Position numbers and translations under genes: made by a program | In this document: positions 1 to 64,000 of the stretch, in pieces | Layout of the letters: every line of letters starts with the position of its first letter | Position numbering within the stretch: position 1 is the stretch's first letter | DNA from: Listeria sp. PSOL-1 | Lineage (GTDB): Bacteria > Bacillota > Bacilli > Lactobacillales > Listeriaceae | DNA: 64,000 bases | Assembly (NCBI RefSeq): GCF_902806445.1 | Contig: NZ_LR760298.1 | Span: 434,001-498,000, forward strand | Reading direction: 5' to 3' | The notes under the pieces: model-generated | The model's input: only the letters and a program-made list of their open reading frames with translations | What the model was told of the DNA's origin: nothing | The model's database searches: none

Positions 1-967
1 CAGGTTGTAAAAATGTAGTGATAAGACGACTTGATAAAAGAACAGTGAGGCCAAACGAAACAGCAAGTAGTAACACGAATGTTTGCGCGGTATAGTCAGT
101 ATTTGCTGTCATTCCTTCACGAAAGGCTTTAATGAAAAAGCCATGTAATAAATAAACATAGAGCGTATTTTCCCCCCACTTTGTAAAAAATAATTTTCTT
201 TTCGGCACAAAAGTGAAAAAGGCAATCATTGCTGCAAAACTAACCATGTAAACAATGATCCGTATAAAAAGACCAAACCATTTTACTGCAACAAAGTCAG
301 TATAGGGCTTAGAACCAAAGAACCAATCTGCATTTAATGAAGGATTGGCAATAAGAAAGGCGACGATAAGAATAGCAATGATTCCACCGATAATCTTTGC
401 TTTATTTTGCTTCGCGAGCTTGAAATGCTCTGTTGTTAAGAAAAAACCAACTAAAAAGAATGGGAAAAACACAAATGTACGCGAAAGACTTAAAAAACCG
501 TCAATTTCGTTAAAATAGCCTGCTGTTAAACCGATGAGAATGGCAATTAAGATCGCTATAATAGGTTTTAATTTAGCAAAAGCTAGTAACATAACGTTCC
601 AAAAAACTAAACTGATTAAAAACCAAAGAGACCATTCTGGGTCAAGCATTTTAACAGATAAATGCGCTTCGTTAAGTAGAAAATAATAAAAGATAGAGTA
701 AATAAGCTGGAAGAAGATATAGGGTAAAATTAACTTTTTAATCGTTTTTCTTAAGTAACCAGGTTTACGAAATCCTTTTGCGAAAAAACCAGAGATTAAA
801 ATAAAAGTAGGCATATGAAAAGTATAAATAGACAGATAAAGGATATGAACACTTGTATAATCAGCAACAAAAGTTTCCATTAAATGCCCAAATACAACAA
901 AAAAGATTAAAATAAATTTGGCATTGTCAAAATAATAATCTCGTTCCTTTGCGACTTTTACCGTCAT
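1..967 (-). CDS. Acyltransferase family 3 membrane protein (partial, C-terminus outside window)
   Basis: I translated this frame by hand from the ATG at 965-967; it stays open to the window edge, giving about 322 residues without a stop. The N-terminus reads RDYYFDNAKFILIFFVVFGH, followed by many hydrophobic helices and a WSLWFLISLVFWNVML segment. That pattern is typical of multi-pass acyltransferase-3 / fucose-4-O-acetylase-like proteins, which O-acylate surface sugars using a cytoplasmic acyl donor. A weak ribosome site (GGTGAT) precedes the start. The substrate cannot be told from sequence. It reads in the same direction as clpE but is separated from it by a hairpin repeat, so it is probably transcribed separately. 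Confidence 0.75.
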   Translation of the reverse strand, partial: MTVKVAKERDYYFDNAKFILIFFVVFGHLMETFVADYTSVHILYLSIYTFHMPTFILISGFFAKGFRKPGYLRKTIKKLILPYIFFQLIYSIFYYFLLNEAHLSVKMLDPEWSLWFLISLVFWNVMLLAFAKLKPIIAILIAILIGLTAGYFNEIDGFLSLSRTFVFFPFFLVGFFLTTEHFKLAKQNKAKIIGGIIAILIVAFLIANPSLNADWFFGSKPYTDFVAVKWFGLFIRIIVYMVSFAAMIAFFTFVPKRKLFFTKWGENTLYVYLLHGFFIKAFREGMTANTDYTAQTFVLLLAVSFGLTVLLSSRLITTFLQP

Positions 968-1101
968 TAGATCACCACACAATTTCTTTATAAAATAAGT
1001 ATTGCATGATTAAATTCCCGCTAAAAGATGACAATAAACAGACAGATTGTTAACAATTTATTACATAGGAATCATTAGAAAAACGGAGTGAGTCTTTGAG
1101 A

Positions 1102-1223
1102 TAAAAAAATCGGCGACAAGCGCTCGTGATTTAAGTGGATTGCCATCACGTACAGTCGTACGTTCCGCTTCAGGATTCTGGCAAACTACTTAAATACAAA
1201 CGCTTTCGCTCGATTTATTGTGT
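1102..1223 (-). repeat. Dispersed 3'-UTR hairpin repeat, copy R1 (inverted orientation)
   Basis: This is a full-length member of the repeat family seen about ten times in the window. On the minus strand it begins ACACAATAAATCGAGCGAAA, continues through GTTTGCCAGAA and CGTACGACTGTACG, and ends near TTGTCGCCGATTT. The two halves are inverted copies (ATTTAAGT...TTGCCA against TGGCAA...ACTTAAAT), so the strand can fold into a long hairpin. It lies just downstream of the clpE stop. Confidence 0.85.
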
Positions 1224-1241
1224 TCAAAATGGGGAACTCAC

Positions 1242-1279
1242 GCTCGATTTTTTAAATCATATTTTCTTAAAAATCGAGC
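1242..1279. repeat. Hairpin made of repeat-end sequence
   Basis: GCTCGATTTTTTAA pairs with TTAAAAATCGAGC around an AT-rich loop. CTCGATTT is the terminal sequence of the neighbouring repeat R1, so this looks like an end-to-end remnant of the same family. It lies 36 bp from the clpE stop codon. No T-run follows on either strand, so it is not a canonical terminator. Confidence 0.55.
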
Positions 1280-1315
1280 TGAGTCATCTTATTTCCCAGA
1301 TTTACTCTGTTTTTC

Positions 1316-3493
1316 TTAAGCTTGTACAGAAACTTTCTCACTTACTTGAATTTTTCCATCTTGATCAAGGGCAGCTTCAAGTACTGTAGCATTTGGTTTT
1401 TCAATCAATAGATCAGCAATATGATCTTCTAAATGTTCTTGGATCGTTCTTCTAAGTGGACGTGCTCCGAATTTAGCATCGTATCCTTGTTCGATGAGTT
1501 TACTTTTTACTTCATTCGTTACGTTAATTGCTATTTGTTGATTTGCTAGGATTTCGTTTAAATCAGCAAGCATTAAGTCAACAATAACAAGCAGATCTTC
1601 TTGAGATAAGCTGTGGAACTCGATGACGCTATCAAGTCGATTTAAGAACTCTGGCTTGAAGTAATAGCCAAGGCGTGCAAGAAGTGATGAGCTGGAACTC
1701 AAATGATCATCATTTGCTTCTTTATTAAAGCCAACAGCTGCTTCTTTTTCTCCGGTTCCAGCATTGCTTGTCATAATGATCACTGTTTCTTTAAAACTGA
1801 TCGTTCTTCCTTGTGAATCAGTTAGGCGCCCATCTTCTAGAATCTGAAGGAACATATGTTGTACATCTGGGTGTGCTTTTTCCATTTCGTCAAGAAGTAA
1901 GATGCTGTACGGATTGCGCCGAACTTTTTCTGTTAATTGCCCTGCTTCTTCGTGACCAACATATCCTGGAGGTGAACCAATAAGTTTAGAGACACTGTGT
2001 TTTTCCATAAATTCGCTCATATCAAGACGAATCATTGCCTCTTCAGAACCAAATAATTCACTTGCAAGGGTGCGCCCTAGCTCTGTTTTTCCAACACCAG
2101 TTGGGCCGACAAAGAGGAATGAACCAATAGGGCGATTCTTTTGTTTTAGACCTACACGGCTACGTCTAATGGCTTTTGCAACTTTTTCTACAGCATCTTT
2201 TTGCCCGATCACTTTAGTGTTTAAATGGGATTCTAAATTTTTCATTTTGGATTGTTCATCTTGTTGTAGACGTCCTACTGGAATACCCGTTTTTTCTTCA
2301 ATCAGTTTTTGGATGTCAGATGCTTGGATAACTGGTCGTTCTGAAATGGTGCTGTTTGCTTTGTTTTCGTTGAGGCGTGTGATTTCATCACGAACATGGG
2401 CAGCTTTTTCGTAATCTTCATTTTTTAATGCCGTATTTTTTTCTTCTTCCAGTCTCATTAAGCGTTCATTTACTGTTTTTTCATCCATTATTTCGATGGT
2501 CAAATTATATTTTGAGCCGACTTCGTCCATCAAATCAATGGCTTTATCAGGTAAATGACGATCTTGAATATAACGTGCACTCAATGTGACGGCAGCTTTT
2601 AGACTTTCATCGGAGTAAACGACTTCATGAAAATCTTGATAGTTGTCTTTTAAACCGTTAAGAATAGTTAAAGTGGTATCTTCGCTTGGTTCGTTGACAA
2701 TAACGGGTTGAAATCTACGTTCAAGTGCAGCATCTTTTTCGATTTTGCGATACTCAGAAAGCGTGGTTGCACCGATCAACTGTAGTTCACCACGAGCAAG
2801 TGCTGGTTTTAAAATATTGCCTGCATCCATTGAACCTTCTGCAGAGCCAGCTCCTACAATCGTGTGCACTTCATCGATGAATAAAATCGTATTTTTGCGT
2901 TCACTAAGTTCAGTGATTAATTGTTTCATGCGCTCTTCAAATTGGCCACGGATGCCCGTTCCTGAAACAAGTGAGGCAACATCAAGCAAGATAATTTCTC
3001 TATTTAGTAGTTTATTTGGTACGTTTCCTTGCATGATTGCATTTGCTAGCCCTTCTGCAATGGCTGTTTTACCGACACCTGGTTCACCGATTAATACAGG
3101 ATTATTTTTGTTACGACGATTTAAAATCTCAATGGTACGTTTAATTTCTTCATCTCGTCCAATAACAGGATCAAGCTGATTTTTTTTGGCTAAATTAGTT
3201 AAGTTTGTGCCGTACTCATCAAGTAAGCCGTTACCTGTAGCACCAGCTTGCGTTTTTACACGACTATTTTTATATTGTTCAAATTGATTTTGGTTTGCTG
3301 CGTTTTGCCCGCTTAGTTGGCGAAATAGATCATCGAATGGAGTGTTTCCGGAAAAGCTACTTCTATTCATTTGGCCTTGTTTGCGTAATTCGGCGTAGCA
3401 AGTTTCACATAAAGGCATTTCTATACGTTGCCCATTGACGTTCATATATAATTGAATTCTAGCTTCATTTTGATGACAGTTTTGACATTTCAT
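1316..3493 (-). CDS. clpE: ATP-dependent Clp protease ATP-binding subunit ClpE
   Basis: AAA+ unfoldase of the Clp/Hsp100 class that feeds misfolded proteins to ClpP in the cytoplasm. The 725-residue product starts with the ClpE-type C4 zinc finger (Cys3, Cys6, Cys29, Cys32). It has two ATPase modules with Walker A motifs GEPGVGKTA (about residue 137) and GPTGVGKTE (about 465), and a UVR-like coiled segment between them ([16 protein letters not shown]). The zinc finger and the missing long ClpC N-domain separate it from ClpC. The start follows a strong AAAGGAGG site. It is monocistronic and preceded by two CtsR boxes, as known for ClpE in Listeria and Bacillus. Confidence 0.97.
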
Positions 3494-3542
3494 AAGTCAA
3501 ATTCCTCCTTTAAAATTGAGAAATAGTAAAAGGTCTTTTGAC

Positions 3543-3598
3543 TTTGACTATCTTTGACCTTATGTTTATAGTATAACTTGACTTATTCTGACTTTCAA
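3543..3598 (-). promoter_or_regulatory. clpE promoter with two CtsR operators
   Basis: On the minus strand, GGTCAAAGATAGTCAAA (3543-3559) matches the CtsR heptad repeat RGTCAAA-NAN-RGTCAAA exactly. A second, weaker copy, AGTCAGAATAAGTCAAG, lies at 3577-3593. A sigma-A promoter, TTGAAA (3593-3598) and TATACT (3570-3575) with a 17-bp spacer, has one box inside the spacer and the other just downstream of the -10. This layout fits steric repression by CtsR. Confidence 0.9.
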
Positions 3599-3718
3599 GT
3601 GTTTTGCTCAAAAAACTTTATTTGAGTTCACATTTTAAAACTTCATAAAAAGAACTGTGCACTTTAAACCGCGAGCACAGCTTTATATCTAAATTCAAAG
3701 CAGAAAAAAATTCCTTAT

Positions 3719-4330
3719 TTAATAAATAGGCAACAATGATAGCAGTAAAAAAATGAATAATACATGGGATAAATAAGTCATCAGTAGACTTGGACGGTAA
3801 AGATAAAGCAAGTTCCAAAAGAGATTAGCTATAAGCGTGCTGATGATTAGAGCGAAACTGTCACTAAAGCTTATAAGGATGGTAATTAACGCTGTGCTTA
3901 TTACAATGGCGAGCCAAGGTTTAACTAACTTTAATAATCGATTAAGTACAAATCCGCGCCAGAAAATTTCTTCACCTGGGATAATCGCTACAATGAGAAG
4001 AAGCCAAATCGGCCAAGAATCAGTAGCGAATGTACTAAAAGCGGCACGAACGGATTTATCAAGTCCAAAAGGTAAGATTTTAAGCAGTAAAGCGCCTAAA
4101 TAAAAAATTATGTATAAGACAACACTTGAGAAAATGGCTGGAATAAGACCGCCAAAAAAAGAATATCTTTTTTTCAAATCAACAGTAAAAATGCTGAAGC
4201 TAAGTAAAAATAACATACTGGCTCCGTATATATACCAGAAGCTCTCTGTATAATTAAATGTAATGAAAATCAAGATGGCAGAAATAATAAGACCGATAAT
4301 TAATTTTAAATCTATCTTGCTGCTTTTCAA
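3719..4330 (-). CDS. CPBP family intramembrane metalloprotease
   Basis: A 203-residue, highly hydrophobic protein with about six to seven membrane segments. It carries the CPBP (Abi, CAAX-protease-like) signature PGEEIFWRGFVLNRL, with the glutamate pair and arginine expected for the active site. Downstream, LFWNLLYLY and YLSHVLFIF supply the later conserved Asn and His positions. In Gram-positives such proteins are linked to bacteriocin self-immunity or to surface peptide processing, but no bacteriocin genes are visible nearby, so the role here is unknown. It is monocistronic and divergent from the carotenoid-type gene at 4517. The length is normal for the family. Confidence 0.85.
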   Translation of the reverse strand: MKSSKIDLKLIIGLIISAILIFITFNYTESFWYIYGASMLFLLSFSIFTVDLKKRYSFFGGLIPAIFSSVVLYIIFYLGALLLKILPFGLDKSVRAAFSTFATDSWPIWLLLIVAIIPGEEIFWRGFVLNRLLKLVKPWLAIVISTALITILISFSDSFALIISTLIANLFWNLLYLYRPSLLMTYLSHVLFIFLLLSLLPIY

Positions 4331-4516
4331 TTGAATAACTCCTCTACATAAAAAACTTCTTACTCTAAGTACTTTAAATGAAAAAATTCACTTTGGCAAC
4401 AAATATAGATTAAATCGGTTTAAAGTTGTAATTTTTATAAAAAAAGAGGAGATTATGGCTGATAACTGGTATAATAATCAATAGCGTAGTTCGTTTGAAT
4501 AGAAGGAGTGCTTTTA

Positions 4517-5293
4517 GTGCTAGAAAAAAACTACAAATTTTTACTATGGATTTATATTTTTTGGTTTTTAGGAAGTGTGCTGCTCACTTCACTTCATATT
4601 TTGGGGCCGGAATTAACAAGTATTCATTCCTTATTCTTGATTTTTGCTGGAATTTTTGCAGCTGTCTTTTTTATTATGCAGTATGGTAAGGGACTGGGGT
4701 TAGCGATTACCATTTTAATTTTTGTTGTGACACTTTGTATTGAATGGATGCAGCTTAGTTATACTGGAAATGCGGCTAGCGAGAGTTTTGAAATGGTCTT
4801 AAATGGCATGCCAATTACTTTTGCTTTTATTTGGATAGGCCTTATCGCAGGAACCCATATTATTGCTAGGGAGATAACGCTTAAGATCAACATTGATTGG
4901 ATACGCGGTGGAATTTATGCGATTATTGGTGCAACGATGATCATGTTTTTTGAAATTCTGATTGATCCCATTTTACTTCAAGCTAAGCGCTTATTTTTAA
5001 TGAATCTTGGGTTTACGGATATTCAAGTATCGGATCTTGTTAATTGGTGGACACTTGGACTTATTTTGCACTTGATGATTTATTTTATTTTAAGTTTAAC
5101 GAATCGTTGGGAGAATTTGAAATATCCAGATTTAAAATCAGAAATTATTACGGTTTATTGGATCATTATTGTTTTCTTTGTCTTTTTATCATCTTTTGGT
5201 GGTTTATGGTTTTCGATTGCTATTACTTTATTTGCGAATCTACTTTTTACAAGTGGCTATTATTTAAGTTTAGCTAAAAATAGAAAAAAATAA
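4517..5293 (+). CDS. Carotenoid biosynthesis protein, CruF-like (DUF422)
   Basis: A 258-residue integral membrane protein with about seven hydrophobic segments and a polar motif ASESFEMVLNGMPITF, characteristic of the DUF422 (COG2324) group. CruF members hydrate carotenoid ends. I chose the GTG at 4517, eight bases after GGAG; an upstream in-frame GTG at 4508 overlaps that ribosome site. It converges on a CrtN-like desaturase (5360-6799, minus strand), which supports a carotenoid or isoprenoid-modifying role. No squalene/phytoene synthase lies in the window, so the substrate would have to come from elsewhere. The exact reaction is inferred only. Confidence 0.75.
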   Translation: MLEKNYKFLLWIYIFWFLGSVLLTSLHILGPELTSIHSLFLIFAGIFAAVFFIMQYGKGLGLAITILIFVVTLCIEWMQLSYTGNAASESFEMVLNGMPITFAFIWIGLIAGTHIIAREITLKINIDWIRGGIYAIIGATMIMFFEILIDPILLQAKRLFLMNLGFTDIQVSDLVNWWTLGLILHLMIYFILSLTNRWENLKYPDLKSEIITVYWIIIVFFVFLSSFGGLWFSIAITLFANLLFTSGYYLSLAKNRKK

Positions 5294-5366
5294 GCAAACG
5301 CATTTAACAAGTTGATTCTAATCTATTAGAAAAGTTTAAAAACCTGAAATGCGTATTGCTTATTTT
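5289..5366. terminator. Bidirectional terminator between DUF422 gene and crtN-like gene
   Basis: AATAAGCAAACGCATTT pairs with AAATGCGTATTGCTTATT, flanked by T-rich and A-rich tracts on both sides. It sits between two convergent genes and overlaps the last codons of both. Confidence 0.75.
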
Positions 5367-6799
5367 TTCATGCGTTTCATAAATAATTTAGTAGCAATGG
5401 CTGCTCCTTCTAGAATGGTAGGAAGTGAGCTACCAGGGTGAGCGTCTCGGCCAACGATATAGGCGTTTTTCATGCGGCGGCTTAACATGCTAGGCATGCG
5501 GAAAGGGCCTAGCTGACTAAATGTTTGTTGCATTCCAAAAAGCGCGCCAAGGTGAAGATGATAATCGTTTTCCCAATCAATTGGTGTGATAACTTTTTCG
5601 CAAACAATATGGTTTTCAAGATCAGGTAAATCTAGTTTTGTTTGTACTTGTTTCATTATTTTATCGCGGAAAGTTTGTTTGATATCATTCCAAGGGGTCG
5701 CACTTTTATTATTTGGTACATAAACGATAATCCGAATACTAGAATGCCCAATTGGAGCAAGTGAAGTATCATTTGGGGAAGGATTCGTAATATGGATTAT
5801 GTTATCTTCTGCTGTGTTTTTAAAAAGTACGGTTTGGTGGGCAATTGGGAACTGTTTATCCAGTCCTAAATAAATGACAAAGCCACTTGCTGAATATTTA
5901 CTTGCCTCAATCTTTTTTTTCTTAAATGGCCGTTTATTTTTGAAAAGATTTAACATGGAATAAGCAAAATCTCCATTAATGAAAAATGCATCACCGGTTA
6001 TTTTTTCACCAGTTGAAAGGGTCATTGATTGAATGGTTCTATTTTTTATCTCAAAGTCAGTTACTTTACTGTTTAAAAAGATTTTTCCACCGCTATTCGT
6101 GATATAATCGGCCATTGTTTTTGTTAACAGATGTTGGCCGCCTGTTGTGTGGTATGTGCCGTAATAATATTCAGCAAAGGGAATAACACTATAAGCAGCT
6201 GGTGTATCTTCTGGCGCCATTCCTAAGTATTTCGTTTGAAAGGAGAAAGCAAGACGCAAACGTTTATCATAAAAATAACGCGAAATTTCATCTGATAAAT
6301 TACGTCCAATATGAAGACTTGGAATCGCTCGAATCATATTGGGCTTAAAATAATCGAATAAACTTGAAAAAGAAGATTCATTTAGTGGTGTGATAAAAAG
6401 CATTTTTTTCGCATTATCAGTCATGAATTTCAAGTAATTTTCTTCATTTCCAGGGAAAGCTTTGTTAATTTCACGTAGCATCGTGGCTTGGTTATCAGAT
6501 GGTGAAAATTTGAGATCGCCAAAATGGAGTTCGTAAGTCGGTTGAATGGGTATAAAATTAATATAGTCGCGAATATTTAAACCACATTCCATAAAAAGTG
6601 CAGTAAAGACATGTGGCATCGTAATGGATGCAGGGCCGATGTCAAAACGATAATTCCCTAATTCTAATATACCGGTTCGGCCGCCAATTTGATTGTTTTT
6701 TTCATAAATTTCTACTTGATAACCATGATAAATAAGGCGCATTGCAGCAGCTAGGCCACCGGGTCCAGCCCCGATGATAATTACTTTCTTAGTTGTCAC
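5360..6799 (-). CDS. Phytoene desaturase-like FAD oxidoreductase (CrtN/CrtI family)
   Basis: A flavoprotein amine-oxidase-fold enzyme that would desaturate or oxidise a long isoprenoid at the membrane. The N-terminus VIIIGAGPGGLAAAMRL is the FAD Rossmann motif, followed by YEKNNQIGGRTG. The C-terminus has the carotenoid-desaturase signature AYIVGRDAHPGSSLPTILEG. I start at the GTG at 6799, seven bases after AAAGGAGG, giving 479 residues; an upstream in-frame ATG adds residues with no ribosome site. Listeria are usually unpigmented, so this may serve a colourless isoprenoid or be a relic. It is convergent with the DUF422 gene. The family is secure, the substrate is not. Confidence 0.88.
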   Translation of the reverse strand: MTTKKVIIIGAGPGGLAAAMRLIYHGYQVEIYEKNNQIGGRTGILELGNYRFDIGPASITMPHVFTALFMECGLNIRDYINFIPIQPTYELHFGDLKFSPSDNQATMLREINKAFPGNEENYLKFMTDNAKKMLFITPLNESSFSSLFDYFKPNMIRAIPSLHIGRNLSDEISRYFYDKRLRLAFSFQTKYLGMAPEDTPAAYSVIPFAEYYYGTYHTTGGQHLLTKTMADYITNSGGKIFLNSKVTDFEIKNRTIQSMTLSTGEKITGDAFFINGDFAYSMLNLFKNKRPFKKKKIEASKYSASGFVIYLGLDKQFPIAHQTVLFKNTAEDNIIHITNPSPNDTSLAPIGHSSIRIIVYVPNNKSATPWNDIKQTFRDKIMKQVQTKLDLPDLENHIVCEKVITPIDWENDYHLHLGALFGMQQTFSQLGPFRMPSMLSRRMKNAYIVGRDAHPGSSLPTILEGAAIATKLFMKRMKK

Positions 6800-6926
6800 A
6801 AGGGAGCCTCCTTTCGTATTATTGCTTTTGGCAATTAAAAAAAGCCTGAAAAGTTTTTGAATCAGCGCTTTATACAATTTATAAGGAAAGAAATCATTTC
6901 TTTCCTTATAAAATCTTGTTTTTTAT

Positions 6927-7121
6927 TTAGTGATCATTTTGAGATGAGTGGATGATTTTGTAATTTCGATGATTGACGACTGTTTTTTCTTCAATTCCTA
7001 GGCGATCGAAATTTTCTGTACGGGTTAGAACAACAATTACGGAATTTTCATTTATCTTTTCTACAATTCCTGTATGGCCATTTTTGCATTCAATAATATC
7101 GCCAACATGCACGTCTGCCAT
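6927..7121 (-). CDS. DUF2187 family small protein (YkvS-like)
   Basis: A 64-residue protein reading MADVHVGDIIECKNGHTG, with a KOW-like beta-rich pattern (GDIIECKNGHTGIVEKINENS) typical of DUF2187. The start at 7121 is seven bases after AAGGAGT; the longer frame starting at GTG 7130 overlaps that site. No function is established for the family. It lies between the desaturase and ptsH and is transcribed away from ptsH with its own leader. Confidence 0.8.
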   Translation of the reverse strand: MADVHVGDIIECKNGHTGIVEKINENSVIVVLTRTENFDRLGIEEKTVVNHRNYKIIHSSQNDH

Positions 7122-7313
7122 TGCTATCACTCCTTATGATTTATAAAAATTTGTAAAAGAAATGCCTTTACCTTTGAGCTTTCATATTAGTTTGCACCAT
7201 CTTGTTAATAAAATCAACTAAAGGCTTCTAAAATAATATCATAAATTTTGCGTTTTTTCCATAAAAGATGAATGAAATAGTTAAAATAAAATAAGTCATA
7301 TAACAAGATGGCA

Positions 7314-7412
7314 TTGCGTTTTTAAAAAAGGTCAGCTAAAATAGAAAGTAAGTGATTTTTTACACTAAATTCTCAAGAAATAGTTGTATCCATGAAAAAA
7401 ACATGTTACTCT
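7314..7412 (+). promoter_or_regulatory. Two candidate sigma-A promoters for ptsHI
   Basis: The first candidate is TTGCGT (7314-7319), 17 bp, TAAAAT (7337-7342). The second is TTGTAT (7384-7389), 17 bp, TACTCT (7407-7412). Both point to ptsH and would give leaders of roughly 155 and 85 nt. The rest of the 382-bp gap between 7121 and 7504 is AT-rich with no reading frame I can support. Confidence 0.5.
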
Positions 7413-7503
7413 GTTTAATTGAAGGATATTCTTTTTTTGCTGAATAAAATTTTTTGGTGGAAAAAGTCAAAATAAATTTTGGTCTACAAAGGAGAATGTA
7501 ATT

Positions 7504-7770
7504 ATGGAACAAGCAAGTTTTAAAATAATTGATGAAACAGGAATTCACGCACGACCGGCAACAGTACTCGTTCAGGCTGCAAGTAAATACACTTCTGATG
7601 TTCAACTTGAATACACAGATAAAAAAGTAAACCTTAAATCTATCATGGGTGTTATGTCTCTTGGCGTTGGCCAAAATGCTGAGGTTGTCATTTATGCTGA
7701 GGGAAGCGATGAAAAAGAAGCAATTACAGGCTTAACTGAGGTACTTAAGAAAGAAGGCTTGGCTGAATAA
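7504..7770 (+). CDS. ptsH: Phosphocarrier protein HPr
   Basis: General PTS phosphocarrier of 88 residues. It accepts phosphate from enzyme I on His15 (GIHARPA) and passes it to the sugar-specific EIIA proteins. The regulatory Ser46 site (NLKSIMGVM), phosphorylated by HPr kinase to give the CcpA co-repressor in Firmicutes, is intact. A good AAAGGAG site precedes the ATG. The stop codon overlaps the ptsI start by one base (TAATG), so the two are translationally coupled. Confidence 0.98.
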
Positions 7771-9488
7771 TGACAAAAGAGTTGAAAGGTATCGCAGCAT
7801 CTGATGGGATTGCCATTGCGAAAGCTTATCTGCTCGTAGAACCAGATCTTTCTTTTGAAAAGTCGGTTGTAACCGATGCAGAAAGTGAAGTTAAACGTTT
7901 TCATAGTGCTGTTGAAATTTCTAAAAAAGAACTAGCAACAATTCGCGATAAAGCGGCGGCTAGCCTTGGCGAAGATAAGGCTCAAATTTTTGATGCACAT
8001 TTACTTGTCTTAAATGATCCAGAATTACTTGGACCCATTGAAGAAAGTATTAAATCAAGCAAATCAAATGCGGAATTTGCGCTTAAGGAAACAACAGATA
8101 CATTTATTGGCATGTTTGAATCGATGGATAACGAATATATGCGTGAACGTGCAGCTGATATTAAAGACGTTCGTAAACGCGTGCTTTCGCATCTTTTAGG
8201 TGTATCCATTCCAAATCCAGCATTAATTGATGAGGAAGTTGTTGTTGTTGCAGCAGATTTAACACCGTCTGATACAGCACAACTTAATCGCAATTTTGTT
8301 AAAGGTTTTGTAACAGATATTGGTGGGCGTACGTCCCATTCTGCCATTATGGCTCGTTCCCTTGAGATTCCAGCCATTGTTGGTACAAAAGAAGTAACAG
8401 CAAGTGTTAAAAATGACCAAATGATCATTATCGATGGGCTTGAAGGAAATGTAATTATTGAGCCAACTGATGATCAAATCGCTCATTACAAGCAAGTTCA
8501 ATCCGATTTTGCTCGTCAAAAAGCAGAATGGGAAAAACTAAAACATGAGAAAACAGTTTCCAAAGATGGTATTCATGTTGAGCTTGCTGCTAATATTGGT
8601 ACGCCAAATGATCTTGAAGGCGTCAATGCAAATGGTGGTGAAGCAGTAGGGCTTTATAGAACTGAATTCTTGTATATGGGTCGTGACAACTTCCCAACAG
8701 AAGAAGAGCAATTTGAAGCCTACAAAACTGTTTTGGAAGGTATGAAAGATCGTTCTGTTGTCGTTCGTACACTGGATATCGGTGGAGACAAAACACTTCC
8801 TTACCTTGAGCTTCCAGAAGAGATGAACCCATTCTTAGGGTTCAGAGCTATTCGTTTGTGTTTTGCTAATCAAGAGTTGTTCCGTACACAGTTACGTGCG
8901 TTACTTCGTGCAAGTGTGTATGGAAAGCTTAAAATCATGTTTCCAATGATTGCTACGATTGGCGAGTTCCGTCAAGCAAAAGCAATTTTACTTGACGAAA
9001 AAGAGAAATTAGTTGCGTCTGGCACAAAAGTCGCTGATGATATCGAACTTGGTATTATGATTGAAATTCCAGCAGCAGCAGTTTTAGCTGATCAATTTGC
9101 AAAAGAAGTAGATTTCTTCTCAATTGGAACAAACGATTTGATTCAATATACGATGGCTGCGGATCGGATGAATGAACGTGTTGCTTACCTTTATCAGCCG
9201 TACAATCCATCTATTCTAAGATTGATCAAAAATGTCATTAATGCATCACACAAAGAGGGCAAATGGACTGGTATGTGTGGCGAAATGGCAGGAGATCAAA
9301 CAGCAATTCCTCTTCTTCTTGGTATGGGACTAGATGAGTTTTCAATGAGTGCATCAAGTATTCTTAAGTCACGTTCACTTATCAAGCGCTTAGATAAGTC
9401 AGAAATGGCAAAACTAGCTGAAGAAGCATTAACAAAGGGTACAGCTGAAGAAGTTGTTGATTTGGTTAATAAATATACGGCTGAGTAA
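7770..9488 (+). CDS. ptsI: Phosphoenolpyruvate-protein phosphotransferase (PTS enzyme I)
   Basis: Cytoplasmic enzyme that autophosphorylates from phosphoenolpyruvate and charges HPr. The 572-residue length is normal. It has the N-terminal HPr-binding region, the phosphohistidine loop [13 protein letters not shown] (about residue 190), the PEP-binding barrel with [13 protein letters not shown], and the C-terminal signature [16 protein letters not shown]. It overlaps ptsH by one base and is followed by a strong terminator, so ptsHI form a two-gene operon. Confidence 0.98.
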
Positions 9489-9505
9489 TTTATGATCAGC
9501 AAATG

Positions 9506-9545
9506 AAAAACTGCGTGATCTCAAGAGAGATCACGCAGTTTTTTC
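9506..9545 (+). terminator. Rho-independent terminator of ptsHI
   Basis: AAAACTGCGTGATCTC and GAGATCACGCAGTTTT form a perfect 16-bp stem with an AAGA loop, followed by a T-run. Confidence 0.95.
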
Positions 9546-9577
9546 TATAAGTGTAACTAAAAATACATCATTGTAAC

Positions 9578-9607
9578 TTGAAAGTTGCTCTTTAAACAAC
9601 GTATAAT
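9578..9607 (+). promoter_or_regulatory. Promoter of the ElyC/YdcF-like gene
   Basis: TTGAAA (9578-9583) and TATAAT (9602-9607) are separated by 18 bp. The promoter lies directly behind the ptsI terminator. Confidence 0.6.
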
Positions 9608-9638
9608 TAAAGAGAAATTGAAAAAAGGAGGAACAGCT

Positions 9639-10676
9639 TTGTTTTTAGGTTACATCGTATTGATTTTTCTTGCTATTTTTGTGGGGTTATCTATTTTTGA
9701 TCGTCGGAGAATTAGCAATGGTATCTTTTTGACAATTGGTTTGTTTTTTTTGTTATTATTCATTTTAGGTTTTGTTCTTAATGCAGCGAATGAGCGTGAA
9801 TGGTTAAGAATCATCGTTATTGGCGTCTTTATTTTAATTTTGCTGATGTTGCCGCTTTTCATTATTGGTATTGGCGTTGGCTTAGTAGCAAATGGCCGTT
9901 TAATGATGAAAAGAGAAGGGAGAAGATTAGCTAATTTATTGCCGCTTTTTTTAGGCCTACTTATTTTAGGACTTATTGCTTGGGGATTTGCTTTAGGGGT
10001 TATTGAACATATTATATGGCTTAGTGTTCCGTTCTTCTTTGCGGTGATGATTTGTGGTTATTTTTCTTTTTTCTTTCTCTGCTTTTTAGTATCTATGATT
10101 GCTTATCGCATTAGCTTCTTGCGCAAAAATCAGGATTTTATTATTGTACTTGGAAGTGGCCTTATTGGCGATCGTGTGCCACCACTTCTTGCAAGCAGGT
10201 TAAACCGAGCGATTCAATTTTCGGAAAAACAAATTCAAAAAACGGGAAAAAAGGCTACTTTTATTGTTTCAGGTGGTCAAGGCGCGAATGAATTGATGTC
10301 AGAAGCAAATGCTATGCGGCTTTATTTACTTGATAAAGGAATTCCAGAAGAGTATATTATTATGGAAGATAAGTCGACGAATACGCTTGAGAATATGCGT
10401 TTTTCTAAACAAAAGATGGACAGTATTTTAGATAAATATAACAGTATTTTTGCAACTAATAATTTTCATTTATTCCGTGCAAGTTTATACGCAAGGAAAG
10501 CTGGATTGAAAAGTCATGGTATTGGCTCAAAGACCGCTTATTACTATTTACCTAACGCTTTACTTCGAGAGTTTATTGCCATTGTAATGATGTATAAATG
10601 GGTACATATAACGCTTATTATTCTTATGTTACTTCCATTTGTTTTACTGTTTTTCTTATTCTATTTTCAATATTAG
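9639..10676 (+). CDS. ElyC/SanA/YdcF family membrane protein (DUF218)
   Basis: 345 residues if started at the TTG at 9639, seven bases after AAAGGAGG. The frame is open further upstream (from 9585), but that part lies between promoter and ribosome site. About five N-terminal membrane helices are followed by a DUF218 domain from about residue 165: FIIVLGSGLIGDRVPPLLASRLNRAI, then FIVSGGQGANELMSEANAM and EDKSTNTLENMRFSK. A last membrane helix closes the protein. DUF218 proteins in other bacteria affect envelope integrity or vancomycin tolerance; the biochemical activity is unproven. The next gene starts 21 bases downstream, so they may share a transcript. Confidence 0.82.
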   Translation: MFLGYIVLIFLAIFVGLSIFDRRRISNGIFLTIGLFFLLLFILGFVLNAANEREWLRIIVIGVFILILLMLPLFIIGIGVGLVANGRLMMKREGRRLANLLPLFLGLLILGLIAWGFALGVIEHIIWLSVPFFFAVMICGYFSFFFLCFLVSMIAYRISFLRKNQDFIIVLGSGLIGDRVPPLLASRLNRAIQFSEKQIQKTGKKATFIVSGGQGANELMSEANAMRLYLLDKGIPEEYIIMEDKSTNTLENMRFSKQKMDSILDKYNSIFATNNFHLFRASLYARKAGLKSHGIGSKTAYYYLPNALLREFIAIVMMYKWVHITLIILMLLPFVLLFFLFYFQY

Positions 10677-10697
10677 GCTAATAAAGAGGTGTTTGAA

Positions 10698-11567
10698 TTG
10701 AAACGAATTGGTTTTGTCGGGACTGGAGTTATGGGGGCTAGTATGGCTCTTAATTTATTGCGTGCTGGTTATGAAGTATTGATTTATACACGCACAAAAG
10801 CTAAAGCTCGGAAATTGTTGCAAGAGGGAGCTGTTTGGCAGGAGGATATAAAGCAGCTCGCGGAAACGGTTGATGTTGTGATTACAATGGTTGGCTATCC
10901 AAGTGATGTTGAAGAGCTTTATTTAGGTGAGTATGGTATTTTGGCAACACTAAAACCAGGAAAACTTGCTATTGATATGACAACTTCTTCACCCATGCTT
11001 GCGAAAAAAATTGCAAATGAAGCCAAAGAAGCGGATATTGATGTTTTAGATGCTCCAGTATCAGGGGGCGATGTTGGCGCAAAAAACGGTTCACTCACCA
11101 TCATGGTGGGCGGTGATGAGGCGGCTTTTAACAAAGCAAAACCGCTTTTTGAACGCCTTGGACAAAACGTTATTTTACAAGGTGCGGCTGGTTCGGGGCA
11201 GCATACAAAAATGGTTAATCAAATTGCGATCGCATCAAACATGATTGGCGTTACAGAAGCGATTGTTTACGCTGAGGCAGCTGGACTAAATCCTGAACGC
11301 GTGCTAGCGTCGATTTCTTTTGGTGCCGCTCAGAGTTGGTCGCTTTCAAACTTAGCTCCTCGTGTTTTTAAAAATGATTTTACACCGGGATTTTTCATTA
11401 AACATTTCATTAAAGATATGCGTATTGCACTTGATGAAGCCAATAAGATGGCGATTGATCTTCCTGGTTTGAAACTTGCTGAAAAAATGTATCAAACGCT
11501 TGCTGATCAAGGCTTAAGTGAAAAAGGGACGCAAGCGTTAATTAACTATTATTCTAGACAGATATAA
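10698..11567 (+). CDS. NAD(P)-dependent beta-hydroxyacid dehydrogenase (3-hydroxyisobutyrate dehydrogenase family)
   Basis: A 289-residue oxidoreductase with the N-terminal Rossmann motif GFVGTGVMGASMALNL, the substrate-binding signature DAPVSGGDVGAKNGSL and the catalytic-lysine region GSGQHTKMVNQ. This is the classic beta-hydroxyacid dehydrogenase layout. The substrate is not predictable; related enzymes reduce tartronate, succinic or methylmalonate semialdehydes. The start at TTG 10698 follows AAGAGGTG; the GTG at 10689 is part of that ribosome site. Confidence 0.9.
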   Translation: MKRIGFVGTGVMGASMALNLLRAGYEVLIYTRTKAKARKLLQEGAVWQEDIKQLAETVDVVITMVGYPSDVEELYLGEYGILATLKPGKLAIDMTTSSPMLAKKIANEAKEADIDVLDAPVSGGDVGAKNGSLTIMVGGDEAAFNKAKPLFERLGQNVILQGAAGSGQHTKMVNQIAIASNMIGVTEAIVYAEAAGLNPERVLASISFGAAQSWSLSNLAPRVFKNDFTPGFFIKHFIKDMRIALDEANKMAIDLPGLKLAEKMYQTLADQGLSEKGTQALINYYSRQI

Positions 11568-11607
11568 AAAAAGTCGACTTTTGCTGGGTATGCTTTCTTG
11601 AGCTCTG

Positions 11608-12756
11608 TCAAACTTCTTCCATAAAGTTAGCTAAACGATCCATGGCTTCAGCTAAGAGATCGAAGGAAGCGGCATAGGATAATCGGAAGTAGCGATCTCC
11701 TTTTTCAGAAAAAGCATTGCCGGGAACAACAGCTACTTTTGCTTCGTGTGCAAGTTTTATTGCCCAGTCAAAAGAAGGGATTGTGATCTCATCTGGTAGT
11801 TTAACAAAGAAATAAAAGGCTCCGTCTGGTTTGACCACTTCAAATCCCATTTTCGTTAGACGGTCGAATACAAATCCGGCTCGTGTTTTGTATTCTGTAC
11901 GCATAGGAAACGGGTCATCAGCCCCTGCTGAAACAGCTTCAAGCGCGGCTACTTGGCTGATTGAAGTCGCGCAGGTGACTGTATATTGGTGAATTTTAAG
12001 CATTTCTTGAATTAACCATTTATCAGCAATTAAAAAGCCAATTCGCCAGCCAATCATAGCATGTGATTTCGACAAGCCATTTATGACAATGGCTTGTTCT
12101 TTTAGACATGAGCGAATGGAATAATGTTTTCCTTGGTAAGTAAGCTCACTATAAATTTCATCAGCAATGACATAAATGCCCGTATCACGAAGAATATTAG
12201 CGATATCTTCTAACTCTTTTTTAGTTAGTGTAACGCCGGTTGGATTAGAAGGATAAGGTAAAATGACAGCTTTTGTTTTGTCCGTGATCGCTTTTTTTAA
12301 CGCTTCAGGTGTCACTTTAAAAGCAGTTTCCGTTGTATCGATTTTCACCGTTTTTGCACCGGCAAGCTGGATGAGTGGCTCATAACCAGGATAAACTGGA
12401 TCTGGTAGAATCACTTCATCTTCTGCGGTTAAAATCGTTTCAAGTGAAATCGCAATGGCTTCTGTTGCACCAACTGTTATGATAACTTCCTCTTCAGAGA
12501 TCTCTAATTGATGTTTATTGTTCAAATAGTTGGCAACACCTGCTCTAAGTTCAGGCATTCCTGCGTTTGCTGTATAGTTAGTAAAATCTTCATGAATAGC
12601 TTTGATTGCTTTTTGTTTAATATGTTCTGGCGTTTTGAAATCGGGTTCACCTAATGTAAGGCGAATCATATCAGGAATGTCATTAATCTGATTGTTAAAC
12701 TTGCGAATTCCGCTAATTTCAATGTTCGCCATCTCTTTTTTTATTGGTTTTGGCAA
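11608..12756 (-). CDS. patA: Class I/II aminotransferase, PatA-type (N-acetyl-LL-diaminopimelate aminotransferase)
   Basis: A fold-type I PLP enzyme closely resembling Bacillus PatA, reading EISGIRKFNNQI, LPYPSNPTGVTL, DEIYSELTY and the PLP-lysine motif INGLSKSHAMIGWRIGF. It would supply the transamination step between DapH and the DapL-type deacetylase encoded at 15.0-16.9 kb, completing the acetylated diaminopimelate branch to lysine and peptidoglycan. The start is uncertain: I prefer the TTG at 12756, preceded by GGGTG with a six-base gap (382 residues). An upstream ATG gives 395 residues without a ribosome site. Confidence 0.9.
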   Translation of the reverse strand: MPKPIKKEMANIEISGIRKFNNQINDIPDMIRLTLGEPDFKTPEHIKQKAIKAIHEDFTNYTANAGMPELRAGVANYLNNKHQLEISEEEVIITVGATEAIAISLETILTAEDEVILPDPVYPGYEPLIQLAGAKTVKIDTTETAFKVTPEALKKAITDKTKAVILPYPSNPTGVTLTKKELEDIANILRDTGIYVIADEIYSELTYQGKHYSIRSCLKEQAIVINGLSKSHAMIGWRIGFLIADKWLIQEMLKIHQYTVTCATSISQVAALEAVSAGADDPFPMRTEYKTRAGFVFDRLTKMGFEVVKPDGAFYFFVKLPDEITIPSFDWAIKLAHEAKVAVVPGNAFSEKGDRYFRLSYAASFDLLAEAMDRLANFMEEV

Positions 12757-12837
12757 AATTTTCACCCTGTTTCTTTTTTGTATTTTCTTTATCATAACAC
12801 AAATTTATTTTATTATGGATTTTGGCCTAAAAAGAAC

Positions 12838-12890
12838 TTGCATCTTTTTTGTGGATCACGTAAAATGAATAATAATGAGAATCATTTTCA
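12838..12890 (+). promoter_or_regulatory. Fur-controlled promoter upstream of a 73-residue gene
   Basis: The promoter TTGCAT (12838-12843), 17 bp, TAAAAT (12861-12866) is followed at 12876-12890 by TGAGAATCATTTTCA. This matches 13 of 15 positions of the Fur 7-1-7 motif TGATAATNATTATCA. The site overlaps the expected transcription start, so Fur-Fe would repress. Confidence 0.8.
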
Positions 12891-12914
12891 ATTATAAAAA
12901 GGAGTTCCTGAAGT

Positions 12915-13136
12915 ATGGCAAAATCAAAACGATTTGAGATTTTCTATTTTCCAACAAAAAACGGGCTTTTAAAAATACAGGTTTATGGATTTAATCCTTG
13001 TGGGTCATGGGGAGAAGTTTTTGCTGAACGAGGAAATGGAGCCATTTGTGTAAAAGGTTTTAATCGTAATAAAATGATAACAAAAGCGGTCAAGCTATGT
13101 TTAAATCATATAAATAATCCTAAGAATGAACGATAA
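12915..13136 (+). CDS. Small hypothetical protein under Fur control
   Basis: A 73-residue basic protein beginning MAKSKRFEIFYFPTKNG, with a WGEVFAERGNGAICVKGF segment, two cysteines and no membrane helix or signal peptide. I do not recognise a characterised family. A good AAAAGGAG site precedes the ATG and the promoter carries a Fur box, so the gene should be induced by iron limitation. From memory, the positional counterpart in L. monocytogenes (lmo1007) is listed among Fur-regulated genes. It stands alone between patA (divergent) and ykuJ. A role in iron sparing is an inference from regulation only. Confidence 0.75.
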   Translation: MAKSKRFEIFYFPTKNGLLKIQVYGFNPCGSWGEVFAERGNGAICVKGFNRNKMITKAVKLCLNHINNPKNER

Positions 13137-13297
13137 AAGTTAAAAATAATTTAAAATTCTTCTTGCTAATTACGTGCCTTATGCGCTAAAATTTGATAGT
13201 ATAATGATTAGTAATTGGTGCGACTATCAAGTAAAGGTAGTTAGAAATAATAGAGTAGTTGTTTCGGCGCCGGTGTAATGTGAGAGGAGAATGTGCT

Positions 13298-13528
13298 GTG
13301 TCTCAATTGATGGGAATTATTCAACGTTTAAATGCCATGCAAGAGGACGATTCCGCAGAAACACAGGCAAGACGCTTTGAAAAAGAAGGCACGCCTGTAT
13401 GTGAAGTGAAATATTTTCGAGATTCAAAGGAATTTGAAATTGAAATTTACGCACTAAATAGTAAGTATCAATTTACTGATACTGACTGGACAGCGATTGA
13501 AATTTTTGAAATTCTACAAGAAAATTGA
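13298..13528 (+). CDS. ykuJ: YkuJ family protein (DUF1797)
   Basis: A 76-residue acidic protein starting MSQLMGIIQRLNAMQ and ending IEIFEILQEN, with alpha-beta composition matching B. subtilis YkuJ. The function is unknown. The start is the GTG at 13298, eight bases after AGGAG; the open frame from 13259 has no ribosome site. As in Bacillus, it lies next to the ykuL (cbpB), ccpC and dap genes. Confidence 0.88.
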   Translation: MSQLMGIIQRLNAMQEDDSAETQARRFEKEGTPVCEVKYFRDSKEFEIEIYALNSKYQFTDTDWTAIEIFEILQEN

Positions 13529-13539
13529 TAACTAAAATG

Positions 13540-13571
13540 CCAGAATAACTAGTTGTTGTTCTGGTTTTTAT
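13540..13571 (+). terminator. Terminator after ykuJ
   Basis: CCAGAATAAC pairs with GTTGTTCTGG (one wobble pair) around a short loop, followed by a T-rich tail. Confidence 0.7.
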
Positions 13572-13647
13572 TTTATAGTCTATGGTAAAATAAACTTAAA
13601 GGTTTTACATTTTAACTATGATGAAATTGGTGAGAGAGGGATACTTG

Positions 13648-14100
13648 ATGATCTCTAATAGATTAGGTTCTTTTTTAAATGAAAAACTACAAGATGGTAT
13701 GATTTCAGCGGAAAAGGTAGCACATGTGCAAATGGGGAATAATTTAGAGCACGCTTTGCTTGTTTTAACAAAGTGTGGTTATTCAACGATACCTGTGTTG
13801 GATTTTGAATTTAAATTATACGGTTTAATTAGTGCAGCGCTGATTACAGATGCGATTATTGGGCTCGAGCGCATTGAGTATGAGCGACTTGAAATATTAA
13901 AAGTAGAAGATGCGATGGAAACAAATTTTCCTGTTGTAAAAGAAGACTTTGATATTGAGAATGTTGTGCGTTTACTTGTTGACCATCCTTTCGTCTGCGT
14001 TACGAGTGAGGATTTCAAATTTCAAGGAATTCTGACACGGAAAATCGTGTTAAAACAAGTAAATCACTTTATACATGTGCCTGCGGAGGAAAAAACATGA
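13648..14100 (+). CDS. cbpB: CBS-pair protein CbpB (YkuL), c-di-AMP-binding family
   Basis: 150 residues with two CBS motifs: GYSTIPVLDFEFKLYGLIS around residues 45-65, and a second ending FVCVTSEDFKFQGILT. In Listeria and Bacillus, CbpB/DarB binds c-di-AMP and, in its apo form, stimulates the (p)ppGpp synthetase Rel; in Bacillus it also acts on pyruvate carboxylase. I start at the ATG at 13648 after GAGAGG. The stop overlaps the next start by four bases (ATGA), coupling it to ccpC. The family assignment is firm; the interactions are known from orthologues only. Confidence 0.9.
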   Translation: MISNRLGSFLNEKLQDGMISAEKVAHVQMGNNLEHALLVLTKCGYSTIPVLDFEFKLYGLISAALITDAIIGLERIEYERLEILKVEDAMETNFPVVKEDFDIENVVRLLVDHPFVCVTSEDFKFQGILTRKIVLKQVNHFIHVPAEEKT

Positions 14101-14975
14101 TTGTAACAGAATATGAATTGCTTGTTTGTCTCGCTAAAGAACTGAATATGCGGAAAAGTGCTGAAAAATTGTTTTTAAGCCAGCCAGCCCTATCTCAGCG
14201 ACTGCAAACGATTGAAAGCCGTTGGGAAGCAAAAATTTTCATTCGGACACAAAAAGGTCTTTTACTCACACCAGAAGGAGAAGCCATTGTTCGTCATGCA
14301 GCAAGCGTTATTGAACGGGAACATCAAATCCAGGAGAAGCTAGCCGCGATGGAAGGTGTTGTTCGTGGGACGCTTAGAATTGCTTGTGCGAGCGTGGTTG
14401 CACAGAGATGGCTGCCACGTGTGTTAAAAAAATATGCTGAGCTTTATCCAAATGTGCAAATTTCACTCCATACGGGGTGGAGCAGTGAAGTCCACCAACA
14501 TCTTATTTCCGGTAGCGTTCATTTAGGGATTGTCCGTGGGGATACCAATTGGAAAAGTAAGAAAAAACATTTATTTACAGACCCTTTAATTTTAGTTGAC
14601 CGTGAGATGCGCCGTATTGAGGATATTTTTACAACAGATCGACCCTTTATTCAATTTAAAAGCGATTCAAGCTATTACGACATTATCCAAGATTATTGGC
14701 AACGTAATTTTGGAAAAGCGCCAAAGCGTGTCGTGCTAGTGGACCAAATTGAAACAGCACGTCAAATGGCATTGAACGGTATTGGCTTTGCTATCTTGCC
14801 TGCTGTTACAATGATTCGAAATGATGAAGATATTTGTAAAATCCCGTTAACAGAAAAAGACGGCACGATTGCAAGCCGTGATACAACACTATTGACTTAT
14901 GAACAGTCGCTATCCCTTCCGCAAGTGCGGACTTTTTTGGAAATTGCAAATGATTTCCTTGAAACAGAAATCTAA
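14097..14975 (+). CDS. ccpC: LysR-type regulator CcpC
   Basis: A 292-residue LysR-type transcription factor: N-terminal winged helix-turn-helix (ELNMRKSAEKLFLSQPALSQRL), then a periplasmic-binding-like effector domain. Sequence style and location next to ykuL and dapH match CcpC, which in Bacillus and Listeria represses aconitase and citrate synthase genes and responds to citrate. Translation is coupled to cbpB through an ATGA overlap. The effector is inferred from the orthologue. Confidence 0.9.
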   Translation: MIVTEYELLVCLAKELNMRKSAEKLFLSQPALSQRLQTIESRWEAKIFIRTQKGLLLTPEGEAIVRHAASVIEREHQIQEKLAAMEGVVRGTLRIACASVVAQRWLPRVLKKYAELYPNVQISLHTGWSSEVHQHLISGSVHLGIVRGDTNWKSKKKHLFTDPLILVDREMRRIEDIFTTDRPFIQFKSDSSYYDIIQDYWQRNFGKAPKRVVLVDQIETARQMALNGIGFAILPAVTMIRNDEDICKIPLTEKDGTIASRDTTLLTYEQSLSLPQVRTFLEIANDFLETEI

Positions 14976-15023
14976 CTGTGGCAAACTAAAATAAATAAAA
15001 GCAAGCTGAAAGGAGAATGAATA

Positions 15024-15734
15024 ATGGAACAAATGGATGCACAACAAATTATCTCATTTATTCAAAACAGTAAAAAAAGCACACCTGTTAAACTTTACAT
15101 AAAGGGAAAGTTAAAGCAAATCACTTTTCCAAAAGAGGTTCAAACGTTTATTTCTGAGAATGCGGGAACAATTTTCGGCGAATGGAGCGTTATTGAACCC
15201 CTTCTTAAGGAGAATAAACAATATATTGAAGATTACGTTATTGAAAATGATCGCCGGAATTCAGCTATTCCGCTACTAGATCTTAAATCGATTAATGCTC
15301 GAATTGAGCCAGGGGTTGTTATTCGCGACCAAGTAACGATTGGAGATAATGCGGTTATCATGATGGGAGCAAGCATCAATATTGGGGCTGTGATTGGTGA
15401 GCAGACGATGATTGATATGAATGTTGTCATGGGTGGTCGGGCAACCGTAGGGAAAAATTGTCATATTGGTGCAGGTACTGTGTTAGCTGGTGTCATTGAG
15501 CCACCAAGTGCTGATCCTGTAGTGATTGAAGATGATGTGGTTGTTGGGGCAAATACCGTGATTTTAGAAGGTGTTCGCGTTGGTAAAGGGGCAGTTGTTG
15601 CCGCTGGAGCTATTGTTACGAAAAACGTTGAGCCGGGTACTGTTGTTGCAGGTGTTCCTGCACGTGTTTTAAAAGAAATCGATGCCAAAACAGCATCTAA
15701 AACAGAAATCATGCAAGGATTACGTCAACTTTAA
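15024..15734 (+). CDS. dapH: 2,3,4,5-tetrahydropyridine-2,6-dicarboxylate N-acetyltransferase
   Basis: A 236-residue left-handed beta-helix acetyltransferase with many hexapeptide repeats ([39 protein letters not shown]). It acetylates tetrahydrodipicolinate with acetyl-CoA, opening the acetylated branch of lysine and meso-diaminopimelate synthesis. The N-terminal helical domain ([20 protein letters not shown]) is typical of DapH and separates it from other hexapeptide enzymes. A strong AAAGGAG site precedes the ATG. dapL follows after 44 bases. Confidence 0.96.
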
Positions 15735-15778
15735 CTGAGACACAACAAGAACGGGATTTTTAAAAGGAGAGGTAGAAG

Positions 15779-16894
15779 ATGGATTTGAACCGCTTTATCC
15801 AAATCAGAAGAGAGTTGCATCAAATTCCAGAAGTTGGCTTTGAAGAAGTAAAAACACAGCGTTATTTGTTAGATTACATCGATACACTAACATGTGAATT
15901 TTTAGAAGTAGAGACTTGGAAAACGGGAATTTTAGTAAAGTTAACCGGATTTGCGCCTCAAAAAACAATTGGCTACCGAACCGATATGGATGCGTTACAG
16001 GTGACTGAAGAAACGGGACTTCCTTTTGCTTCAAACCATCCTGGGAAAATGCATGCTTGTGGACATGACCTGCATATGAGTATTGCTCTTGGTCTACTAA
16101 CTTATTTTGCAGAACATCAGCCGAAAAACCATCTTGTTTTTGTTTTTCAGCCAGCAGAGGAAGGGCCAGGTGGGGCAAAGCCGATTTTGGTAAGCGATGA
16201 GTTTAATAGCTGGAAGCCTGATGTTATTTATGCTTTACATATTGCGCCAGAATATCCAGTTGGTAAGATCGCAATTAAAGAAGGGCTGTTGTTCGCTAAT
16301 ACAGCTGAACTTTTCATTGAATTTACTGGAAAAGGAGGGCATGCTGCTTTTCCACATTTAGCGAATGATATGGTTGTACATGCGAGTAGTTTTGTCGGCC
16401 AAATGCAGACAATTATTAGCCGTAGCATCGATCCGATGGACAGTGCGGTGATTACAATTGGCAAAATTACAGGCGGAGAAGTCCAAAACGTGATTGCTGA
16501 GAAAGCTTATCTTGATGGAACCATTCGTACAGCTAAAAAAGAAACAATGCAATTAATTTGGAAAAAATTGCGGCAACTTGCACGTGGATATGAGGAAGCC
16601 TTTGAGTGTCAAATTCGCTTCATTTCTGGTTCCGATTATTGTCAAGTCTATAATGATCAAGAGGAAACAAAGCGATTTGTTCAGTTTTTAGAAGCCGAAT
16701 TTCCTGGGAGTTACCTTCAGGCTAAAGCAGCGATGACAGGGGAAGATTTTGGTTATTTTCTCGAGGAAATTCCAGGCTTTATGTTCTGGCTTGGCGTTAA
16801 TTCAGAGTACGGACTGCATCATGCAAAGCTGAACCCACAAGAAGAAGCCATCCCTTTTGCTATCGATGTATTATCTAAGTTTCTAGCAAAATAA
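15779..16894 (+). CDS. dapL: N-acetyldiaminopimelate deacetylase
   Basis: An M20-family amidohydrolase of 371 residues that removes the acetyl group from N-acetyl-LL-diaminopimelate. Metal-binding motifs are intact: [27 protein letters not shown], and a C-terminal GLHHAKLNP region. Some databases name this enzyme YkuR or DapE-like. It follows dapH in an apparent two-gene operon and is closed by a large convergent terminator shared with mscS. Confidence 0.94.
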
Positions 16895-16983
16895 GACAAG
16901 TGAGAAGCAGCTAGATTAGCGGTTTTCGGCAGAAGAATGGATTGCCGATATCCGTAAGTCTAGCTGCTTCTTCATTTGTTTTG
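16893..16983. terminator. Convergent terminator between dapL and mscS
   Basis: AAGCAGCTAGA (5' arm) pairs with TCTAGCTGCTT, and the stem extends outward to AAGACAAG against a T-rich CATTTGTTTT tail. An inner CGGCA/TGCCG hairpin sits in the loop. Confidence 0.8.
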
Positions 16984-16991
16984 GGGAAAAG

Positions 16992-17846
16992 TTAATTGGT
17001 TGAACCAAATGAAGGAAAGTATGGGAAAGGGAGTTCAATATTGTTTTCGGTAAGGGCCTCGTGACATTTTTTTAACAGTTCACGCTGTACATTCCCTTGT
17101 TCGCCGTTTACAGCTTTTCCAACTGCACGAATCAACATATTTGCAGCACCCGCATTCTCTACTCCAAGGACAACAGGTTTTTCAACAATATTTTTGTTTG
17201 TTTCAGAGACTTTCGTGCAAACTTCATTGATCACAGCCATTGCTTTTTCAATGTCGGCTTTTGGGCTGATCTCGATATCAACCATAACGCGCATATTGCC
17301 ACGGGAGTGATTGCTAACAACAATAATTTGTCTGTTAGGAATGAAGTGAAGTGTTCCATCAAAATCGCGAACTTGTGTTGTTCTAAGGCCAAGTGCTTCA
17401 ACAATCCCGTTCACTTGGTCAAGTGTAATACTGTCTCCAACGTCTATTTGTCGTTCGAGTAAGATGAAAAAGCCAGTGACAACATCACTAACGAGCCCTT
17501 GCGCACCAAATGCGACAGCTAAACTGGCAACCCCAGCACCTGCGATAATTGCAGTGACATTGATGAAGTTTTGCAAAATTAAAATGGCGATCGTAAAGAA
17601 AAGAATATAACCGTATACATTTGAAATTAAGCTTTCAAGCGTATCTGAACGACCGGCTGAAACCGCTTGATTTTCACGATAACGTTTGAAAAAAGTACGA
17701 ATAACCTTCATGCCAATATACTTGAGGATAAAGTAAAGGATGATGAGAATGATAATTTTTACACCAATTGAGATGGTCTGGCTCCAAAAAGAATCCCAAT
17801 CAATCGAGTTAAACCACTTTGATATTTGTTTCATCGTTTGATCCAC
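16992..17846 (-). CDS. Small-conductance mechanosensitive channel, MscS family (YkuT-like)
   Basis: A 284-residue membrane channel that opens under hypo-osmotic stress. Membrane helices lie at about residues 22-45, 70-95 and 95-125; the third is the Gly/Ala-rich pore helix AIIAGAGVASLAVAFGAQGL. The cytoplasmic MscS beta domain follows (ERQIDVGDSITLDQVNGIVE, PNRQIIVVSNHSR). The position next to dapH-dapL matches YkuT of Bacillus. It has a leader of its own and reads convergently to dapL. Confidence 0.93.
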   Translation of the reverse strand: MDQTMKQISKWFNSIDWDSFWSQTISIGVKIIILIILYFILKYIGMKVIRTFFKRYRENQAVSAGRSDTLESLISNVYGYILFFTIAILILQNFINVTAIIAGAGVASLAVAFGAQGLVSDVVTGFFILLERQIDVGDSITLDQVNGIVEALGLRTTQVRDFDGTLHFIPNRQIIVVSNHSRGNMRVMVDIEISPKADIEKAMAVINEVCTKVSETNKNIVEKPVVLGVENAGAANMLIRAVGKAVNGEQGNVQRELLKKCHEALTENNIELPFPYFPSFGSTN

Positions 17847-17942
17847 TTCCTTTTCAAAATTACCTTCCTTTTATTTTACCAAACAAAAAAAGATTGTTCA
17901 AAAACCTACTATCAGAGTTTTTTCAAAAAAGGGGTTGCTTTT

Positions 17943-18071
17943 TTGAAAATTAACAAGTAATATATTGTATAACAAATGAGAAATATTGTTTTCATGTTAC
18001 TGTTACGAGCAGGCATGGAGAGCTTTTTGGGTGCGGTCTTGCTGCGTTCGCTTATCTCTTCATGCTTTTTT
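17943..18071 (+). promoter_or_regulatory. RAT antiterminator site and conditional terminator of the PTS operon
   Basis: A possible promoter is TTGAAA (about 17944) with TGTATA 17 bp later. At about 17994-18016, TGTTACTGTTACGAGCAGGC matches the ribonucleic antiterminator (RAT) signature bound by BglG/LicT/SacY-type proteins. It overlaps the 5' arm of a terminator: GCATGGAGAG (18013-18022) pairs with CTCTTCATGC (18056-18065), followed by six T. The RAT hairpin and the terminator are mutually exclusive, as in classic PRD-controlled sugar operons. The cognate regulator is encoded at 18686. Confidence 0.88.
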
Positions 18072-18138
18072 CGTTTATTTCTAAGTAAATTCCAGGTACA
18101 ATAAAGAATATCAAATGACTTTCAGGAGGAATGAGAAA

Positions 18139-18630
18139 ATGTTTAAAAAAATGTTTAGAAAAGATAAAAATGAAATCGTATATGCACAAGCAACTGGTGA
18201 ATTTGTAAACCTTCAAGATGTACCTGATCCAGTTTTTAGCCAAAAAATGATGGGCGAAGGAATTGCAGTTAAGCCAGCTGATGGCAAAGTCGTAGCGCCA
18301 ATCGATGGTGAGATTATTCAATTAGCTGATACAAAACACGCATTTGGCATTCGTTCTGAACTGGGTCAAGAAATTCTTGTTCATGTAGGTTTAGAAACAG
18401 TCGCACTAAAGGGTGAAGGGTTTACAGTTCATGCTAAATTGGGCGATCATGTAAGAAAGGGACAATTGATTATTGAGGCAGACCTCGATTATATTGAGAA
18501 AAATGCAAGTAGTACAGTTATCCCAATGGTCGTTACAAATAGTGCGGAAGGACAATTCGATTTTGAATGGAAAGAAGCTACAAGTGTAACAGCTGGAGAA
18601 ACCGCAGTATTTGAAGCAAAAGTAAAATGA
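18139..18630 (+). CDS. PTS glucose-family EIIA protein
   Basis: A 163-residue stand-alone EIIA of the glucose (Crr) family. It carries the two active-site histidines His67 (TKHAFGI) and His82 (ILVHVGLET), of which the second takes phosphate from HPr. It passes phosphate to the IIB domain of the EIICB encoded at 20030. The ATG at 18139 follows AGGAGG with a good gap; the ATG at 18115 lies upstream of that site. It is the first gene of the RAT-controlled operon. From memory, L. monocytogenes has only an EIIA (lmo1017) at this position. Confidence 0.93.
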   Translation: MFKKMFRKDKNEIVYAQATGEFVNLQDVPDPVFSQKMMGEGIAVKPADGKVVAPIDGEIIQLADTKHAFGIRSELGQEILVHVGLETVALKGEGFTVHAKLGDHVRKGQLIIEADLDYIEKNASSTVIPMVVTNSAEGQFDFEWKEATSVTAGETAVFEAKVK

Positions 18631-18636
18631 TCCGGT

Positions 18637-18662
18637 TGCGGGAAGGTTGACTCTTTCCCGCA
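18637..18662 (+). other. Intercistronic hairpin between EIIA and antiterminator genes
   Basis: TGCGGGAA pairs with TTCCCGCA around a ten-base loop in the 55-base gap. There is no T-run, so it is more likely an mRNA-stability or processing element than a terminator. Confidence 0.5.
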
Positions 18663-18685
18663 CACCTAAAGAGAAGGGTGCCAGA

Positions 18686-19516
18686 ATGAAGATAATAAGA
18701 ATATTAAATAATAATGCTGTTGTCGTAAATGATGGTGACCAAGAAAAAATCGCAATTGGTGCAGGAATTGCTTTTAATAAAAAAAGAAATGATATCATCA
18801 CAGCGAATAAAATTGAAAAAATGTTTATCATGCAAGAAGAAGAGGAGCATTTCCGAGAGCTGCTTAATCGGATTAATGAAGAGTATTTTGCTGTCTCTGA
18901 AGAAATCATCTCACATGCTGAAAGAACCCTTGGGGAAAAGTTAAGTGAGCATATTCATATTGCGTTAACAGATCATTTAGCCTTCTCCATTGAGCGTTTG
19001 AAAGAAGGAATTATTCTTCAAAACAAATTGCTTAATGAAATAAAAGTTTTATATGAAATTGAATTCAAAATAGGATTATGGGCGATTAATCATATTAAGG
19101 AGCGCTTTCATCTTGATATGCCGATTGATGAAGCTGCTTATATTGCCCTTCACATTCACACGGCAAAAATAGGTTCTGGGGATATTCATGATAGTGTCAG
19201 AACAGCGACAATCATCGCTAGTATGGTTGAGACGATTACTAGCGAACTAGGCATTACGCTTTCAGGACAAGATATCGCTTATGAACGCCTGATTACACAT
19301 TTACGCTTTGTGTTAAATCGTGTAGAAAAAAAAGAATTACACACGATGGATAGCGAAATGCTTTTAATGATTAAAAAGAAATTTGAAACGAGTTTTAATA
19401 CCGCGGGGAAAGTAGCTTTTTTACTTCAGCGAGATTACAAAAAAACATTGCCTGAAGCGGAATTAGGATATATAGCCCTGCATATTGAAAGACTGCGTAG
19501 TTTTTGGAAGAAATAA
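18686..19516 (+). CDS. BglG/LicT/GlcT-family PRD transcriptional antiterminator
   Basis: A 276-residue RNA-binding regulator. The N-terminal CAT domain (KIIRILNNNAVVVNDG...IAIGAGIAF) binds RAT RNA. Two PTS regulation domains follow, with conserved histidines in AAYIALHIHTAKIG and LGYIALHIERLR. HPr and the EII phosphorylate these domains to tune dimerisation. The start at 18686 follows GAAGGGTG. It lies inside the operon it should control (RAT at about 17994), giving autoregulation. Whether it is closer to LicT or GlcT needs a tree. Confidence 0.92.
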   Translation: MKIIRILNNNAVVVNDGDQEKIAIGAGIAFNKKRNDIITANKIEKMFIMQEEEEHFRELLNRINEEYFAVSEEIISHAERTLGEKLSEHIHIALTDHLAFSIERLKEGIILQNKLLNEIKVLYEIEFKIGLWAINHIKERFHLDMPIDEAAYIALHIHTAKIGSGDIHDSVRTATIIASMVETITSELGITLSGQDIAYERLITHLRFVLNRVEKKELHTMDSEMLLMIKKKFETSFNTAGKVAFLLQRDYKKTLPEAELGYIALHIERLRSFWKK

Positions 19517-19537
19517 TTTTTAGGAGGAGTTAAAAAA

Positions 19538-20008
19538 ATGAATGTATTAAAAAGATTGGCAATCGGTGTGGTTTATCCAATTGTTGCACTCATTATTATA
19601 GGTATTTTCTGGATAGCCCAGCAAACAGGAATAAAATCAATGGACGCAATTTATAACGGCTTAGTTCTTATGTTTCCACTTGTTGTTTCTATGGGGATTG
19701 CCATTGGGATTGCGAAAGATCATAGTGGTGCAGCTGCTCTTGCTGGCGCAGTTGGTTGGTTAGTATATGGTGCAGTTATTGTATCTTTAAACTATCCAAA
19801 AGGAGTATTTAATCCTACAACATTAACAGCTGATTTCAACTTCATAAGTGGAATTTATATGGGAATTATCGCAGGATTTCTTTACAATAAATTTTACAAC
19901 ATTCGCTTGCCTGAATGGTTAGCATTCTTTGGTGGACGTAGATTTGTTCCAATTATAACATCTGTAGTTGCCTTGTTTATCGGGGCTTTCGTGGCAGCAA
20001 TCTTTTAA
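19538..20008 (+). CDS. Stand-alone partial PTS EIIC protein (N-terminal half of glucose-family EIIC)
   Basis: A 156-residue membrane protein with about five hydrophobic helices matching only the N-terminal third of EIIC from the glucose/N-acetylglucosamine family. SMGIAIGIAKDHSGAAALAG aligns with the neighbour's AIGISIGLSRDNSGAAGLNG. It ends with the family motif LPEWLAFFGGRRFVPI and one more helix. It has a strong AGGAGG site, a clean stop and no frameshift. The following EIICB has lost the FGGRRFVPI motif, carrying EYFDGKHLAIIL instead, so the two may form one transporter. A decayed duplicate is the alternative. Confidence 0.85.
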   Translation: MNVLKRLAIGVVYPIVALIIIGIFWIAQQTGIKSMDAIYNGLVLMFPLVVSMGIAIGIAKDHSGAAALAGAVGWLVYGAVIVSLNYPKGVFNPTTLTADFNFISGIYMGIIAGFLYNKFYNIRLPEWLAFFGGRRFVPIITSVVALFIGAFVAAIF

Positions 20009-20029
20009 GAATAAAATGGAGGTATCATT

Positions 20030-21481
20030 ATGTTAAGTGGATTACAAAAAGTGGGAAAAGCGTTAATGCTGCCAATTGCTGTATTACCAGCAGCGGGTTT
20101 ACTTAATCGCTTAGGTGCAGAAGATGTTTTAAATGTACCATTTATTCATTCAGGAGGCGCGGCGCTGTTTGACTTTCTAGCATTATTATTTGCAATCGGG
20201 ATTTCAATTGGTTTGAGCCGCGATAATAGTGGAGCAGCAGGTCTTAACGGAGCGATTGTCTTCTTTATTTTAAACTTTGGTGTAATTGGTATAAATCCTA
20301 ACATCAATATGGGGGTTTTCGCTGGTTTTATTGCAGGCCTTACAGCACCGATTCTATATAATTATTTGTACGATAAAAAAGTTTTTGGCAATCAAGAATA
20401 CTTTGATGGAAAACATTTAGCGATCATTCTTAATGCGATCTTGGCTCTTTTATTAGTCGCTTTGTTTGGCTTTGCTTGGCCAACGATTCAAGGTTGGTTA
20501 GATTCATTAAACGGCTGGATTACAAGTGCTGGTGCGTTTGGCTCTGCTGTTTATGGTGTACTAAACCGTGCGCTTATTCCAACTGGGCTCCATCACGTGC
20601 TTAACACATATCTATGGTTTGGTTTTGGCAGCTTTACTGATGCGACCGGCCAAGTGGCTCACGGCGATATTAATCGTTTCTTTGCGGGAGACCCAACAGC
20701 TGGTGTTTTCCAAGTAGGATTTTTCCCAATTATGATGTTCGGTCTTCCAGGTGCTGCGTTTGCCATGTACCTTGCTGCGAAGAAGAAAAATCGTAAAGAA
20801 GTCGGCGGAATGATGTTATCCTTAGCTCTTACTGCGTTTTTGACAGGGATTACAGAACCGATTGAGTTTACATTTATGTTTATTGCACCATTCTTATATG
20901 CTATCCATGCATTATTAATGGGTGTATCGATGTTTATTACGAATTTCTTAGGTATAAAACTTGGCTTTACATTTAGTGCTGGTTTCATTGACTTCGCGCT
21001 GAATTATACAAAAGGACACAATGCTTGGCAATTGATTCCAATCGGTTTAGTTTTTGCTGTTGTGTATTTCTTAATTTTCTATTTCGTCATCAAAAAATTC
21101 AATTTAAAAACACCTGGACGTGAAGATGAAACGGAAGAAGGACTTGCAATGGAAATGTCAAATGCGCCAGTACAAGAAGAAGCTGCTTCACTTGGTGCAA
21201 CAGAAGCAGACGTTCCTGTTTCTGGACAAATTGATAAATATGAACGCATGGCTAGAGGTTATTTAGCCGGACTTGGTGGCGAAGAGAACTTGGTTAAAGT
21301 CGATAATTGTACAACACGCCTTCGCTTAACAGTAAAAGATTCAAGCTTACTCAATGAACCAGCACTTAAAAAAGCTGGTGCACGTGGCGTTGTTAAATTG
21401 AACAAAGAGAGTGCGCAAATTATTGTTGGTGCGGATGTAGAGTTCGTTGCTGACAAGTTGCATGATATTACTGGTAAATAA
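20030..21481 (+). CDS. PTS EIICB of the glucose / N-acetylglucosamine family
   Basis: A 483-residue membrane permease with fused IIB domain. EIIC spans about residues 1-370 with ten or so helices, including LNRALIPTGLHHVLNTYLWF and the sugar-site motif TGITEPIEFTFMF. An acidic linker leads to the IIB domain (about 400-483) with the phosphorylated Cys427 in VDNCTTRLRL. The loop that normally reads FFGGKRFVPI is replaced by EYFDGKHLAIIL, while the small protein just upstream keeps that motif. The substrate is probably glucose or an amino sugar but cannot be fixed from sequence. It is the last gene of the operon, followed by repeat R2. Confidence 0.92.
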   Translation: MLSGLQKVGKALMLPIAVLPAAGLLNRLGAEDVLNVPFIHSGGAALFDFLALLFAIGISIGLSRDNSGAAGLNGAIVFFILNFGVIGINPNINMGVFAGFIAGLTAPILYNYLYDKKVFGNQEYFDGKHLAIILNAILALLLVALFGFAWPTIQGWLDSLNGWITSAGAFGSAVYGVLNRALIPTGLHHVLNTYLWFGFGSFTDATGQVAHGDINRFFAGDPTAGVFQVGFFPIMMFGLPGAAFAMYLAAKKKNRKEVGGMMLSLALTAFLTGITEPIEFTFMFIAPFLYAIHALLMGVSMFITNFLGIKLGFTFSAGFIDFALNYTKGHNAWQLIPIGLVFAVVYFLIFYFVIKKFNLKTPGREDETEEGLAMEMSNAPVQEEAASLGATEADVPVSGQIDKYERMARGYLAGLGGEENLVKVDNCTTRLRLTVKDSSLLNEPALKKAGARGVVKLNKESAQIIVGADVEFVADKLHDITGK

Positions 21482-21494
21482 AGGTTTGGAAGAT

Positions 21495-21584
21495 AATAAA
21501 TCGAGCGAAAGTACTTGCGTTTACAGATTTTGATAGAGTTGAAACCTATAAATGCGAGTGCATGTCGCCGATTTATTTTATTTA
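21495..21584 (+). repeat. Dispersed 3'-UTR hairpin repeat, copy R2 (short form)
   Basis: It begins AAATCGAGCGAAAGTACTTG and ends TGTCGCCGATTTATTTTA. The arms pair (GCGTTTA against TAAATGC; AAATCG against CGATTT), but the TTGCCAG stem of longer copies is missing and is replaced by a GATTTTGATAG...CTATAAA centre. It directly follows the EIICB stop and is the only hairpin available to end this operon. Confidence 0.8.
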
Positions 21585-21626
21585 TCCCCCAAACGCGTCT
21601 AATTATGTTATGAAGGAGTGAACAAA

Positions 21627-22316
21627 ATGCTTGAAGTTATCGTTCAAAATGCTGAAGATGCAAAGCGAGCAGAACAGTATGGTGTAGACCGCTTGGAGAT
21701 TGTTCAAGCCATTGGTGAGGGCGGGCTTACACCAAGTTACGGTACAATCAAAAACATTATAAAGAGTGTAAGCACAAAAACAATGATCATGATCCGTCCA
21801 CATAGCTATTCCTTTACCTATTCACCGAGCGATCAAAAAACGATGTTAACAGACATTGAAATAGTAAAAGAACTGGGTGCTACTGGTATTGTTTTCGGCG
21901 CATTAACCAAAGAAGGTGACATTGATCAGGCGCTTTTAGAAAAAGTCATTGACAAAAAAGGAAGTCTAGCCCTTACGTTTCACCGAGCTCTTGAAAGTAC
22001 ACGTGATATTGAAGAAAGTTATCAACTTTTACGTAAAAATTATGGAACTGAAATCACGCAATTATTAACATCTGGGGGAACTGAAAAAGCAATCGATTCC
22101 CTGCCAAGATTAAAGCGCTGGATTAAAGATAGCGAGGCAAATCAGGACTCTTTCAAAATCCTTGTCGGAAGTGGCGTTTCAACTAAAAACGTTCAAGAAC
22201 TGCATAGCGAACTTGCTAATGAATGGTATCATGTTGGAAGTGGCGCACGGATTGCCAACGATTTTAGCCAAACCATAGATAAAACTAAAATAGCTTTCTT
22301 CAAGCAAAACACATAA
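21627..22316 (+). CDS. cutC: CutC family protein
   Basis: A 229-residue TIM-barrel protein of the CutC family (PF03932), with VDRLEIVQAIGEGGLTPS, MIRPHSYSF, LTFHRALE and the glycine-rich RILVG-like GSGVS segment. Originally linked to copper tolerance, the family is now thought to have an enzymatic role that remains uncertain. The ATG at 21627 follows AAGGAGTG; an in-frame GTG at 21618 overlaps that site. It is monocistronic, with repeat copies on both sides. Confidence 0.9.
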   Translation: MLEVIVQNAEDAKRAEQYGVDRLEIVQAIGEGGLTPSYGTIKNIIKSVSTKTMIMIRPHSYSFTYSPSDQKTMLTDIEIVKELGATGIVFGALTKEGDIDQALLEKVIDKKGSLALTFHRALESTRDIEESYQLLRKNYGTEITQLLTSGGTEKAIDSLPRLKRWIKDSEANQDSFKILVGSGVSTKNVQELHSELANEWYHVGSGARIANDFSQTIDKTKIAFFKQNT

Positions 22317-22365
22317 ATAAAGGCGGGATCCTGAAACATCATGCACTTTGGATCTGTTAAAAAAT

Positions 22366-22530
22366 ATAGCGTAGGTTCTACATGTCGAATACGACCAATC
22401 AAGCGAAAACGTTTGCACTTAAAAAATTTGCCAGAAGCCGGAAGCGGAGCGTACGATTGTACGTGAGGATCGGTAGTCTGGCAAATTTTTTAAATGCAAC
22501 GCTTTTCGCCGATTTATTTTGTGTATGCAC
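22366..22530 (+). repeat. Dispersed 3'-UTR hairpin repeat, copy R3 (full length)
   Basis: The left flank reads GCGTAGGTTCTACATGTCGA, followed by AATCAAGCGAAAACG and the arm TTAAAAAATTTGCCAGAAGC. The centre is CGTACGATTGTACG and the right arm is AGTCTGGCAAATTTTTTAA. It ends TTTTCGCCGATTTATTTTGT. It lies between the cutC stop and the cvfB promoter; the TATAAT at 22568 is just outside. Confidence 0.88.
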
Positions 22531-22603
22531 TTTTCTAGAAAAAATAGCGTAATAGGATGGAATAAGCTATAATGGATAAAGATTGATTATTGAGGGTGAA
22601 AAA

Positions 22604-23479
22604 ATGGAAAAATATCTTGGAACAAGCCAAACAATGACGGTAACACAAGTCCTTACTGAAGGCTATCTATTAACAAAAAATGATCAAGAAGTTCTTTTAA
22701 AAAAAGGAAACAGCAATCGTTCTGATTTACAGCCAGGTGAACTAGTTCAAGTGTTTCTATATGTTGATTATGATCATGAAATAACAGCAACAACAATCAT
22801 TCCAAAAATCCAAGTAGGGCACTATAGCTTTGGAACTGTAACCGAAGTTCGCAAAGATTTAGGTGTGTTTATTGATATTGGCATTGAAAAAGATGTGGTT
22901 GTTTCACTTGATGATATGCCAGCTTTAAAACATTTATGGCCAAAAAAAGGAGATCGCTTAATGATTTCTTTACGCGTCGATGAAAAAAATCGGATTTGGG
23001 GAGTACTTGCAACTGAACGTGAATTTAAAGCGATTGCGAGGAAAGCAGATCCTAATTTATTTAATCAAAATATTTCCGGAACCGTTTATCGACTCTTAAA
23101 AATTGGTTCGTTTATTTTAACCGATAATTACCACATTGGCTTTATTCATGAAAGTGAGCGAACTTCAGAGCCTCGTCTTGGGGAATATGTCAAAGCTCGC
23201 GTTATTTCTGTCAAACCTGATGGCTCATTAAATTTATCTCTTCGTGGACGCGTTCATGAAGTGCTCTCAGATGACGCAGAAATGATCCTAACGTATTTAA
23301 GAAGTGTCGGTGGAGAAATGGGTTTTGGCGATAAATCCGATCCAGATGCCATTCGCGCAAAATTTGGGATTAGTAAAGCTCAATTTAAACGTGCACTTGG
23401 TACACTAATGAAACAAAAAAAAGTGACCCAACAAGCAGGCGTGATCACTAAACTAACCAAAGACGATACCTCAGACTAA
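22604..23479 (+). CDS. cvfB: S1 RNA-binding domain protein CvfB
   Basis: 291 residues with consecutive S1-like domains (YSFGTVTEVRKDLGVFIDIG, then GTVYRLLKIGSFILTDNYHIG) and a C-terminal winged helix (FGISKAQFKRALGTLMKQKK). This matches CvfB/YitL, an RNA-binding virulence regulator in staphylococci. The start ATG at 22604 follows GAGGGTG, and a TATAAT at 22568 supports a separate promoter. The RNA targets in this organism are unknown. Confidence 0.9.
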   Translation: MEKYLGTSQTMTVTQVLTEGYLLTKNDQEVLLKKGNSNRSDLQPGELVQVFLYVDYDHEITATTIIPKIQVGHYSFGTVTEVRKDLGVFIDIGIEKDVVVSLDDMPALKHLWPKKGDRLMISLRVDEKNRIWGVLATEREFKAIARKADPNLFNQNISGTVYRLLKIGSFILTDNYHIGFIHESERTSEPRLGEYVKARVISVKPDGSLNLSLRGRVHEVLSDDAEMILTYLRSVGGEMGFGDKSDPDAIRAKFGISKAQFKRALGTLMKQKKVTQQAGVITKLTKDDTSD

Positions 23480-23509
23480 AGTATGAGCAAAGCATCGTTC
23501 TATAGCGGA

Positions 23510-23539
23510 TTGTAAACAAAATTAGCTTTCCTTTATAAT
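23510..23539 (+). promoter_or_regulatory. Promoter of the liaFSR-ktrC operon
   Basis: TTGTAA (23510-23515) and TATAAT (23534-23539), spacer 18 bp, lie 39 bases before the liaF start. Confidence 0.65.
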
Positions 23540-23577
23540 AGGAATTAGTCATGTTTTTTTAAAGGAGGTGTGTCAGC

Positions 23578-24291
23578 TTGAAGAAAATAGAGAGCTCATT
23601 TTTATTTGTATTTGTTGTGGCTGTAGCAGTAGGCATTGGTCTTGAGATGCTTTTTAAATGGCAGTTACTCTTTTTATTTGCAATTGGTATTTGTTTTTTG
23701 TTCAGTTCGCGAAGAGCAGGGATTACAAAGAAAACAGCAAAGTACCACATGATCATAGCCGTAACTTTTCTGCTCATGTCTGTTTTATTAACAGTTTCAT
23801 TTAAGTTCGGTTTAGTTATTGCAGCGATCTTTGCCATTATCCATTATATTCACCGCAAGCGGGCACCTCAGCTTTTAATGGTAAAAACTTGTGAGCCTGC
23901 TTCAAAAATAGATAAAGCTAATCATTTCATTCGTAATCAGTGGTTTGGGAACAGGCGCATGCTTGATGTTGTGTATGAATGGGACGATATTAATGTTCAA
24001 ACTGGTATTGGAGATACAATTATCGATCTTGGAAATACTGTTTTGCCTACTGGAGAAAGTGTGATCATGATTCGCAGTATTTCTGGTAAGATTCGTTTAC
24101 TCATTCCATTTGATTTAGGCATCTGTCTAGAGCATTCGGCGATTTTCGGTAATTTACAATACGATAAAATAAATACAACGGTTCAAAATAATACCATTAA
24201 AGTTTACTCAGATAATTATGAAACTGCCGTTCGCAAAGTAAAAATCACAACCTCTGTTGTATTTGGCGATTTAGAGGTGATTCGTCTATGA
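23578..24291 (+). CDS. liaF: LiaF-type membrane inhibitor of the cell-envelope stress system
   Basis: 237 residues: four closely packed N-terminal membrane segments (about residues 6-95), then a soluble C-terminal beta domain ending [13 protein letters not shown], as in YvqF/LiaF. In Firmicutes LiaF keeps the LiaS kinase inactive until lipid-II-targeting antibiotics disturb the envelope. The start is TTG with an AAAGGAGG site. The stop overlaps the liaS start (ATGA), giving tight coupling. Confidence 0.93.
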   Translation: MKKIESSFLFVFVVAVAVGIGLEMLFKWQLLFLFAIGICFLFSSRRAGITKKTAKYHMIIAVTFLLMSVLLTVSFKFGLVIAAIFAIIHYIHRKRAPQLLMVKTCEPASKIDKANHFIRNQWFGNRRMLDVVYEWDDINVQTGIGDTIIDLGNTVLPTGESVIMIRSISGKIRLLIPFDLGICLEHSAIFGNLQYDKINTTVQNNTIKVYSDNYETAVRKVKITTSVVFGDLEVIRL

Positions 24292-25343
24292 CTTATATCC
24301 GATCGCAAATTTTACTTGCAAGTGGGCTCCTGCTTGGGGCATCTATTGTTGCTTCTTTTCTTTACTATTTTTCAAATGATGTCTCGAGTTACCAATTTTT
24401 AATTCAAAATAGAATTTTTTATTTGCCATTTATTTTATTTGTACCACTGACGGCAATTTCAGCGGGGATTATCATTGGAGCGATTTCTGGTTATTTTATC
24501 AAACAGAAATTTGAAAGCGTGGATTTTTCGATTCGTTTACTTGAACAAGGGGATTTAGACAAAAAAATAAAGTCAGAAGAAGAAAATTTTATTGAAGTGC
24601 AGCAAGTTTATAAGCAAATTGATCAATTACGTGATAAAATGAAACAACAAACGCTACTCACACAAAAAATTGCTAGCGAAAAAGCAGAAACAAGCGGCGA
24701 AACAAAAGAAGCCATTCTCTCAGAAGAACGACACCGGATTGCTCGTGAATTGCATGATTCCGTCAGTCAGCAATTATTTGCTGCAATGATGCTTCTATCA
24801 GCTTTAAACGAGCAAGTTGATGAAAATGCCTCTCCAATATTAATGAAGCAACTCAAGATGGTTGAATCAATTGTTAACGAATCACAATCAGAAATGCGAG
24901 CGCTTCTTCTTCATTTACGACCAACCCAATTAGAGGGTAAATCACTAAAAAAAGGAATCGAACAATTATTAAGAGAACTAACGACGAAGCTACCGATTAA
25001 AGTCGAGTGGCAAATTGAAGATATCAAGCTGAAAAAAGGAATTGAAGACCACTTATTTCGCATCATTCAGGAACTTTTGAGTAACACACTTAGACATTCC
25101 AAAGCAGCACTTCTTGAAGTCCGCTTTGTTGAAATCGACAAGCTTGCTGTTCTTAAGGTAGTGGATGATGGCATCGGTTTTGATATGAATTATACACCCC
25201 AAGGCTCTTACGGTTTGCAAAATATGCGCGAGCGTGTAGCTGAATTTGGGGGAACGATTAAAATTATTAGTTTTCCTAAAAAAGGTACAAGTGTCGAAAT
25301 TAAAATTCCACTTGTTCTAGAGAAGGAAGTGGATAAAAAATGA
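24288..25343 (+). CDS. liaS: Sensor histidine kinase LiaS
   Basis: A 351-residue NarL-family kinase with two membrane helices (about 10-30 and 45-70), a HAMP-like linker and a HisKA_3 domain. The phosphoaccepting His is near residue 155 in [13 protein letters not shown]. The ATPase domain has [16 protein letters not shown] and DDGIGF. The very short extracellular loop is typical of intramembrane-sensing kinases. It overlaps liaF and liaR by four bases on each side. Confidence 0.95.
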
Positions 25344-25981
25344 TAAAAGTATTACTAGTAGATGATCATGAGATGGTTCGTATCGGTGTCTCTGCTTATT
25401 TATCTGTTCAAGATGATATGGAAGTCGTTGGAGAAGCAGAAAACGGTTTAAAAGGTGTTGAAATGGCTTTAAACTTGCGACCAGATATTATCTTGATGGA
25501 TCTAGTTATGGATGAGATGGATGGAATTGAAGCAACAAAAGAAATCATGCAAAAATGGAAGGATGCAAAAATTATCATAGTAACAAGTTTTATTGATGAT
25601 GAGAAGGTGTATCCAGCGCTTGAAGCAGGTGCAAGTAGCTATATGTTAAAAACGTCAACGGCAAGTGAAATCGCCGACGCTATTCGTGCCACATTTGCAG
25701 GAGATTCTGTTTTAGAACCCGAAGTTACTGGAAAAATGATGCAACGTTTGACAGCTAGACCAGAAAAAAATTTACATGATGATTTAACGAATCGTGAAAA
25801 TGAAATTTTACTGCTAATTGCAGAAGGTAAATCCAATCAAGAGATCGCCGACGAGCTATTCATCACTTTAAAAACAGTAAAAACGCATGTCAGCAACATT
25901 TTATCAAAACTTGATGTACAAGACCGCACACAAGCAGCGATTTATGCTTTTAAACACGGTCTTGTTAAGAAAGAATCTTAG
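25340..25981 (+). CDS. liaR: Response regulator LiaR
   Basis: A 213-residue NarL/LuxR-type regulator: receiver domain with the phosphorylation site Asp in [13 protein letters not shown] (about residue 54) and a C-terminal helix-turn-helix ([20 protein letters not shown]). Partner of LiaS. It is translationally coupled upstream and followed 12 bases later by ktrC, so potassium uptake regulation may share the envelope-stress transcript. Confidence 0.95.
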
Positions 25982-25993
25982 GAGGAATTGAAG

Positions 25994-26653
25994 ATGAAAG
26001 AGGGTTTTGCAGTTATTGGACTGGGTAGATTTGGCGGCAGTATTTGCCATTCGCTTGTTGAACAAGGTATGGAAGTTCTAGCGATTGATTCTAGCGAAGA
26101 GCGCGTGAATGAATATATGTCCATTGCAACACATGCTGTCATCGCAAATTCAACGGATGAAAATGCTCTAAGACAGCTTGGGATTCGTAATTTTGAACAT
26201 GTTATTGTAGCGATTGGTGAAGATATTCAATCAAGTATTTTAACAACACTCATTTTAAAAGAAATGGGCGTTAAATTTGTCACAGCCAAAGCAACCAATG
26301 ATAAACATGCAAAGTTACTCGACAAAATAGGCGCTGACCGTGTTGTTCACCCAGAACGCGATATGGGGAGACGGATTGCTCATTATATCGTTTCTAAAAA
26401 CATGCTTGATTACCTTGAACTTTCAGATGAATACAGCTTGGTTGAAGTTTCTGTGTCCGATCCTCGTTTCCTAGGGAAAAGTTTGGTTGACCTTGACTTT
26501 CGTAATACATATGGTGTAAATATTGTTGGTATCAAACGAGACAGACAAATGATTATTACGCCGGAAGCAGGGGATGTCTTGCAAGAAGGCGATGTATTGA
26601 TTGTAATTGGCCCAGATGATAATATTGAACGTTTACAAGAAAAAATTCAATAA
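25994..26653 (+). CDS. ktrC: Potassium channel regulatory subunit KtrC (RCK/TrkA domain)
   Basis: A 219-residue cytoplasmic gating ring subunit. RCK_N has the nucleotide-binding motif FAVIGLGRFGGSI and a Rossmann pattern; RCK_C (about residues 135-219) is the region that binds c-di-AMP in KtrA/KtrC orthologues. The ATG at 25994 follows TAGGAGG. It is the last gene of the liaFSR transcript. The ion-conducting KtrD/KtrB partner is not in the window. Confidence 0.93.
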   Translation: MKEGFAVIGLGRFGGSICHSLVEQGMEVLAIDSSEERVNEYMSIATHAVIANSTDENALRQLGIRNFEHVIVAIGEDIQSSILTTLILKEMGVKFVTAKATNDKHAKLLDKIGADRVVHPERDMGRRIAHYIVSKNMLDYLELSDEYSLVEVSVSDPRFLGKSLVDLDFRNTYGVNIVGIKRDRQMIITPEAGDVLQEGDVLIVIGPDDNIERLQEKIQ

Positions 26654-26660
26654 GATAACG

Positions 26661-26724
26661 CTTGTGTTTGCGGATTTGGATAGGTTTCTAATTCTATCTA
26701 AAGCTTAAAATACAAGTTTTTTTT
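26661..26724 (+). terminator. Terminator after ktrC, related to repeat family (R4a)
   Basis: CTTGTGTTT at the left pairs with the AATACAAG that precedes eight T, and GGATAG pairs with CTATCT inside. The left half (CTTGTGTTTGCGGATTTGGA) resembles the short repeat R2 (CTTGCGTTTACAGATTTTGA), so it looks like a diverged family member working as an intrinsic terminator. Confidence 0.65.
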
Positions 26725-26738
26725 GCTTAAAAAGAAGA

Positions 26739-26766
26739 TTGCGCTTTCATTATTTCATACTATAAT
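26739..26766 (+). promoter_or_regulatory. Promoter upstream of a 36-codon ORF
   Basis: TTGCGC (26739-26744) and TATAAT (26761-26766) have a 16-bp spacer. The promoter faces away from ktrC toward the small ORF at 26796. Confidence 0.55.
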
Positions 26767-26795
26767 GAACTAATTTTTAAGAGAGGGGGATAAAC

Positions 26796-26906
26796 TTGCA
26801 AACTAAATTGCCTCCGTTATTTGCTGATTTTAGCGAAAGGATTTTTACACGTGAAAGAGCTAAAAGAAAAAGGTCAGGAACTGTAGGTGCTACATTTCGA
26901 ACATAA
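26796..26906 (+). CDS. Possible 36-residue protein whose 3' end runs into a repeat
   Basis: TTG start after GAGAGGGGG, with a promoter 30 bases upstream. The product begins MQTKLPPLFADFSERIF, continues with a basic stretch TRERAKRKRSG, and ends GATFRT. The last codons lie inside the left flank of repeat R4b (GTAGGTGCTACATTTCGAAC). I do not recognise it. It may be a truncated gene with a new stop supplied by the repeat, or a non-coding transcript. Confidence 0.35.
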   Translation: MQTKLPPLFADFSERIFTRERAKRKRSGTVGATFRT

Positions 26907-26978
26907 CAAACCGAACATTGAAGAAGTTTGCCAGACTTCTTCAATGTTCGGTTTGTCGCCGATTTATTTTTTGTATAT
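26882..26978 (+). repeat. Dispersed 3'-UTR hairpin repeat, copy R4b (minimal stem)
   Basis: A perfect 22-bp stem (26906-26927 with 26935-26956) closes on a seven-base loop TTGCCAG, the conserved core motif of longer copies. The left flank GTAGGTGCTACATTTCGAAC and right end TCGCCGATTTATTTTTTGTA match copies R3 and R8. It follows the rnjA stop (minus strand) and could terminate rnjA transcription. Confidence 0.88.
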
Positions 26979-26987
26979 CAAAGACTT

Positions 26988-28655
26988 TTAGACTTCCATA
27001 ATAATCGGTAAGATCATTGGATAGCGGTTTGTTTTATTATAAAGAAATGGTTGCAGTGTATCTGTGATTTCATTTTTGATTTCTGACCATTGCGATGTTT
27101 TTTTCGCCATGACTTTGTTTAAGTGCCTTCTTAGTAAGCTTTGTGCTTCGCCAATTAGATTACCAGATTCACGCATATAGATAAAGCCACGAGAAATGAT
27201 ATCTGGGCCGGCCATAACTTTAGATGTTTTCATATCAATTGAAACAACAACAATGACAAGTCCTTCTTCTGACAGAGTACGGCGATCGCGTAAGACAATA
27301 TTACCAATGTCACCAATGCCGCTACCATCAATATAAACGTCTCCAGCTGAAATTTTACCAGCAACACGAGCAGAATCGCTTGTTAAGGCAAGAACATCAC
27401 CGTTTCCACAAATAAAGCTATTCTCAGCAGGAATACCACATTCTTCTGCTGACTCTGCATGAATTCGTTGCATGCGATATTCACCATGAATAGGCATAAA
27501 ATATTTTGGTTTTATCAAGCGAAGCATCAGTTTTTGTTCTTGTTGCCCGCCGTGACCTGATGTATGAATATTGTTCACTTTACCATGAATGACTTCAGCA
27601 CCCGCTTGATAAAGTAAATTAATCGTCCGGTTTACACTAATCGTATTTCCAGGTATAGGAGATGAGGAAAAGACAACCGTATCACCTGGTTGAATTTGGA
27701 TTTGACGATGCGTTCCGTTAGCAATACGGGATAAAGCTGCCATAGGTTCACCTTGACTTCCGGTGCAAAGGATCGTGATTTCATTCGCTGGAATTCGTTG
27801 CAGTTGATTCGATTCAACAAAGAGGTCTTTTGGTGCTTTAATGTAGCCGAGTTCGCGTCCAATATCAATAGCAGATTCCATACTACGTCCAAAAACAGCT
27901 ATTTTTCGGTTAGTTTCAATGGAAGATTCAACAACTTGTTGCAAGCGATAAATGTTTGAAGCAAATGTCGCAAAAATAATTCGACCTTCCACATCACGAA
28001 AAATATTTTTAATACTTTCACCAACAATGCGTTCACTCATTGTAAAGTTAGGAACTTCAGCATTGGTACTATCTGACAATAAGCAAAGGACACCATCTTT
28101 TCCAATTTCTGCCATTTTAGTTAAATTGGCAGGTTCACCAACTGGAGTGAAATCGAATTTAAAATCACCGGTATGCACGATATTGCCAGAAGGTGTTTTA
28201 ACGACGATACCATAAGTATCAGGAATACTATGAGTCGTTTCAAAAAAAGAAACCGTTGTTTTTCGAAATTTAAAAACGTCATCTTCTTCAAATTCATAAA
28301 TTTTTGCTTGACGAAGCAAGCCATGTTCTTCTAGTTTGTTTCGAATAAGCGCGCTAGCAAGTTTACCTGCATAAATCGGAATATTGATTTCTCTTAATAA
28401 ATACGGGACACCACCAATATGATCCTCGTGACCATGTGTGATAAAAAGACCTTTAATTTTTTCTTTGTTTTTTGCAAGGTAATCATAATCAGGAATAACA
28501 TAATCAATACCAAGAAGGTCGTCTTCTGGAAACTTAATTCCAGCATCAATTAAAATGATTTCGTCCTGAAATTGTACGCCATACGTATTTTTACCAATTT
28601 CACCAAGTCCACCTAAGGCAAAAACAGCCGTTTCATTATTTTTTACAAATTTCAT
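26988..28655 (-). CDS. rnjA: Ribonuclease J1
   Basis: A 555-residue metallo-beta-lactamase / beta-CASP ribonuclease with both 5' exonuclease and endonuclease activity, central to mRNA decay and rRNA maturation in Firmicutes. Zinc ligands are in [18 protein letters not shown] and the late HTSGHGG motif; the C-terminal domain is complete. The ribosome site (GGGAGAAGT) lies over the end of rpoY, six bases upstream, so the two are co-translated. This order, rpoY then rnjA, is conserved in Firmicutes. Confidence 0.97.
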
Positions 28656-28661
28656 ATAAGT

Positions 28662-28871
28662 CTACTTCTCCCAGAGCCTAAAATCAGGTTGGCTTTGTTC
28701 GTATTCAAGGTGTTTGTCGCTAAGAGCTTCAATGTGCTCAATATGAAAAGGCTTGGCTTTTAAACTTTGGCGTACTTCAACTTCATCGTTTGCATCGATG
28801 TAAAGTGATTGCGTTTTTTCTCTTACAGGTGTTTCTGTGTTTGTTTCTTGATAATATACTTTAAAAATCAT
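28662..28871 (-). CDS. rpoY: RNA polymerase epsilon subunit RpoY (YkzG, DUF1447)
   Basis: A 69-residue protein beginning [20 protein letters not shown], matching the small epsilon subunit of Firmicute RNA polymerase. It sits near the secondary channel and resembles phage Gp2-like folds. An AAGGAG site precedes the ATG. It is the first gene of the rpoY-rnjA operon, as in other Firmicutes. Confidence 0.93.
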
Positions 28872-29270
28872 ATTTTTCGCTCCTTCTATTTAACTTTATT
28901 TTAAAATAAAACATTTGTTCGTCTTTGAAATACGGATATACGGGGTTAAAATTATTTTAAGACAAAAGAAAAGATAGCAGAATGAAATCAATTCTGCATC
29001 GTTCTCCTTTAGAAAAATTAATTGAAAACAATGATACAACTCATTTAAAAAAAATGAAAAGTGATCGCTTCAATATAATATTTTCTTTTCACACTTTTGT
29101 TAATCAAGTTATCTGTTTCGTCCGATCTATATCCTTATTCTCTAATATACCACAAATTAACAGAAATGCTACTAGAATAACTTTATTTCTAAGAAAAAAT
29201 TTAAAACTAGTCTATTTATTCACTATTTCTGCTATACTGGTAGGGTGAATTCAAAATGAGGGGTTTTAAA
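28872..29270. other. 399-bp divergent intergenic region, rpoY / HAD gene
   Basis: AT-rich. GCAGAAT pairs with ATTCTGC (about 28978-28998) to give a small hairpin that would lie in the rpoY leader if transcription starts upstream. A TATACT at about 29232 is a likely -10 for the HAD gene. An open frame at 28982-29248 has no ribosome site and no recognisable protein, and I treat it as chance. Confidence 0.5.
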
Positions 29271-30041
29271 ATGAGTAAAATTGTCTTTTTTGATGTTGAT
29301 GGAACACTAGTAAATGATGCAAAAGAACTTCCAGATTCTGCAATTGTAGCGATTCGTAAATTGAAGGAAAAGGGGATATATGTAGCCATTGCAACTGGTC
29401 GAGCCCCGTTTATGTTACATGAGATTGCTAGCAAGTTAGAGATTACTTCTTTTATCAGCTATAATGGCCAATATGTTATTTTTGAAGGAGAAAAAATTTA
29501 TGAAAATCCTTTGCCGCAAGAATCATTGGAAAGATTAATTACCATTGCGACTGAAAATGAACATCCAATCATTTTTTCGGCACAGGATGAATTACGTGCC
29601 AATTTACCAGATCATCCTGGCGTTTCGGAAGGAATGGCTTCAATTAAACATGAATATCCAAAGGTGGACGCTGAATTTTACAAAGGACGCAAAATTTATC
29701 AATGCTTATTATTTTGTGGTGAGGAAGCAGATTCATTTTACCGGCAAGAGTTTCCACAATATAGCTTTATGAGATGGCATGATGTTTCTGTGGATGTTTG
29801 CCCGGCAAATGGCTCAAAAGCAAATGGGATCCGCAAACTGATCCAAAAGTTAGGTTTTAAGATGGAAGATACTTATGCGTTTGGCGATGGGTTAAATGAC
29901 ATTGAAATGTTGCAAGAAGCAGGCGTTGGCATTGCCATGGGAAATGGGCGCGACGAGGTAAAACGCGTTTCTAATCATATCACAACTTCTGTCGATGATG
30001 ATGGGATCTTAAAAGGATTACAACATGTCGGTCTTTTGTGA
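29271..30041 (+). CDS. Cof-type HAD-IIB family phosphatase
   Basis: A 256-residue haloacid-dehalogenase hydrolase of the Cof subfamily, likely dephosphorylating small phosphorylated metabolites such as sugar phosphates or flavin. Motifs in order: I FFDVDGTLV, II AIATGRAP, III a lysine in SKANGIRKLI, IV FGDGLNDIEML. The capping domain lies at about residues 80-190. I start at the ATG at 29271 after GAGGGG; the earlier ATG at 29256 overlaps that site. The substrate is not predictable. Confidence 0.9.
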   Translation: MSKIVFFDVDGTLVNDAKELPDSAIVAIRKLKEKGIYVAIATGRAPFMLHEIASKLEITSFISYNGQYVIFEGEKIYENPLPQESLERLITIATENEHPIIFSAQDELRANLPDHPGVSEGMASIKHEYPKVDAEFYKGRKIYQCLLFCGEEADSFYRQEFPQYSFMRWHDVSVDVCPANGSKANGIRKLIQKLGFKMEDTYAFGDGLNDIEMLQEAGVGIAMGNGRDEVKRVSNHITTSVDDDGILKGLQHVGLL

Positions 30042-30162
30042 GACAATTCTGATAAAAAAGTGATAAAAAAACTTTTTAAATCTAAAGACCTATTTTGTGC
30101 GAAAACGGTTCTTTTTGCATAGGTAAATTTGGAGTGATTTCGACATCATTTTGCGAAATACA

Positions 30163-30191
30163 TTGTAAATCGCTTTTGAAAAGGTTACTAT
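30163..30191 (+). promoter_or_regulatory. Promoter of the OPT-pqqD operon
   Basis: TTGTAA (30163-30168), 17 bp, TACTAT (30186-30191), 55 bases before the OPT start. Confidence 0.5.
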
Positions 30192-30246
30192 AAAGGGACT
30201 GCTTTAAATGAACGAAGTAGTATAAAAAATTAAAGGGGTAATAAAC

Positions 30247-32151
30247 ATGAGTGATCAAAAAAGCAACAAAACATTCGTTCCTTATGTTCCAGCATCAAAA
30301 TCCCTGCCAGAATTAACTGTTACTTCCATTGTGTTAGGTATTATCTTAGCCATTCTTTTTGGTGCTGCAAATGCCTACCTAGGGTTAAAAGTAGGGTTGA
30401 CTGTGTCAGCATCCATTCCGGCTGCAGTTATTTCAATGGGGATTTTACGTGGAATCTTTAAGCGGGACTCAATTTTAGAAAACAATATTGTACAAACAAT
30501 GACAACAGCAGGGGAAGCATTAGGTGCAGGTGCCGTATTTACAATACCAGCACTTTTTCTAATGGGGATTGAAATCAAACAAATTATGTTGATTTTCATT
30601 GTCCTAACAGGGGGCTTTATTGGTGTCTTCATGATGGTTCCACTTAGAAGGATGTTAATTGTTAATGAACATGAAACACTTCCTTATCCAGAAGGAACGG
30701 CTTGTGCAGAAGTTTTAAAATCAGGTGAAACTGGTGGCTCACAAGCTAAATTAGTCGCATTTGGCTTTCTTGCAGGTGGGCTTGTTAAAGTTCTTACAGA
30801 CGGCTTAAAGCTGTTTAAAAGCGAAGTCTCTGTTGGTGTTTATAAATTTCAAAATGCGTTTATTGGGACACAAATTTATCCAGCGCTTCTTGGTGTAGGC
30901 TTTATCATTGGACCACGGATTGCCGGGCAAATGGTTGCCGGTGGTTTGATGGCTTCCCTTGTTCTTGTTCCAGCGATTGCCTTTTTTGGCGGAGAAAGCT
31001 CACAAATTATTTTTCCGGCAACTGAAGCTTTAAAAAACATTGATGTAGCTGGTATCTGGGATAACTATGTACGCTACATTGGTGCAGGTGCAGTTGCTGC
31101 TGGTGGGATCATTACACTTATTAAAACACTCCCTGCGATTTTAGCAACGTTAAGAAGTACGATGCAAGGTATGAGTAAAAACAAAGGAAGTCACATACTT
31201 GAGCTTGAGCGAACAGACAGAGATATTCCGATGAAATGGGTTACGATTTGTATTATTATTTTGCTACTTATCATTGCTTTTGATCCATTTACGAAAGTTG
31301 GCATCATTGGTGCTATTGCTATTGGCATCTTTGGCTTCTTATTTGTAACAGTTGCTTCTCGTCTTGTTGGGATTGTCGGAAGTTCTTCTTCGCCAGTATC
31401 TGGTATGACCATTGCAACATTACTTATTGTAGCACTTGTATATAAATCGTTTGGTTATCAAGGCAACGAAGGGATCTTGTTGACATTAACAGTCGCTGCC
31501 ATTGTTTGTTCGGCACTTGCTGTTGCTGGTGATATTTCCCAAGATTTGAAAACAGGTTATCTAGTTGGAGGAACACCTTGGAAGCAGCAAGTAGCAATGA
31601 TGATTGGTGTGCTTGCAAGCGGTCTTGTGATGGGATATATTTTGACACTTCTTGATAATGCTTATGGAATGGGATCAGCTGAACTTCCAGCACCAAAAGC
31701 CATGTTAATGAAAATTTTAGCAGAAGGTATTTTGAATGGAAACTTACCATGGACGCTTATCTTTATTGGGGTGTCGATTGCCATTGTTGTTGAATTTATG
31801 GGTATGAACTCACTTGTTTTTGCTGTTGGACTTTATTTACCACTTAATATTAGTGCAACGGTTATGTTTGGTGGTTTTGTACGTATGATCGTTAACGGTG
31901 TCATTAAACGTAAAAAACAAACCCAAGCAGAAGCCGGTGATCGAATTGAACGCGGTACATTGTTTGCTTCAGGCTTAATCGCAGGTGAATCGTTATTAGG
32001 GGTCATTATTGCTTTTGTCATTTCAATTAACGCAAACATCATTCCAAAAGATGTTTTGATTCAAAACGAATGGTTACCTTTCATCGTCTTTATCATTGTT
32101 TGTGGACTTCTTTATATTGCAACTGTGCCACGTAAGAAAAAATTATCTTAG
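30247..32151 (+). CDS. OPT family oligopeptide transporter
   Basis: A 634-residue protein with about 14-16 membrane helices. It carries the OPT-family N-terminal motif LGIILAILFGAANAYLGLKV and the NEHETLPYPEGTACAEVLKS motif. Members move oligopeptides or metal-peptide chelates with protons. An AAAGGGG site precedes the ATG. The PqqD-like gene follows after 11 bases with no terminator, so the two form an operon. The nature of the substrate is open. Confidence 0.93.
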   Translation: MSDQKSNKTFVPYVPASKSLPELTVTSIVLGIILAILFGAANAYLGLKVGLTVSASIPAAVISMGILRGIFKRDSILENNIVQTMTTAGEALGAGAVFTIPALFLMGIEIKQIMLIFIVLTGGFIGVFMMVPLRRMLIVNEHETLPYPEGTACAEVLKSGETGGSQAKLVAFGFLAGGLVKVLTDGLKLFKSEVSVGVYKFQNAFIGTQIYPALLGVGFIIGPRIAGQMVAGGLMASLVLVPAIAFFGGESSQIIFPATEALKNIDVAGIWDNYVRYIGAGAVAAGGIITLIKTLPAILATLRSTMQGMSKNKGSHILELERTDRDIPMKWVTICIIILLLIIAFDPFTKVGIIGAIAIGIFGFLFVTVASRLVGIVGSSSSPVSGMTIATLLIVALVYKSFGYQGNEGILLTLTVAAIVCSALAVAGDISQDLKTGYLVGGTPWKQQVAMMIGVLASGLVMGYILTLLDNAYGMGSAELPAPKAMLMKILAEGILNGNLPWTLIFIGVSIAIVVEFMGMNSLVFAVGLYLPLNISATVMFGGFVRMIVNGVIKRKKQTQAEAGDRIERGTLFASGLIAGESLLGVIIAFVISINANIIPKDVLIQNEWLPFIVFIIVCGLLYIATVPRKKKLS

Positions 32152-32162
32152 GAAGTGATAAA

Positions 32163-32504
32163 GTGGTACGAAAAAAAGCGAATTTACTAGATCAAATTCC
32201 TACGTTAAAAGCACATCTAAAGTTAACAACAGAAGAGGGACAAGCTTTCTTACTGGTTCCAAGAAAAAATCCAATTGAAAAATTTGCGATTCGCTTCATG
32301 AAGCAACGAGCTACGCGAACAATCAAATTGGATGAAGAAGGAGCTTTAATCCTAAACAGCTTAGATGGCGTAAAAAAAGTAACCGATCTAGAACAAGTTT
32401 TTAACGAACACTTTGGTAATGAAGATGATATGAGCCTTGCTCGTTTAGTACGTTTTTTACAAATTGTTGACTCTTACGGTTGGCTAGAGTGGAAAAAAAC
32501 ATAA
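32163..32504 (+). CDS. PqqD-like protein (RiPP recognition element fold)
   Basis: A 113-residue protein whose C-terminal two-thirds shows the PqqD pattern: TIKLDEEGALILNSLDGVKK, VTDLEQVFNEHFGNEDD, RLVRFLQIVDSYGWLEW. In PQQ and other RiPP pathways this winged-helix fold binds leader peptides and presents them to a radical SAM enzyme. Here it is paired only with an OPT oligopeptide transporter, with no precursor peptide or dedicated maturase nearby. GTG start. A role as peptide-binding accessory to the transporter is inference. Confidence 0.75.
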   Translation: MVRKKANLLDQIPTLKAHLKLTTEEGQAFLLVPRKNPIEKFAIRFMKQRATRTIKLDEEGALILNSLDGVKKVTDLEQVFNEHFGNEDDMSLARLVRFLQIVDSYGWLEWKKT

Positions 32505-32506
32505 AT

Positions 32507-32552
32507 AAAAAGCACAAACTTCTATTTTAAAAATGGAAGTTTGTGCATTTTT
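32507..32552. terminator. Bidirectional terminator between pqqD-like gene and mobA
   Basis: GCACAAACTTC and GAAGTTTGTGC form a stem extended by ATTTT/AAAAT, flanked by A-rich and T-rich tracts. It serves both convergent transcripts. Confidence 0.88.
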
Positions 32553-33127
32553 TAAATTTCTGGCTTGTTATTATAATTTTTAAAAGCAGCTTCTTGAGTA
32601 AATAAAAGCGGTTTTGTACCAAGTCTTTTTAAGAGATCACGTACGCGGTTTTTATCTTGGCTTAACGTTTCAGTTAAAGCCTCATGATAACTAGGTAAAT
32701 GAGCAATTAGATAATGATTCTGGCTCGTTGTTTTTGCAAAATGATTAGGATGGCGGAGCAAACATTTAAGTTCACTTTGCTTAAGATGAGGTGTATCTAT
32801 TGGAACAATTAAAAACGAGGAGAAGGAACTCGCTTGTTGGATAACGCTATAAAGTCCAGCTAAAGGGCCAAAAGCAGTCATGCTCTCAAGATCAACAATG
32901 ACGTGGATGGTAGGGTCATTTTGAAAAAATTGCTGAAAAAAAGCGAATTGGTTTTGATTAACTGACAAAAAGATCGTTTTACAAAATGGTTTTAATTTTG
33001 AGATCATTTTTTCAGCCCAGAGTTTGCCATCTTGTCCATGATACATCGCTTTATCCTCACCAAACCTCCTTGAAAGTCCGCCAGCAAGAACAACCCCTGC
33101 GACATTAAGCTTTTCCAATTTGACCAT
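32552..33127 (-). CDS. mobA: Molybdenum cofactor guanylyltransferase
   Basis: A 191-residue nucleotidyltransferase-fold enzyme that attaches GMP to molybdopterin. The N-terminal signature is GVVLAGGLSRRFGEDKAMY, followed by the metal-binding region LIVPIDTPHL. It starts within the end of modC (23-base overlap). The ATG at 33127 has AAAGG directly in front; a TTG nine bases later has better spacing, so the first three residues are uncertain. It is the last gene of modB-modC-mobA. Confidence 0.88.
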   Translation of the reverse strand: MVKLEKLNVAGVVLAGGLSRRFGEDKAMYHGQDGKLWAEKMISKLKPFCKTIFLSVNQNQFAFFQQFFQNDPTIHVIVDLESMTAFGPLAGLYSVIQQASSFSSFLIVPIDTPHLKQSELKCLLRHPNHFAKTTSQNHYLIAHLPSYHEALTETLSQDKNRVRDLLKRLGTKPLLFTQEAAFKNYNNKPEI

Positions 33128-33755
33128 CCTTTATCATTAAAATATCATTTGTCATTTTTTCAGCTTCAAAACGGTAATGCGTAACAAAGATAACGGGAAT
33201 GCGAAAATCAGCAGCCATCTGGCCAACTAAATTCATACATATTTCGCGTGTTTCCTCATCTAAGCCGTTAAAAGGTTCATCAAGTAAAAGTAAATTAGGC
33301 TCAGTGATCATCGCTCGTGCCATAGCTACGCGCTGTTTTTCGCCACCGGACAGCTTTTGAATAGAAGAATACAGCAAATGTGATATTTTCAAGTAATCAC
33401 TAATGTGGCGTACATTTTTATCGATATCTGCCTTAGCTATTTTTTGAACGCGTAATCCAAAGGCAATGTTATGATATACGTTCATATTGGGGAAAAGGGC
33501 TAAATTTTGAAAAAGATAGCCTACTTTTCTTTCTGAAGTAGGCAAATGAAGTGAAAGCGATCCATCATTCCAAACTTTATTAGTAAATTCGATTTTTCCA
33601 GAATCAATGCGTTTTAAGCCACTAACACATTGGAATAACGTCGATTTCCCAACACCGCTTGCTCCCATGATTGCCGTGATTGGTGAGGTGAAAGTATAGT
33701 TCACTTTTAGATCATGAAAAGGCATTTTTTTCGTGAAATTTAAGTTTAAAGTCAT
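33105..33755 (-). CDS. modC: Molybdate ABC transporter ATP-binding protein
   Basis: A 216-residue ABC ATPase with Walker A GASGVGKSTLF, Q-loop FQNLALFPNM, signature LSGGEKQRVAMARA and Walker B LLLLDEPFNGLD. The C-terminal regulatory TOBE domain of long ModC proteins is absent, giving a short form. It follows modB by five bases and overlaps mobA. The neighbourhood of molybdenum cofactor genes gives the substrate. Confidence 0.88.
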   Translation of the reverse strand: MTLNLNFTKKMPFHDLKVNYTFTSPITAIMGASGVGKSTLFQCVSGLKRIDSGKIEFTNKVWNDGSLSLHLPTSERKVGYLFQNLALFPNMNVYHNIAFGLRVQKIAKADIDKNVRHISDYLKISHLLYSSIQKLSGGEKQRVAMARAMITEPNLLLLDEPFNGLDEETREICMNLVGQMAADFRIPVIFVTHYRFEAEKMTNDILMIKDGQIGKA

Positions 33756-33760
33756 TTAGG

Positions 33761-34432
33761 CTACATTCCCCTCATTAAATTTCGTTGCCGGATTGTAAGG
33801 ATATGAATGAGTAAAAGGGCAATAATACCAATTAAACCATTCAAAATCCCTAAATAAAATGCGACCTTGATATCGCCCTGCTGAACCATAAAATAAATGC
33901 TTGAAGCGATGGTATCTGTCTTCCCTTCAATATAGCCAGCAACCATTAAGCTTGCTCCAAATTCGCCCATTGCACGGCAAAAACTAAGCAGAATCCCAGC
34001 TAAAATAGGTTGCCAACAGTTAGGTAAAATCACCTTGATAAAAATTTGTCTTGAACTAGCGGATAACGTTTCAGCAGCCCAAATGAGTTCGTGATCAATC
34101 GATAGAAATGCAGCTTTTAAGCCTTGGTACATGATCGGTAAAATAATAATGGTTGTAGCAACGGTAGCGCCTGCTAAAGAAAAGATAAAACTAAAATCAA
34201 ATGTCTCCCAAATAAAACTTCCAAACCACTGATTTTTCCCAAGAATAGCAAGTAAGATGAAGCCAACAACAGTAGGCGGTAAGACCAGAGGGAGTAAAAT
34301 AATAATTTCAATAGGTAACTGTAATGTAGACTTTTTTCGAGCAAAATAATAGCTTACAGGTAACATCAGTAAAAAAGAAAAAAATGTAGATAAGATCGCT
34401 ACAATAAGCGAGTGTAAAACAGGGATGAACAT
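33761..34432 (-). CDS. modB: Molybdate ABC transporter permease
   Basis: A 223-residue permease with five to six helices and the EAA loop EWAAETL-like segment IWAAETLSASSRQIFIKVIL, followed by CRAMGEFGASLMVAGYIEG, typical of ModB/CysTW permeases. A GGAGG site precedes the ATG. It is the first gene of modBC-mobA and divergent from modA. Confidence 0.9.
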   Translation of the reverse strand: MFIPVLHSLIVAILSTFFSFLLMLPVSYYFARKKSTLQLPIEIIILLPLVLPPTVVGFILLAILGKNQWFGSFIWETFDFSFIFSLAGATVATTIIILPIMYQGLKAAFLSIDHELIWAAETLSASSRQIFIKVILPNCWQPILAGILLSFCRAMGEFGASLMVAGYIEGKTDTIASSIYFMVQQGDIKVAFYLGILNGLIGIIALLLIHILTIRQRNLMRGM

Positions 34433-34463
34433 AGCCTAAGCGCCTCCAAATTAAGTAAAAAAC

Positions 34464-34478
34464 TAGGGAGATTCCCTA
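34464..34478. promoter_or_regulatory. Small palindrome in the modB-modA divergent promoter region
   Basis: TAGGGA-GAT-TCCCTA (6-3-6) lies 32 bases before the modB start. It may be an operator for the divergent molybdate genes, but it does not look like the known ModE box and could be chance. For modA, TTACAC with TAGCAT 17 bp later (about 34540-34570) is a weak promoter candidate. Confidence 0.35.
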
Positions 34479-34623
34479 TATTTATTTTCAAAACCACCTT
34501 GTAAACAGCCAAATTAGCTCTTGCACTAGTTTAAAAAGGCTTACACTTATATTAGAACAGGGCTAGCATAAATTGTCAATATTAAGTAGAATAGAAAAGA
34601 AGAATAAAAGAGGAGGCTTTACA

Positions 34624-35406
34624 ATGAAAAAGTTAGCATTGTCTGGTTTGTTAGTATTAATTGTCCTTTTATCAGCATGTTCTGGTGCAAAAGAAGCTGA
34701 TAAAAAGGCAAATAAGCCAACTGAAATACACATTTCAGTGGCAGCGAGTTTAAAGGAAGCAGTCGATGATATTAAGCCACAATTTGAAAAGGAACACCCT
34801 AATATTAAGGTGACTTTTGACTTTGGTGGCTCTGGTCAAATTAGAGAGCGTGTAGAAAGCGGAGCGCCAATTGATGGTGTGCTTTTTGCTAGCGCACAAG
34901 ATATGGATAAGCTAACTAAGAAAAACAAAGCAGAAGACAAACAACAATTTGCTAAAAATACATTGGTTTTAATTGAGCCAAAAGACGCTGAACAGAAAAA
35001 AGAGCAAGATTTAAAAGCAAGCTTAGAAAGTTACAATAAGCTGGCAATTGGTGATCCAAATTCTGTACCAGCTGGGAAATACGCACAGGAAACACTTCAA
35101 AATTTAAAAATTGAAGATCAAGTAAAAAGTAAACTTGTACTAGGCTCAGATGTGCGTCAAGTCTTAGCTTACGTTGCTTCTGGAAATGCTCCGGCTGGTT
35201 TCGTTTACCAAACCGATGCGCTAATTTCTAAAAAAGTAAAAGTTACTGCGAAAATACCCGAAAATTTACATTCACCAATTGGTTACTATTCAGGTGTTGT
35301 TACCGACTCAAAAAATAAAAAAGCAGTTCAAACCTTTATGAAAACACTTGTTGATAAAGAAGCTCAAAATACCCTTAAAAAATACGGTTTCCAAGCAGTA
35401 AAATGA
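34624..35406 (+). CDS. modA: Molybdate-binding lipoprotein
   Basis: A 260-residue extracellular binding protein with a lipoprotein signal (MKKLALSGLL...LLSAC, lipid Cys19). The mature part follows the ModA pattern: ISVAASLKEAVDDIKPQFEK, FDFGGSGQIRERVESGAPID and GDPNSVPAGKYAQETL. The ATG at 34624 follows GAGGAGG; the frame extends upstream without a ribosome site. Unusually, it is transcribed divergently from its permease and ATPase genes, and the rest of the moa/moe genes follow it. Confidence 0.93.
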   Translation: MKKLALSGLLVLIVLLSACSGAKEADKKANKPTEIHISVAASLKEAVDDIKPQFEKEHPNIKVTFDFGGSGQIRERVESGAPIDGVLFASAQDMDKLTKKNKAEDKQQFAKNTLVLIEPKDAEQKKEQDLKASLESYNKLAIGDPNSVPAGKYAQETLQNLKIEDQVKSKLVLGSDVRQVLAYVASGNAPAGFVYQTDALISKKVKVTAKIPENLHSPIGYYSGVVTDSKNKKAVQTFMKTLVDKEAQNTLKKYGFQAVK

Positions 35407-35488
35407 TTCAAGCTGTTTCCTGTTTTTTTAGTGAATTTTCCTGTATATTGATGTTAATTGCTTAAATGAAGAGAGGATGCTTGGGAGA

Positions 35489-36706
35489 ATGATTGAAAGA
35501 AGAAAGACCGTTTCGTTTGAAGAAGCACAAGAACTGCTTTTAAGAAGGATAAAACAGGTTGATTCAGAAAAAATAGCTTTAGAATTTGCGAGTGGAAGAG
35601 TTTTAGCCAAGCCCATTTTCGCGCCTTACTCCTATCCGAACTTCAGAAGAGCTGGTTATGATGGCTATGCAATTTGCGAAGAAGATGATGGGAATTATCC
35701 GATTACATTAAAAGTTGTCGCTGAAGTCCCTTGTGGTGAAACGTATGATCTTTTTTTAAAAAAAGGTGAAACAGTTCGCATTATGACTGGCGCCAAAGTC
35801 CCCGAGAATACAAGTAAAATCATCATGCTAGAACAATCAAGAGAGCAAGAAGAGGGGACAATTACTTTAATTAATACACAAAAAAATAGCAATATTACAG
35901 AGGTAGGGGCAGAATTTGAAAAAGGTGATCTTTTACTCGACCGCTTTGAAGTATTAAACGCAGGAGCATTAAGTTTGTGTGCTGCTTTTGGAATTACGGA
36001 GTTAGAAGTTTATCAAAAACCACGTGTAGCGATTTTTTCCACTGGAAGTGAACTCGTTACACCTGGTGCCCCACTCCCAGATGGGAAAATTTATAATAGC
36101 AATCAAGTTTTACTAGAAACGCTTGTCGTTGAGCATGGAGGTATTGTGACCTACCAAGAACAACTACCCGATGACTATGCGTTGACTTTACGCCGTTTAG
36201 AAAAAGTGGCGAAAGAAGTTGATATGATCATTACAACTGGTGGCGTTTCTGTAGGCGACTTTGATTTTATGGCAAAAATCGCAAAAGAAGAAGCAGATGA
36301 ACTTTTATTTAATAAAGTTAGGATGCGCCCTGGTAGCCCAACAACGGCGATTTTATTTAAAGAAAAGCCAGTCATTGCTTTGTCAGGAAATCCAGGTGCA
36401 TGCTTTATTGGTTTTTATTTGTTTGTTGAAAAAGCTTTAAAAAGTTTCGTAGGGAAAAATTCGTCGCTTTTGAAAGTGAAAATGATCATGGCAAGTGATT
36501 ACTTAAAAAACAATGGTTTTGATCGCTTCTTGCGCGCAACTTATAAACAAGTAGATGGTATTTATCAAGTCAAGCCAGTTGGAAGTGATGCTTCAAGTTC
36601 GCTTGGAAATTTACAAAAAGCCACTTGCTTGGTTAAAATTCCATATGGTAAAGTAGGTAAAACAAGAGGGGAAGATGTAGACGCATGGCTGTTATTATCC
36701 AAGTGA
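35489..36706 (+). CDS. moeA: Molybdopterin molybdotransferase
   Basis: A 405-residue enzyme that inserts molybdate into adenylated molybdopterin. Motifs: RRAGYDGYA, RIMTGAKVPENT, the MoCF-fold segment IFSTGSELVTPG, ITTGGVSVGDFDF and ALSGNPGACFIGF. I prefer the ATG at 35489, about ten bases after AGAGGA, over the ATG at 35477 that overlaps it. It overlaps mobB by 22 bases. Confidence 0.94.
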   Translation: MIERRKTVSFEEAQELLLRRIKQVDSEKIALEFASGRVLAKPIFAPYSYPNFRRAGYDGYAICEEDDGNYPITLKVVAEVPCGETYDLFLKKGETVRIMTGAKVPENTSKIIMLEQSREQEEGTITLINTQKNSNITEVGAEFEKGDLLLDRFEVLNAGALSLCAAFGITELEVYQKPRVAIFSTGSELVTPGAPLPDGKIYNSNQVLLETLVVEHGGIVTYQEQLPDDYALTLRRLEKVAKEVDMIITTGGVSVGDFDFMAKIAKEEADELLFNKVRMRPGSPTTAILFKEKPVIALSGNPGACFIGFYLFVEKALKSFVGKNSSLLKVKMIMASDYLKNNGFDRFLRATYKQVDGIYQVKPVGSDASSSLGNLQKATCLVKIPYGKVGKTRGEDVDAWLLLSK

Positions 36707-37173
36707 TAGGCTTTAAAAACAGCGGAAAGACGACATTTATAAATCAGCTAATCCATGAATTTAAGCAGGAGTCTTATACTGTGGCTGCATTAAAACATGA
36801 TTATCATGACTTTAACATCGATCATGAGGGCACAGACTCATACAGTTTTCATGTAAGTGGTGCTGATGCAGTTTTAATCGCTTCTTCCAGTCATTATGCT
36901 TTAATGGAAACCCGAGCTGTTCCATTAAAAGAACTACTCAATAAATTACCCAAAACAGATATTGTTTTAATTGAAGGATATAAAGAAGCCCCATTTCCTA
37001 AAGTTGTATTAGTTAATAGCGAAGCAGACTATTTGGAACTGAAGGCAAAAGTTACAACCCCTCTTTATTTTGCCTCAAGATATTCATTAAATAAAAAAGA
37101 AATTATCAACATTGCTGAAACGTCTCAAAAAGTAGCATTAGCAAAAAAAATTGTCAAGGAGTTTTCACGATGA
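36685..37173 (+). CDS. mobB: Molybdopterin-guanine dinucleotide biosynthesis accessory protein
   Basis: A 162-residue GTP-binding protein with the P-loop GFKNSGKTTF and the MobB motifs ALKHDYHDFNIDHEGTDSY and VLIEGYKEAPFPKV. It assists MobA in guanylating the cofactor. It starts inside moeA and overlaps moaE by four bases (ATGA), a sign of close translational coupling. The presence of MobA and MobB implies that the organism uses a guanine-dinucleotide form of the cofactor. Confidence 0.93.
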   Translation: MAVIIQVIGFKNSGKTTFINQLIHEFKQESYTVAALKHDYHDFNIDHEGTDSYSFHVSGADAVLIASSSHYALMETRAVPLKELLNKLPKTDIVLIEGYKEAPFPKVVLVNSEADYLELKAKVTTPLYFASRYSLNKKEIINIAETSQKVALAKKIVKEFSR

Positions 37174-37592
37174 TCCACGTTGAATTAACAACATCAGAAA
37201 TTAAGATAGAGCCGCTTTATCAAAAATTAATTGACCCGAAGTTTGGTGGAATGAATGTTTTTTGTGGGACGATTCGCGAATGGACAGGTGACGTGCAGAC
37301 AAAGCGTATACGCTATACTGCTTATGAAGCGATGGCTCTTTCTGAACTAGAAAAAATGGCTAATGAGGTAGCAGATAAATATCAAGCTAATGTAGTCATT
37401 GTTCACCGCCTTGGGTTGTTGAATCTTACGGATATTGCTGTTTTTATTGGTGTTGCAACAGGACATCGAGCAGAAAGTTATGAAGCCTCGCGCTCTATTA
37501 TTGAGAGCTTGAAAGAAAAAGTGCCAATTTGGAAAGAAGAATTTGATACGGATAAAATAAGATGGGGTGGCATAAGAGATGACAACAATTAA
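37170..37592 (+). CDS. moaE: Molybdopterin synthase catalytic subunit
   Basis: A 140-residue large subunit of molybdopterin synthase, which with thiocarboxylated MoaD adds the dithiolene sulfurs to precursor Z. Signatures: NVFCGTIREWTG, IRYTAYEAMA, VVIVHRLGLLNLTDIAV and KEKVPIWKEEF with the active-site lysines. It overlaps mobB by four bases and moaD by 14 bases. Confidence 0.95.
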   Translation: MIHVELTTSEIKIEPLYQKLIDPKFGGMNVFCGTIREWTGDVQTKRIRYTAYEAMALSELEKMANEVADKYQANVVIVHRLGLLNLTDIAVFIGVATGHRAESYEASRSIIESLKEKVPIWKEEFDTDKIRWGGIRDDNN

Positions 37593-37821
37593 ATTTTTTG
37601 CTTTTTTGCCAGAAAAGATTGGTAAGCAAGAAGTTAACTTAAATTTAGCTGGGTGTAATACAGTTGGCGAAGTACGTGATCTAATCAGTCGAGAATTCCC
37701 TGAAATCGCCATTGATCTAGCAAAATGTATGATTGCTGTTGATATGGAATTTAAACAAGATAGTGATGTATTGGATCACCCAAGTGAAATAGCTGTCATT
37801 CCACCAGTGAGCGGTGGTTAA
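37579..37821 (+). CDS. moaD: Molybdopterin synthase sulfur carrier subunit
   Basis: An 80-residue ubiquitin-like protein ending in the required diglycine (IPPVSGG), which MoeB adenylates and which then carries the sulfur as a thiocarboxylate. It begins inside moaE with a 14-base overlap, so the stoichiometry of the two synthase subunits is likely coupled. Confidence 0.95.
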   Translation: MTTIKFFAFLPEKIGKQEVNLNLAGCNTVGEVRDLISREFPEIAIDLAKCMIAVDMEFKQDSDVLDHPSEIAVIPPVSGG

Positions 37822-37843
37822 ACTTTAAAAGACGGAGGGAAAA

Positions 37844-38317
37844 ATGGATAAGCTGACCCACTTTAATCAAGAAAATCGAGCACAAATGGTTGATGTCACA
37901 AAAAAAGATGAAACAAATCGAAAAGCAATAGCTAGTAGCGTGATTAAAATGAAAAGTGAAACCCTAAAACGCATCACTGAAGGTCGAGTTGAAAAAGGAG
38001 ATGTACTTGCCGTTGCTCAAGTTGCTGGGATTATGGCTGCTAAAAAAACGAGTGAACTTATCCCGATGTGCCATCCATTGATGACAACAAAAGCTGATAT
38101 TTCTTTTTCTGACAATGGCATAGATACAATCATCGTTCAAAGCGAAGTCGTAACCGTTGGCAAAACCGGCGTTGAAATGGAAGCTCTCACTGCTGTTACA
38201 GTAGCTGCTTTAACGATTTATGATATGTGTAAAGCCATGGATAAAGGCATGATCATTGAGAAGACGTATTTAATCGAAAAAACAGGTGGCAAAAGCGGCA
38301 CATTTCGTGCCGAATAA
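37844..38317 (+). CDS. moaC: Cyclic pyranopterin monophosphate synthase
   Basis: A 157-residue enzyme that converts the MoaA product to cyclic pyranopterin monophosphate. Conserved segments: [56 protein letters not shown] and [19 protein letters not shown] site precedes the ATG. It sits between moaD and moaA in the main moeA-to-moaA operon. Confidence 0.96.
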
Positions 38318-38346
38318 AAATTTGGCCATTTGGGGAGGTAAACATT

Positions 38347-39348
38347 ATGCAAGAATTAAATGATCGTTTCGGAAGGCGTCATGATTATATTCGAATTTCT
38401 GTTACAGATCGCTGCAATTTACGCTGTGTTTATTGTATGCCAGAAGAAGGCTTAAAATTTTTACCACATGAAAAAGTACTTTCAAGCACAGAAATTATTG
38501 ACTTTATGAAAATTATGGTTCAGTTTGGTATAAAAAAAGTGCGGATTACAGGCGGTGAACCTCTTCTTAGAACGGATATCGTTGAGATTATTGCTGGGAT
38601 TAGCGCTATACCTGAAGTGGAGGATATTGCTATCACTACAAATGCAATGTATTTGGCAAAAAAAGCAAAAGCATTGAAAGAAGCAGGTTTAACACGTGTT
38701 AATATCAGTTTGGATTCACTTCAAGCTGACCGATTCAAGGAAATAACACGCGGCGGCAGACTTCAAAAAGTGATTGAAGGCATTAATAAAGCAGAGGAAA
38801 TTGGCTTTTTTCCTATTAAATTAAATGTCGTCTTAATTAAAGGACAAAATGACGATGAAATCCTTAATTTTCTTAAGTTTACTCAGGATAAAGAGATCAA
38901 TATTCGTTTTATTGAATATATGCCAATTGGGCAATCTGGAGATAGTTGGAAAGAAAAATACCTTTCGCTTGAAACCATTTTTGATGTATGTAAAAAAGCA
39001 GGATTATCTTATGAGCCGGTGGATACAATTTCTGGAAATGGTCCGTCCGAAAATTTCCGTTTAAACCGTGCCAAAGGGACATTTGGCTTAATTCATCCCG
39101 TAAGTTCTCATTTTTGTGATCGCTGCAATCGGTTACGCTTAACAGCAGATGGTTATATTAAGGCGTGTCTTTATTGGGATGAAGAATTAAATATTAGACC
39201 CTTTATTAAAGAGCCAGAAAAGTTGATAGCAATTGTTCAAGAAGCCATTGATACAAAGCCTGAAAATCATGAAATGGCTCTTAAACTTCAAGGTGAAGAA
39301 ACAAGCCATAAACCAACTTGGCGCCGAATGAGCCAAATTGGTGGTTAA
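38347..39348 (+). CDS. moaA: GTP 3',8-cyclase (radical SAM)
   Basis: A 333-residue radical SAM enzyme that rearranges GTP in the first committed step of molybdenum cofactor synthesis. The N-terminal cluster motif is [17 protein letters not shown]. The C-terminal cluster is [20 protein letters not shown], with the usual three cysteines. The C-terminus ends with double glycine (QIGG), which is needed for activity in MoaA. A GGGGAGG site precedes the ATG. It is the last gene of the operon. Confidence 0.96.
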
Positions 39349-39390
39349 AGATGAATATAAACGAAATATACCGATAACAAACGTTCACAG

Positions 39391-39450
39391 TTGCAGGTTT
39401 TGATCGTTTGCGTTATATGCTCTGTTTCCGGCTGCTATCAAGACCTGCAA
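39391..39450. repeat. Hairpin between moaA and moaB, possible repeat-family relative (R5)
   Basis: TTGCAGGTTTTGAT pairs with ATCAAGACCTGCAA (one mismatch) around a 32-base loop. A downstream ACATGTCGTTCTC string is loosely like the ACATGTCGAATAACG flank of other copies, and TTGCAGACTTGATC also occurs in R7. Membership in the repeat family is tentative. It lies between two convergent stop codons and may end both transcripts. Confidence 0.5.
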
Positions 39451-39486
39451 ATCCAAACATGTCGTTCTCAAGATGTGGCATTAAAT

Positions 39487-39975
39487 CTATTTATGCCGTT
39501 CAAAGTAAACATGAGGGAGCTCAGGCAAAATTAACCGTTCCATTGCAGTTGAACAAGCATTTTTTGAACCAGGTAAACAAAAAAGCAATACATTTTCTGC
39601 AGTAAATCCAGCAAAGGCTCGTGAAAGGATGGCGCGACTCCCAATTTCGTTAAAACTCAACATCCGGAAAATTTCGCCAAATCCTGGAATTTCCTGTTGT
39701 ATTTGGTCTTTTAAAGCTTCATAGGTCACATCACGCCTAGCAATCCCTGTACCGCCATTTGTAATTAAACAAAAAACACCTTTGTCTTTTAATTGTGTCA
39801 AACCGGTATGAATTTCCCTTAGCTCATCTTTAACGACAATGCGTGCTAGACAAGTATGTCCTGCATTTTTTAATTTCTGTTCAATTAGCGCTCCACTTTG
39901 GTCAGTTACTAGATCGCGTGTATCACTAATCGTCAAAACACCACATTGAACCGAGGTAAATGTTTGAACTTCCAA
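39487..39975 (-). CDS. moaB: Molybdenum cofactor biosynthesis protein MoaB (MogA-like)
   Basis: A 162-residue MoCF-fold protein that adenylates molybdopterin before MoeA inserts molybdate. Signatures: CGVLTISDTRDLVTDQSG, ITNGGTGIARRDVTYEALK and LPGSKNACSTAMERLILPEL. It starts with TTG seven bases after GGGAGG. It is co-directional with moeB, 12 bases apart. Confidence 0.94.
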   Translation of the reverse strand: MEVQTFTSVQCGVLTISDTRDLVTDQSGALIEQKLKNAGHTCLARIVVKDELREIHTGLTQLKDKGVFCLITNGGTGIARRDVTYEALKDQIQQEIPGFGEIFRMLSFNEIGSRAILSRAFAGFTAENVLLFCLPGSKNACSTAMERLILPELPHVYFERHK

Positions 39976-39987
39976 AGCAAGACCTCC

Positions 39988-40992
39988 CTAATTAAAAAAA
40001 TGTTGATATATTTTCTTTGCTTGCAGTAAGTCAGACGTCCCGTGAAGATATACACGTCCATTCTTAAAAATAGAAAATTGATAATTTTGGTAAGAAAAAG
40101 TAAGGATAAAAGGATTTTCCGTAAATAGGATTTGTTCCTTATTTAGTAATCGCTTAATTTCCTTAAAATCTGCTTCTGCTCCTTCTTGCAACCTAAACTG
40201 AACCGTATCACGACCACAAAGTGAAGTAGGTTGGTCAAAAAAATTAATGGCTCTTTTTTTTCGATTAAGCCCACAACTAGGACAATCGGAACGCTTCAGT
40301 ACATTCAGTTTTTGAAATGTCATTTGCCAATTATCAAGCTGATAATAAAGATTGTATTTGAATGAAGGATCAATCAGCATCCGCATAAGAAGCGAAACTT
40401 GGAATCCAGCAAGAATAGGGATTAATGCACCGTTTACGCCAATAATATCACAACTTGCTTCATTGGTTTGAGGCGTTTCACCAATCAAACAAGTCAGACA
40501 AGCTGATTTGTTGGGTAAAATTGGCATCACATTAGCAAAATTTCCCGCACAAGAAGTGAAAACCCAAGGAATCTCAAATTCGAGGCAGAAGTCATTTAAC
40601 ATCCTTCGCGTAGAAAAATTATCTGTGCAATCAAGCACTGCAGTAACTTCATTTTTTAGAAGTGACAATGTTTCCATCGTGGCTTCATCAACAATAGCAG
40701 TAATGGCAATCTCGTGATTTATTTCTTGTAAATGTTCTTTAGCGGCATAGGCTTTTGGCAATTTCATAGCGACATCAGCTTCTGTAAATAACGATTGTCT
40801 TTGCAAGTTGGAGAGCTCAACAAAATCGCGATCAATTAAAATTAGTTTATGAACACCCATTCTTGCTAAAATTTCAGCAGCATAAGAACCAGTGGCCCCC
40901 ACGCCAACAATAAGGATCGTTGCTTGCGCTAATTTTTCCTGACCAGCTAGGCCAATTTCTTTTACGCGTATTTGTCTATCGTAGCGGTTCAT
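39988..40992 (-). CDS. moeB: Molybdopterin-synthase adenylyltransferase (MoeB/ThiF family)
   Basis: A 334-residue E1-like enzyme that adenylates the C-terminus of MoaD. The nucleotide-binding motif is ILIVGVGATGSYAAEILARMG, with the arginine and aspartate loop DRDFVELSNLQRQSLF, and zinc cysteines in CLTCLIG and CPSCG. A C-terminal extension of about 80 residues follows where some homologues carry a rhodanese domain; I cannot see an active-site rhodanese cysteine loop. It may also serve ThiS. GGAGG precedes the ATG. Confidence 0.92.
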   Translation of the reverse strand: MNRYDRQIRVKEIGLAGQEKLAQATILIVGVGATGSYAAEILARMGVHKLILIDRDFVELSNLQRQSLFTEADVAMKLPKAYAAKEHLQEINHEIAITAIVDEATMETLSLLKNEVTAVLDCTDNFSTRRMLNDFCLEFEIPWVFTSCAGNFANVMPILPNKSACLTCLIGETPQTNEASCDIIGVNGALIPILAGFQVSLLMRMLIDPSFKYNLYYQLDNWQMTFQKLNVLKRSDCPSCGLNRKKRAINFFDQPTSLCGRDTVQFRLQEGAEADFKEIKRLLNKEQILFTENPFILTFSYQNYQFSIFKNGRVYLHGTSDLLQAKKIYQHFFN

Positions 40993-41008
40993 TATCTTTC
41001 CTCCATCG

Positions 41009-41560
41009 TTAACTTAAAACATCGACATCTGGTGGCAAATGGTTCGGATTTTCTTTGTTAATGTGGTCATAGAACATAATGCCATTAATGTGATCAATTT
41101 CGTGCTGGACAACGATTGCTGGGTAATCACGAAGTTTAAACTTAAGTGGTGTACCATTTTCATCAAACGCTTCAATTGTTATCCGCTCATTTCGGATGAC
41201 ATATCCGGGGACTTCACGATCTACAGACAAGCAACCTTCACCACCTGCAAGGCAAGCTTCTTGTACAGAATAGCTGCGGATTTTAGGGTTATATAGCACG
41301 TGGCTGTAGGTTTTGTCATTTTCGTCTTGCAGATGAATCGCGATTATTCGTTTAGAAACACCAAGCTGCGGTGCTGCAAGACCAACGCCGCCACGAAGTC
41401 CATATTTTTTAGCTAATTCTTCATCTTGGCTATTTTTTAAAAATGCAAGCATCTCATGCCCGAGTTTTTTTTCTTCGTCTGAAAGCGGAAAGGTAACTGG
41501 TTCAGCAATTTCACGTAACACGGGGTTACCTTCGCGAACAATATCTTTCATAAGGATCAT
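41009..41560 (-). CDS. def: Peptide deformylase
   Basis: A 183-residue metalloenzyme that removes the formyl group from nascent proteins. The three motifs are intact: [16 protein letters not shown] and [12 protein letters not shown]. The length and insertions are those of Gram-positive type II deformylases. Of two nearby ATG codons I use the one at 41560, eight bases after AGGAG, giving the family-typical N-terminus [19 protein letters not shown]. Confidence 0.96.
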
Positions 41561-41754
41561 TCATTAATCTCTCCTGTTCATCTTGACTTATTTCTTATTC
41601 TAACAAAAAGTATTAAAAAAAGGAATGGATTGATTTTTATTCATCAAGTCTTCTTATTCCAACTTTATTTTAAAAAATAACAATAGAATAAAAACGAACT
41701 TAACAATAGGAGCGGCTTTAATTGTTCGTTAAATTATCGATGTAAAAATAATAG

Positions 41755-41776
41755 TAGTTTGTGAATTCACAAACTA
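41755..41776. promoter_or_regulatory. 22-bp perfect palindrome, candidate operator upstream of pdhA
   Basis: The two 11-base halves TAGTTTGTGAA and TTCACAAACTA are exact reverse complements. The site ends two bases before the -35 of a promoter candidate, a typical activator or repressor position. It is close to, but not the same as, Rex and CRP/FNR half-site arrangements: TTGTGAA and TTCACAA abut without the four-base Rex spacer. Confidence 0.6.
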
Positions 41777-41778
41777 AA

Positions 41779-41969
41779 TTGACGTAATGATAGGGGTTTC
41801 AATATAAATGAGATAACTTGCGGTTTGTAATATTATATAACAGATTCATTAGAATAAGCTGATTTATAATACAGAGAAAGAAACCGAATAATATTGATAT
41901 TTCAACGTTTGTAAGCGCGGGAGTATTTAAGTTCATTGTATTGACTTCATTCAAAGCATAGTGTAAATT
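41779..41969 (+). promoter_or_regulatory. Two candidate promoters for pdhABCD
   Basis: P1: TTGACG (41779-41784), 18 bp, TATAAA (41803-41808). P2: TTGACT (41941-41946), 17 bp, TAAATT (41964-41969). Both leave a long leader before pdhA at 42259. Confidence 0.5.
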
Positions 41970-42234
41970 TAAAGAAGGAGATTAGTGTATTAGTTCAAAT
42001 GAAATCCTTTTAAAACAGTTTTTCTCTATAAATAAAACGCATGTTGATTGGTGTTTGTGAAACAATCTGCTAAATACATTTTTTCACAGATGGATGATGT
42101 TTTCCATCGCTTTGTTATGGGAAAATGATAAAAGTCTGATCATTTAGAGGCATCTAAATAAAGGAACATTAATACGCAATCAAAATTATCTAGCAAAATA
42201 AATGCTTACGTATTTATTTTAACCGCTAAATTGA

Positions 42235-43374
<1,140 letters not shown>

Positions 43375-43376
43375 TC

Positions 43377-44354
43377 ATGGCGCAAAAAACAATGATTCAA
43401 GCGATTACAGATGCGCTTGCAGATGAACTAAAAATTGACGAAAACGTCTTGGTTTTTGGTGAAGACGTAGGTAAAAATGGCGGAGTTTTCCGTGCTACTG
43501 AAGGACTTCAAGATGAATTTGGTGAGGAGCGCGTGTTTGATACACCTCTTGCAGAATCTGGTATTGGTGGCCTTGCTATTGGCTTTGCGCTTGAAGGTTT
43601 TCGTCCAGTTGCTGAGATTCAATTTTTCGGTTTTGTTTTTGAAGTCATGGACTCAGTTGTTGGGCAAATGGCACGTATGCGTTACCGGACAGGCGGCACA
43701 CGTACAGCACCAATAACTGTTCGCGCTCCGTTTGGTGGCGGTGTTCATACACCAGAGCTTCACGCTGATAATTTAGAAGGTTTGATGGCTCAATCACCAG
43801 GTCTAAAAGTGGTTATCCCATCTACACCTTATGACGCAAAAGGCCTATTAATTTCAGCTATCCGTGATAATGATCCTGTTATTTTCTTAGAACACATGAA
43901 GCTTTATCGTTCATTTCGTGAAGAAGTGCCAGAAGGTGAATACACAGTTGAAATTGGTAAGGCAGCTGTTAGACGCGAAGGCACTGATGTAACCATTATT
44001 GCTTATGGTGCAATGGTTCAAGAATCAGTAAAAGCAGCAGAAGCACTTGAAAAAGAAAATATCTCTGCTGAAATTATTGATTTACGTACAATTAGCCCAC
44101 TTGATACAGATACAATCATTGCTTCTGTTAAGAAAACGAATCGTGTAGTCGTTGTACAAGAAGCACAGAAACAAGGCGGAGTTGCAGCAAACGTCATTGC
44201 AGAAATCAATGATCGTGCAATTCTCTCTTTAGAAGCGCCTGTTATGCGTGTTACGGCGCCGGATAGCGTTTTCCCATTCTCTCAAGCGGAAACGGTATGG
44301 CTTCCAAATCACAATGACATTATCGAATGTGTAAAAGAAGTAGTAGCATTCTAG
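43377..44354 (+). CDS. pdhB: Pyruvate dehydrogenase E1 component, beta subunit
   Basis: A 325-residue partner of PdhA with the transketolase-like N-terminal domain ([38 protein letters not shown]) and the C-terminal domain that contacts E2. Its start lies two bases behind the pdhA stop; the ribosome site GAAGGAG is inside pdhA. An 80-base gap to pdhC is the only sizeable space in the operon. Confidence 0.97.
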
Positions 44355-44434
44355 ATTTTTTGTTTGGCTCGTGACATTCGGGTCAAATCGTTTTAGTTTT
44401 AAAGTTTTAATGAAAACAGGAGGCTTAATTAATA

Positions 44435-46057
44435 ATGGCATATTCATTTAAATTACCGGATATTGGTGAAGGTATCCATGAAGGCGAAATCGTTAAGTGG
44501 TTCGTAAAACCTGGCGATAAAATTGAAGAAGATGAATCGCTTTTTGAAGTCCAAAATGACAAATCAGTAGAAGAAATTACTTCTCCAGTAAGTGGAACAG
44601 TAAAAGAAATCAAAGTCCAAGAAGGCGAAGTAGCAACAGTAGGCCAAGTGCTTATTACATTTGATGGTGTAAGTGGCCATGAAAATGATGCTGAAGAAAC
44701 ACCAGCAGAACCTAAAAAAGAAGAAGCACCAAAAGCTTCAGGTCAAAATCAAGGTGTTTACCAATTTAAATTACCAGATATTGGCGAAGGGATTCATGAA
44801 GGCGAAATTGTTAAATGGTTTGTAAAATCTGGCGACAGTGTCGAAGAAGACCAAGCTATTTTTGAAGTCCAAAATGATAAATCAGTAGAAGAAATTACCT
44901 CTCCAGTAGATGGAACGGTAAAAGATATTTTAGTAAATGAAGGTGAAGTAGCAACAGTAGGCCAAGTGCTTATTACTTTTACAGGTGACTTTTCTGATTC
45001 CGAAGATCACTCATCTACACCAGAATCTCCTGCTGAGTCTCCTAAAATGGAAGAAAAACAACCATCACCATCAGCTATCGGTACAAATCAGGTGCCTTCA
45101 GCGAAAAGAGATCCAAACGGTTTAGTTATCGCAATGCCTTCTGTACGTAAATATGCTCGTGAAAAAGATGTTAACATTCAAGAAATTGCTGGTACCGGTA
45201 AAAACAATCGTGTCCTAAAAACTGATATTGATGCGTTCTTAAACGGTGAAGCAGTTTCAGAACCAAATGGTGCATCAACAGCAAATAAAGCAGCTACTAC
45301 CGCTGGAACCGAAACGACAAAAGCAGCACCAAAAACTGTGTCAACAGGTGAAGCTTATCCAGAAACACGCGAAAAACTTTCACCAACTCGTCGTGCAATT
45401 GCAAAAGCAATGGTCAATTCTAAACATACCGCTCCGCATGTAACACTTATGGACGAAATTGAAGTTTCTGCTCTGATGGCTCATCGAAAACGTTTCAAAG
45501 AAGTGGCTGCTGAAAAAGGTGTTAAATTAACATTCTTACCATATATCGTCAAAGCGCTCGTCGCTACTTTGAAAGAATTCCCTGTGCTTAACACAACAAT
45601 GGATGACAGCACGGAAGAATTGGTTTACAAACATTATTACAATATCGGTATTGCGGCTGATACAGATCACGGATTATACGTACCCGTTGTTAAAAATGCC
45701 GATATGAAATCTGTTTTCGCCATCTCAGGTGAAATTAATGAATTAGCCGGCAAAGCACGCGATGGAAAATTAACAGCAGATGAAATGCGTCACGGTTCAG
45801 CAACGATTTCTAATATTGGTTCTGCTGGTGGCCAGTGGTTCACACCAGTTATCAACTATCCTGAAGTCGCTATTTTAGGTGTAGGACGTATTGCTGAAAA
45901 AGCGATTGTTAAAGATGGTGAAATTGTAGCAGCTCCTGTACTTGCTTTATCACTTAGCTTCGACCATCGTGTCATTGATGGCGCTACAGCACAAAAAGCA
46001 ATGAATAACATCAAGCGTTTACTAAATGACCCAGAATTATTACTAATGGAGGCGTAA
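44435..46057 (+). CDS. pdhC: Dihydrolipoamide acetyltransferase (PDH E2) with two lipoyl domains
   Basis: 540 residues: two nearly identical lipoyl domains (about 1-80 and 109-188), each with the lipoylated lysine in [16 protein letters not shown]. Acidic/proline/alanine linkers follow, then a peripheral subunit-binding domain (about 228-268, [20 protein letters not shown]). The catalytic acyltransferase domain ends with [11 protein letters not shown]. The first 60 bases of each lipoyl repeat are highly similar at DNA level, a tandem in-frame duplication. Confidence 0.97.
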
Positions 46058-46061
46058 AATA

Positions 46062-47465
46062 ATGGTTGTAGGAGATTTTCCAGAAGAAAGAGATACGATA
46101 GTTATTGGTGCTGGACCTGGTGGTTATGTGGCTGCTATTCGCGCTGCACAACTAGGGCAAAAAGTAACAATTATTGAGAAAGAATATTTTGGCGGTGTTT
46201 GCTTAAATGTAGGGTGTATCCCTTCTAAAGCACTAATTACAGTTGGTCACCGTTTTAAAGAAGCCAGAAATTCTGATAATATGGGAATTCAAGCCAAAGA
46301 CGTTGAGCTTGATTTTACCAAAGCGCAAGAATGGAAAGGTAGCGTCGTTAGTAAGTTAACAAATGGCGTGCGTGCTCTTCTTAAGAAAAATAAAGTAGAA
46401 ATGTTAGAAGGAGAAGCGTTTTTTGTTGATGAGCATTCCCTTCGTGTTATTCATCCTGATTCTGCACAAACGTATACATTTAAAAATGCTATCATTGCAA
46501 CAGGTTCTCGCCCAATCGAAATAACTGGCTTTAAATATGGCAAACGCGTGTTAAGCTCAACTGGCGCACTTGCTCTTCAAGAAGTACCGAAAAAACTCGT
46601 TGTCATTGGTGGCGGTTATATCGGTACTGAACTTGGCGGAGCATTTGCCAATCTAGGTACACAATTAACCATCCTTGAAGGTGGACCTGAAATTTTACCA
46701 ACATATGAAAAAGATATGGTTTCGCTTGTTAAACGTAATTTAAAAGATAAAGATGTTGAAATCGTAACAAAAGCATTGGCTAAATCAGCCGAAGAAACAA
46801 AAGATGGCGTAAAAGTTACTTACGAAGCTGCTGGTGAAACCAAAACCATTGATGCTGATTATGTGTTAGTCACAGTCGGTCGTCGCCCAAATACAGATGA
46901 GCTTGGCTTAGAACAATTAGGTGTAAAAGTAAGTGAACGCGGCTTGATTGAAGTAGACAAACAAGGACGCACAAATGTCCCTAATGTATTTGCTATTGGA
47001 GATATCGTTCCGGGTGTTCCCCTTGCTCATAAAGCAAGCTACGAAGCAAAAGTTGCTGCTGAGGCAATTGCTGGTGAAAAATCAGAAAATGATTATACTG
47101 CATTACCTGCTGTTGTGTTTAGTGATCCTGAACTTGCAACAGTTGGTCTAACTGAAAAAGAAGCAAAAGAAAAAGGCTTTGATGTAAAAACAGCTAAGTT
47201 CCCGTTCGGTGGTAACGGTCGTGCCCTTTCACTTGATGCTCCTGAAGGTTTTGTTCGTCTTGTTACACGTAAAGAAGATGGCTTAGTATTAGGCGCACAA
47301 GTAGCCGGTATGAATGCTTCAGACATTATTACTGAAGTTGGCGTAGCGATTGAAACAAGAATGTCAGCAGAAGATATCGCTTTAGTCATCCATGCCCATC
47401 CATCACTTGGCGAGCTAACAATGGAAGCTGCTGAACTTGCTTTAGGGCGTCCAATTCATATCTAA
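46062..47465 (+). CDS. pdhD: Dihydrolipoamide dehydrogenase (PDH E3)
   Basis: A 467-residue FAD disulfide oxidoreductase that reoxidises lipoamide on PdhC. FAD motif [19 protein letters not shown], redox pair [16 protein letters not shown] site [16 protein letters not shown] and the catalytic HAHPSLGE near the C-terminus are all present. It follows pdhC by four bases and is closed by a terminator. Confidence 0.98.
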
Positions 47466-47474
47466 ATGAAATCA

Positions 47475-47516
47475 ATACTAGAGGGTTTTTCATCTTAACC
47501 TTCTAGTATTTTTATT
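47475..47516 (+). terminator. Terminator of pdhABCD
   Basis: ATACTAGAGGGTT pairs with AACCTTCTAGTAT (one wobble) around a nine-base loop, followed by a T-rich tail. Confidence 0.9.
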
Positions 47517-47675
47517 TATAATAAACTAGTAAAAATTTTCACATAAAGACATGCACTTCTTTGCTTGTAAACAGCTTGAAAGCCTATCGCTTTTTAAAAC
47601 TGAATATTTTTACATCCTTTGTTTTCGTGATAAAATAAGAGAAGATAAAAGATTTATCAAAGGAGGGGTTTTTGA

Positions 47676-47948
47676 TTGGAATATGGTTATCCGCTTAATC
47701 CTGACTGGACAAATGAAGAAATTACAACAGTCATCGCTTTTTTAGAAGCTGTTGAAAGAGCTTATGAAAAAGGGATAAGCGTGCAAGAAGTTAAAGAAAA
47801 ATACCATGCGTTTAAAGAGGTCGTACCCTCAATTGGAGAAGAAAAGCGTATTGGGAAACAATTTGAAGAAGCAAGTGGATACTCACCTTATCAAGTTATG
47901 CAAAATATCAAGAACGCTACAACAAGTAGAGTGAAAATGCAGCCTTAA
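47676..47948 (+). CDS. UPF0223 family protein (YktA-like)
   Basis: A 90-residue acidic helical protein beginning MEYGYPLNPDWTNEEITTVI and containing YSPYQVMQNIK, matching UPF0223. The function is unknown. It starts with TTG behind AAAGGAGGG. A likely promoter (TTTACA, 16 bp, TAAAAT) lies just upstream at about 47610-47640. The DsbA-like gene follows after 21 bases. Confidence 0.88.
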   Translation: MEYGYPLNPDWTNEEITTVIAFLEAVERAYEKGISVQEVKEKYHAFKEVVPSIGEEKRIGKQFEEASGYSPYQVMQNIKNATTSRVKMQP

Positions 47949-47969
47949 TTTTAAAGGAGGAATGAACCA

Positions 47970-48500
47970 TTGGATATTAGTCAAATCGTTGTAGATGCTG
48001 TAACCTCAAAAGAAGGAATTCATATTGGCCAAGAAAATGCAAAAGTTAAAGTCATTAGTTTTGTTAATTTGCGTTGCCCTTATTGTCGTAAGTGGCATGA
48101 AGAATCACGTGAAGTTTTGGATCAATTTATCCAGTCTGGTAAAATAGAGCTAATTATTAAGCCTTTTGACAAAGAAAAAGAATCACTTCAGCGAGGGAAC
48201 ATCACACACCGTTATTTAAACTATGAAGCGCAAGAAGAAACACTAAAGACAATTGATCGCATTTATGAAACACAAGATGAGTGGGGCCACTTATCACTTG
48301 AAGATGTCGCGAAATATATGGAAACGACACTTGGCTTAACCAAACAAAACAATGAAGCAGCTGCTAAAAGAATCGTTGCCGAAGCAAACGATGCGAATAT
48401 CGTATTTGTTCCTACAGTCATTGTCGGTAAACATATCTTTGACGAACACATCACACCAAGTGAATTAACCGAGCTACTTGAAATGGAATATCAGAAATGA
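47970..48500 (+). CDS. DsbA-like thioredoxin-fold protein
   Basis: A 176-residue thioredoxin-fold protein with an active-site NLRCPYCRKWHEES motif in which both cysteines are present, and a cis-proline segment FVPTVIVG. There is no signal peptide or membrane helix, so it is probably cytoplasmic. That makes it a DsbA/FrnE-like oxidoreductase of uncertain target rather than an exported disulfide catalyst. TTG start with AAAGGAGG. Downstream lies the hairpin repeat R6. Confidence 0.85.
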   Translation: MDISQIVVDAVTSKEGIHIGQENAKVKVISFVNLRCPYCRKWHEESREVLDQFIQSGKIELIIKPFDKEKESLQRGNITHRYLNYEAQEETLKTIDRIYETQDEWGHLSLEDVAKYMETTLGLTKQNNEAAAKRIVAEANDANIVFVPTVIVGKHIFDEHITPSELTELLEMEYQK

Positions 48501-48518
48501 GGTGAAAAATGTGGTGGG

Positions 48519-48610
48519 GCGCTACATTTGAACATGACAAACAAGCGACAGCGTTTGTATCTATAGGTAATGGAACCTATAAATACAAACGCTGTCGCTA
48601 ATTTATTTTA
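48519..48610. repeat. Dispersed 3'-UTR hairpin repeat, copy R6 (short form)
   Basis: Arms 48544-48567 and 48576-48599 are 24 bases long with a single mismatch (AGCGACAGCGTTTG... and ...CAAACGCTGTCGCT) around an eight-base loop. The left flank GGCGCTACATTTGAACATGA matches the flank of R4b. It separates the convergent DsbA-like and corA genes and is the only terminator candidate for both. Confidence 0.85.
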
Positions 48611-49552
48611 AAAGAACTTTCTACGCCAAAATACAAGCGCTAAAAGTCCAGCAATTCCAAAAGAGATTCCTAATGTTAAGACCCAAGCAAGTGGAGTATT
48701 CATAAATGGAAGTTTAACATTCATCCCGTAAAAACTAAACACCATTGTTGGAATCGTTAAAATGATCGTAAAGCTCGTTAGAAATTTCATAACGATATTC
48801 ATGTTATTAGAAATGATTGAAGCATAAGCATCCATCATCCCACTTAAGATATTCGAATGGACTTCTGCCATCTCAATTCCTTGACGGTTTTCAATGGTAA
48901 CATCTTCTAAAAGCTCTTGATCTTCTTCGTACATTTTAACAATATTTTGACGCATCATTTTATCAAGCACAAGCTTATTTGATTTAAGCGCTGTAACGAA
49001 GTAAACAAGGCTTTTTTCAATACCCATTAGATCATAAAGTTGTTTGTTTTTCATTGATTCGTGTAATTCTTTTTCGATTGTGTCTGTTTGGCGATTTAAA
49101 CGCTTTAAATGACGCAGAAATTGCGTTGAAATCATATAAAGAATTTGTAAAGCAAAACGAGTTTTCATGTGTGTGTAAAATCCTTTGATACGGCGCTTTA
49201 CAAACGATTGAATAATCGAGGAGTCAATCGTACAAATCGTAATAAAATGATCTTTTGTAATAATAATACCGAGTGGGATGGTTTCAAATGAAGCATAGTG
49301 AATATCATCTTCATCCACGATCGGAAAGTCGGAAATAATAAGGACAGAATCTGTGTCGTCATCGCGTTCGATCCGAGCACTTTCATCTTTATCTAGGGGA
49401 TCTTCTAAAAATTCGAGCGGAATATTGTATTCAGCCGCAAGTTGATTAATTTCTTCTGCTGTTGGTGCGACTATATTAATCCAAGAATTGCGTTCAACTT
49501 GTTCTAATTCTTCTAGTTTGCCATCTTGGTTAGATTTAAAAATTTGATGCAT
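48608..49552 (-). CDS. corA: CorA-family magnesium/divalent cation transporter
   Basis: A 314-residue protein with a large cytoplasmic N-terminal domain and two C-terminal membrane helices. The first ends in the signature motif FYGMNVKLPF, which forms the pore entrance. CorA homopentamers carry Mg2+ (some members Co2+, Ni2+ or Zn2+). An AAAGGAGG site precedes the ATG. A 29-codon leader ORF lies 37 bases upstream, suggesting translational or attenuation control by Mg2+. Confidence 0.94.
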   Translation of the reverse strand: MHQIFKSNQDGKLEELEQVERNSWINIVAPTAEEINQLAAEYNIPLEFLEDPLDKDESARIERDDDTDSVLIISDFPIVDEDDIHYASFETIPLGIIITKDHFITICTIDSSIIQSFVKRRIKGFYTHMKTRFALQILYMISTQFLRHLKRLNRQTDTIEKELHESMKNKQLYDLMGIEKSLVYFVTALKSNKLVLDKMMRQNIVKMYEEDQELLEDVTIENRQGIEMAEVHSNILSGMMDAYASIISNNMNIVMKFLTSFTIILTIPTMVFSFYGMNVKLPFMNTPLAWVLTLGISFGIAGLLALVFWRRKFF

Positions 49553-49560
49553 GATGATAA

Positions 49561-49764
49561 CCTCCTTTTTTTGATCTATAGGCTAAGATCACACGCTAGA
49601 GTAGAAATGCGTGGAATCAACTATTTTTAGCCTTCGATGTGGTTCAGGTTCGCTTTGATTTATCTGGACTTCTTCCACGATTTCACACTCCTTTTTACAA
49701 ATAAATTCGTTTGCAACTTTACTATTATAACCATTTTAACTGTTTTTGTACATGACTATTTTAA
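49561..49764 (-). promoter_or_regulatory. corA promoter and structured leader
   Basis: On the minus strand TGTACA, 17 bp, TATAAT is followed about 46 bases later by the leader ORF. Three helices can form in the leader RNA. A: CGTGGAA at the ORF start with TTCCACG (49610-49616). B: AGGCTAA (49627-49633) with TTAGCCT (49580-49586). C: CACGC (49609-49613) with GCGTG (49592-49596). C shares bases with A, so they exclude each other. No T-run follows, and the region does not match the M-box riboswitch. Confidence 0.55.
49589..49678 (-). CDS. Leader peptide ORF upstream of corA, MgtL-like
   Basis: 29 codons starting at GTG (49678), nine bases after AAGGAG, with its own promoter. The peptide begins MEEVQINQ, contains SEPEPHRRLKIV and ends HFYSSV. 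The alternating Glu-Pro run followed by Arg-Arg-Leu-Lys resembles the Salmonella/E. coli MgtL leader (EPDP...RRRLKL, from memory), where acidic-proline codons destabilise ribosomes at low Mg2+ and switch on mgtA. A Mg2+ transporter gene directly downstream makes the same logic plausible here. No protein evidence is available; a chance ORF remains possible. Confidence 0.6.
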   Translation of the reverse strand: MEEVQINQSEPEPHRRLKIVDSTHFYSSV

Positions 49765-50364
49765 AGCGAGTTTGTAAAGGGGTAAAAGAGAAGCGAACAC
49801 AACTTTAATTTGGCGTTCAAGTTCAGTGCCATTTGCTAATAATTGATCAGTTGCTGAGAACTTTTTACCAACTAAAAATTCCCCTTTTTTTATATCTTTA
49901 AAACGCATCAGCGCTTGCTCAAGTTCACTGCTGTGTAGTGGGTAGGTTTTTTTTACAGTGTGATCTTTAGACAAAACGTAATCCTGTGGTAGCTTTTTAA
50001 AGAGTGCTAGATTATTTAAAAATTGGGAAGTGATGTTTATCCGATTTTGATTTTCATAAATAAAAGCAAGCCAGACGAATAAATAATCATCGTATAAACC
50101 AACTTGAAAATGGGGGTGTTTTTTATAGCCACGCTTATCACTTGAAATGGCGAACCAAGTACTTTCTGGCGGGTTAACAGAGCGTCTGGCGTGGCGTGCG
50201 ATATGTAGATGCATCTCATCCCCGAGTTTGAGACTTAAGTAATCGGTAAGTGTTTGCCCAAGTGCTTGGAATTTTGGTTGAATTTCTGTTTGAATGCCTT
50301 CCATGCGTGCTGTAAGACCCTCTATATTCATTATTTTAAAATCTTTTGCAGTGAAACCTTGCAT
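49756..50364 (-). CDS. DUF1054 family protein (YktB-like)
   Basis: A 202-residue soluble protein starting MQGFTAKDFKIMNIEGLTAR, with HLHIARHARRSVNPPESTW and FAISSDKRGYKKHPHFQVGL, typical of UPF0637/DUF1054. The function is unknown. I start at the ATG at 50364, seven bases after GGAGG; the ATG at 50388 lies upstream of that site. It is co-directional with corA but separated by the corA promoter. Confidence 0.88.
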   Translation of the reverse strand: MQGFTAKDFKIMNIEGLTARMEGIQTEIQPKFQALGQTLTDYLSLKLGDEMHLHIARHARRSVNPPESTWFAISSDKRGYKKHPHFQVGLYDDYLFVWLAFIYENQNRINITSQFLNNLALFKKLPQDYVLSKDHTVKKTYPLHSSELEQALMRFKDIKKGEFLVGKKFSATDQLLANGTELERQIKVVFASLLPLYKLALK

Positions 50365-50501
50365 TGTCATTCCTCCATCTCGACTCATGTTCCTTTTTAT
50401 TATACGTAAACTATAGTTATGAAGAAAGCAACTTGCATTACTATTAGCCAGTGATATTTTATGTTAAAATAGCAATGAAAATAAATGAAGGAGCGAAAAC
50501 A

Positions 50502-51284
50502 ATGGATAGAAAAAAAATTGATCATTTTGCGCGAATGTGGCTAAACGAAGCAGCGGAAATGATCCGCGCTTCATTTTCAACGAGGCTCAATATTGATATA
50601 AAATCTGGACGAAATGACCTTGTGACAAATGTGGATAAAGAAACAGAAAGCTACTTTTTGGAAAAAATTAAAGCCACTTTTCCTGAACATCGTTTATTAG
50701 GCGAAGAGGGTATGGCTGAAGATATCTTTGATTTGGATGGTGTGGTATGGATCATTGACCCCATTGATGGGACGCTTAATTTTATTGAACAATCACGTGA
50801 TTTTGCCATTTCAATTGGTGTCTATGAAAATGGTATCGGTTTACTTGGCTATATCTTGGACGTTGCCAAAGATGAGCTTTATACAGCAGAAAAAGGGAAA
50901 GGCGCTTTTGTCAATGGTGAAAAATTAACTTCTGTTAAAGAGAATAGCGGTTTAGCGGATAACTTGTTAATTGCTAATTTAAGTTCAACGAGAAAATATC
51001 CAAAGGTATGGGAGGCAATAAAAGATTCACGAGGGCTTAGATTATACGGAGCTGCTTCACTTGAGTATATGGCTGTTGCAACCGGACGCGTTGGCGCTTA
51101 TTTATCAGCTGGACTTTCGCCGTGGGATTTAGCTGCTGGAAAAATCATTGCTGAAGAGACTGGCTGTATCGTTTCAAAGCTTGACGGTTCAAAGATAAAC
51201 CTTTTAGCAAAGGGCAGTTCTATTGTAGCTTTACCAAAAGTATATCACGAGCTCCGTGCGAATTATCTTGTCGATGAAAAATAA
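50502..51284 (+). CDS. Inositol monophosphatase family protein (SuhB-like)
   Basis: A 260-residue Mg2+-dependent phosphatase. The metal-binding motifs are GEEGM, VWIIDPIDGTLNFIEQ and SPWDLAAGKIIAEETG. Family members hydrolyse inositol phosphates, NADP or 3'-phosphoadenosine phosphate; the substrate here is unknown. The ATG at 50502 follows AAGGAGC; the frame extends upstream to 50451 without a ribosome site. Repeat R7 follows the stop after about 70 bases. Confidence 0.9.
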   Translation: MDRKKIDHFARMWLNEAAEMIRASFSTRLNIDIKSGRNDLVTNVDKETESYFLEKIKATFPEHRLLGEEGMAEDIFDLDGVVWIIDPIDGTLNFIEQSRDFAISIGVYENGIGLLGYILDVAKDELYTAEKGKGAFVNGEKLTSVKENSGLADNLLIANLSSTRKYPKVWEAIKDSRGLRLYGAASLEYMAVATGRVGAYLSAGLSPWDLAAGKIIAEETGCIVSKLDGSKINLLAKGSSIVALPKVYHELRANYLVDEK

Positions 51285-51353
51285 AAGGTGAAAAATAAAA
51301 TTAGTTATGCTATAATTGATAAGTTAACGAAAACTAAATGATTTCAATGTGTT

Positions 51354-51482
51354 TGGAACATAAACGAAATAAATCAGTGGTAAGCGGTATATTTGCAGAC
51401 TTGATCAACTTCTAGCTTCTGCTAAAGTTATGCTTTCGCTCGATTTGTTGTGCTTGCAGTACAGTGCTTATGTCGAAAGATA
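51354..51482 (-). repeat. Dispersed 3'-UTR hairpin repeat, copy R7 (inverted, diverged)
   Basis: On the minus strand it reads ATAAGCACTGTACTGCAAGC, then ACAACAAATCGAGCGAAAGC, and ends CTGATTTATTTCGTTTATG. The ends match the family; the centre (AGCAGAAGCTAGAAGTTGAT) is diverged, with weaker pairing. It lies between the suhB-like gene and typA. Confidence 0.7.
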
Positions 51483-51551
51483 GCTAAATCGCTTTATGTC
51501 TCAAGCTTTTGCTAATAAAAACTTGACCCATTTTGTAGGAGGAAATTGAAA

Positions 51552-53390
51552 GTGAAATTAAGAGAAGATATCCGCAACGTTGCCATTATTGCTCACGTTG
51601 ACCACGGAAAAACAACGCTTGTTGATGAATTATTAAAGCAATCTGGCACATTTCGTGAAAATGAACATGTTGACGAACGTGCAATGGATAATAACGATCT
51701 TGAAAGAGAACGTGGCATTACCATTTTAGCTAAAAACACGGCCATTAATTATCAAAATGTGCGTGTAAATATCATGGATACACCTGGACACGCCGATTTT
51801 GGTGGGGAAGTAGAACGGATTATGAAAATGGTTGACGGAGTTCTGCTTGTTGTTGATGCTTACGAGGGAACAATGCCACAAACTCGTTTTGTATTAAAAA
51901 AGGCACTCGAACAGAATCTTACACCTATCGTTGTTGTGAATAAAATCGACCGTGATTTTGCGCGTCCAGAAGAAGTCGTTGATGAAGTTTTAGAATTATT
52001 TATTGAGCTTGGTGCAAACGATGATCAACTTGAATTCCCTGTCATTTACGCCTCAGCAATTAACGGAACTTCAAGTATGGATTCTGATCCTATGAAGCAA
52101 GAAAAAACAATGGCGCCCCTTCTTGATACGATTATTGAGCATATTCCAGCGCCTATTGATAATAGTGATGAGCCACTACAATTTCAAGTATCATTACTCG
52201 ATTACAATGATTATGTAGGACGAATTGGAATTGGTCGTATTTTCCGCGGGACGATGCATGTAGGACAAACCGTTGCTCTAATGAAACTTGATGGTACTGT
52301 GAAACAATTCCGTGTTACAAAAATGTTTGGTTTCTTTGGCTTAAAGCGTGAAGAAATTAAAGAAGCAAAAGCAGGAGATCTTGTGGCGCTTTCTGGAATG
52401 GAAGATATCTTTGTTGGGGAAACAGTAACTCCTTTTGAGGAGCAAGAAGCGCTTCCTGTTTTACGGATTGACGAGCCAACGCTTCAGATGACTTTTGTTA
52501 CAAATAATAGTCCATTTGCTGGGCGTGAAGGAAAACATGTAACTAGCCGAAAAATTGAGGAAAGATTGCTCGCTGAACTTCAAACCGATGTATCGCTTCG
52601 TGTTGAGCCAACAAGTTCACCTGATGCTTGGGTTGTGTCTGGTCGTGGGGAACTACATTTATCTATTTTAATTGAAACGATGCGCCGTGAAGGTTACGAA
52701 CTACAAGTTTCTAAACCAGAAGTCATTATCCGTGAAATCGAAGGCATTAAGTGTGAGCCTGTAGAAGATGTCCAAATTGATACACCAGAAGAATATATGG
52801 GTACGGTTATCGAATCCATTAGTCAACGTAAAGGTGAAATGCAAAATATGATAAATGATGGCAACGGACAAGTACGTCTGCAATTTAAAGTGCCAGCGCG
52901 GGGTTTAATTGGTTATACAACTGATTTCCTATCCATGACGCGTGGTTATGGCATTATTAATCATACTTTTGCGGACTATGAGCCATTACAATCTGGACGT
53001 GTTGGTGGACGTCGTAATGGAGCACTTGTCTCCATGGAAACAGGTAAGTCAACAACTTATGGTACCATGCAAATTGAAGATCGCGGTACAATCTTTGTAG
53101 AGCCAGGAACTGAAATTTACGAAGGAATGATTGTTGGTGAAAATAACCGTGAAAATGATATTGCGGTAAACATTACAAAAGCTAAACAAATGACAAACGT
53201 CCGTTCCGCAACAAAAGATCAAACAAATGTCATTAAGAAGCCACGTCACTTGTCACTTGAGGAATCTCTTGAGTTCTTAAATGATGATGAATATTGCGAA
53301 ATTACACCAGAAAATATTCGCTTACGTAAAAAAATTCTTAACAAAAATGAACGTGAAAAAGCAGCTAAGCGTGCAAAGAGCGCTGAATAA
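51552..53390 (+). CDS. typA: Ribosome-associated translational GTPase TypA/BipA
   Basis: A 612-residue elongation-factor-like GTPase: G1 [13 protein letters not shown]2/G3 region [12 protein letters not shown] and [14 protein letters not shown]4 NKIDR, then EF-G-like domains and a C-terminal BipA domain ([13 protein letters not shown]). It helps ribosome assembly, especially in cold or stress. The GTG at 51552 follows AGGAGG with a nine-base gap; a TTG at 51546 is too close to it. Confidence 0.97.
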
Positions 53391-53421
53391 AAAAAGGTGA
53401 GGCGATGGCCTCATCTTTTTT
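53391..53421 (+). terminator. Terminator after typA
   Basis: GGTGAGGC pairs with GCCTCATC (one wobble), with an A-tract before and six T after. Confidence 0.88.
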
Positions 53422-53483
53422 GTAATGTAATTGTAATATTAATAAACTTTTGTTATAATAAAAATAGAAAGGGCGTGTTAGCG

Positions 53484-54344
53484 TTGAAAAAAGTTAGTTT
53501 AGTATCACTATTACTTCTATTGTCACTTTTTGCAGTAGCTTGTGGAAATAAAAGTGAGGATAAAAGCAAATCCAGCAGTGAATCGACACCAAAAGAATCA
53601 CAAAAAAATGAGCAGAATAGCAATAAAGATAGCGATGAATCAAAAAAAGAAGAACAAAAGTCTTCTACTGATAATAGCCAAGAAGAACAAAAGCAAGCTG
53701 ATTCAAAAAACAACAAAACAAACGATTCAGCTGATGCTAACCAAACGAATGAAGACAATAAAGCAGCAAAACAAAAAGCAGCGACTAGTTTTTCTTTAAG
53801 TACAGAAGGTTTTAAAGTTTCTAACTTACTTCCTGTTGTTGGTGGCACAGTTCGTACAGCATATCTTAATAGCACACCAGCGCTAAAAAAAGATTTTGGC
53901 AATTTGGTATTTGAAATCAATCAATATAAAGTCGAACATGTTAAAAATGCAACGAAGCAGGTTCCACAAACCACTCCAGAAAGCTATTTAGCAAAACGTG
54001 AGGGCTACCTAGTTACGATTGATCTAACCGTTAAAAATAAAACATCAAAAAATATAATGTATAAACCTGATATGATCAACATCAAGAGTGCGACACAAAG
54101 CGCAGGTGGAAGCATGGACAATTTTGTACCTAGTGCTTTTCATCTTTCAGGGAGCAAAGATCCGTACCAATTTCTCGCAGGAAAATCCACACGTGGTTTA
54201 GTGACTTATATGCTTGATGTACCAAAATATAATGCACTCAAAAAAGAGACTAAAATTGTTTTACCAAACCCAAACAGCATCGACAGCAATTCACCTAAAT
54301 CAACAGATTCAAAAGATGCCGTTTTAAATTTTAAAATTAGCTAA
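53484..54344 (+). CDS. Putative lipoprotein with DUF5068-like C-terminal domain
   Basis: 286 residues with a lipoprotein signal (MKKVSLVSLLLLLSLFAVAC, lipid Cys20). A long low-complexity Ser/Lys/Glu/Asn/Gln-rich spacer follows (about 21-125) that likely spans the cell wall. A folded C-terminal domain has LVFEINQYKVEHVKNATKQ, VTIDLTVKNKTSKNIMY and STRGLVTYMLDV, similar to DUF5068/DUF4352-type lipoproteins. The function is unknown. It starts with TTG at 53484 after GGGCG, a weak site; the open frame upstream crosses the typA terminator and is unlikely to be translated. Confidence 0.8.
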   Translation: MKKVSLVSLLLLLSLFAVACGNKSEDKSKSSSESTPKESQKNEQNSNKDSDESKKEEQKSSTDNSQEEQKQADSKNNKTNDSADANQTNEDNKAAKQKAATSFSLSTEGFKVSNLLPVVGGTVRTAYLNSTPALKKDFGNLVFEINQYKVEHVKNATKQVPQTTPESYLAKREGYLVTIDLTVKNKTSKNIMYKPDMINIKSATQSAGGSMDNFVPSAFHLSGSKDPYQFLAGKSTRGLVTYMLDVPKYNALKKETKIVLPNPNSIDSNSPKSTDSKDAVLNFKIS

Positions 54345-54346
54345 TA

Positions 54347-54395
54347 AAAAAAGCTTTTCCTCTTCGCACAATTTGTGAAGGAGAAAAGCTTTTTT
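54347..54395. terminator. Bidirectional terminator between lipoprotein gene and ylaI-like gene
   Basis: AAAAAAGCTTTTCC pairs with GGAGAAAAGCTTTTTT, and inner CTTCGCAC pairs with TGTGAAG. A/T tracts flank both sides. Confidence 0.92.
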
Positions 54396-54397
54396 AT

Positions 54398-54625
54398 TTA
54401 ACCATCTTTTTCAAGCTCTTTTTTTAGTTGGCTAAAAGGCTTGGTATAAGGTTTATTAAAATGGAAGTTTCCAGAATTAACGCGGCGAATTGTGTTCGCT
54501 GAAATCCGATCATTACATTCATCGCAAAGATAAAGACGAACAGGCTTATTGCGTAATTGTTTTGTTTTGAATTTCTTATCGTCAAGTTCATGGGTCTGAT
54601 CACATAAGACACATTTTGCTTTCAT
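54398..54625 (-). CDS. DUF2197 zinc-ribbon-like protein (YlaI-like)
   Basis: A 75-residue protein with two CxxC pairs (KCVLCDQTH and YLCDECNDRI) that suggest a zinc-binding ribbon, followed by a basic tail. It matches the YlaI/DUF2197 group, function unknown. The ATG at 54625 follows GAGGTG; the GTG at 54634 overlaps that site. It is divergent from ylaN. Confidence 0.85.
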   Translation of the reverse strand: MKAKCVLCDQTHELDDKKFKTKQLRNKPVRLYLCDECNDRISANTIRRVNSGNFHFNKPYTKPFSQLKKELEKDG

Positions 54626-54786
54626 GTTTTTCACCTCTCAAGTTATTATAGCATTTTTTAGAGATAATAGACATGTAAACAAATGATAAGCAAAATGAAG
54701 TATCTGTTTGCAGTAGCCATAATTTATGCTATACTTTAATTACAAAAAATAAAGCGCTCATTTTGCGTATGACAGGAGGTTCTGTG

Positions 54787-55065
54787 ATGCCGAATAAAAA
54801 GAAAGATCACAGGGAAGAGGCCGTGTTACTTTTAAAAGAAGACGCTAAACGAATCTTACAACTTATTAAAGTGCAAATGGATAATTTAACTTTGCCAAAA
54901 TGTCCAGCTTATGAAGAAGTTCTTGATACACAGATGTACGGATTATCACGTGAAATTCATTTTGCGACAAAACTTGGTTTAATCGAGCAGGAAGAGGGCA
55001 AAAAACTACTTGTTGCCTTAGAAAAAGAACTATCAACATTACATGATATGTCAATGAATAAATAA
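54787..55065 (+). CDS. ylaN: YlaN family protein (UPF0358)
   Basis: A 92-residue helical protein with IQL-like [20 protein letters not shown] and the highly conserved [18 protein letters not shown], matching YlaN. In Bacillus and Staphylococcus YlaN is reported to bind Fur and iron and to be important under low iron. The ATG at 54787 follows GGAGG; a GTG one codon before is possible. Confidence 0.92.
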
Positions 55066-55076
55066 TAAATAGTAAA

Positions 55077-55109
55077 GGGGCTCAAGGACGCTAAAGAGTT
55101 CCTTTTTTT
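55077..55109 (+). terminator. Terminator after ylaN
   Basis: GGGGCTC pairs with GAGTTCC (wobble pair) followed by seven T. Confidence 0.7.
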
Positions 55110-55158
55110 CGGATAAGCAAGGTAAAAAAGAAGCAGTGGATAGGAATGAAAGAGAATT

Positions 55159-56328
55159 ATGTTTAAAAAAATAATAAAATCTTATGATTATTCCTTAATT
55201 GTAGTTTATGTTGTACTGCTTATTTTTGGTTTAATTATGGTGTATAGCGCTAGCTGGCCGCTTGCTTATCGTAAAGATCTGCCGGCCGATTATTTTTATG
55301 TGAAGCAAATGAAGAATATCGTTATCAGCGTTGTTTTTTTCTTATTCTTTACTTTTTTTCCATATAAGTTTTATCAACGAAATAAATTTTTAATACCAAT
55401 GATGTTATTTTCTGTCGTGCTGCTTTTTCTTATTTTTTCACTTGGACATACAGCAAATAATGCGCAAAGTTGGTTCCGAATTGGGACAGCATCGCTCCAA
55501 CCTGCTGAATTCGTTAAAATCTCGGTGATTGTTTATTTGGCCGCGATTTATGCTAAAAAACAAAAATATATTGACGATTTTAACCGAGCTGTTTTACCAC
55601 CTATTTTCTTTATGGCATTTGTTTGTTTTTTAATCATCATCCAACCAGACGTTGGGACAGCTTTTATCATTTTTTTGACGGGAAGCTGTATTATTATCTG
55701 TTCAGGAATGCGACTTAAGACAATATTAAAATTATTGGGTATTGGAATTGCTGTTATTTTAATTTTAGCGCTCATCGTTTTTTTATTGCCAGATGATATT
55801 CAAAGTAAGATCATTTCACCAACACGTATGGGGCGTTTAACTGGCTTTACTGATCCATTTAAGGACAGGGGAACAACAGGGCATCAGCTGGTTAATTCCT
55901 ATTTTGCAATTGGTTCAGGGGGCTTTTTTGGACAAGGCCTTGGACAAAGTGTTCAAAAACTCGGCTATTTGCCAGAAGCGCATACCGATTTTATTATCGC
56001 TGTGATTTCTGAAGAATTGGGTGTTTTTGGTGTAATGCTTGTGGTTGGGGGAATTTTCTTTATTGTTTTTAGAACGATTATGATTGGGCTCCGTACTAAG
56101 AATTCATTTGGAGCGTTAATTTGTTATGGTACGGCTGCGCTTCTTGGGATTCAGGCATTTATCAATTTAGGCGGTGCTACAGGGATCATTCCGATTACTG
56201 GGGTTACTCTTCCGTTTATTAGTTATGGCGGATCCTCATTGATGGTGTTATCGATCTTAGTTGGGATCGTTTCTAACATTGGAATGTTCAATAATTATCA
56301 GCGGAAGTACGGGGAAAGACGAGAATAA
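55159..56328 (+). CDS. ftsW: FtsW/RodA/SpoVE family peptidoglycan glycosyltransferase
   Basis: A 389-residue SEDS protein with ten membrane helices. Key segments: NAQSWFRIGTASLQPAEFVK (WF-loop and catalytic region), GHQLVNSYFAIGSGGFFGQGLGQS, LPEAHTDFIIAVISEELG and ITGVTLPFISYGGSSL. It polymerises lipid II at the septum with a partner class B PBP. The position between ylaN and pycA matches the Bacillus and Listeria ftsW. The ribosome site is weak (AGAGA). Confidence 0.94.
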   Translation: MFKKIIKSYDYSLIVVYVVLLIFGLIMVYSASWPLAYRKDLPADYFYVKQMKNIVISVVFFLFFTFFPYKFYQRNKFLIPMMLFSVVLLFLIFSLGHTANNAQSWFRIGTASLQPAEFVKISVIVYLAAIYAKKQKYIDDFNRAVLPPIFFMAFVCFLIIIQPDVGTAFIIFLTGSCIIICSGMRLKTILKLLGIGIAVILILALIVFLLPDDIQSKIISPTRMGRLTGFTDPFKDRGTTGHQLVNSYFAIGSGGFFGQGLGQSVQKLGYLPEAHTDFIIAVISEELGVFGVMLVVGGIFFIVFRTIMIGLRTKNSFGALICYGTAALLGIQAFINLGGATGIIPITGVTLPFISYGGSSLMVLSILVGIVSNIGMFNNYQRKYGERRE

Positions 56329-56335
56329 CAAGTAG

Positions 56336-56368
56336 TCAGGGAAGTGAACTTTCACTTTCCTGATTTTT
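56336..56368 (+). terminator. Terminator after ftsW
   Basis: TCAGGGAAGTGAA pairs with TTCACTTTCCTGA (one mismatch) around a two-base turn, followed by five T. Confidence 0.88.
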
Positions 56369-56381
56369 AAAAGGAAAAGAA

Positions 56382-56455
56382 TTTACATAATGCTTTTGTA
56401 AGATTATAATTGAATTTACATACCACAAATAGAATAAGACATTTGTCTTTTATTT
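56382..56455 (+). promoter_or_regulatory. pycA promoter with downstream inverted repeat
   Basis: TTTACA (56382-56387), 17 bp, TATAAT (56405-56410) make a near-consensus promoter. About 30 bases further, AAGACA-TT-TGTCTT is a small palindrome in the leader that could be an operator. Confidence 0.6.
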
Positions 56456-56487
56456 AATTAACGAACACGTCAGTTAGGAGGAACAAA

Positions 56488-59400
56488 ATGAATCGGATCA
56501 AGAAAGTATTAGTTGCTAATCGCGGGGAAATTGCGATTCGTGTACTGCGTGCATGCACTGAACTGAAAATTAAAACAGTAGCGATTTATTCACAAGAAGA
56601 TACTGGGGCATTTCACAGATATAAAGCGGATGAAGCGTATCTTGTTGGTGAAGGGAAGAAACCAATTGATGCTTATCTCGATATCGAAAATATTATCGAA
56701 ATTGCTAAAGAAGCAGAGGTAGATGCTATCCATCCTGGCTACGGTTTTCTTTCTGAGAACATTGATTTTGCTAGACGTTGTGAGGAAGAAGGAATTATTT
56801 TTGTTGGTCCAAAATCAAAGCATCTTGATATGTTTGGTGATAAGATCAAGGCAAAAGAGCAGGCATTATTAGCAGGTATCCCTGTTATTCCCGGAAGTCA
56901 CGGTCCAGTTTCTGGAATTTCCGAAGTTGTTCAATTTGGGAAAGAAAATGGCTACCCATTAATGATTAAAGCTTCTCTTGGTGGAGGCGGACGTGGTATG
57001 CGTGTCGTTGAATCAGAAGAACATGTGAAAGAAGCTTTTGAACGTGCGGCTTCAGAAGCTAAAGCGGCCTTTGGTAATGACGAAGTGTATGTTGAAAAAT
57101 GTGTGAGAAATCCAAAGCATATTGAAGTCCAAATTTTAGGCGATTCTCATGGAAATATCGTGCATTTGTTTGAACGGGATTGCTCCGTTCAAAGAAGGCA
57201 TCAAAAAGTTGTTGAGGTAGCGCCTTGTAATGCGATCACTTCAGAACTACGTATGAAAATTTGTTCAGCAGCCGTTAAGTTAATGAAAAACGTTGATTAT
57301 TTAAATGCTGGAACAGTGGAATTTCTTGTTGAAGGAGAGGATTTCTACTTTATCGAGGTTAATCCACGCGTCCAAGTAGAACATACCATTACTGAAATGA
57401 TTACTGGAATTGATATTGTCCAATCACAGCTTTTTATTGCAGATGGTTATGCACTTCATGACCAACTTGTTGCGATTCCAAAGCAAGAAGATATTCGGAT
57501 TATTGGATCTGCTATTCAGTGCCGAATTACAACAGAAGACCCTTTAAATAGTTTTATGCCTGATACTGGACGGATTAATACATATCGTTCAACAGGGGGA
57601 TTTGGTGTTCGACTTGATGCTGGTAATGGCTTTCAAGGTACGGTTGTCACACCCTTTTATGATTCATTACTTGTTAAGCTTTCAACTTGGGGCATGACGT
57701 TCGAACAAGCTGTCCGTAAAATGGTACGAAACTTAATTGAATTTCGAATTCGTGGTGTAAAAACAAATATTCCTTTTCTGTTAAATGTTGTTCGTCATCC
57801 AGACTTCATCAGCGGAAATTATAATACATCATTCATTGATTCAACACCAGAATTGTTTAAATTCCCACATGAACGTGACCGAGGAACAAAGACATTGCGC
57901 TATATTAGTAATATAACGGTTAATGGTTTTCCTGGAATAAAACAAGATGATAAACCAGTGTATGCAGCGCCGCGTATCCCTAAAATTCCATACGATGCAA
58001 AAATACCACCTGGAACAAAACAAATTCTTGAAGCAAAGGGGCCTATGGGTATTGTCGATTGGGTAAAACAACAAGATGAAGTGCTGCTAACCGATACAAC
58101 GCTTCGTGATGCCCATCAATCATTACTTGCAACCCGTGTTCGCTCGAAAGATATTTTTCAAATTGCTGAAGCGATGGCGCATCTTTTACCAAATATGTTT
58201 TCATTCGAAATGTGGGGAGGGGCAACGTTTGATGTAGCTTACCGCTTTTTAAATGAAGATCCATGGGTACGCCTTGAAACATTGCGTAAACAGATTCCAA
58301 ATGTGATGTTCCAAATGCTACTTCGCGGAGCAAATGCAGTTGGTTACAAAAACTATCCAGACAATGTTATTCGCGAGTTTGTTAAATTATCGGCGCAATC
58401 AGGAATTGATGTTTTTCGTATTTTTGATAGTTTAAACTGGGTAAAAGGTATGGAAGTTTCAATTGATGCCGTTCGTGAAACAGGGAAAGTGATTGAAGCA
58501 GCTATTTGTTATACCGGTGATATTGATGACGAAACAAGAACGAAATATACGGTCGATTATTATAAAAATATGGCAAAAGAACTTGTTAATCAAGGAACAC
58601 ATATTCTAGGGATTAAAGATATGGCTGGGTTACTTAAACCACAAGCCGCGTATCGTTTGATCAGTGAATTAAAAGATACCGTTGATGTCCCAATTCATTT
58701 GCATACACATGATACAAGCGGGAATGGCATTTATACGTATGCTGCTGCAGTGAGTGCTGGTGTTGATATTGTCGACGTTGCAACAAGTGCGATGAGTGGT
58801 GCAACGAGCCAACCAAGTATGACAGGACTTTATTATGGTCTTGAAAACGGCAACCGCCAAACGAATTTAAATGCGCATAATTCCCAAGTGTTAAATCATT
58901 ACTGGGAAGATGTTCGTAAATATTATAAAGACTTCGATAACGCATTAAACTCACCACAAACAGAAGTTTATATTCACGAAATGCCAGGAGGTCAATATAC
59001 GAATTTACAACAACAGGCAAAAGCAGTTGGTCTTGGTGAACGTTTTGATGAAGTGAAAGAAATGTATGCTACGGTGAATCAAATGTTTGGAGATATCGTT
59101 AAAGTTACCCCATCTTCTAAAGTTGTTGGCGATATGGCTTTGTTTATGGTGCAAAACGATCTAACTGAGGAAATCATTTATGAAAAAGGCAATTCGATCG
59201 ATTTTCCTGATTCGGTTATTGAATTCTTTAAAGGCGAGCTTGGTCAACCATATGGCGGTTTTCCCGAAAAATTGCAAAAGCTTGTGTTGAAAGGTCAAAA
59301 ACCTCTAACAGAACGACCAGGAGCTTCTATGTCACCTGCTGATTTTGCTAAAGTAAAAGAAGAATTGCAGGAAAGAATTGGTTATGAACCTTCTGAACGT

Positions 59401-59928
59401 GATGTAATTGCTTATCTTTTATATCCAAAAGTATTTCTTGATTATCAAGAGATGAATACGACTTATGGTGACATAACCGTACTTGATACACCAACATTTT
59501 ACAAAGGCATGCGTTTAGGTGAGACCGTTCAAGTTGAACTAGAACGTGGCAAAATCTTAGTTATTAAACTAAATTCAATTGGCGAACCTATTGCTGATGG
59601 AACGCGTGTTATTTATTTTGAATTAAATGGGCAGCCACGCGAAATCAATATTCAGGATTTCAACGTTCAATCAACCGTAGTCGCTCGTCGTAAAATTGAT
59701 ACAACAAATCCAGAGCATGTTGGTGCAACAATGACCGGATCTGTTATCCAAGTTGTCGTTAAAAAAGGCGATCAAGTTAAAAAAGGTGATCCACTCCTCA
59801 TTACAGAAGCAATGAAAATGGAGACAACCATTCAAGCGCCATTTGATGGTGAAATCAAAACAATTTATGTTTCAGATGGCGATACGATTGAGTCTGGTGA
59901 TTTATTAATTGAAGTTTCACGTATATAG
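56488..59928 (+). CDS. pycA: Pyruvate carboxylase
   Basis: A 1146-residue biotin enzyme that makes oxaloacetate from pyruvate, the main anaplerotic step in Listeria. Biotin carboxylase domain about 1-450 (SLGGGGRGMRVV, FIEVNPRVQVEHTITE). Carboxyltransferase domain about 530-805 (LLTDTTLRDAHQSLLATRVR, LHTHDTSGNG). Allosteric linker, then biotinyl domain about 1075-1146 with EAMKMET. In L. monocytogenes this enzyme is inhibited by c-di-AMP. GGAGG precedes the ATG; a terminator follows. Confidence 0.98.
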   Translation: MNRIKKVLVANRGEIAIRVLRACTELKIKTVAIYSQEDTGAFHRYKADEAYLVGEGKKPIDAYLDIENIIEIAKEAEVDAIHPGYGFLSENIDFARRCEEEGIIFVGPKSKHLDMFGDKIKAKEQALLAGIPVIPGSHGPVSGISEVVQFGKENGYPLMIKASLGGGGRGMRVVESEEHVKEAFERAASEAKAAFGNDEVYVEKCVRNPKHIEVQILGDSHGNIVHLFERDCSVQRRHQKVVEVAPCNAITSELRMKICSAAVKLMKNVDYLNAGTVEFLVEGEDFYFIEVNPRVQVEHTITEMITGIDIVQSQLFIADGYALHDQLVAIPKQEDIRIIGSAIQCRITTEDPLNSFMPDTGRINTYRSTGGFGVRLDAGNGFQGTVVTPFYDSLLVKLSTWGMTFEQAVRKMVRNLIEFRIRGVKTNIPFLLNVVRHPDFISGNYNTSFIDSTPELFKFPHERDRGTKTLRYISNITVNGFPGIKQDDKPVYAAPRIPKIPYDAKIPPGTKQILEAKGPMGIVDWVKQQDEVLLTDTTLRDAHQSLLATRVRSKDIFQIAEAMAHLLPNMFSFEMWGGATFDVAYRFLNEDPWVRLETLRKQIPNVMFQMLLRGANAVGYKNYPDNVIREFVKLSAQSGIDVFRIFDSLNWVKGMEVSIDAVRETGKVIEAAICYTGDIDDETRTKYTVDYYKNMAKELVNQGTHILGIKDMAGLLKPQAAYRLISELKDTVDVPIHLHTHDTSGNGIYTYAAAVSAGVDIVDVATSAMSGATSQPSMTGLYYGLENGNRQTNLNAHNSQVLNHYWEDVRKYYKDFDNALNSPQTEVYIHEMPGGQYTNLQQQAKAVGLGERFDEVKEMYATVNQMFGDIVKVTPSSKVVGDMALFMVQNDLTEEIIYEKGNSIDFPDSVIEFFKGELGQPYGGFPEKLQKLVLKGQKPLTERPGASMSPADFAKVKEELQERIGYEPSERDVIAYLLYPKVFLDYQEMNTTYGDITVLDTPTFYKGMRLGETVQVELERGKILVIKLNSIGEPIADGTRVIYFELNGQPREINIQDFNVQSTVVARRKIDTTNPEHVGATMTGSVIQVVVKKGDQVKKGDPLLITEAMKMETTIQAPFDGEIKTIYVSDGDTIESGDLLIEVSRI

Positions 59929-59933
59929 TGCTA

Positions 59934-59981
59934 AAAAAACTAGGCATAAACTCTTTTTAAAAGAGCCTATGTCTAGTTTTC
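59934..59981 (+). terminator. Terminator after pycA
   Basis: AAAACTAGGCATA pairs with TATGTCTAGTTTT (one mismatch), with an inner CTCTTTT/AAAAGAG stem. Confidence 0.85.
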
Positions 59982-60213
59982 TGTATATGACCTGGTTATG
60001 TAAAAACTCTTTACAAAACACATTTTTTAATGTAACTTAACATAAGGAGTTGCTTCTAAACTTCGAAAATAAATAAGTGATCTGAAATGGAAGTTTTGAC
60101 AAAAGAATTCACTGAATAGGCAGCGGTTCAGTATGACTTTCAGGCAAGGGATGATAAGTATAAGAAATGGCCGGCTTTTATAAATTTTATTAAATTTAGA
60201 AAGAAGTGTTTGT

Positions 60214-61023
60214 GTGAGACAAGTAATTGAGGTTTTGAAAGAACAAATTAAATATACTCCAATGATGTTTCGAATCTCGAGATATGAAGATCGAGCGAAT
60301 TATCAAAGTCACTATCTAGGTTTGCTTTGGGAGATATTAAATCCACTTATTCAAGTTGCTATTTATTTCCTTGTATTTGGATATGGACTAAGAGGGAATG
60401 CAATGATCAGTGGGCACGTTGGCTTTCTTGAATGGATGTTAGCAGGGATTGTTCCTTGGTTTTTTATTAATAGCATCGTCATGCAAGGGACAAATAGTAT
60501 CCTTAATAAAATCCATTTAGTTTCAAAAATGAATTTTCCAATGAGTATTTTGCCTAATATTACGATCGTTTCTAACCTAATGAGTTATGTCGTTATGACC
60601 ATTATTACAATCGTGATCTTTATACTGAAAGGTACTCCAATTACAGTTTATTGGTTACAATATATTTATTATTTCTTGGCGATGATGATCTTTTTATTTA
60701 GCTTTTCACTTTTCAACTCAACGATTACAATATTGGTACGAGATTATACAATGTTCTTACAAAGTGTTATGCGCGTGTTATTTTACTTAACTGGTATCGT
60801 GTGGAACATTCCGAAGTTGCTTCCAGGCTGGGCTTCAGATTTGCTAAAATTAAATCCATTTATGTATCTCGTTAATGGTTTCCGTGATACGTTCTTGATG
60901 CAAAACTGGTTTTGGCATTCGCCTTCGTATGCATTATACTTCTGGATGCTTACTGCGTTTTTCTTATTCGCGGGTTCAGCACTTCATATGAAATTCCGTG
61001 AACGTTTTGTTGACTTTGTATAG
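60214..61023 (+). CDS. tagG: Teichoic acid ABC transporter permease
   Basis: A 269-residue ABC-2 type permease with six helices and the wzm-like motif YLGLLWEILNPLIQVAIYFLVF. With TagH it flips undecaprenyl-linked wall teichoic acid to the outside. It starts with GTG after AAGAAGTG. The preceding 230 bases from the pycA terminator hold an AT-rich promoter region (for example TTTACA with TAACTT 17 bp later at about 60016-60045) and no gene I can support. Confidence 0.92.
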   Translation: MRQVIEVLKEQIKYTPMMFRISRYEDRANYQSHYLGLLWEILNPLIQVAIYFLVFGYGLRGNAMISGHVGFLEWMLAGIVPWFFINSIVMQGTNSILNKIHLVSKMNFPMSILPNITIVSNLMSYVVMTIITIVIFILKGTPITVYWLQYIYYFLAMMIFLFSFSLFNSTITILVRDYTMFLQSVMRVLFYLTGIVWNIPKLLPGWASDLLKLNPFMYLVNGFRDTFLMQNWFWHSPSYALYFWMLTAFFLFAGSALHMKFRERFVDFV

Positions 61024-61035
61024 GAGGAAAAACAA

Positions 61036-61977
61036 ATGGCTAAAGCGTTAAAGATCTCATTTAAACACGTTTCAAAAGAATATGATTTATTTCAAAATAA
61101 AACAGATAGTATTAAAGCTTTAATTAAACCAGGGGGAAAAGGTATCCCTTCTTTTTGGGCGCTCAAAGATGTGAGTTTTGATATTTATGAAGGTGAAGCG
61201 GTTGGACTAATTGGTATTAATGGTTCAGGCAAATCAACTATTTCAAGTATCATCTCTGGCGTTATTCCTGCAAGTGAAGGCGAAGTTAATGTTAATGGGG
61301 AAGCCTCGTTGATCGCTATCAATGTTGGTTTTAAAGGCCCACTTACCGGGCTTGAAAATATTCGTTTAAAATGTTTGATGCATGGTCTTAAAAATAGTGA
61401 AATCGATCAAATTATTCCAAGCATTATCGATTTTGCTGATATTGGAGACTTTATTAATCAGCCAGTAAAAAACTATTCTAGTGGAATGCGCTCACGCTTG
61501 GGTTTTGCAGTATCAGCACATATTGATCCTGATATTTTGGTTATTGATGAAGCCTTGTCTGTAGGTGATCAAACTTTCTACCAAAAATGTGTGGATAAAA
61601 TTGAAGAGTTTAAAGCACGTGGAAAAACGATTATTTTTGTGAGCCACTCATTAAACCAGGTGAAAAGTTTATGTGACCGAATTATTTGGATGCATTATGG
61701 GGAAGTTCGTGAAATTGGCACGTCAAAAGATGTAGCTGTACTTTACGATGAATTCGTTAAGTGGTTTAATACCCAACCACGTAAGTTCAAAAAAGAGTAC
61801 CAAATCGAAAAAAAAGAAGCACAAAAGACACCACCTAAAAAGCGTTCTAAAAACCCGGCGTTAGGTAGATATAAACTTAGTATTCCCGATAAAGTTATTT
61901 TAATTGCTCTTCTAGGCTTAACAGGTCTTTTTGGAACATTAGTAGCTTTAGGAAAATCGTTTATCAGTCTATTTTAG
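61036..61977 (+). CDS. tagH: Teichoic acid ABC transporter ATP-binding protein
   Basis: A 313-residue ABC ATPase with Walker [13 protein letters not shown], signature [15 protein letters not shown] and Walker [14 protein letters not shown]. After about residue 245 a basic linker ([17 protein letters not shown]) leads to a single C-terminal membrane helix ([17 protein letters not shown]). Bacillus TagH has a long extracellular tail here; this one stops after the helix, a short form. It follows tagG by 12 bases. Confidence 0.93.
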
Positions 61978-62020
61978 AAGGCTAAAATGGTGAATCTAGG
62001 GACACCATGCGATAAAAAAT

Positions 62021-62187
62021 AAAGCGTAAGTGCTACATGTCGAATAACGACAAATCGAGCGAAAGTATTTATATTTAAAAAGTTTGCCAGAACCCGGAAG
62101 CGGAGCGTACGACTGTACGTGTGAGAACCGGAAGTCTGGCAAACTTTTTAAATGTGAGCGTTTGTCGTCGATTTATTTTGTGTATAC
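62021..62187 (+). repeat. Dispersed 3'-UTR hairpin repeat, copy R8 (full length)
   Basis: Left flank GCGTAAGTGCTACATGTCGA, then CAAATCGAGCGAAAGTATTT. The arms are TTTAAAAAGTTTGCCAGAAC and AGTCTGGCAAACTTTTTAAA, the centre CGTACGACTGTACG, and the right end TTTGTCGTCGATTTATTTTG. It lies between convergent tagH and the TetR gene, and its right part carries the TetR stop codon. Confidence 0.9.
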
Positions 62188-62777
62188 CCAAACCCAAAGA
62201 TGAATTTTTTTCCGTGAGCTTGTAGCCCTAAGATAATATGTGCAAGTTCTTCGGCACTTTCTAATGGTTTTTGTAACCAGCTTTTTAAAACACCAAATAA
62301 CGCAAGACCTTCATAATGGACGGCAAGATCGACCATCCGAGGATCCGCATTTTTTATCTTTTCCATTGAAAGCGTTGTCTCTTTCATTAAAGAGATTAAG
62401 TGGTTTTGCATGCGCGTTTCAAATCCTAAGTCGCCGTTTATGCTTAGCATTGCATTTATAAACGCAGTATTTTTTTCCAAAACAGCAATTGATGCAATGA
62501 TATAAGGTGTTAGAGCTGGATTTGTGGCATCAACTTTAGCAAAAATAGCGGAACCATCTACGTGAATTTGATCAAGTTCAGTAAAAATTGCTGCTTCAAC
62601 TTGCTCAATCAGTTCATACTTATCAATAAAGTGCCTGTAGAAAGTAGAACGATTAACTTTAGCCTGTTTTGAAATATTATCGACTGTAATTTTAGCGATC
62701 GGTTTCTCCTCGACTAGTTGAGCGAAAGAAGAGATAAGTCGCTTTTTTGTTTGGATTGTTTTTTTATATTTCGTCAT
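62148..62777 (-). CDS. TetR family transcriptional regulator
   Basis: A 209-residue regulator: N-terminal helix-turn-helix (ITVDNISKQAKVNRSTFYRHFIDKYEL) and a C-terminal ligand-binding helical domain with LISLMKETTLSMEKI, similar to YxaF/DhaS-like TetR proteins. The ATG at 62777 follows GGAGGTG. The last 13 residues (ending TTNAHI) and the stop are encoded inside repeat R8, so the original C-terminus has probably been replaced. It is divergent from the SDR gene, its likely target. Confidence 0.88.
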   Translation of the reverse strand: MTKYKKTIQTKKRLISSFAQLVEEKPIAKITVDNISKQAKVNRSTFYRHFIDKYELIEQVEAAIFTELDQIHVDGSAIFAKVDATNPALTPYIIASIAVLEKNTAFINAMLSINGDLGFETRMQNHLISLMKETTLSMEKIKNADPRMVDLAVHYEGLALFGVLKSWLQKPLESAEELAHIILGLQAHGKKFIFGFGYTQNKSTTNAHI

Positions 62778-62910
62778 CTGGTTCACCTCCGCTATTAGTT
62801 TAAGGATATAACGACTAAAATGCAACACTTTGTCTTAAATTGATGATTGAATGCAATTTAAATCTGGCATACACTTATTTTGTAAACGTTAAATGTTTGG
62901 AGGAGGAAAA

Positions 62911-63615
62911 ATGATGATAAAGAAAGTAGCTCTTGTTACAGGTGGGAATAAAGGTATCGGAAAGGAAATCGTCCGTGGTTTATATGAAGCGGGCGTAAAA
63001 GTATACCTTGGCGCAAGAAATTTAGAAAGAGGAAGAGTGGCTGCAAAAGAAATTGCTGCTGAAATTGAGATTATACAGCAAGATATAACAGACGAAGCCA
63101 GTATTGATACTGCTTATGAAGCGATCAATAAAAATGAAAAGTGTTTAGACATTTTGGTAAATAATGCAGCAATGAATTTAGGTGCGGCGGCTTCAAGCCA
63201 AGTGACTGTTCAAGAAATGCGCACTGTATTTGAAACAAATGTTTTTTCAATCGTTGGTATGACAAATCGATTTTTACCCCTTTTAAAAAAAGCTGAGCAT
63301 GCCAATATTGTAAATCTTTCAAGTGATGTGGCTTCGCTTCAATTACAAAAAGAATCTGCTGATCTTCCACTATCTTATCCATCTTCCAAGACAGCAGTGA
63401 ATGCGCTGACCGTTCATTATGCTTCTGAGTTTAAAAATAGTCATTTGCATTTTAATATGATTGCCCCAGGTTTTGTTGATACAGATTTTAATGGCCATCG
63501 TGGCACGAAAACACCACAAGAAGGTGCAGCCGCTCCACTTAAATATGCACTAGACTTTTCTGATCACGCGCCGAATGGGGTATATGCTAGTTCTGAAGGA
63601 GTTATTCCTTTTTAA
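62911..63615 (+). CDS. Short-chain dehydrogenase/reductase (SDR)
   Basis: A 234-residue NAD(P)-dependent oxidoreductase: cofactor motif TGGNKGIGKEI, NNAAMN, catalytic serine in NLSSDVASL and the YxxxK motif in LPLSYPSSKTAVNAL. The substrate is unknown; related SDRs reduce carbonyls or xenobiotics. GGAGG precedes the ATG at 62911 (a second ATG follows directly). It is divergent from TetR with a 133-base shared promoter region, suggesting local control. Repeat R9 starts at its stop codon. Confidence 0.9.
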   Translation: MMIKKVALVTGGNKGIGKEIVRGLYEAGVKVYLGARNLERGRVAAKEIAAEIEIIQQDITDEASIDTAYEAINKNEKCLDILVNNAAMNLGAAASSQVTVQEMRTVFETNVFSIVGMTNRFLPLLKKAEHANIVNLSSDVASLQLQKESADLPLSYPSSKTAVNALTVHYASEFKNSHLHFNMIAPGFVDTDFNGHRGTKTPQEGAAAPLKYALDFSDHAPNGVYASSEGVIPF

Positions 63616-63790
63616 ACAAAATAAATCAGCGAAAAGTGCTCGTAGTTCATATTTAAAGAGGCTTGCCAGACTTCCGGTTCTAACGTACCAGTCGTACGCT
63701 CTATTTCCGGATTCTGGCAAACCTCTTTTTGCTCTATTTCTTAAAAATAGCGCTAAATACATGACACCACAAACGCATTTATTTTTTAAT
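63615..63790 (-). repeat. Dispersed 3'-UTR hairpin repeat, copy R9 (inverted, full length)
   Basis: It begins AACAAAATAAATCAGCGAAA, the reverse complement of the usual right end. Arms are AAAGAGGCTTGCCAGA and TCTGGCAAACCTCTTT, with a GTACCAGTCGTACG centre. A nearby AAATAGCG(CTAA) string resembles the outer flank of R3 and R8. It lies between the convergent SDR and the partial gene. Confidence 0.8.
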
Positions 63791-64000
63791 TTGTACTTTC
63801 CCTAATATAAATTAACTCTTTTAATAAGTCTTGATAGTAGCTAGAGATGTAGTGGTCTGGGCTTAATTGGTTAGGGTGCATTTCTGAGGCAAGATAATTT
63901 TTCTTTGACATATTTACGATTCTAATCGCTGGAATTTTTGCTTCAAAGTAATTGTTCATTTGGTCCCAAAGTAAATTTGTATGTTTGATGGCCATCGCGT
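63786..64000 (-). CDS. C-terminal fragment of an unidentified protein, possibly SGNH/GDSL hydrolase-like
   Basis: The frame is open from the window edge to a TAA at 63786. The ATG at 63995 has no ribosome site and is probably internal. The visible residues include IPAIRIVNMSKKNYLASEMH followed by PNQLSPDHYISSYYQDLLKE. An HPN motif near the C-terminus followed by a helix recalls the catalytic His region of SGNH hydrolases, but Asp is replaced (EMHPN) and the match is weak. No confident function. Confidence 0.4.
   Translation of the reverse strand, partial: AMAIKHTNLLWDQMNNYFEAKIPAIRIVNMSKKNYLASEMHPNQLSPDHYISSYYQDLLKELIYIRESTN

Follow-up and report, generated by a model that had tools for sequence, protein, structure and literature searches.

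An acidic-proline leader ORF and competing RNA helices upstream of corA in Listeria and other Bacilli

The corA locus and its leader

The window, i.e., the whole 64-kb stretch of DNA analysed, belongs to a genome (G000) that was placed with Listeria because the closest named CorA loci are those of Listeria species, at no more than 92%–93% identity. The reverse strand carries corA and a leader with a promoter and a short upstream open reading frame (uORF), as follows:

48608..49552 (-): corA, a CorA-like Mg2+ transporter of 314 aa (Pfam PF01544, E 1.2e-55)
49561..49565 (-): core of the corA Shine-Dalgarno (SD) sequence, GGAGG
49553-49717 (-): corA leader, ca. 165 nt, from a sigma-70-type promoter to the corA start
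49589..49678 (-): uORF of 29 codons with a GTG start and a TGA stop, peptide MEEVQINQSEPEPHRRLKIVDSTHFYSSV
49640..49651 (-): E-P-E-P codons, uORF codons 10-13, motif [ED]P[DEG]P
49688..49694 (-): uORF SD sequence AAAGGAG, the consensus of the leader alignment
49724..49729 (-): corA promoter -10 hexamer TATAAT, conserved among Listeria leaders
49747..49752 (-): corA promoter -35 hexamer TGTACA

The promoter (TGTACA-17-TATAAT) has a constant position across Listeria leaders, in which the -35 hexamer is kept as TGTACA or TATACA (TTGATA in Brochothrix), and transcription would be expected to start near 49717. Because this promoter separates corA from a DUF1054 gene upstream on the same strand, and because the first long ORF downstream of corA lies on the opposite strand, corA is probably monocistronic, forming its own transcription unit without its neighbours. 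A pattern scan found no intrinsic terminator in 49500-49850. The promoter, good ribosome site and 29-codon ORF named in the original prediction were all found in the sequence; a short ORF with a good ribosome-binding site precedes the gene of a Mg2+ transporter.

The uORF peptide opens with M-EEVQINQS-EPEP-HRRLK. Among SD-preceded small ORFs of 15–70 codons sampled from 400 kb of the same genome, none of 718 had [DE]P[DEG]P in the first 16 residues, and the only one of 128 SD-preceded small ORFs with the motif in the 64-kb window was the corA uORF itself. MgtL has an RRRLK tail, and the original prediction likened the SEPEPHRRLK stretch to MgtL. The acidic-proline part of this likeness stood, as that motif is conserved, whereas the RRLK tail was absent from the other leaders compared, in which PHRS, PHQ or PNPR is found instead. 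The resemblance of RRLK is therefore rejected as MgtL-like and is probably due to chance, since it was seen in no other compared leader; homology to MgtL was not found beyond EPDP, i.e., in the RRRLK tail.

Distribution of the motif-bearing uORF across Bacilli

An intact motif-bearing uORF was found before corA in all 36 Listeriaceae genomes, Brochothrix included (30 loci and six genomes fetched later), with [ED]P[DEG]P located 24–27 nt past the uORF start and with DPGP as the version in one Listeria branch. In family f40, which comprises 41 genomes in all (six of these outside the loci counted), 34 of the 35 loci examined had the motif-bearing uORF. A sequence-only model (R1) covering the uORF start, the motif and RNA segment 2 (see below) was built from 33 of 41 non-redundant leaders. 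Leaders with uORF and motif were present in 77 of the 79 genomes of family f37 with a close CorA, a count that is partly circular as many f37 leaders went into R1. The model had 79 matches at E <=2e-6 in this family, of which 77 were on the same strand as, and 69–214 nt upstream of, the CorA match; the other two were in G331, where the downstream gene reads as corA by eye, and in G416, an incomplete genome in which the match sits on a short contig. Outside Listeriaceae, EPDP occurs in Priestia taiwanensis and DPDP in Neobacillus massiliamazoniensis, for example. The downstream gene was corA in all five families with the full motif (f1, f7, f37, f40 and f43).

In total, the motif was present in 140 and absent from 49 of the 189 loci surveyed; the 140 include same-genome repeats, and 41 remain at <85% leader identity. 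The 49 motif-less loci consist of 42 from a class-wide CorA search, one paralog (L175), L254, the loci L237, L251 and L252, and two from Terrilactibacillus. In the class-wide search, 74 genomes besides G000 matched and 48 further loci were read (L112-L159); the motif was missing in 42 of these and present in six, L113 among them. Likewise, the 14 paralogous CorA loci of Listeriaceae (L160-L173) lacked any SD-preceded ORF bearing [DE]P[DEG]P. Apart from the paralogs and the 42 class-wide loci, the exceptions without the motif were L055, L056, L237, L251, L252 and L254. Of these, L055 and L056 (Terrilactibacillus) have STPEG in place of EPxP and keep the uORF and the pairings 1:1' and 2:3 described below. 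L254 precedes the second corA copy of genome G329 and has a degenerate uORF motif, EPEL, the first copy having EPEP.

The R1 model matched the window genome once. In the class-wide search, 10 of the 23 rows were corA or DUF1003 leaders and the other 13 were weak (E 0.001 to 0.01), and the f37 search gave 11 rows above E 2e-6, one of which was L254. Three other matches above this threshold, L320, L323 and L324, lay in or before other genes, looked chance-like by eye and were rejected. Phylum-wide, five of 398 genomes matched, with two known leaders (G000 and G131) and three short matches (L361-L363), and the motif was absent from the short matches L361 and L363. The scope of the original prediction (Listeria corA) was too narrow: at least five families of this class have the element, and some DUF1003 genes are preceded by related leaders.

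All four Pro codons occur at both Pro positions of the motif in the 41 leaders, and the acidic positions are encoded by GAA, GAG, GAT and GAC, apart from one Lys and one Gly. The motif starts at codon 6–12 in all 41 leaders, and at codon 10 in the window leader. As the 41 leaders were found using a motif pattern that fixes both Pro, the invariance of Pro in this set is partly a result of selection; the samples free of motif selection are the 36/36 Listeriaceae genomes and the 34/35 f40 loci. Coding conservation of the acidic-proline codons, the test that the original prediction had proposed for itself, came out clearly in its favour: the motif-bearing uORF is conserved, the controls gave 0/718, and the motif, which is under coding constraint, lies among the first 30 residues.

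Alternative pairings and predicted access to the corA ribosome site

The leader RNA contains four segments, the first with its own partner (1'), which can pair in alternative ways:

49672..49692 (-): segment 1, AGGAGTGTGAAATCGTGGAAG, SD and start region of the uORF, pairs with segment 1'
49627..49633 (-): segment 2, AGGCTAA, immediately after the EPEP codons, 5' side of the anti-sequestering hairpin
49597..49617 (-): segment 1', ATTCCACGCATTTCTACTCTA, falls within the loop and the inner stem of 2:3
49609..49613 (-): CACGC, 5' side of the inner stem in hairpin 2:3, overlapping segment 1'
49592..49596 (-): GCGTG, 3' side of the inner stem in hairpin 2:3
49580..49594 (-): segment 3 (anti-SD), GTGTGATCTTAGCCT
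49549..49563 (-): segment 4, AGGTTATCATCATGC, SD and start codon of corA, closed by segment 3

Both pairings of the original prediction are present. CGTGGAA/TTCCACG forms the middle of a longer helix, 1:1' (-22.0 kcal/mol in the window leader), and AGGCTAA/TTAGCCT is the base of the hairpin around CACGC/GCGTG (2:3, -20.4). A third helix, 3:4 (49594-49580 with 49563-49549, -15.3 kcal/mol), was overlooked; it would close corA and supply the off state. Segment 3 serves both partners, with TTAGCCT (49586-49580) pairing with segment 2 and GTGTGAT..TAGCCT with segment 4. Two exclusive states result, i.e., 1:1' with 3:4 (corA closed) and 2:3 (corA open). The four segments can be drawn in every leader of the set, and most Bacillaceae-like leaders have a GRGGAAGTC-like segment 2 past the motif, a CTTCCTC-like segment 3 and GAGGAGG as segment 4. 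The folding energy of the whole leader was equalled by 10 of 200 shuffles and was set aside as weak evidence.

When partners were swapped among the 41 leaders, the mean for the own partner was lower than that for swapped partners in 1:1' (-23.5 vs. -17.4), 2:3 (-28.7 vs. -19.0) and 3:4 (-16.3 vs. -14.7), and the own pairing was reached by 0 of 20,000 permutations for each; the p-values come from related leaders and overstate independence because the leaders share kinship. The own partner ranked first in just 6, 12 and 4 of the 41 rows for 1:1', 2:3 and 3:4, respectively, which may be caused by strong GC-rich binders and by arms shared among relatives. Swaps were also confined to groups (two of the 41 leaders belong to none), and the permutations out of 20,000 that reached the own pairing for the same three helices then numbered 3, 0 and 16 in Listeriaceae (11 leaders), 6, 0 and 6257 among f37-like leaders (22) and 1697, 33 and 29 in f40 (six). 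Given that 6257 and 1697 permutations reached the own pairing, helix 3:4 in f37 and helix 1:1' in f40 are unsupported by the within-family swap.

Synonymous recoding that kept the peptide (100 versions per leader) gave mean z values of -2.4 (1:1'), -2.9 (2:3) and -1.4 (3:4), with z below -1.64 in 26, 34 and 19 of the 41 leaders, respectively; for helix 3:4 of the window leader, z was just -0.6. In the two Terrilactibacillus corA leaders, the values for the three helices were -3.3, -2.4 and -0.6 in one and -3.1, -2.3 and +1.2 in the other. Mutually exclusive SD-sequestering and anti-sequestering helices were thus found, with 2:3 well supported and 3:4 less so. The corA starts used were assigned by script and are possibly off by a few nucleotides in some loci.

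Column covariation of 2:3 in f40 was mixed. The pairing percentage, the score and the number of double-change cells (43 vs. 26 expected) were reached by none of 500 shuffles, whereas the counts of pairs with double changes and of different pair types were reached by 457 and 498 of 500, and the structure slid by one column had 44 or 47 double-change cells and nearly as high a score. The covariation signal in the other three tests was weak or absent, the scores of 1:1' in f40, 2:3 in f37 and 1:1' in f37 being reached by 41, 46 and 276 of 500 shuffles, respectively. Slid structures paired clearly less in all four tests (35%–62% of cells vs. 74%–83%). The check on stem covariation that the original prediction had called for was therefore answered in part: partner swaps and recoding favour the competing structures, whereas column covariation is not decisive.

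Partition-function folding of the 41 leaders gave a mean probability of an open corA SD of 0.13 for the free RNA and 0.31 with the uORF start covered. The mean was 0.22 when the region from the start through EPxP was covered, and 0.09 both for a ribosome held on EPxP and for one located directly beyond segment 2. We discarded a scenario that placed the ribosome on the uORF stop, since the blocked region frequently overlaps the SD, forcing it to be counted as open. Start occupancy raised SD opening by >0.005 in 31 and by >0.1 in 24 of the 41 leaders. Synonymously recoded leaders were open at 0.24 when free and 0.22 with the start covered, and the change in SD opening differed between native and recoded leaders (Wilcoxon p 2.9e-7, calculated across related leaders). 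The rise in native leaders, set against the recoded ones, indicates that the switch behaviour resides in codon choice. The window's own leader ran against expectation, as its SD opening fell from 0.46 in the free RNA to 0.35 with the start occupied. A simple stall, with a ribosome sitting at EPxP, was rejected because the SD stays shut in folding; for the same reason, we favour ribosome drop-off while the uORF start is occupied. Overall, the set mean supports opening on abortion with the start occupied; the held ribosome and the window leader do not.

Proposed control of corA and comparison with known systems

A real, conserved regulatory leader precedes corA. We consider it probable (about 0.62) that this leader works as a translational attenuator of four segments, driven by a leader peptide that destabilises ribosomes. 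In the free RNA, 1:1' and 3:4 would form and hide the corA SD, a state predicted for the set and weak in the window leader. A ribosome initiating on the uORF would cover segment 1, and if that ribosome or a preceding one aborted at the Glu-Pro-Glu-Pro codons, segment 2, lying just downstream, would remain free to pair with the anti-SD segment 3, opening the corA SD. Ribosomes that read on would disrupt 2:3, allowing 3:4 to re-form and close corA. Opening would thus need both initiation on the uORF and exit of the ribosome before segment 2. By analogy with MgtL and MgtQ, low Mg2+ might be the trigger that raises abortion, and EPxP might abort Gram-positive ribosomes as well; the purpose would be to produce more CorA under Mg2+ shortage. 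The most plausible inference from the CorA target, the EPDP of MgtL and the four-segment logic of mgtQ is that Mg2+ and ribosome destabilisation are involved.

Instead of Mg2+, the same RNA switch could report the capacity to translate proline/acidic motifs, as set by EF-P, by ABC-F factors (e.g., YfmR) or by charged tRNA-Pro. Two prolines occur in the motif together with acidic residues, EttA acts on the EPDP of MgtL (PMC11282234), and EF-P and YfmR of B. subtilis are described as easing hard motifs. The motif prolines are non-adjacent, however, and corA lies downstream in all five full-motif families, although DUF1003 does so elsewhere; we regard this signal as unlikely to be the one in place of Mg2+, and the two are not exclusive and can coexist. 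Simple translational coupling, in which completing the uORF near the corA SD aids initiation on corA and EPxP lowers it, appears improbable. The uORF stops mostly lie about 12–36 nt before corA, and in L005 the stop and the corA start overlap (TGATG), possibly reflecting positive coupling. However, the stop varies in position (from about -57 to +47), and the recoding tests indicate a competing hairpin, 2:3, that coupling would render superfluous. In L009, the uORF extends 40 nt into corA, unlike most other leaders.

An RNA of the riboswitch type that binds Mg2+, with the ORF being incidental, would account for the strong alternative pairings, and a gamma-proteobacterial corA motif was once proposed as a riboswitch candidate (PMC6429828). 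Yet the start codon, the SD and the E/D-P-x-P codons are kept amid synonymous changes, the arms are simple with no conserved ligand core seen, and neither the window nor the leaders of 12 loci had an Rfam match at gathering score, the lone sub-threshold match at the leaders being on the opposite strand (E 0.23); we consider this explanation very improbable. The conserved N-terminal motif might also belong to a small protein acting in trans. This is scarcely credible in view of the divergence of the residues past the motif and of L205 and L241, in which the frame is shifted after the motif (by eye) and arms 2 and 3 persist. The arms kept despite the frame shift argue for action in cis and make a role for the C-terminal peptide unlikely.

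MgtB is a P-type ATPase. The closest likeness in logic is to mgtQ-mgtB of the Salmonella mgtCBR operon, where, according to PMC8092293, acidic codons of a short ORF are taken to abort translation and the alternative stems are 1:2 with 3:4 vs. 2:3, the last of which frees the RBS of the Mg2+ transporter gene mgtB; abortion would have the same effect in the corA leader. In contrast, mgtQ is an 8-residue ORF inside an operon of enterobacteria (PMC8092293), whereas the corA leader, known from sequence, has at least 29 codons with EPxP, is probably monocistronic with its gene and precedes another transporter family in Bacilli. MgtL-mgtA of E. coli and Salmonella shares an EPDP near the N-terminus and a Mg2+ transporter as target; EPDP is its destabilising motif, causing drop-off at low Mg2+, counteracted by EttA (PMC11282234). 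Unlike the corA leader, MgtL acts through Rho-dependent transcription termination, has its motif at residues 2-5 and serves an ATP-driven importer, MgtA (PMC11282234); here the helices sit on the corA SD.

Enterobacterial corL-corA likewise has a uORF before corA, competing RNA structures and uORF translation opposing corA (PMC11552253, PMC6429828), an opposition that we propose here as well. However, acidic/Pro residues are scarce in corL, which acts through Rho (PMC11552253), and the gamma-proteobacterial corA motif is reported in Gammaproteobacteria only (PMC6429828). On these descriptions, the corL leader and the gamma-proteobacterial motif are different elements from the Bacilli corA leader (PMC11552253, PMC6429828). 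The M-box (ykoK) riboswitch, RF00380, is comparable in exerting cis control of Mg2+ genes in Bacilli. It had no match at the corA locus; an M-box was found in 25 of the 36 Listeriaceae genomes, and none was detected in the window's genome (2.1 Mb, 95.9% complete), in which the corA leader may be the sole Mg2+-related cis element of these two kinds. In one case (L355), the M-box match lay on the strand of an ORF that looks P-type-ATPase-like by eye. In a literature search covering open-access titles and the starts of abstracts, with subscription journals largely outside, no report of an EPxP uORF before a Bacillota corA was among the papers listed. Leader-peptide Mg2+ switches of Salmonella are known already, and the EPxP leader before Bacilli corA is apparently undescribed as far as these searches show.

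The class-wide R1 search also matched leaders of DUF1003 genes in G070, where the downstream gene is DUF1003 (PF06210), in G227 and, weakly, in G087. A related uORF motif was present in five of the 22 DUF1003 loci examined (30 fetched), with the following recoding z values for 1:1', 2:3 and 3:4:

L325: DUF1003 leader, motif VPEP; z -3.9, -1.6, -1.0
L340: DUF1003 leader, motif NPDP; z -2.5, -2.2, -1.2
L328: DUF1003 leader, motif TDPSP (by eye); z -1.6, -2.9, -1.0
L326: DUF1003 leader, motif MDPEP; z -1.0, -2.2, -0.2
L339: DUF1003 leader, motif VDPEP; z -0.4, +1.0, -2.0

Based on these z values, the likeness to the corA leaders is good in L325, L340 and L328, partial in L326 and poor in L339; the last was rejected as a full equivalent, since the motif is there but hairpin 2:3 failed the test (z +1.0). 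Acidic-proline uORFs before genes for DUF1003 membrane proteins hint at a signal shared with corA; among the papers listed in an open-access search on DUF1003, magnesium and corA, none mentioned DUF1003. In a wider and more tentative reading, for which we would give somewhat less than even odds, the E/D-P-x-P leaders of several Bacilli families would act as a Mg2+ sensor of Gram-positive bacteria that the ribosome itself reads. Its conserved segmented switch, needing both uORF initiation and abortion, would control corA and, elsewhere, DUF1003 genes, would imply a Mg2+ role for DUF1003, and would either have arisen independently of MgtL or represent an ancient common solution.

If the proposal is true, Mg2+ sensing through ribosome stability would extend beyond enterobacteria to Bacilli, in a version that uses another transporter family and acts at translation initiation. 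Control of corA would be tied to EF-P and ABC-F factors, and the leaders would provide a natural set for probing whether acidic-proline nascent chains destabilise Gram-positive ribosomes. They would also offer a functional clue to DUF1003.
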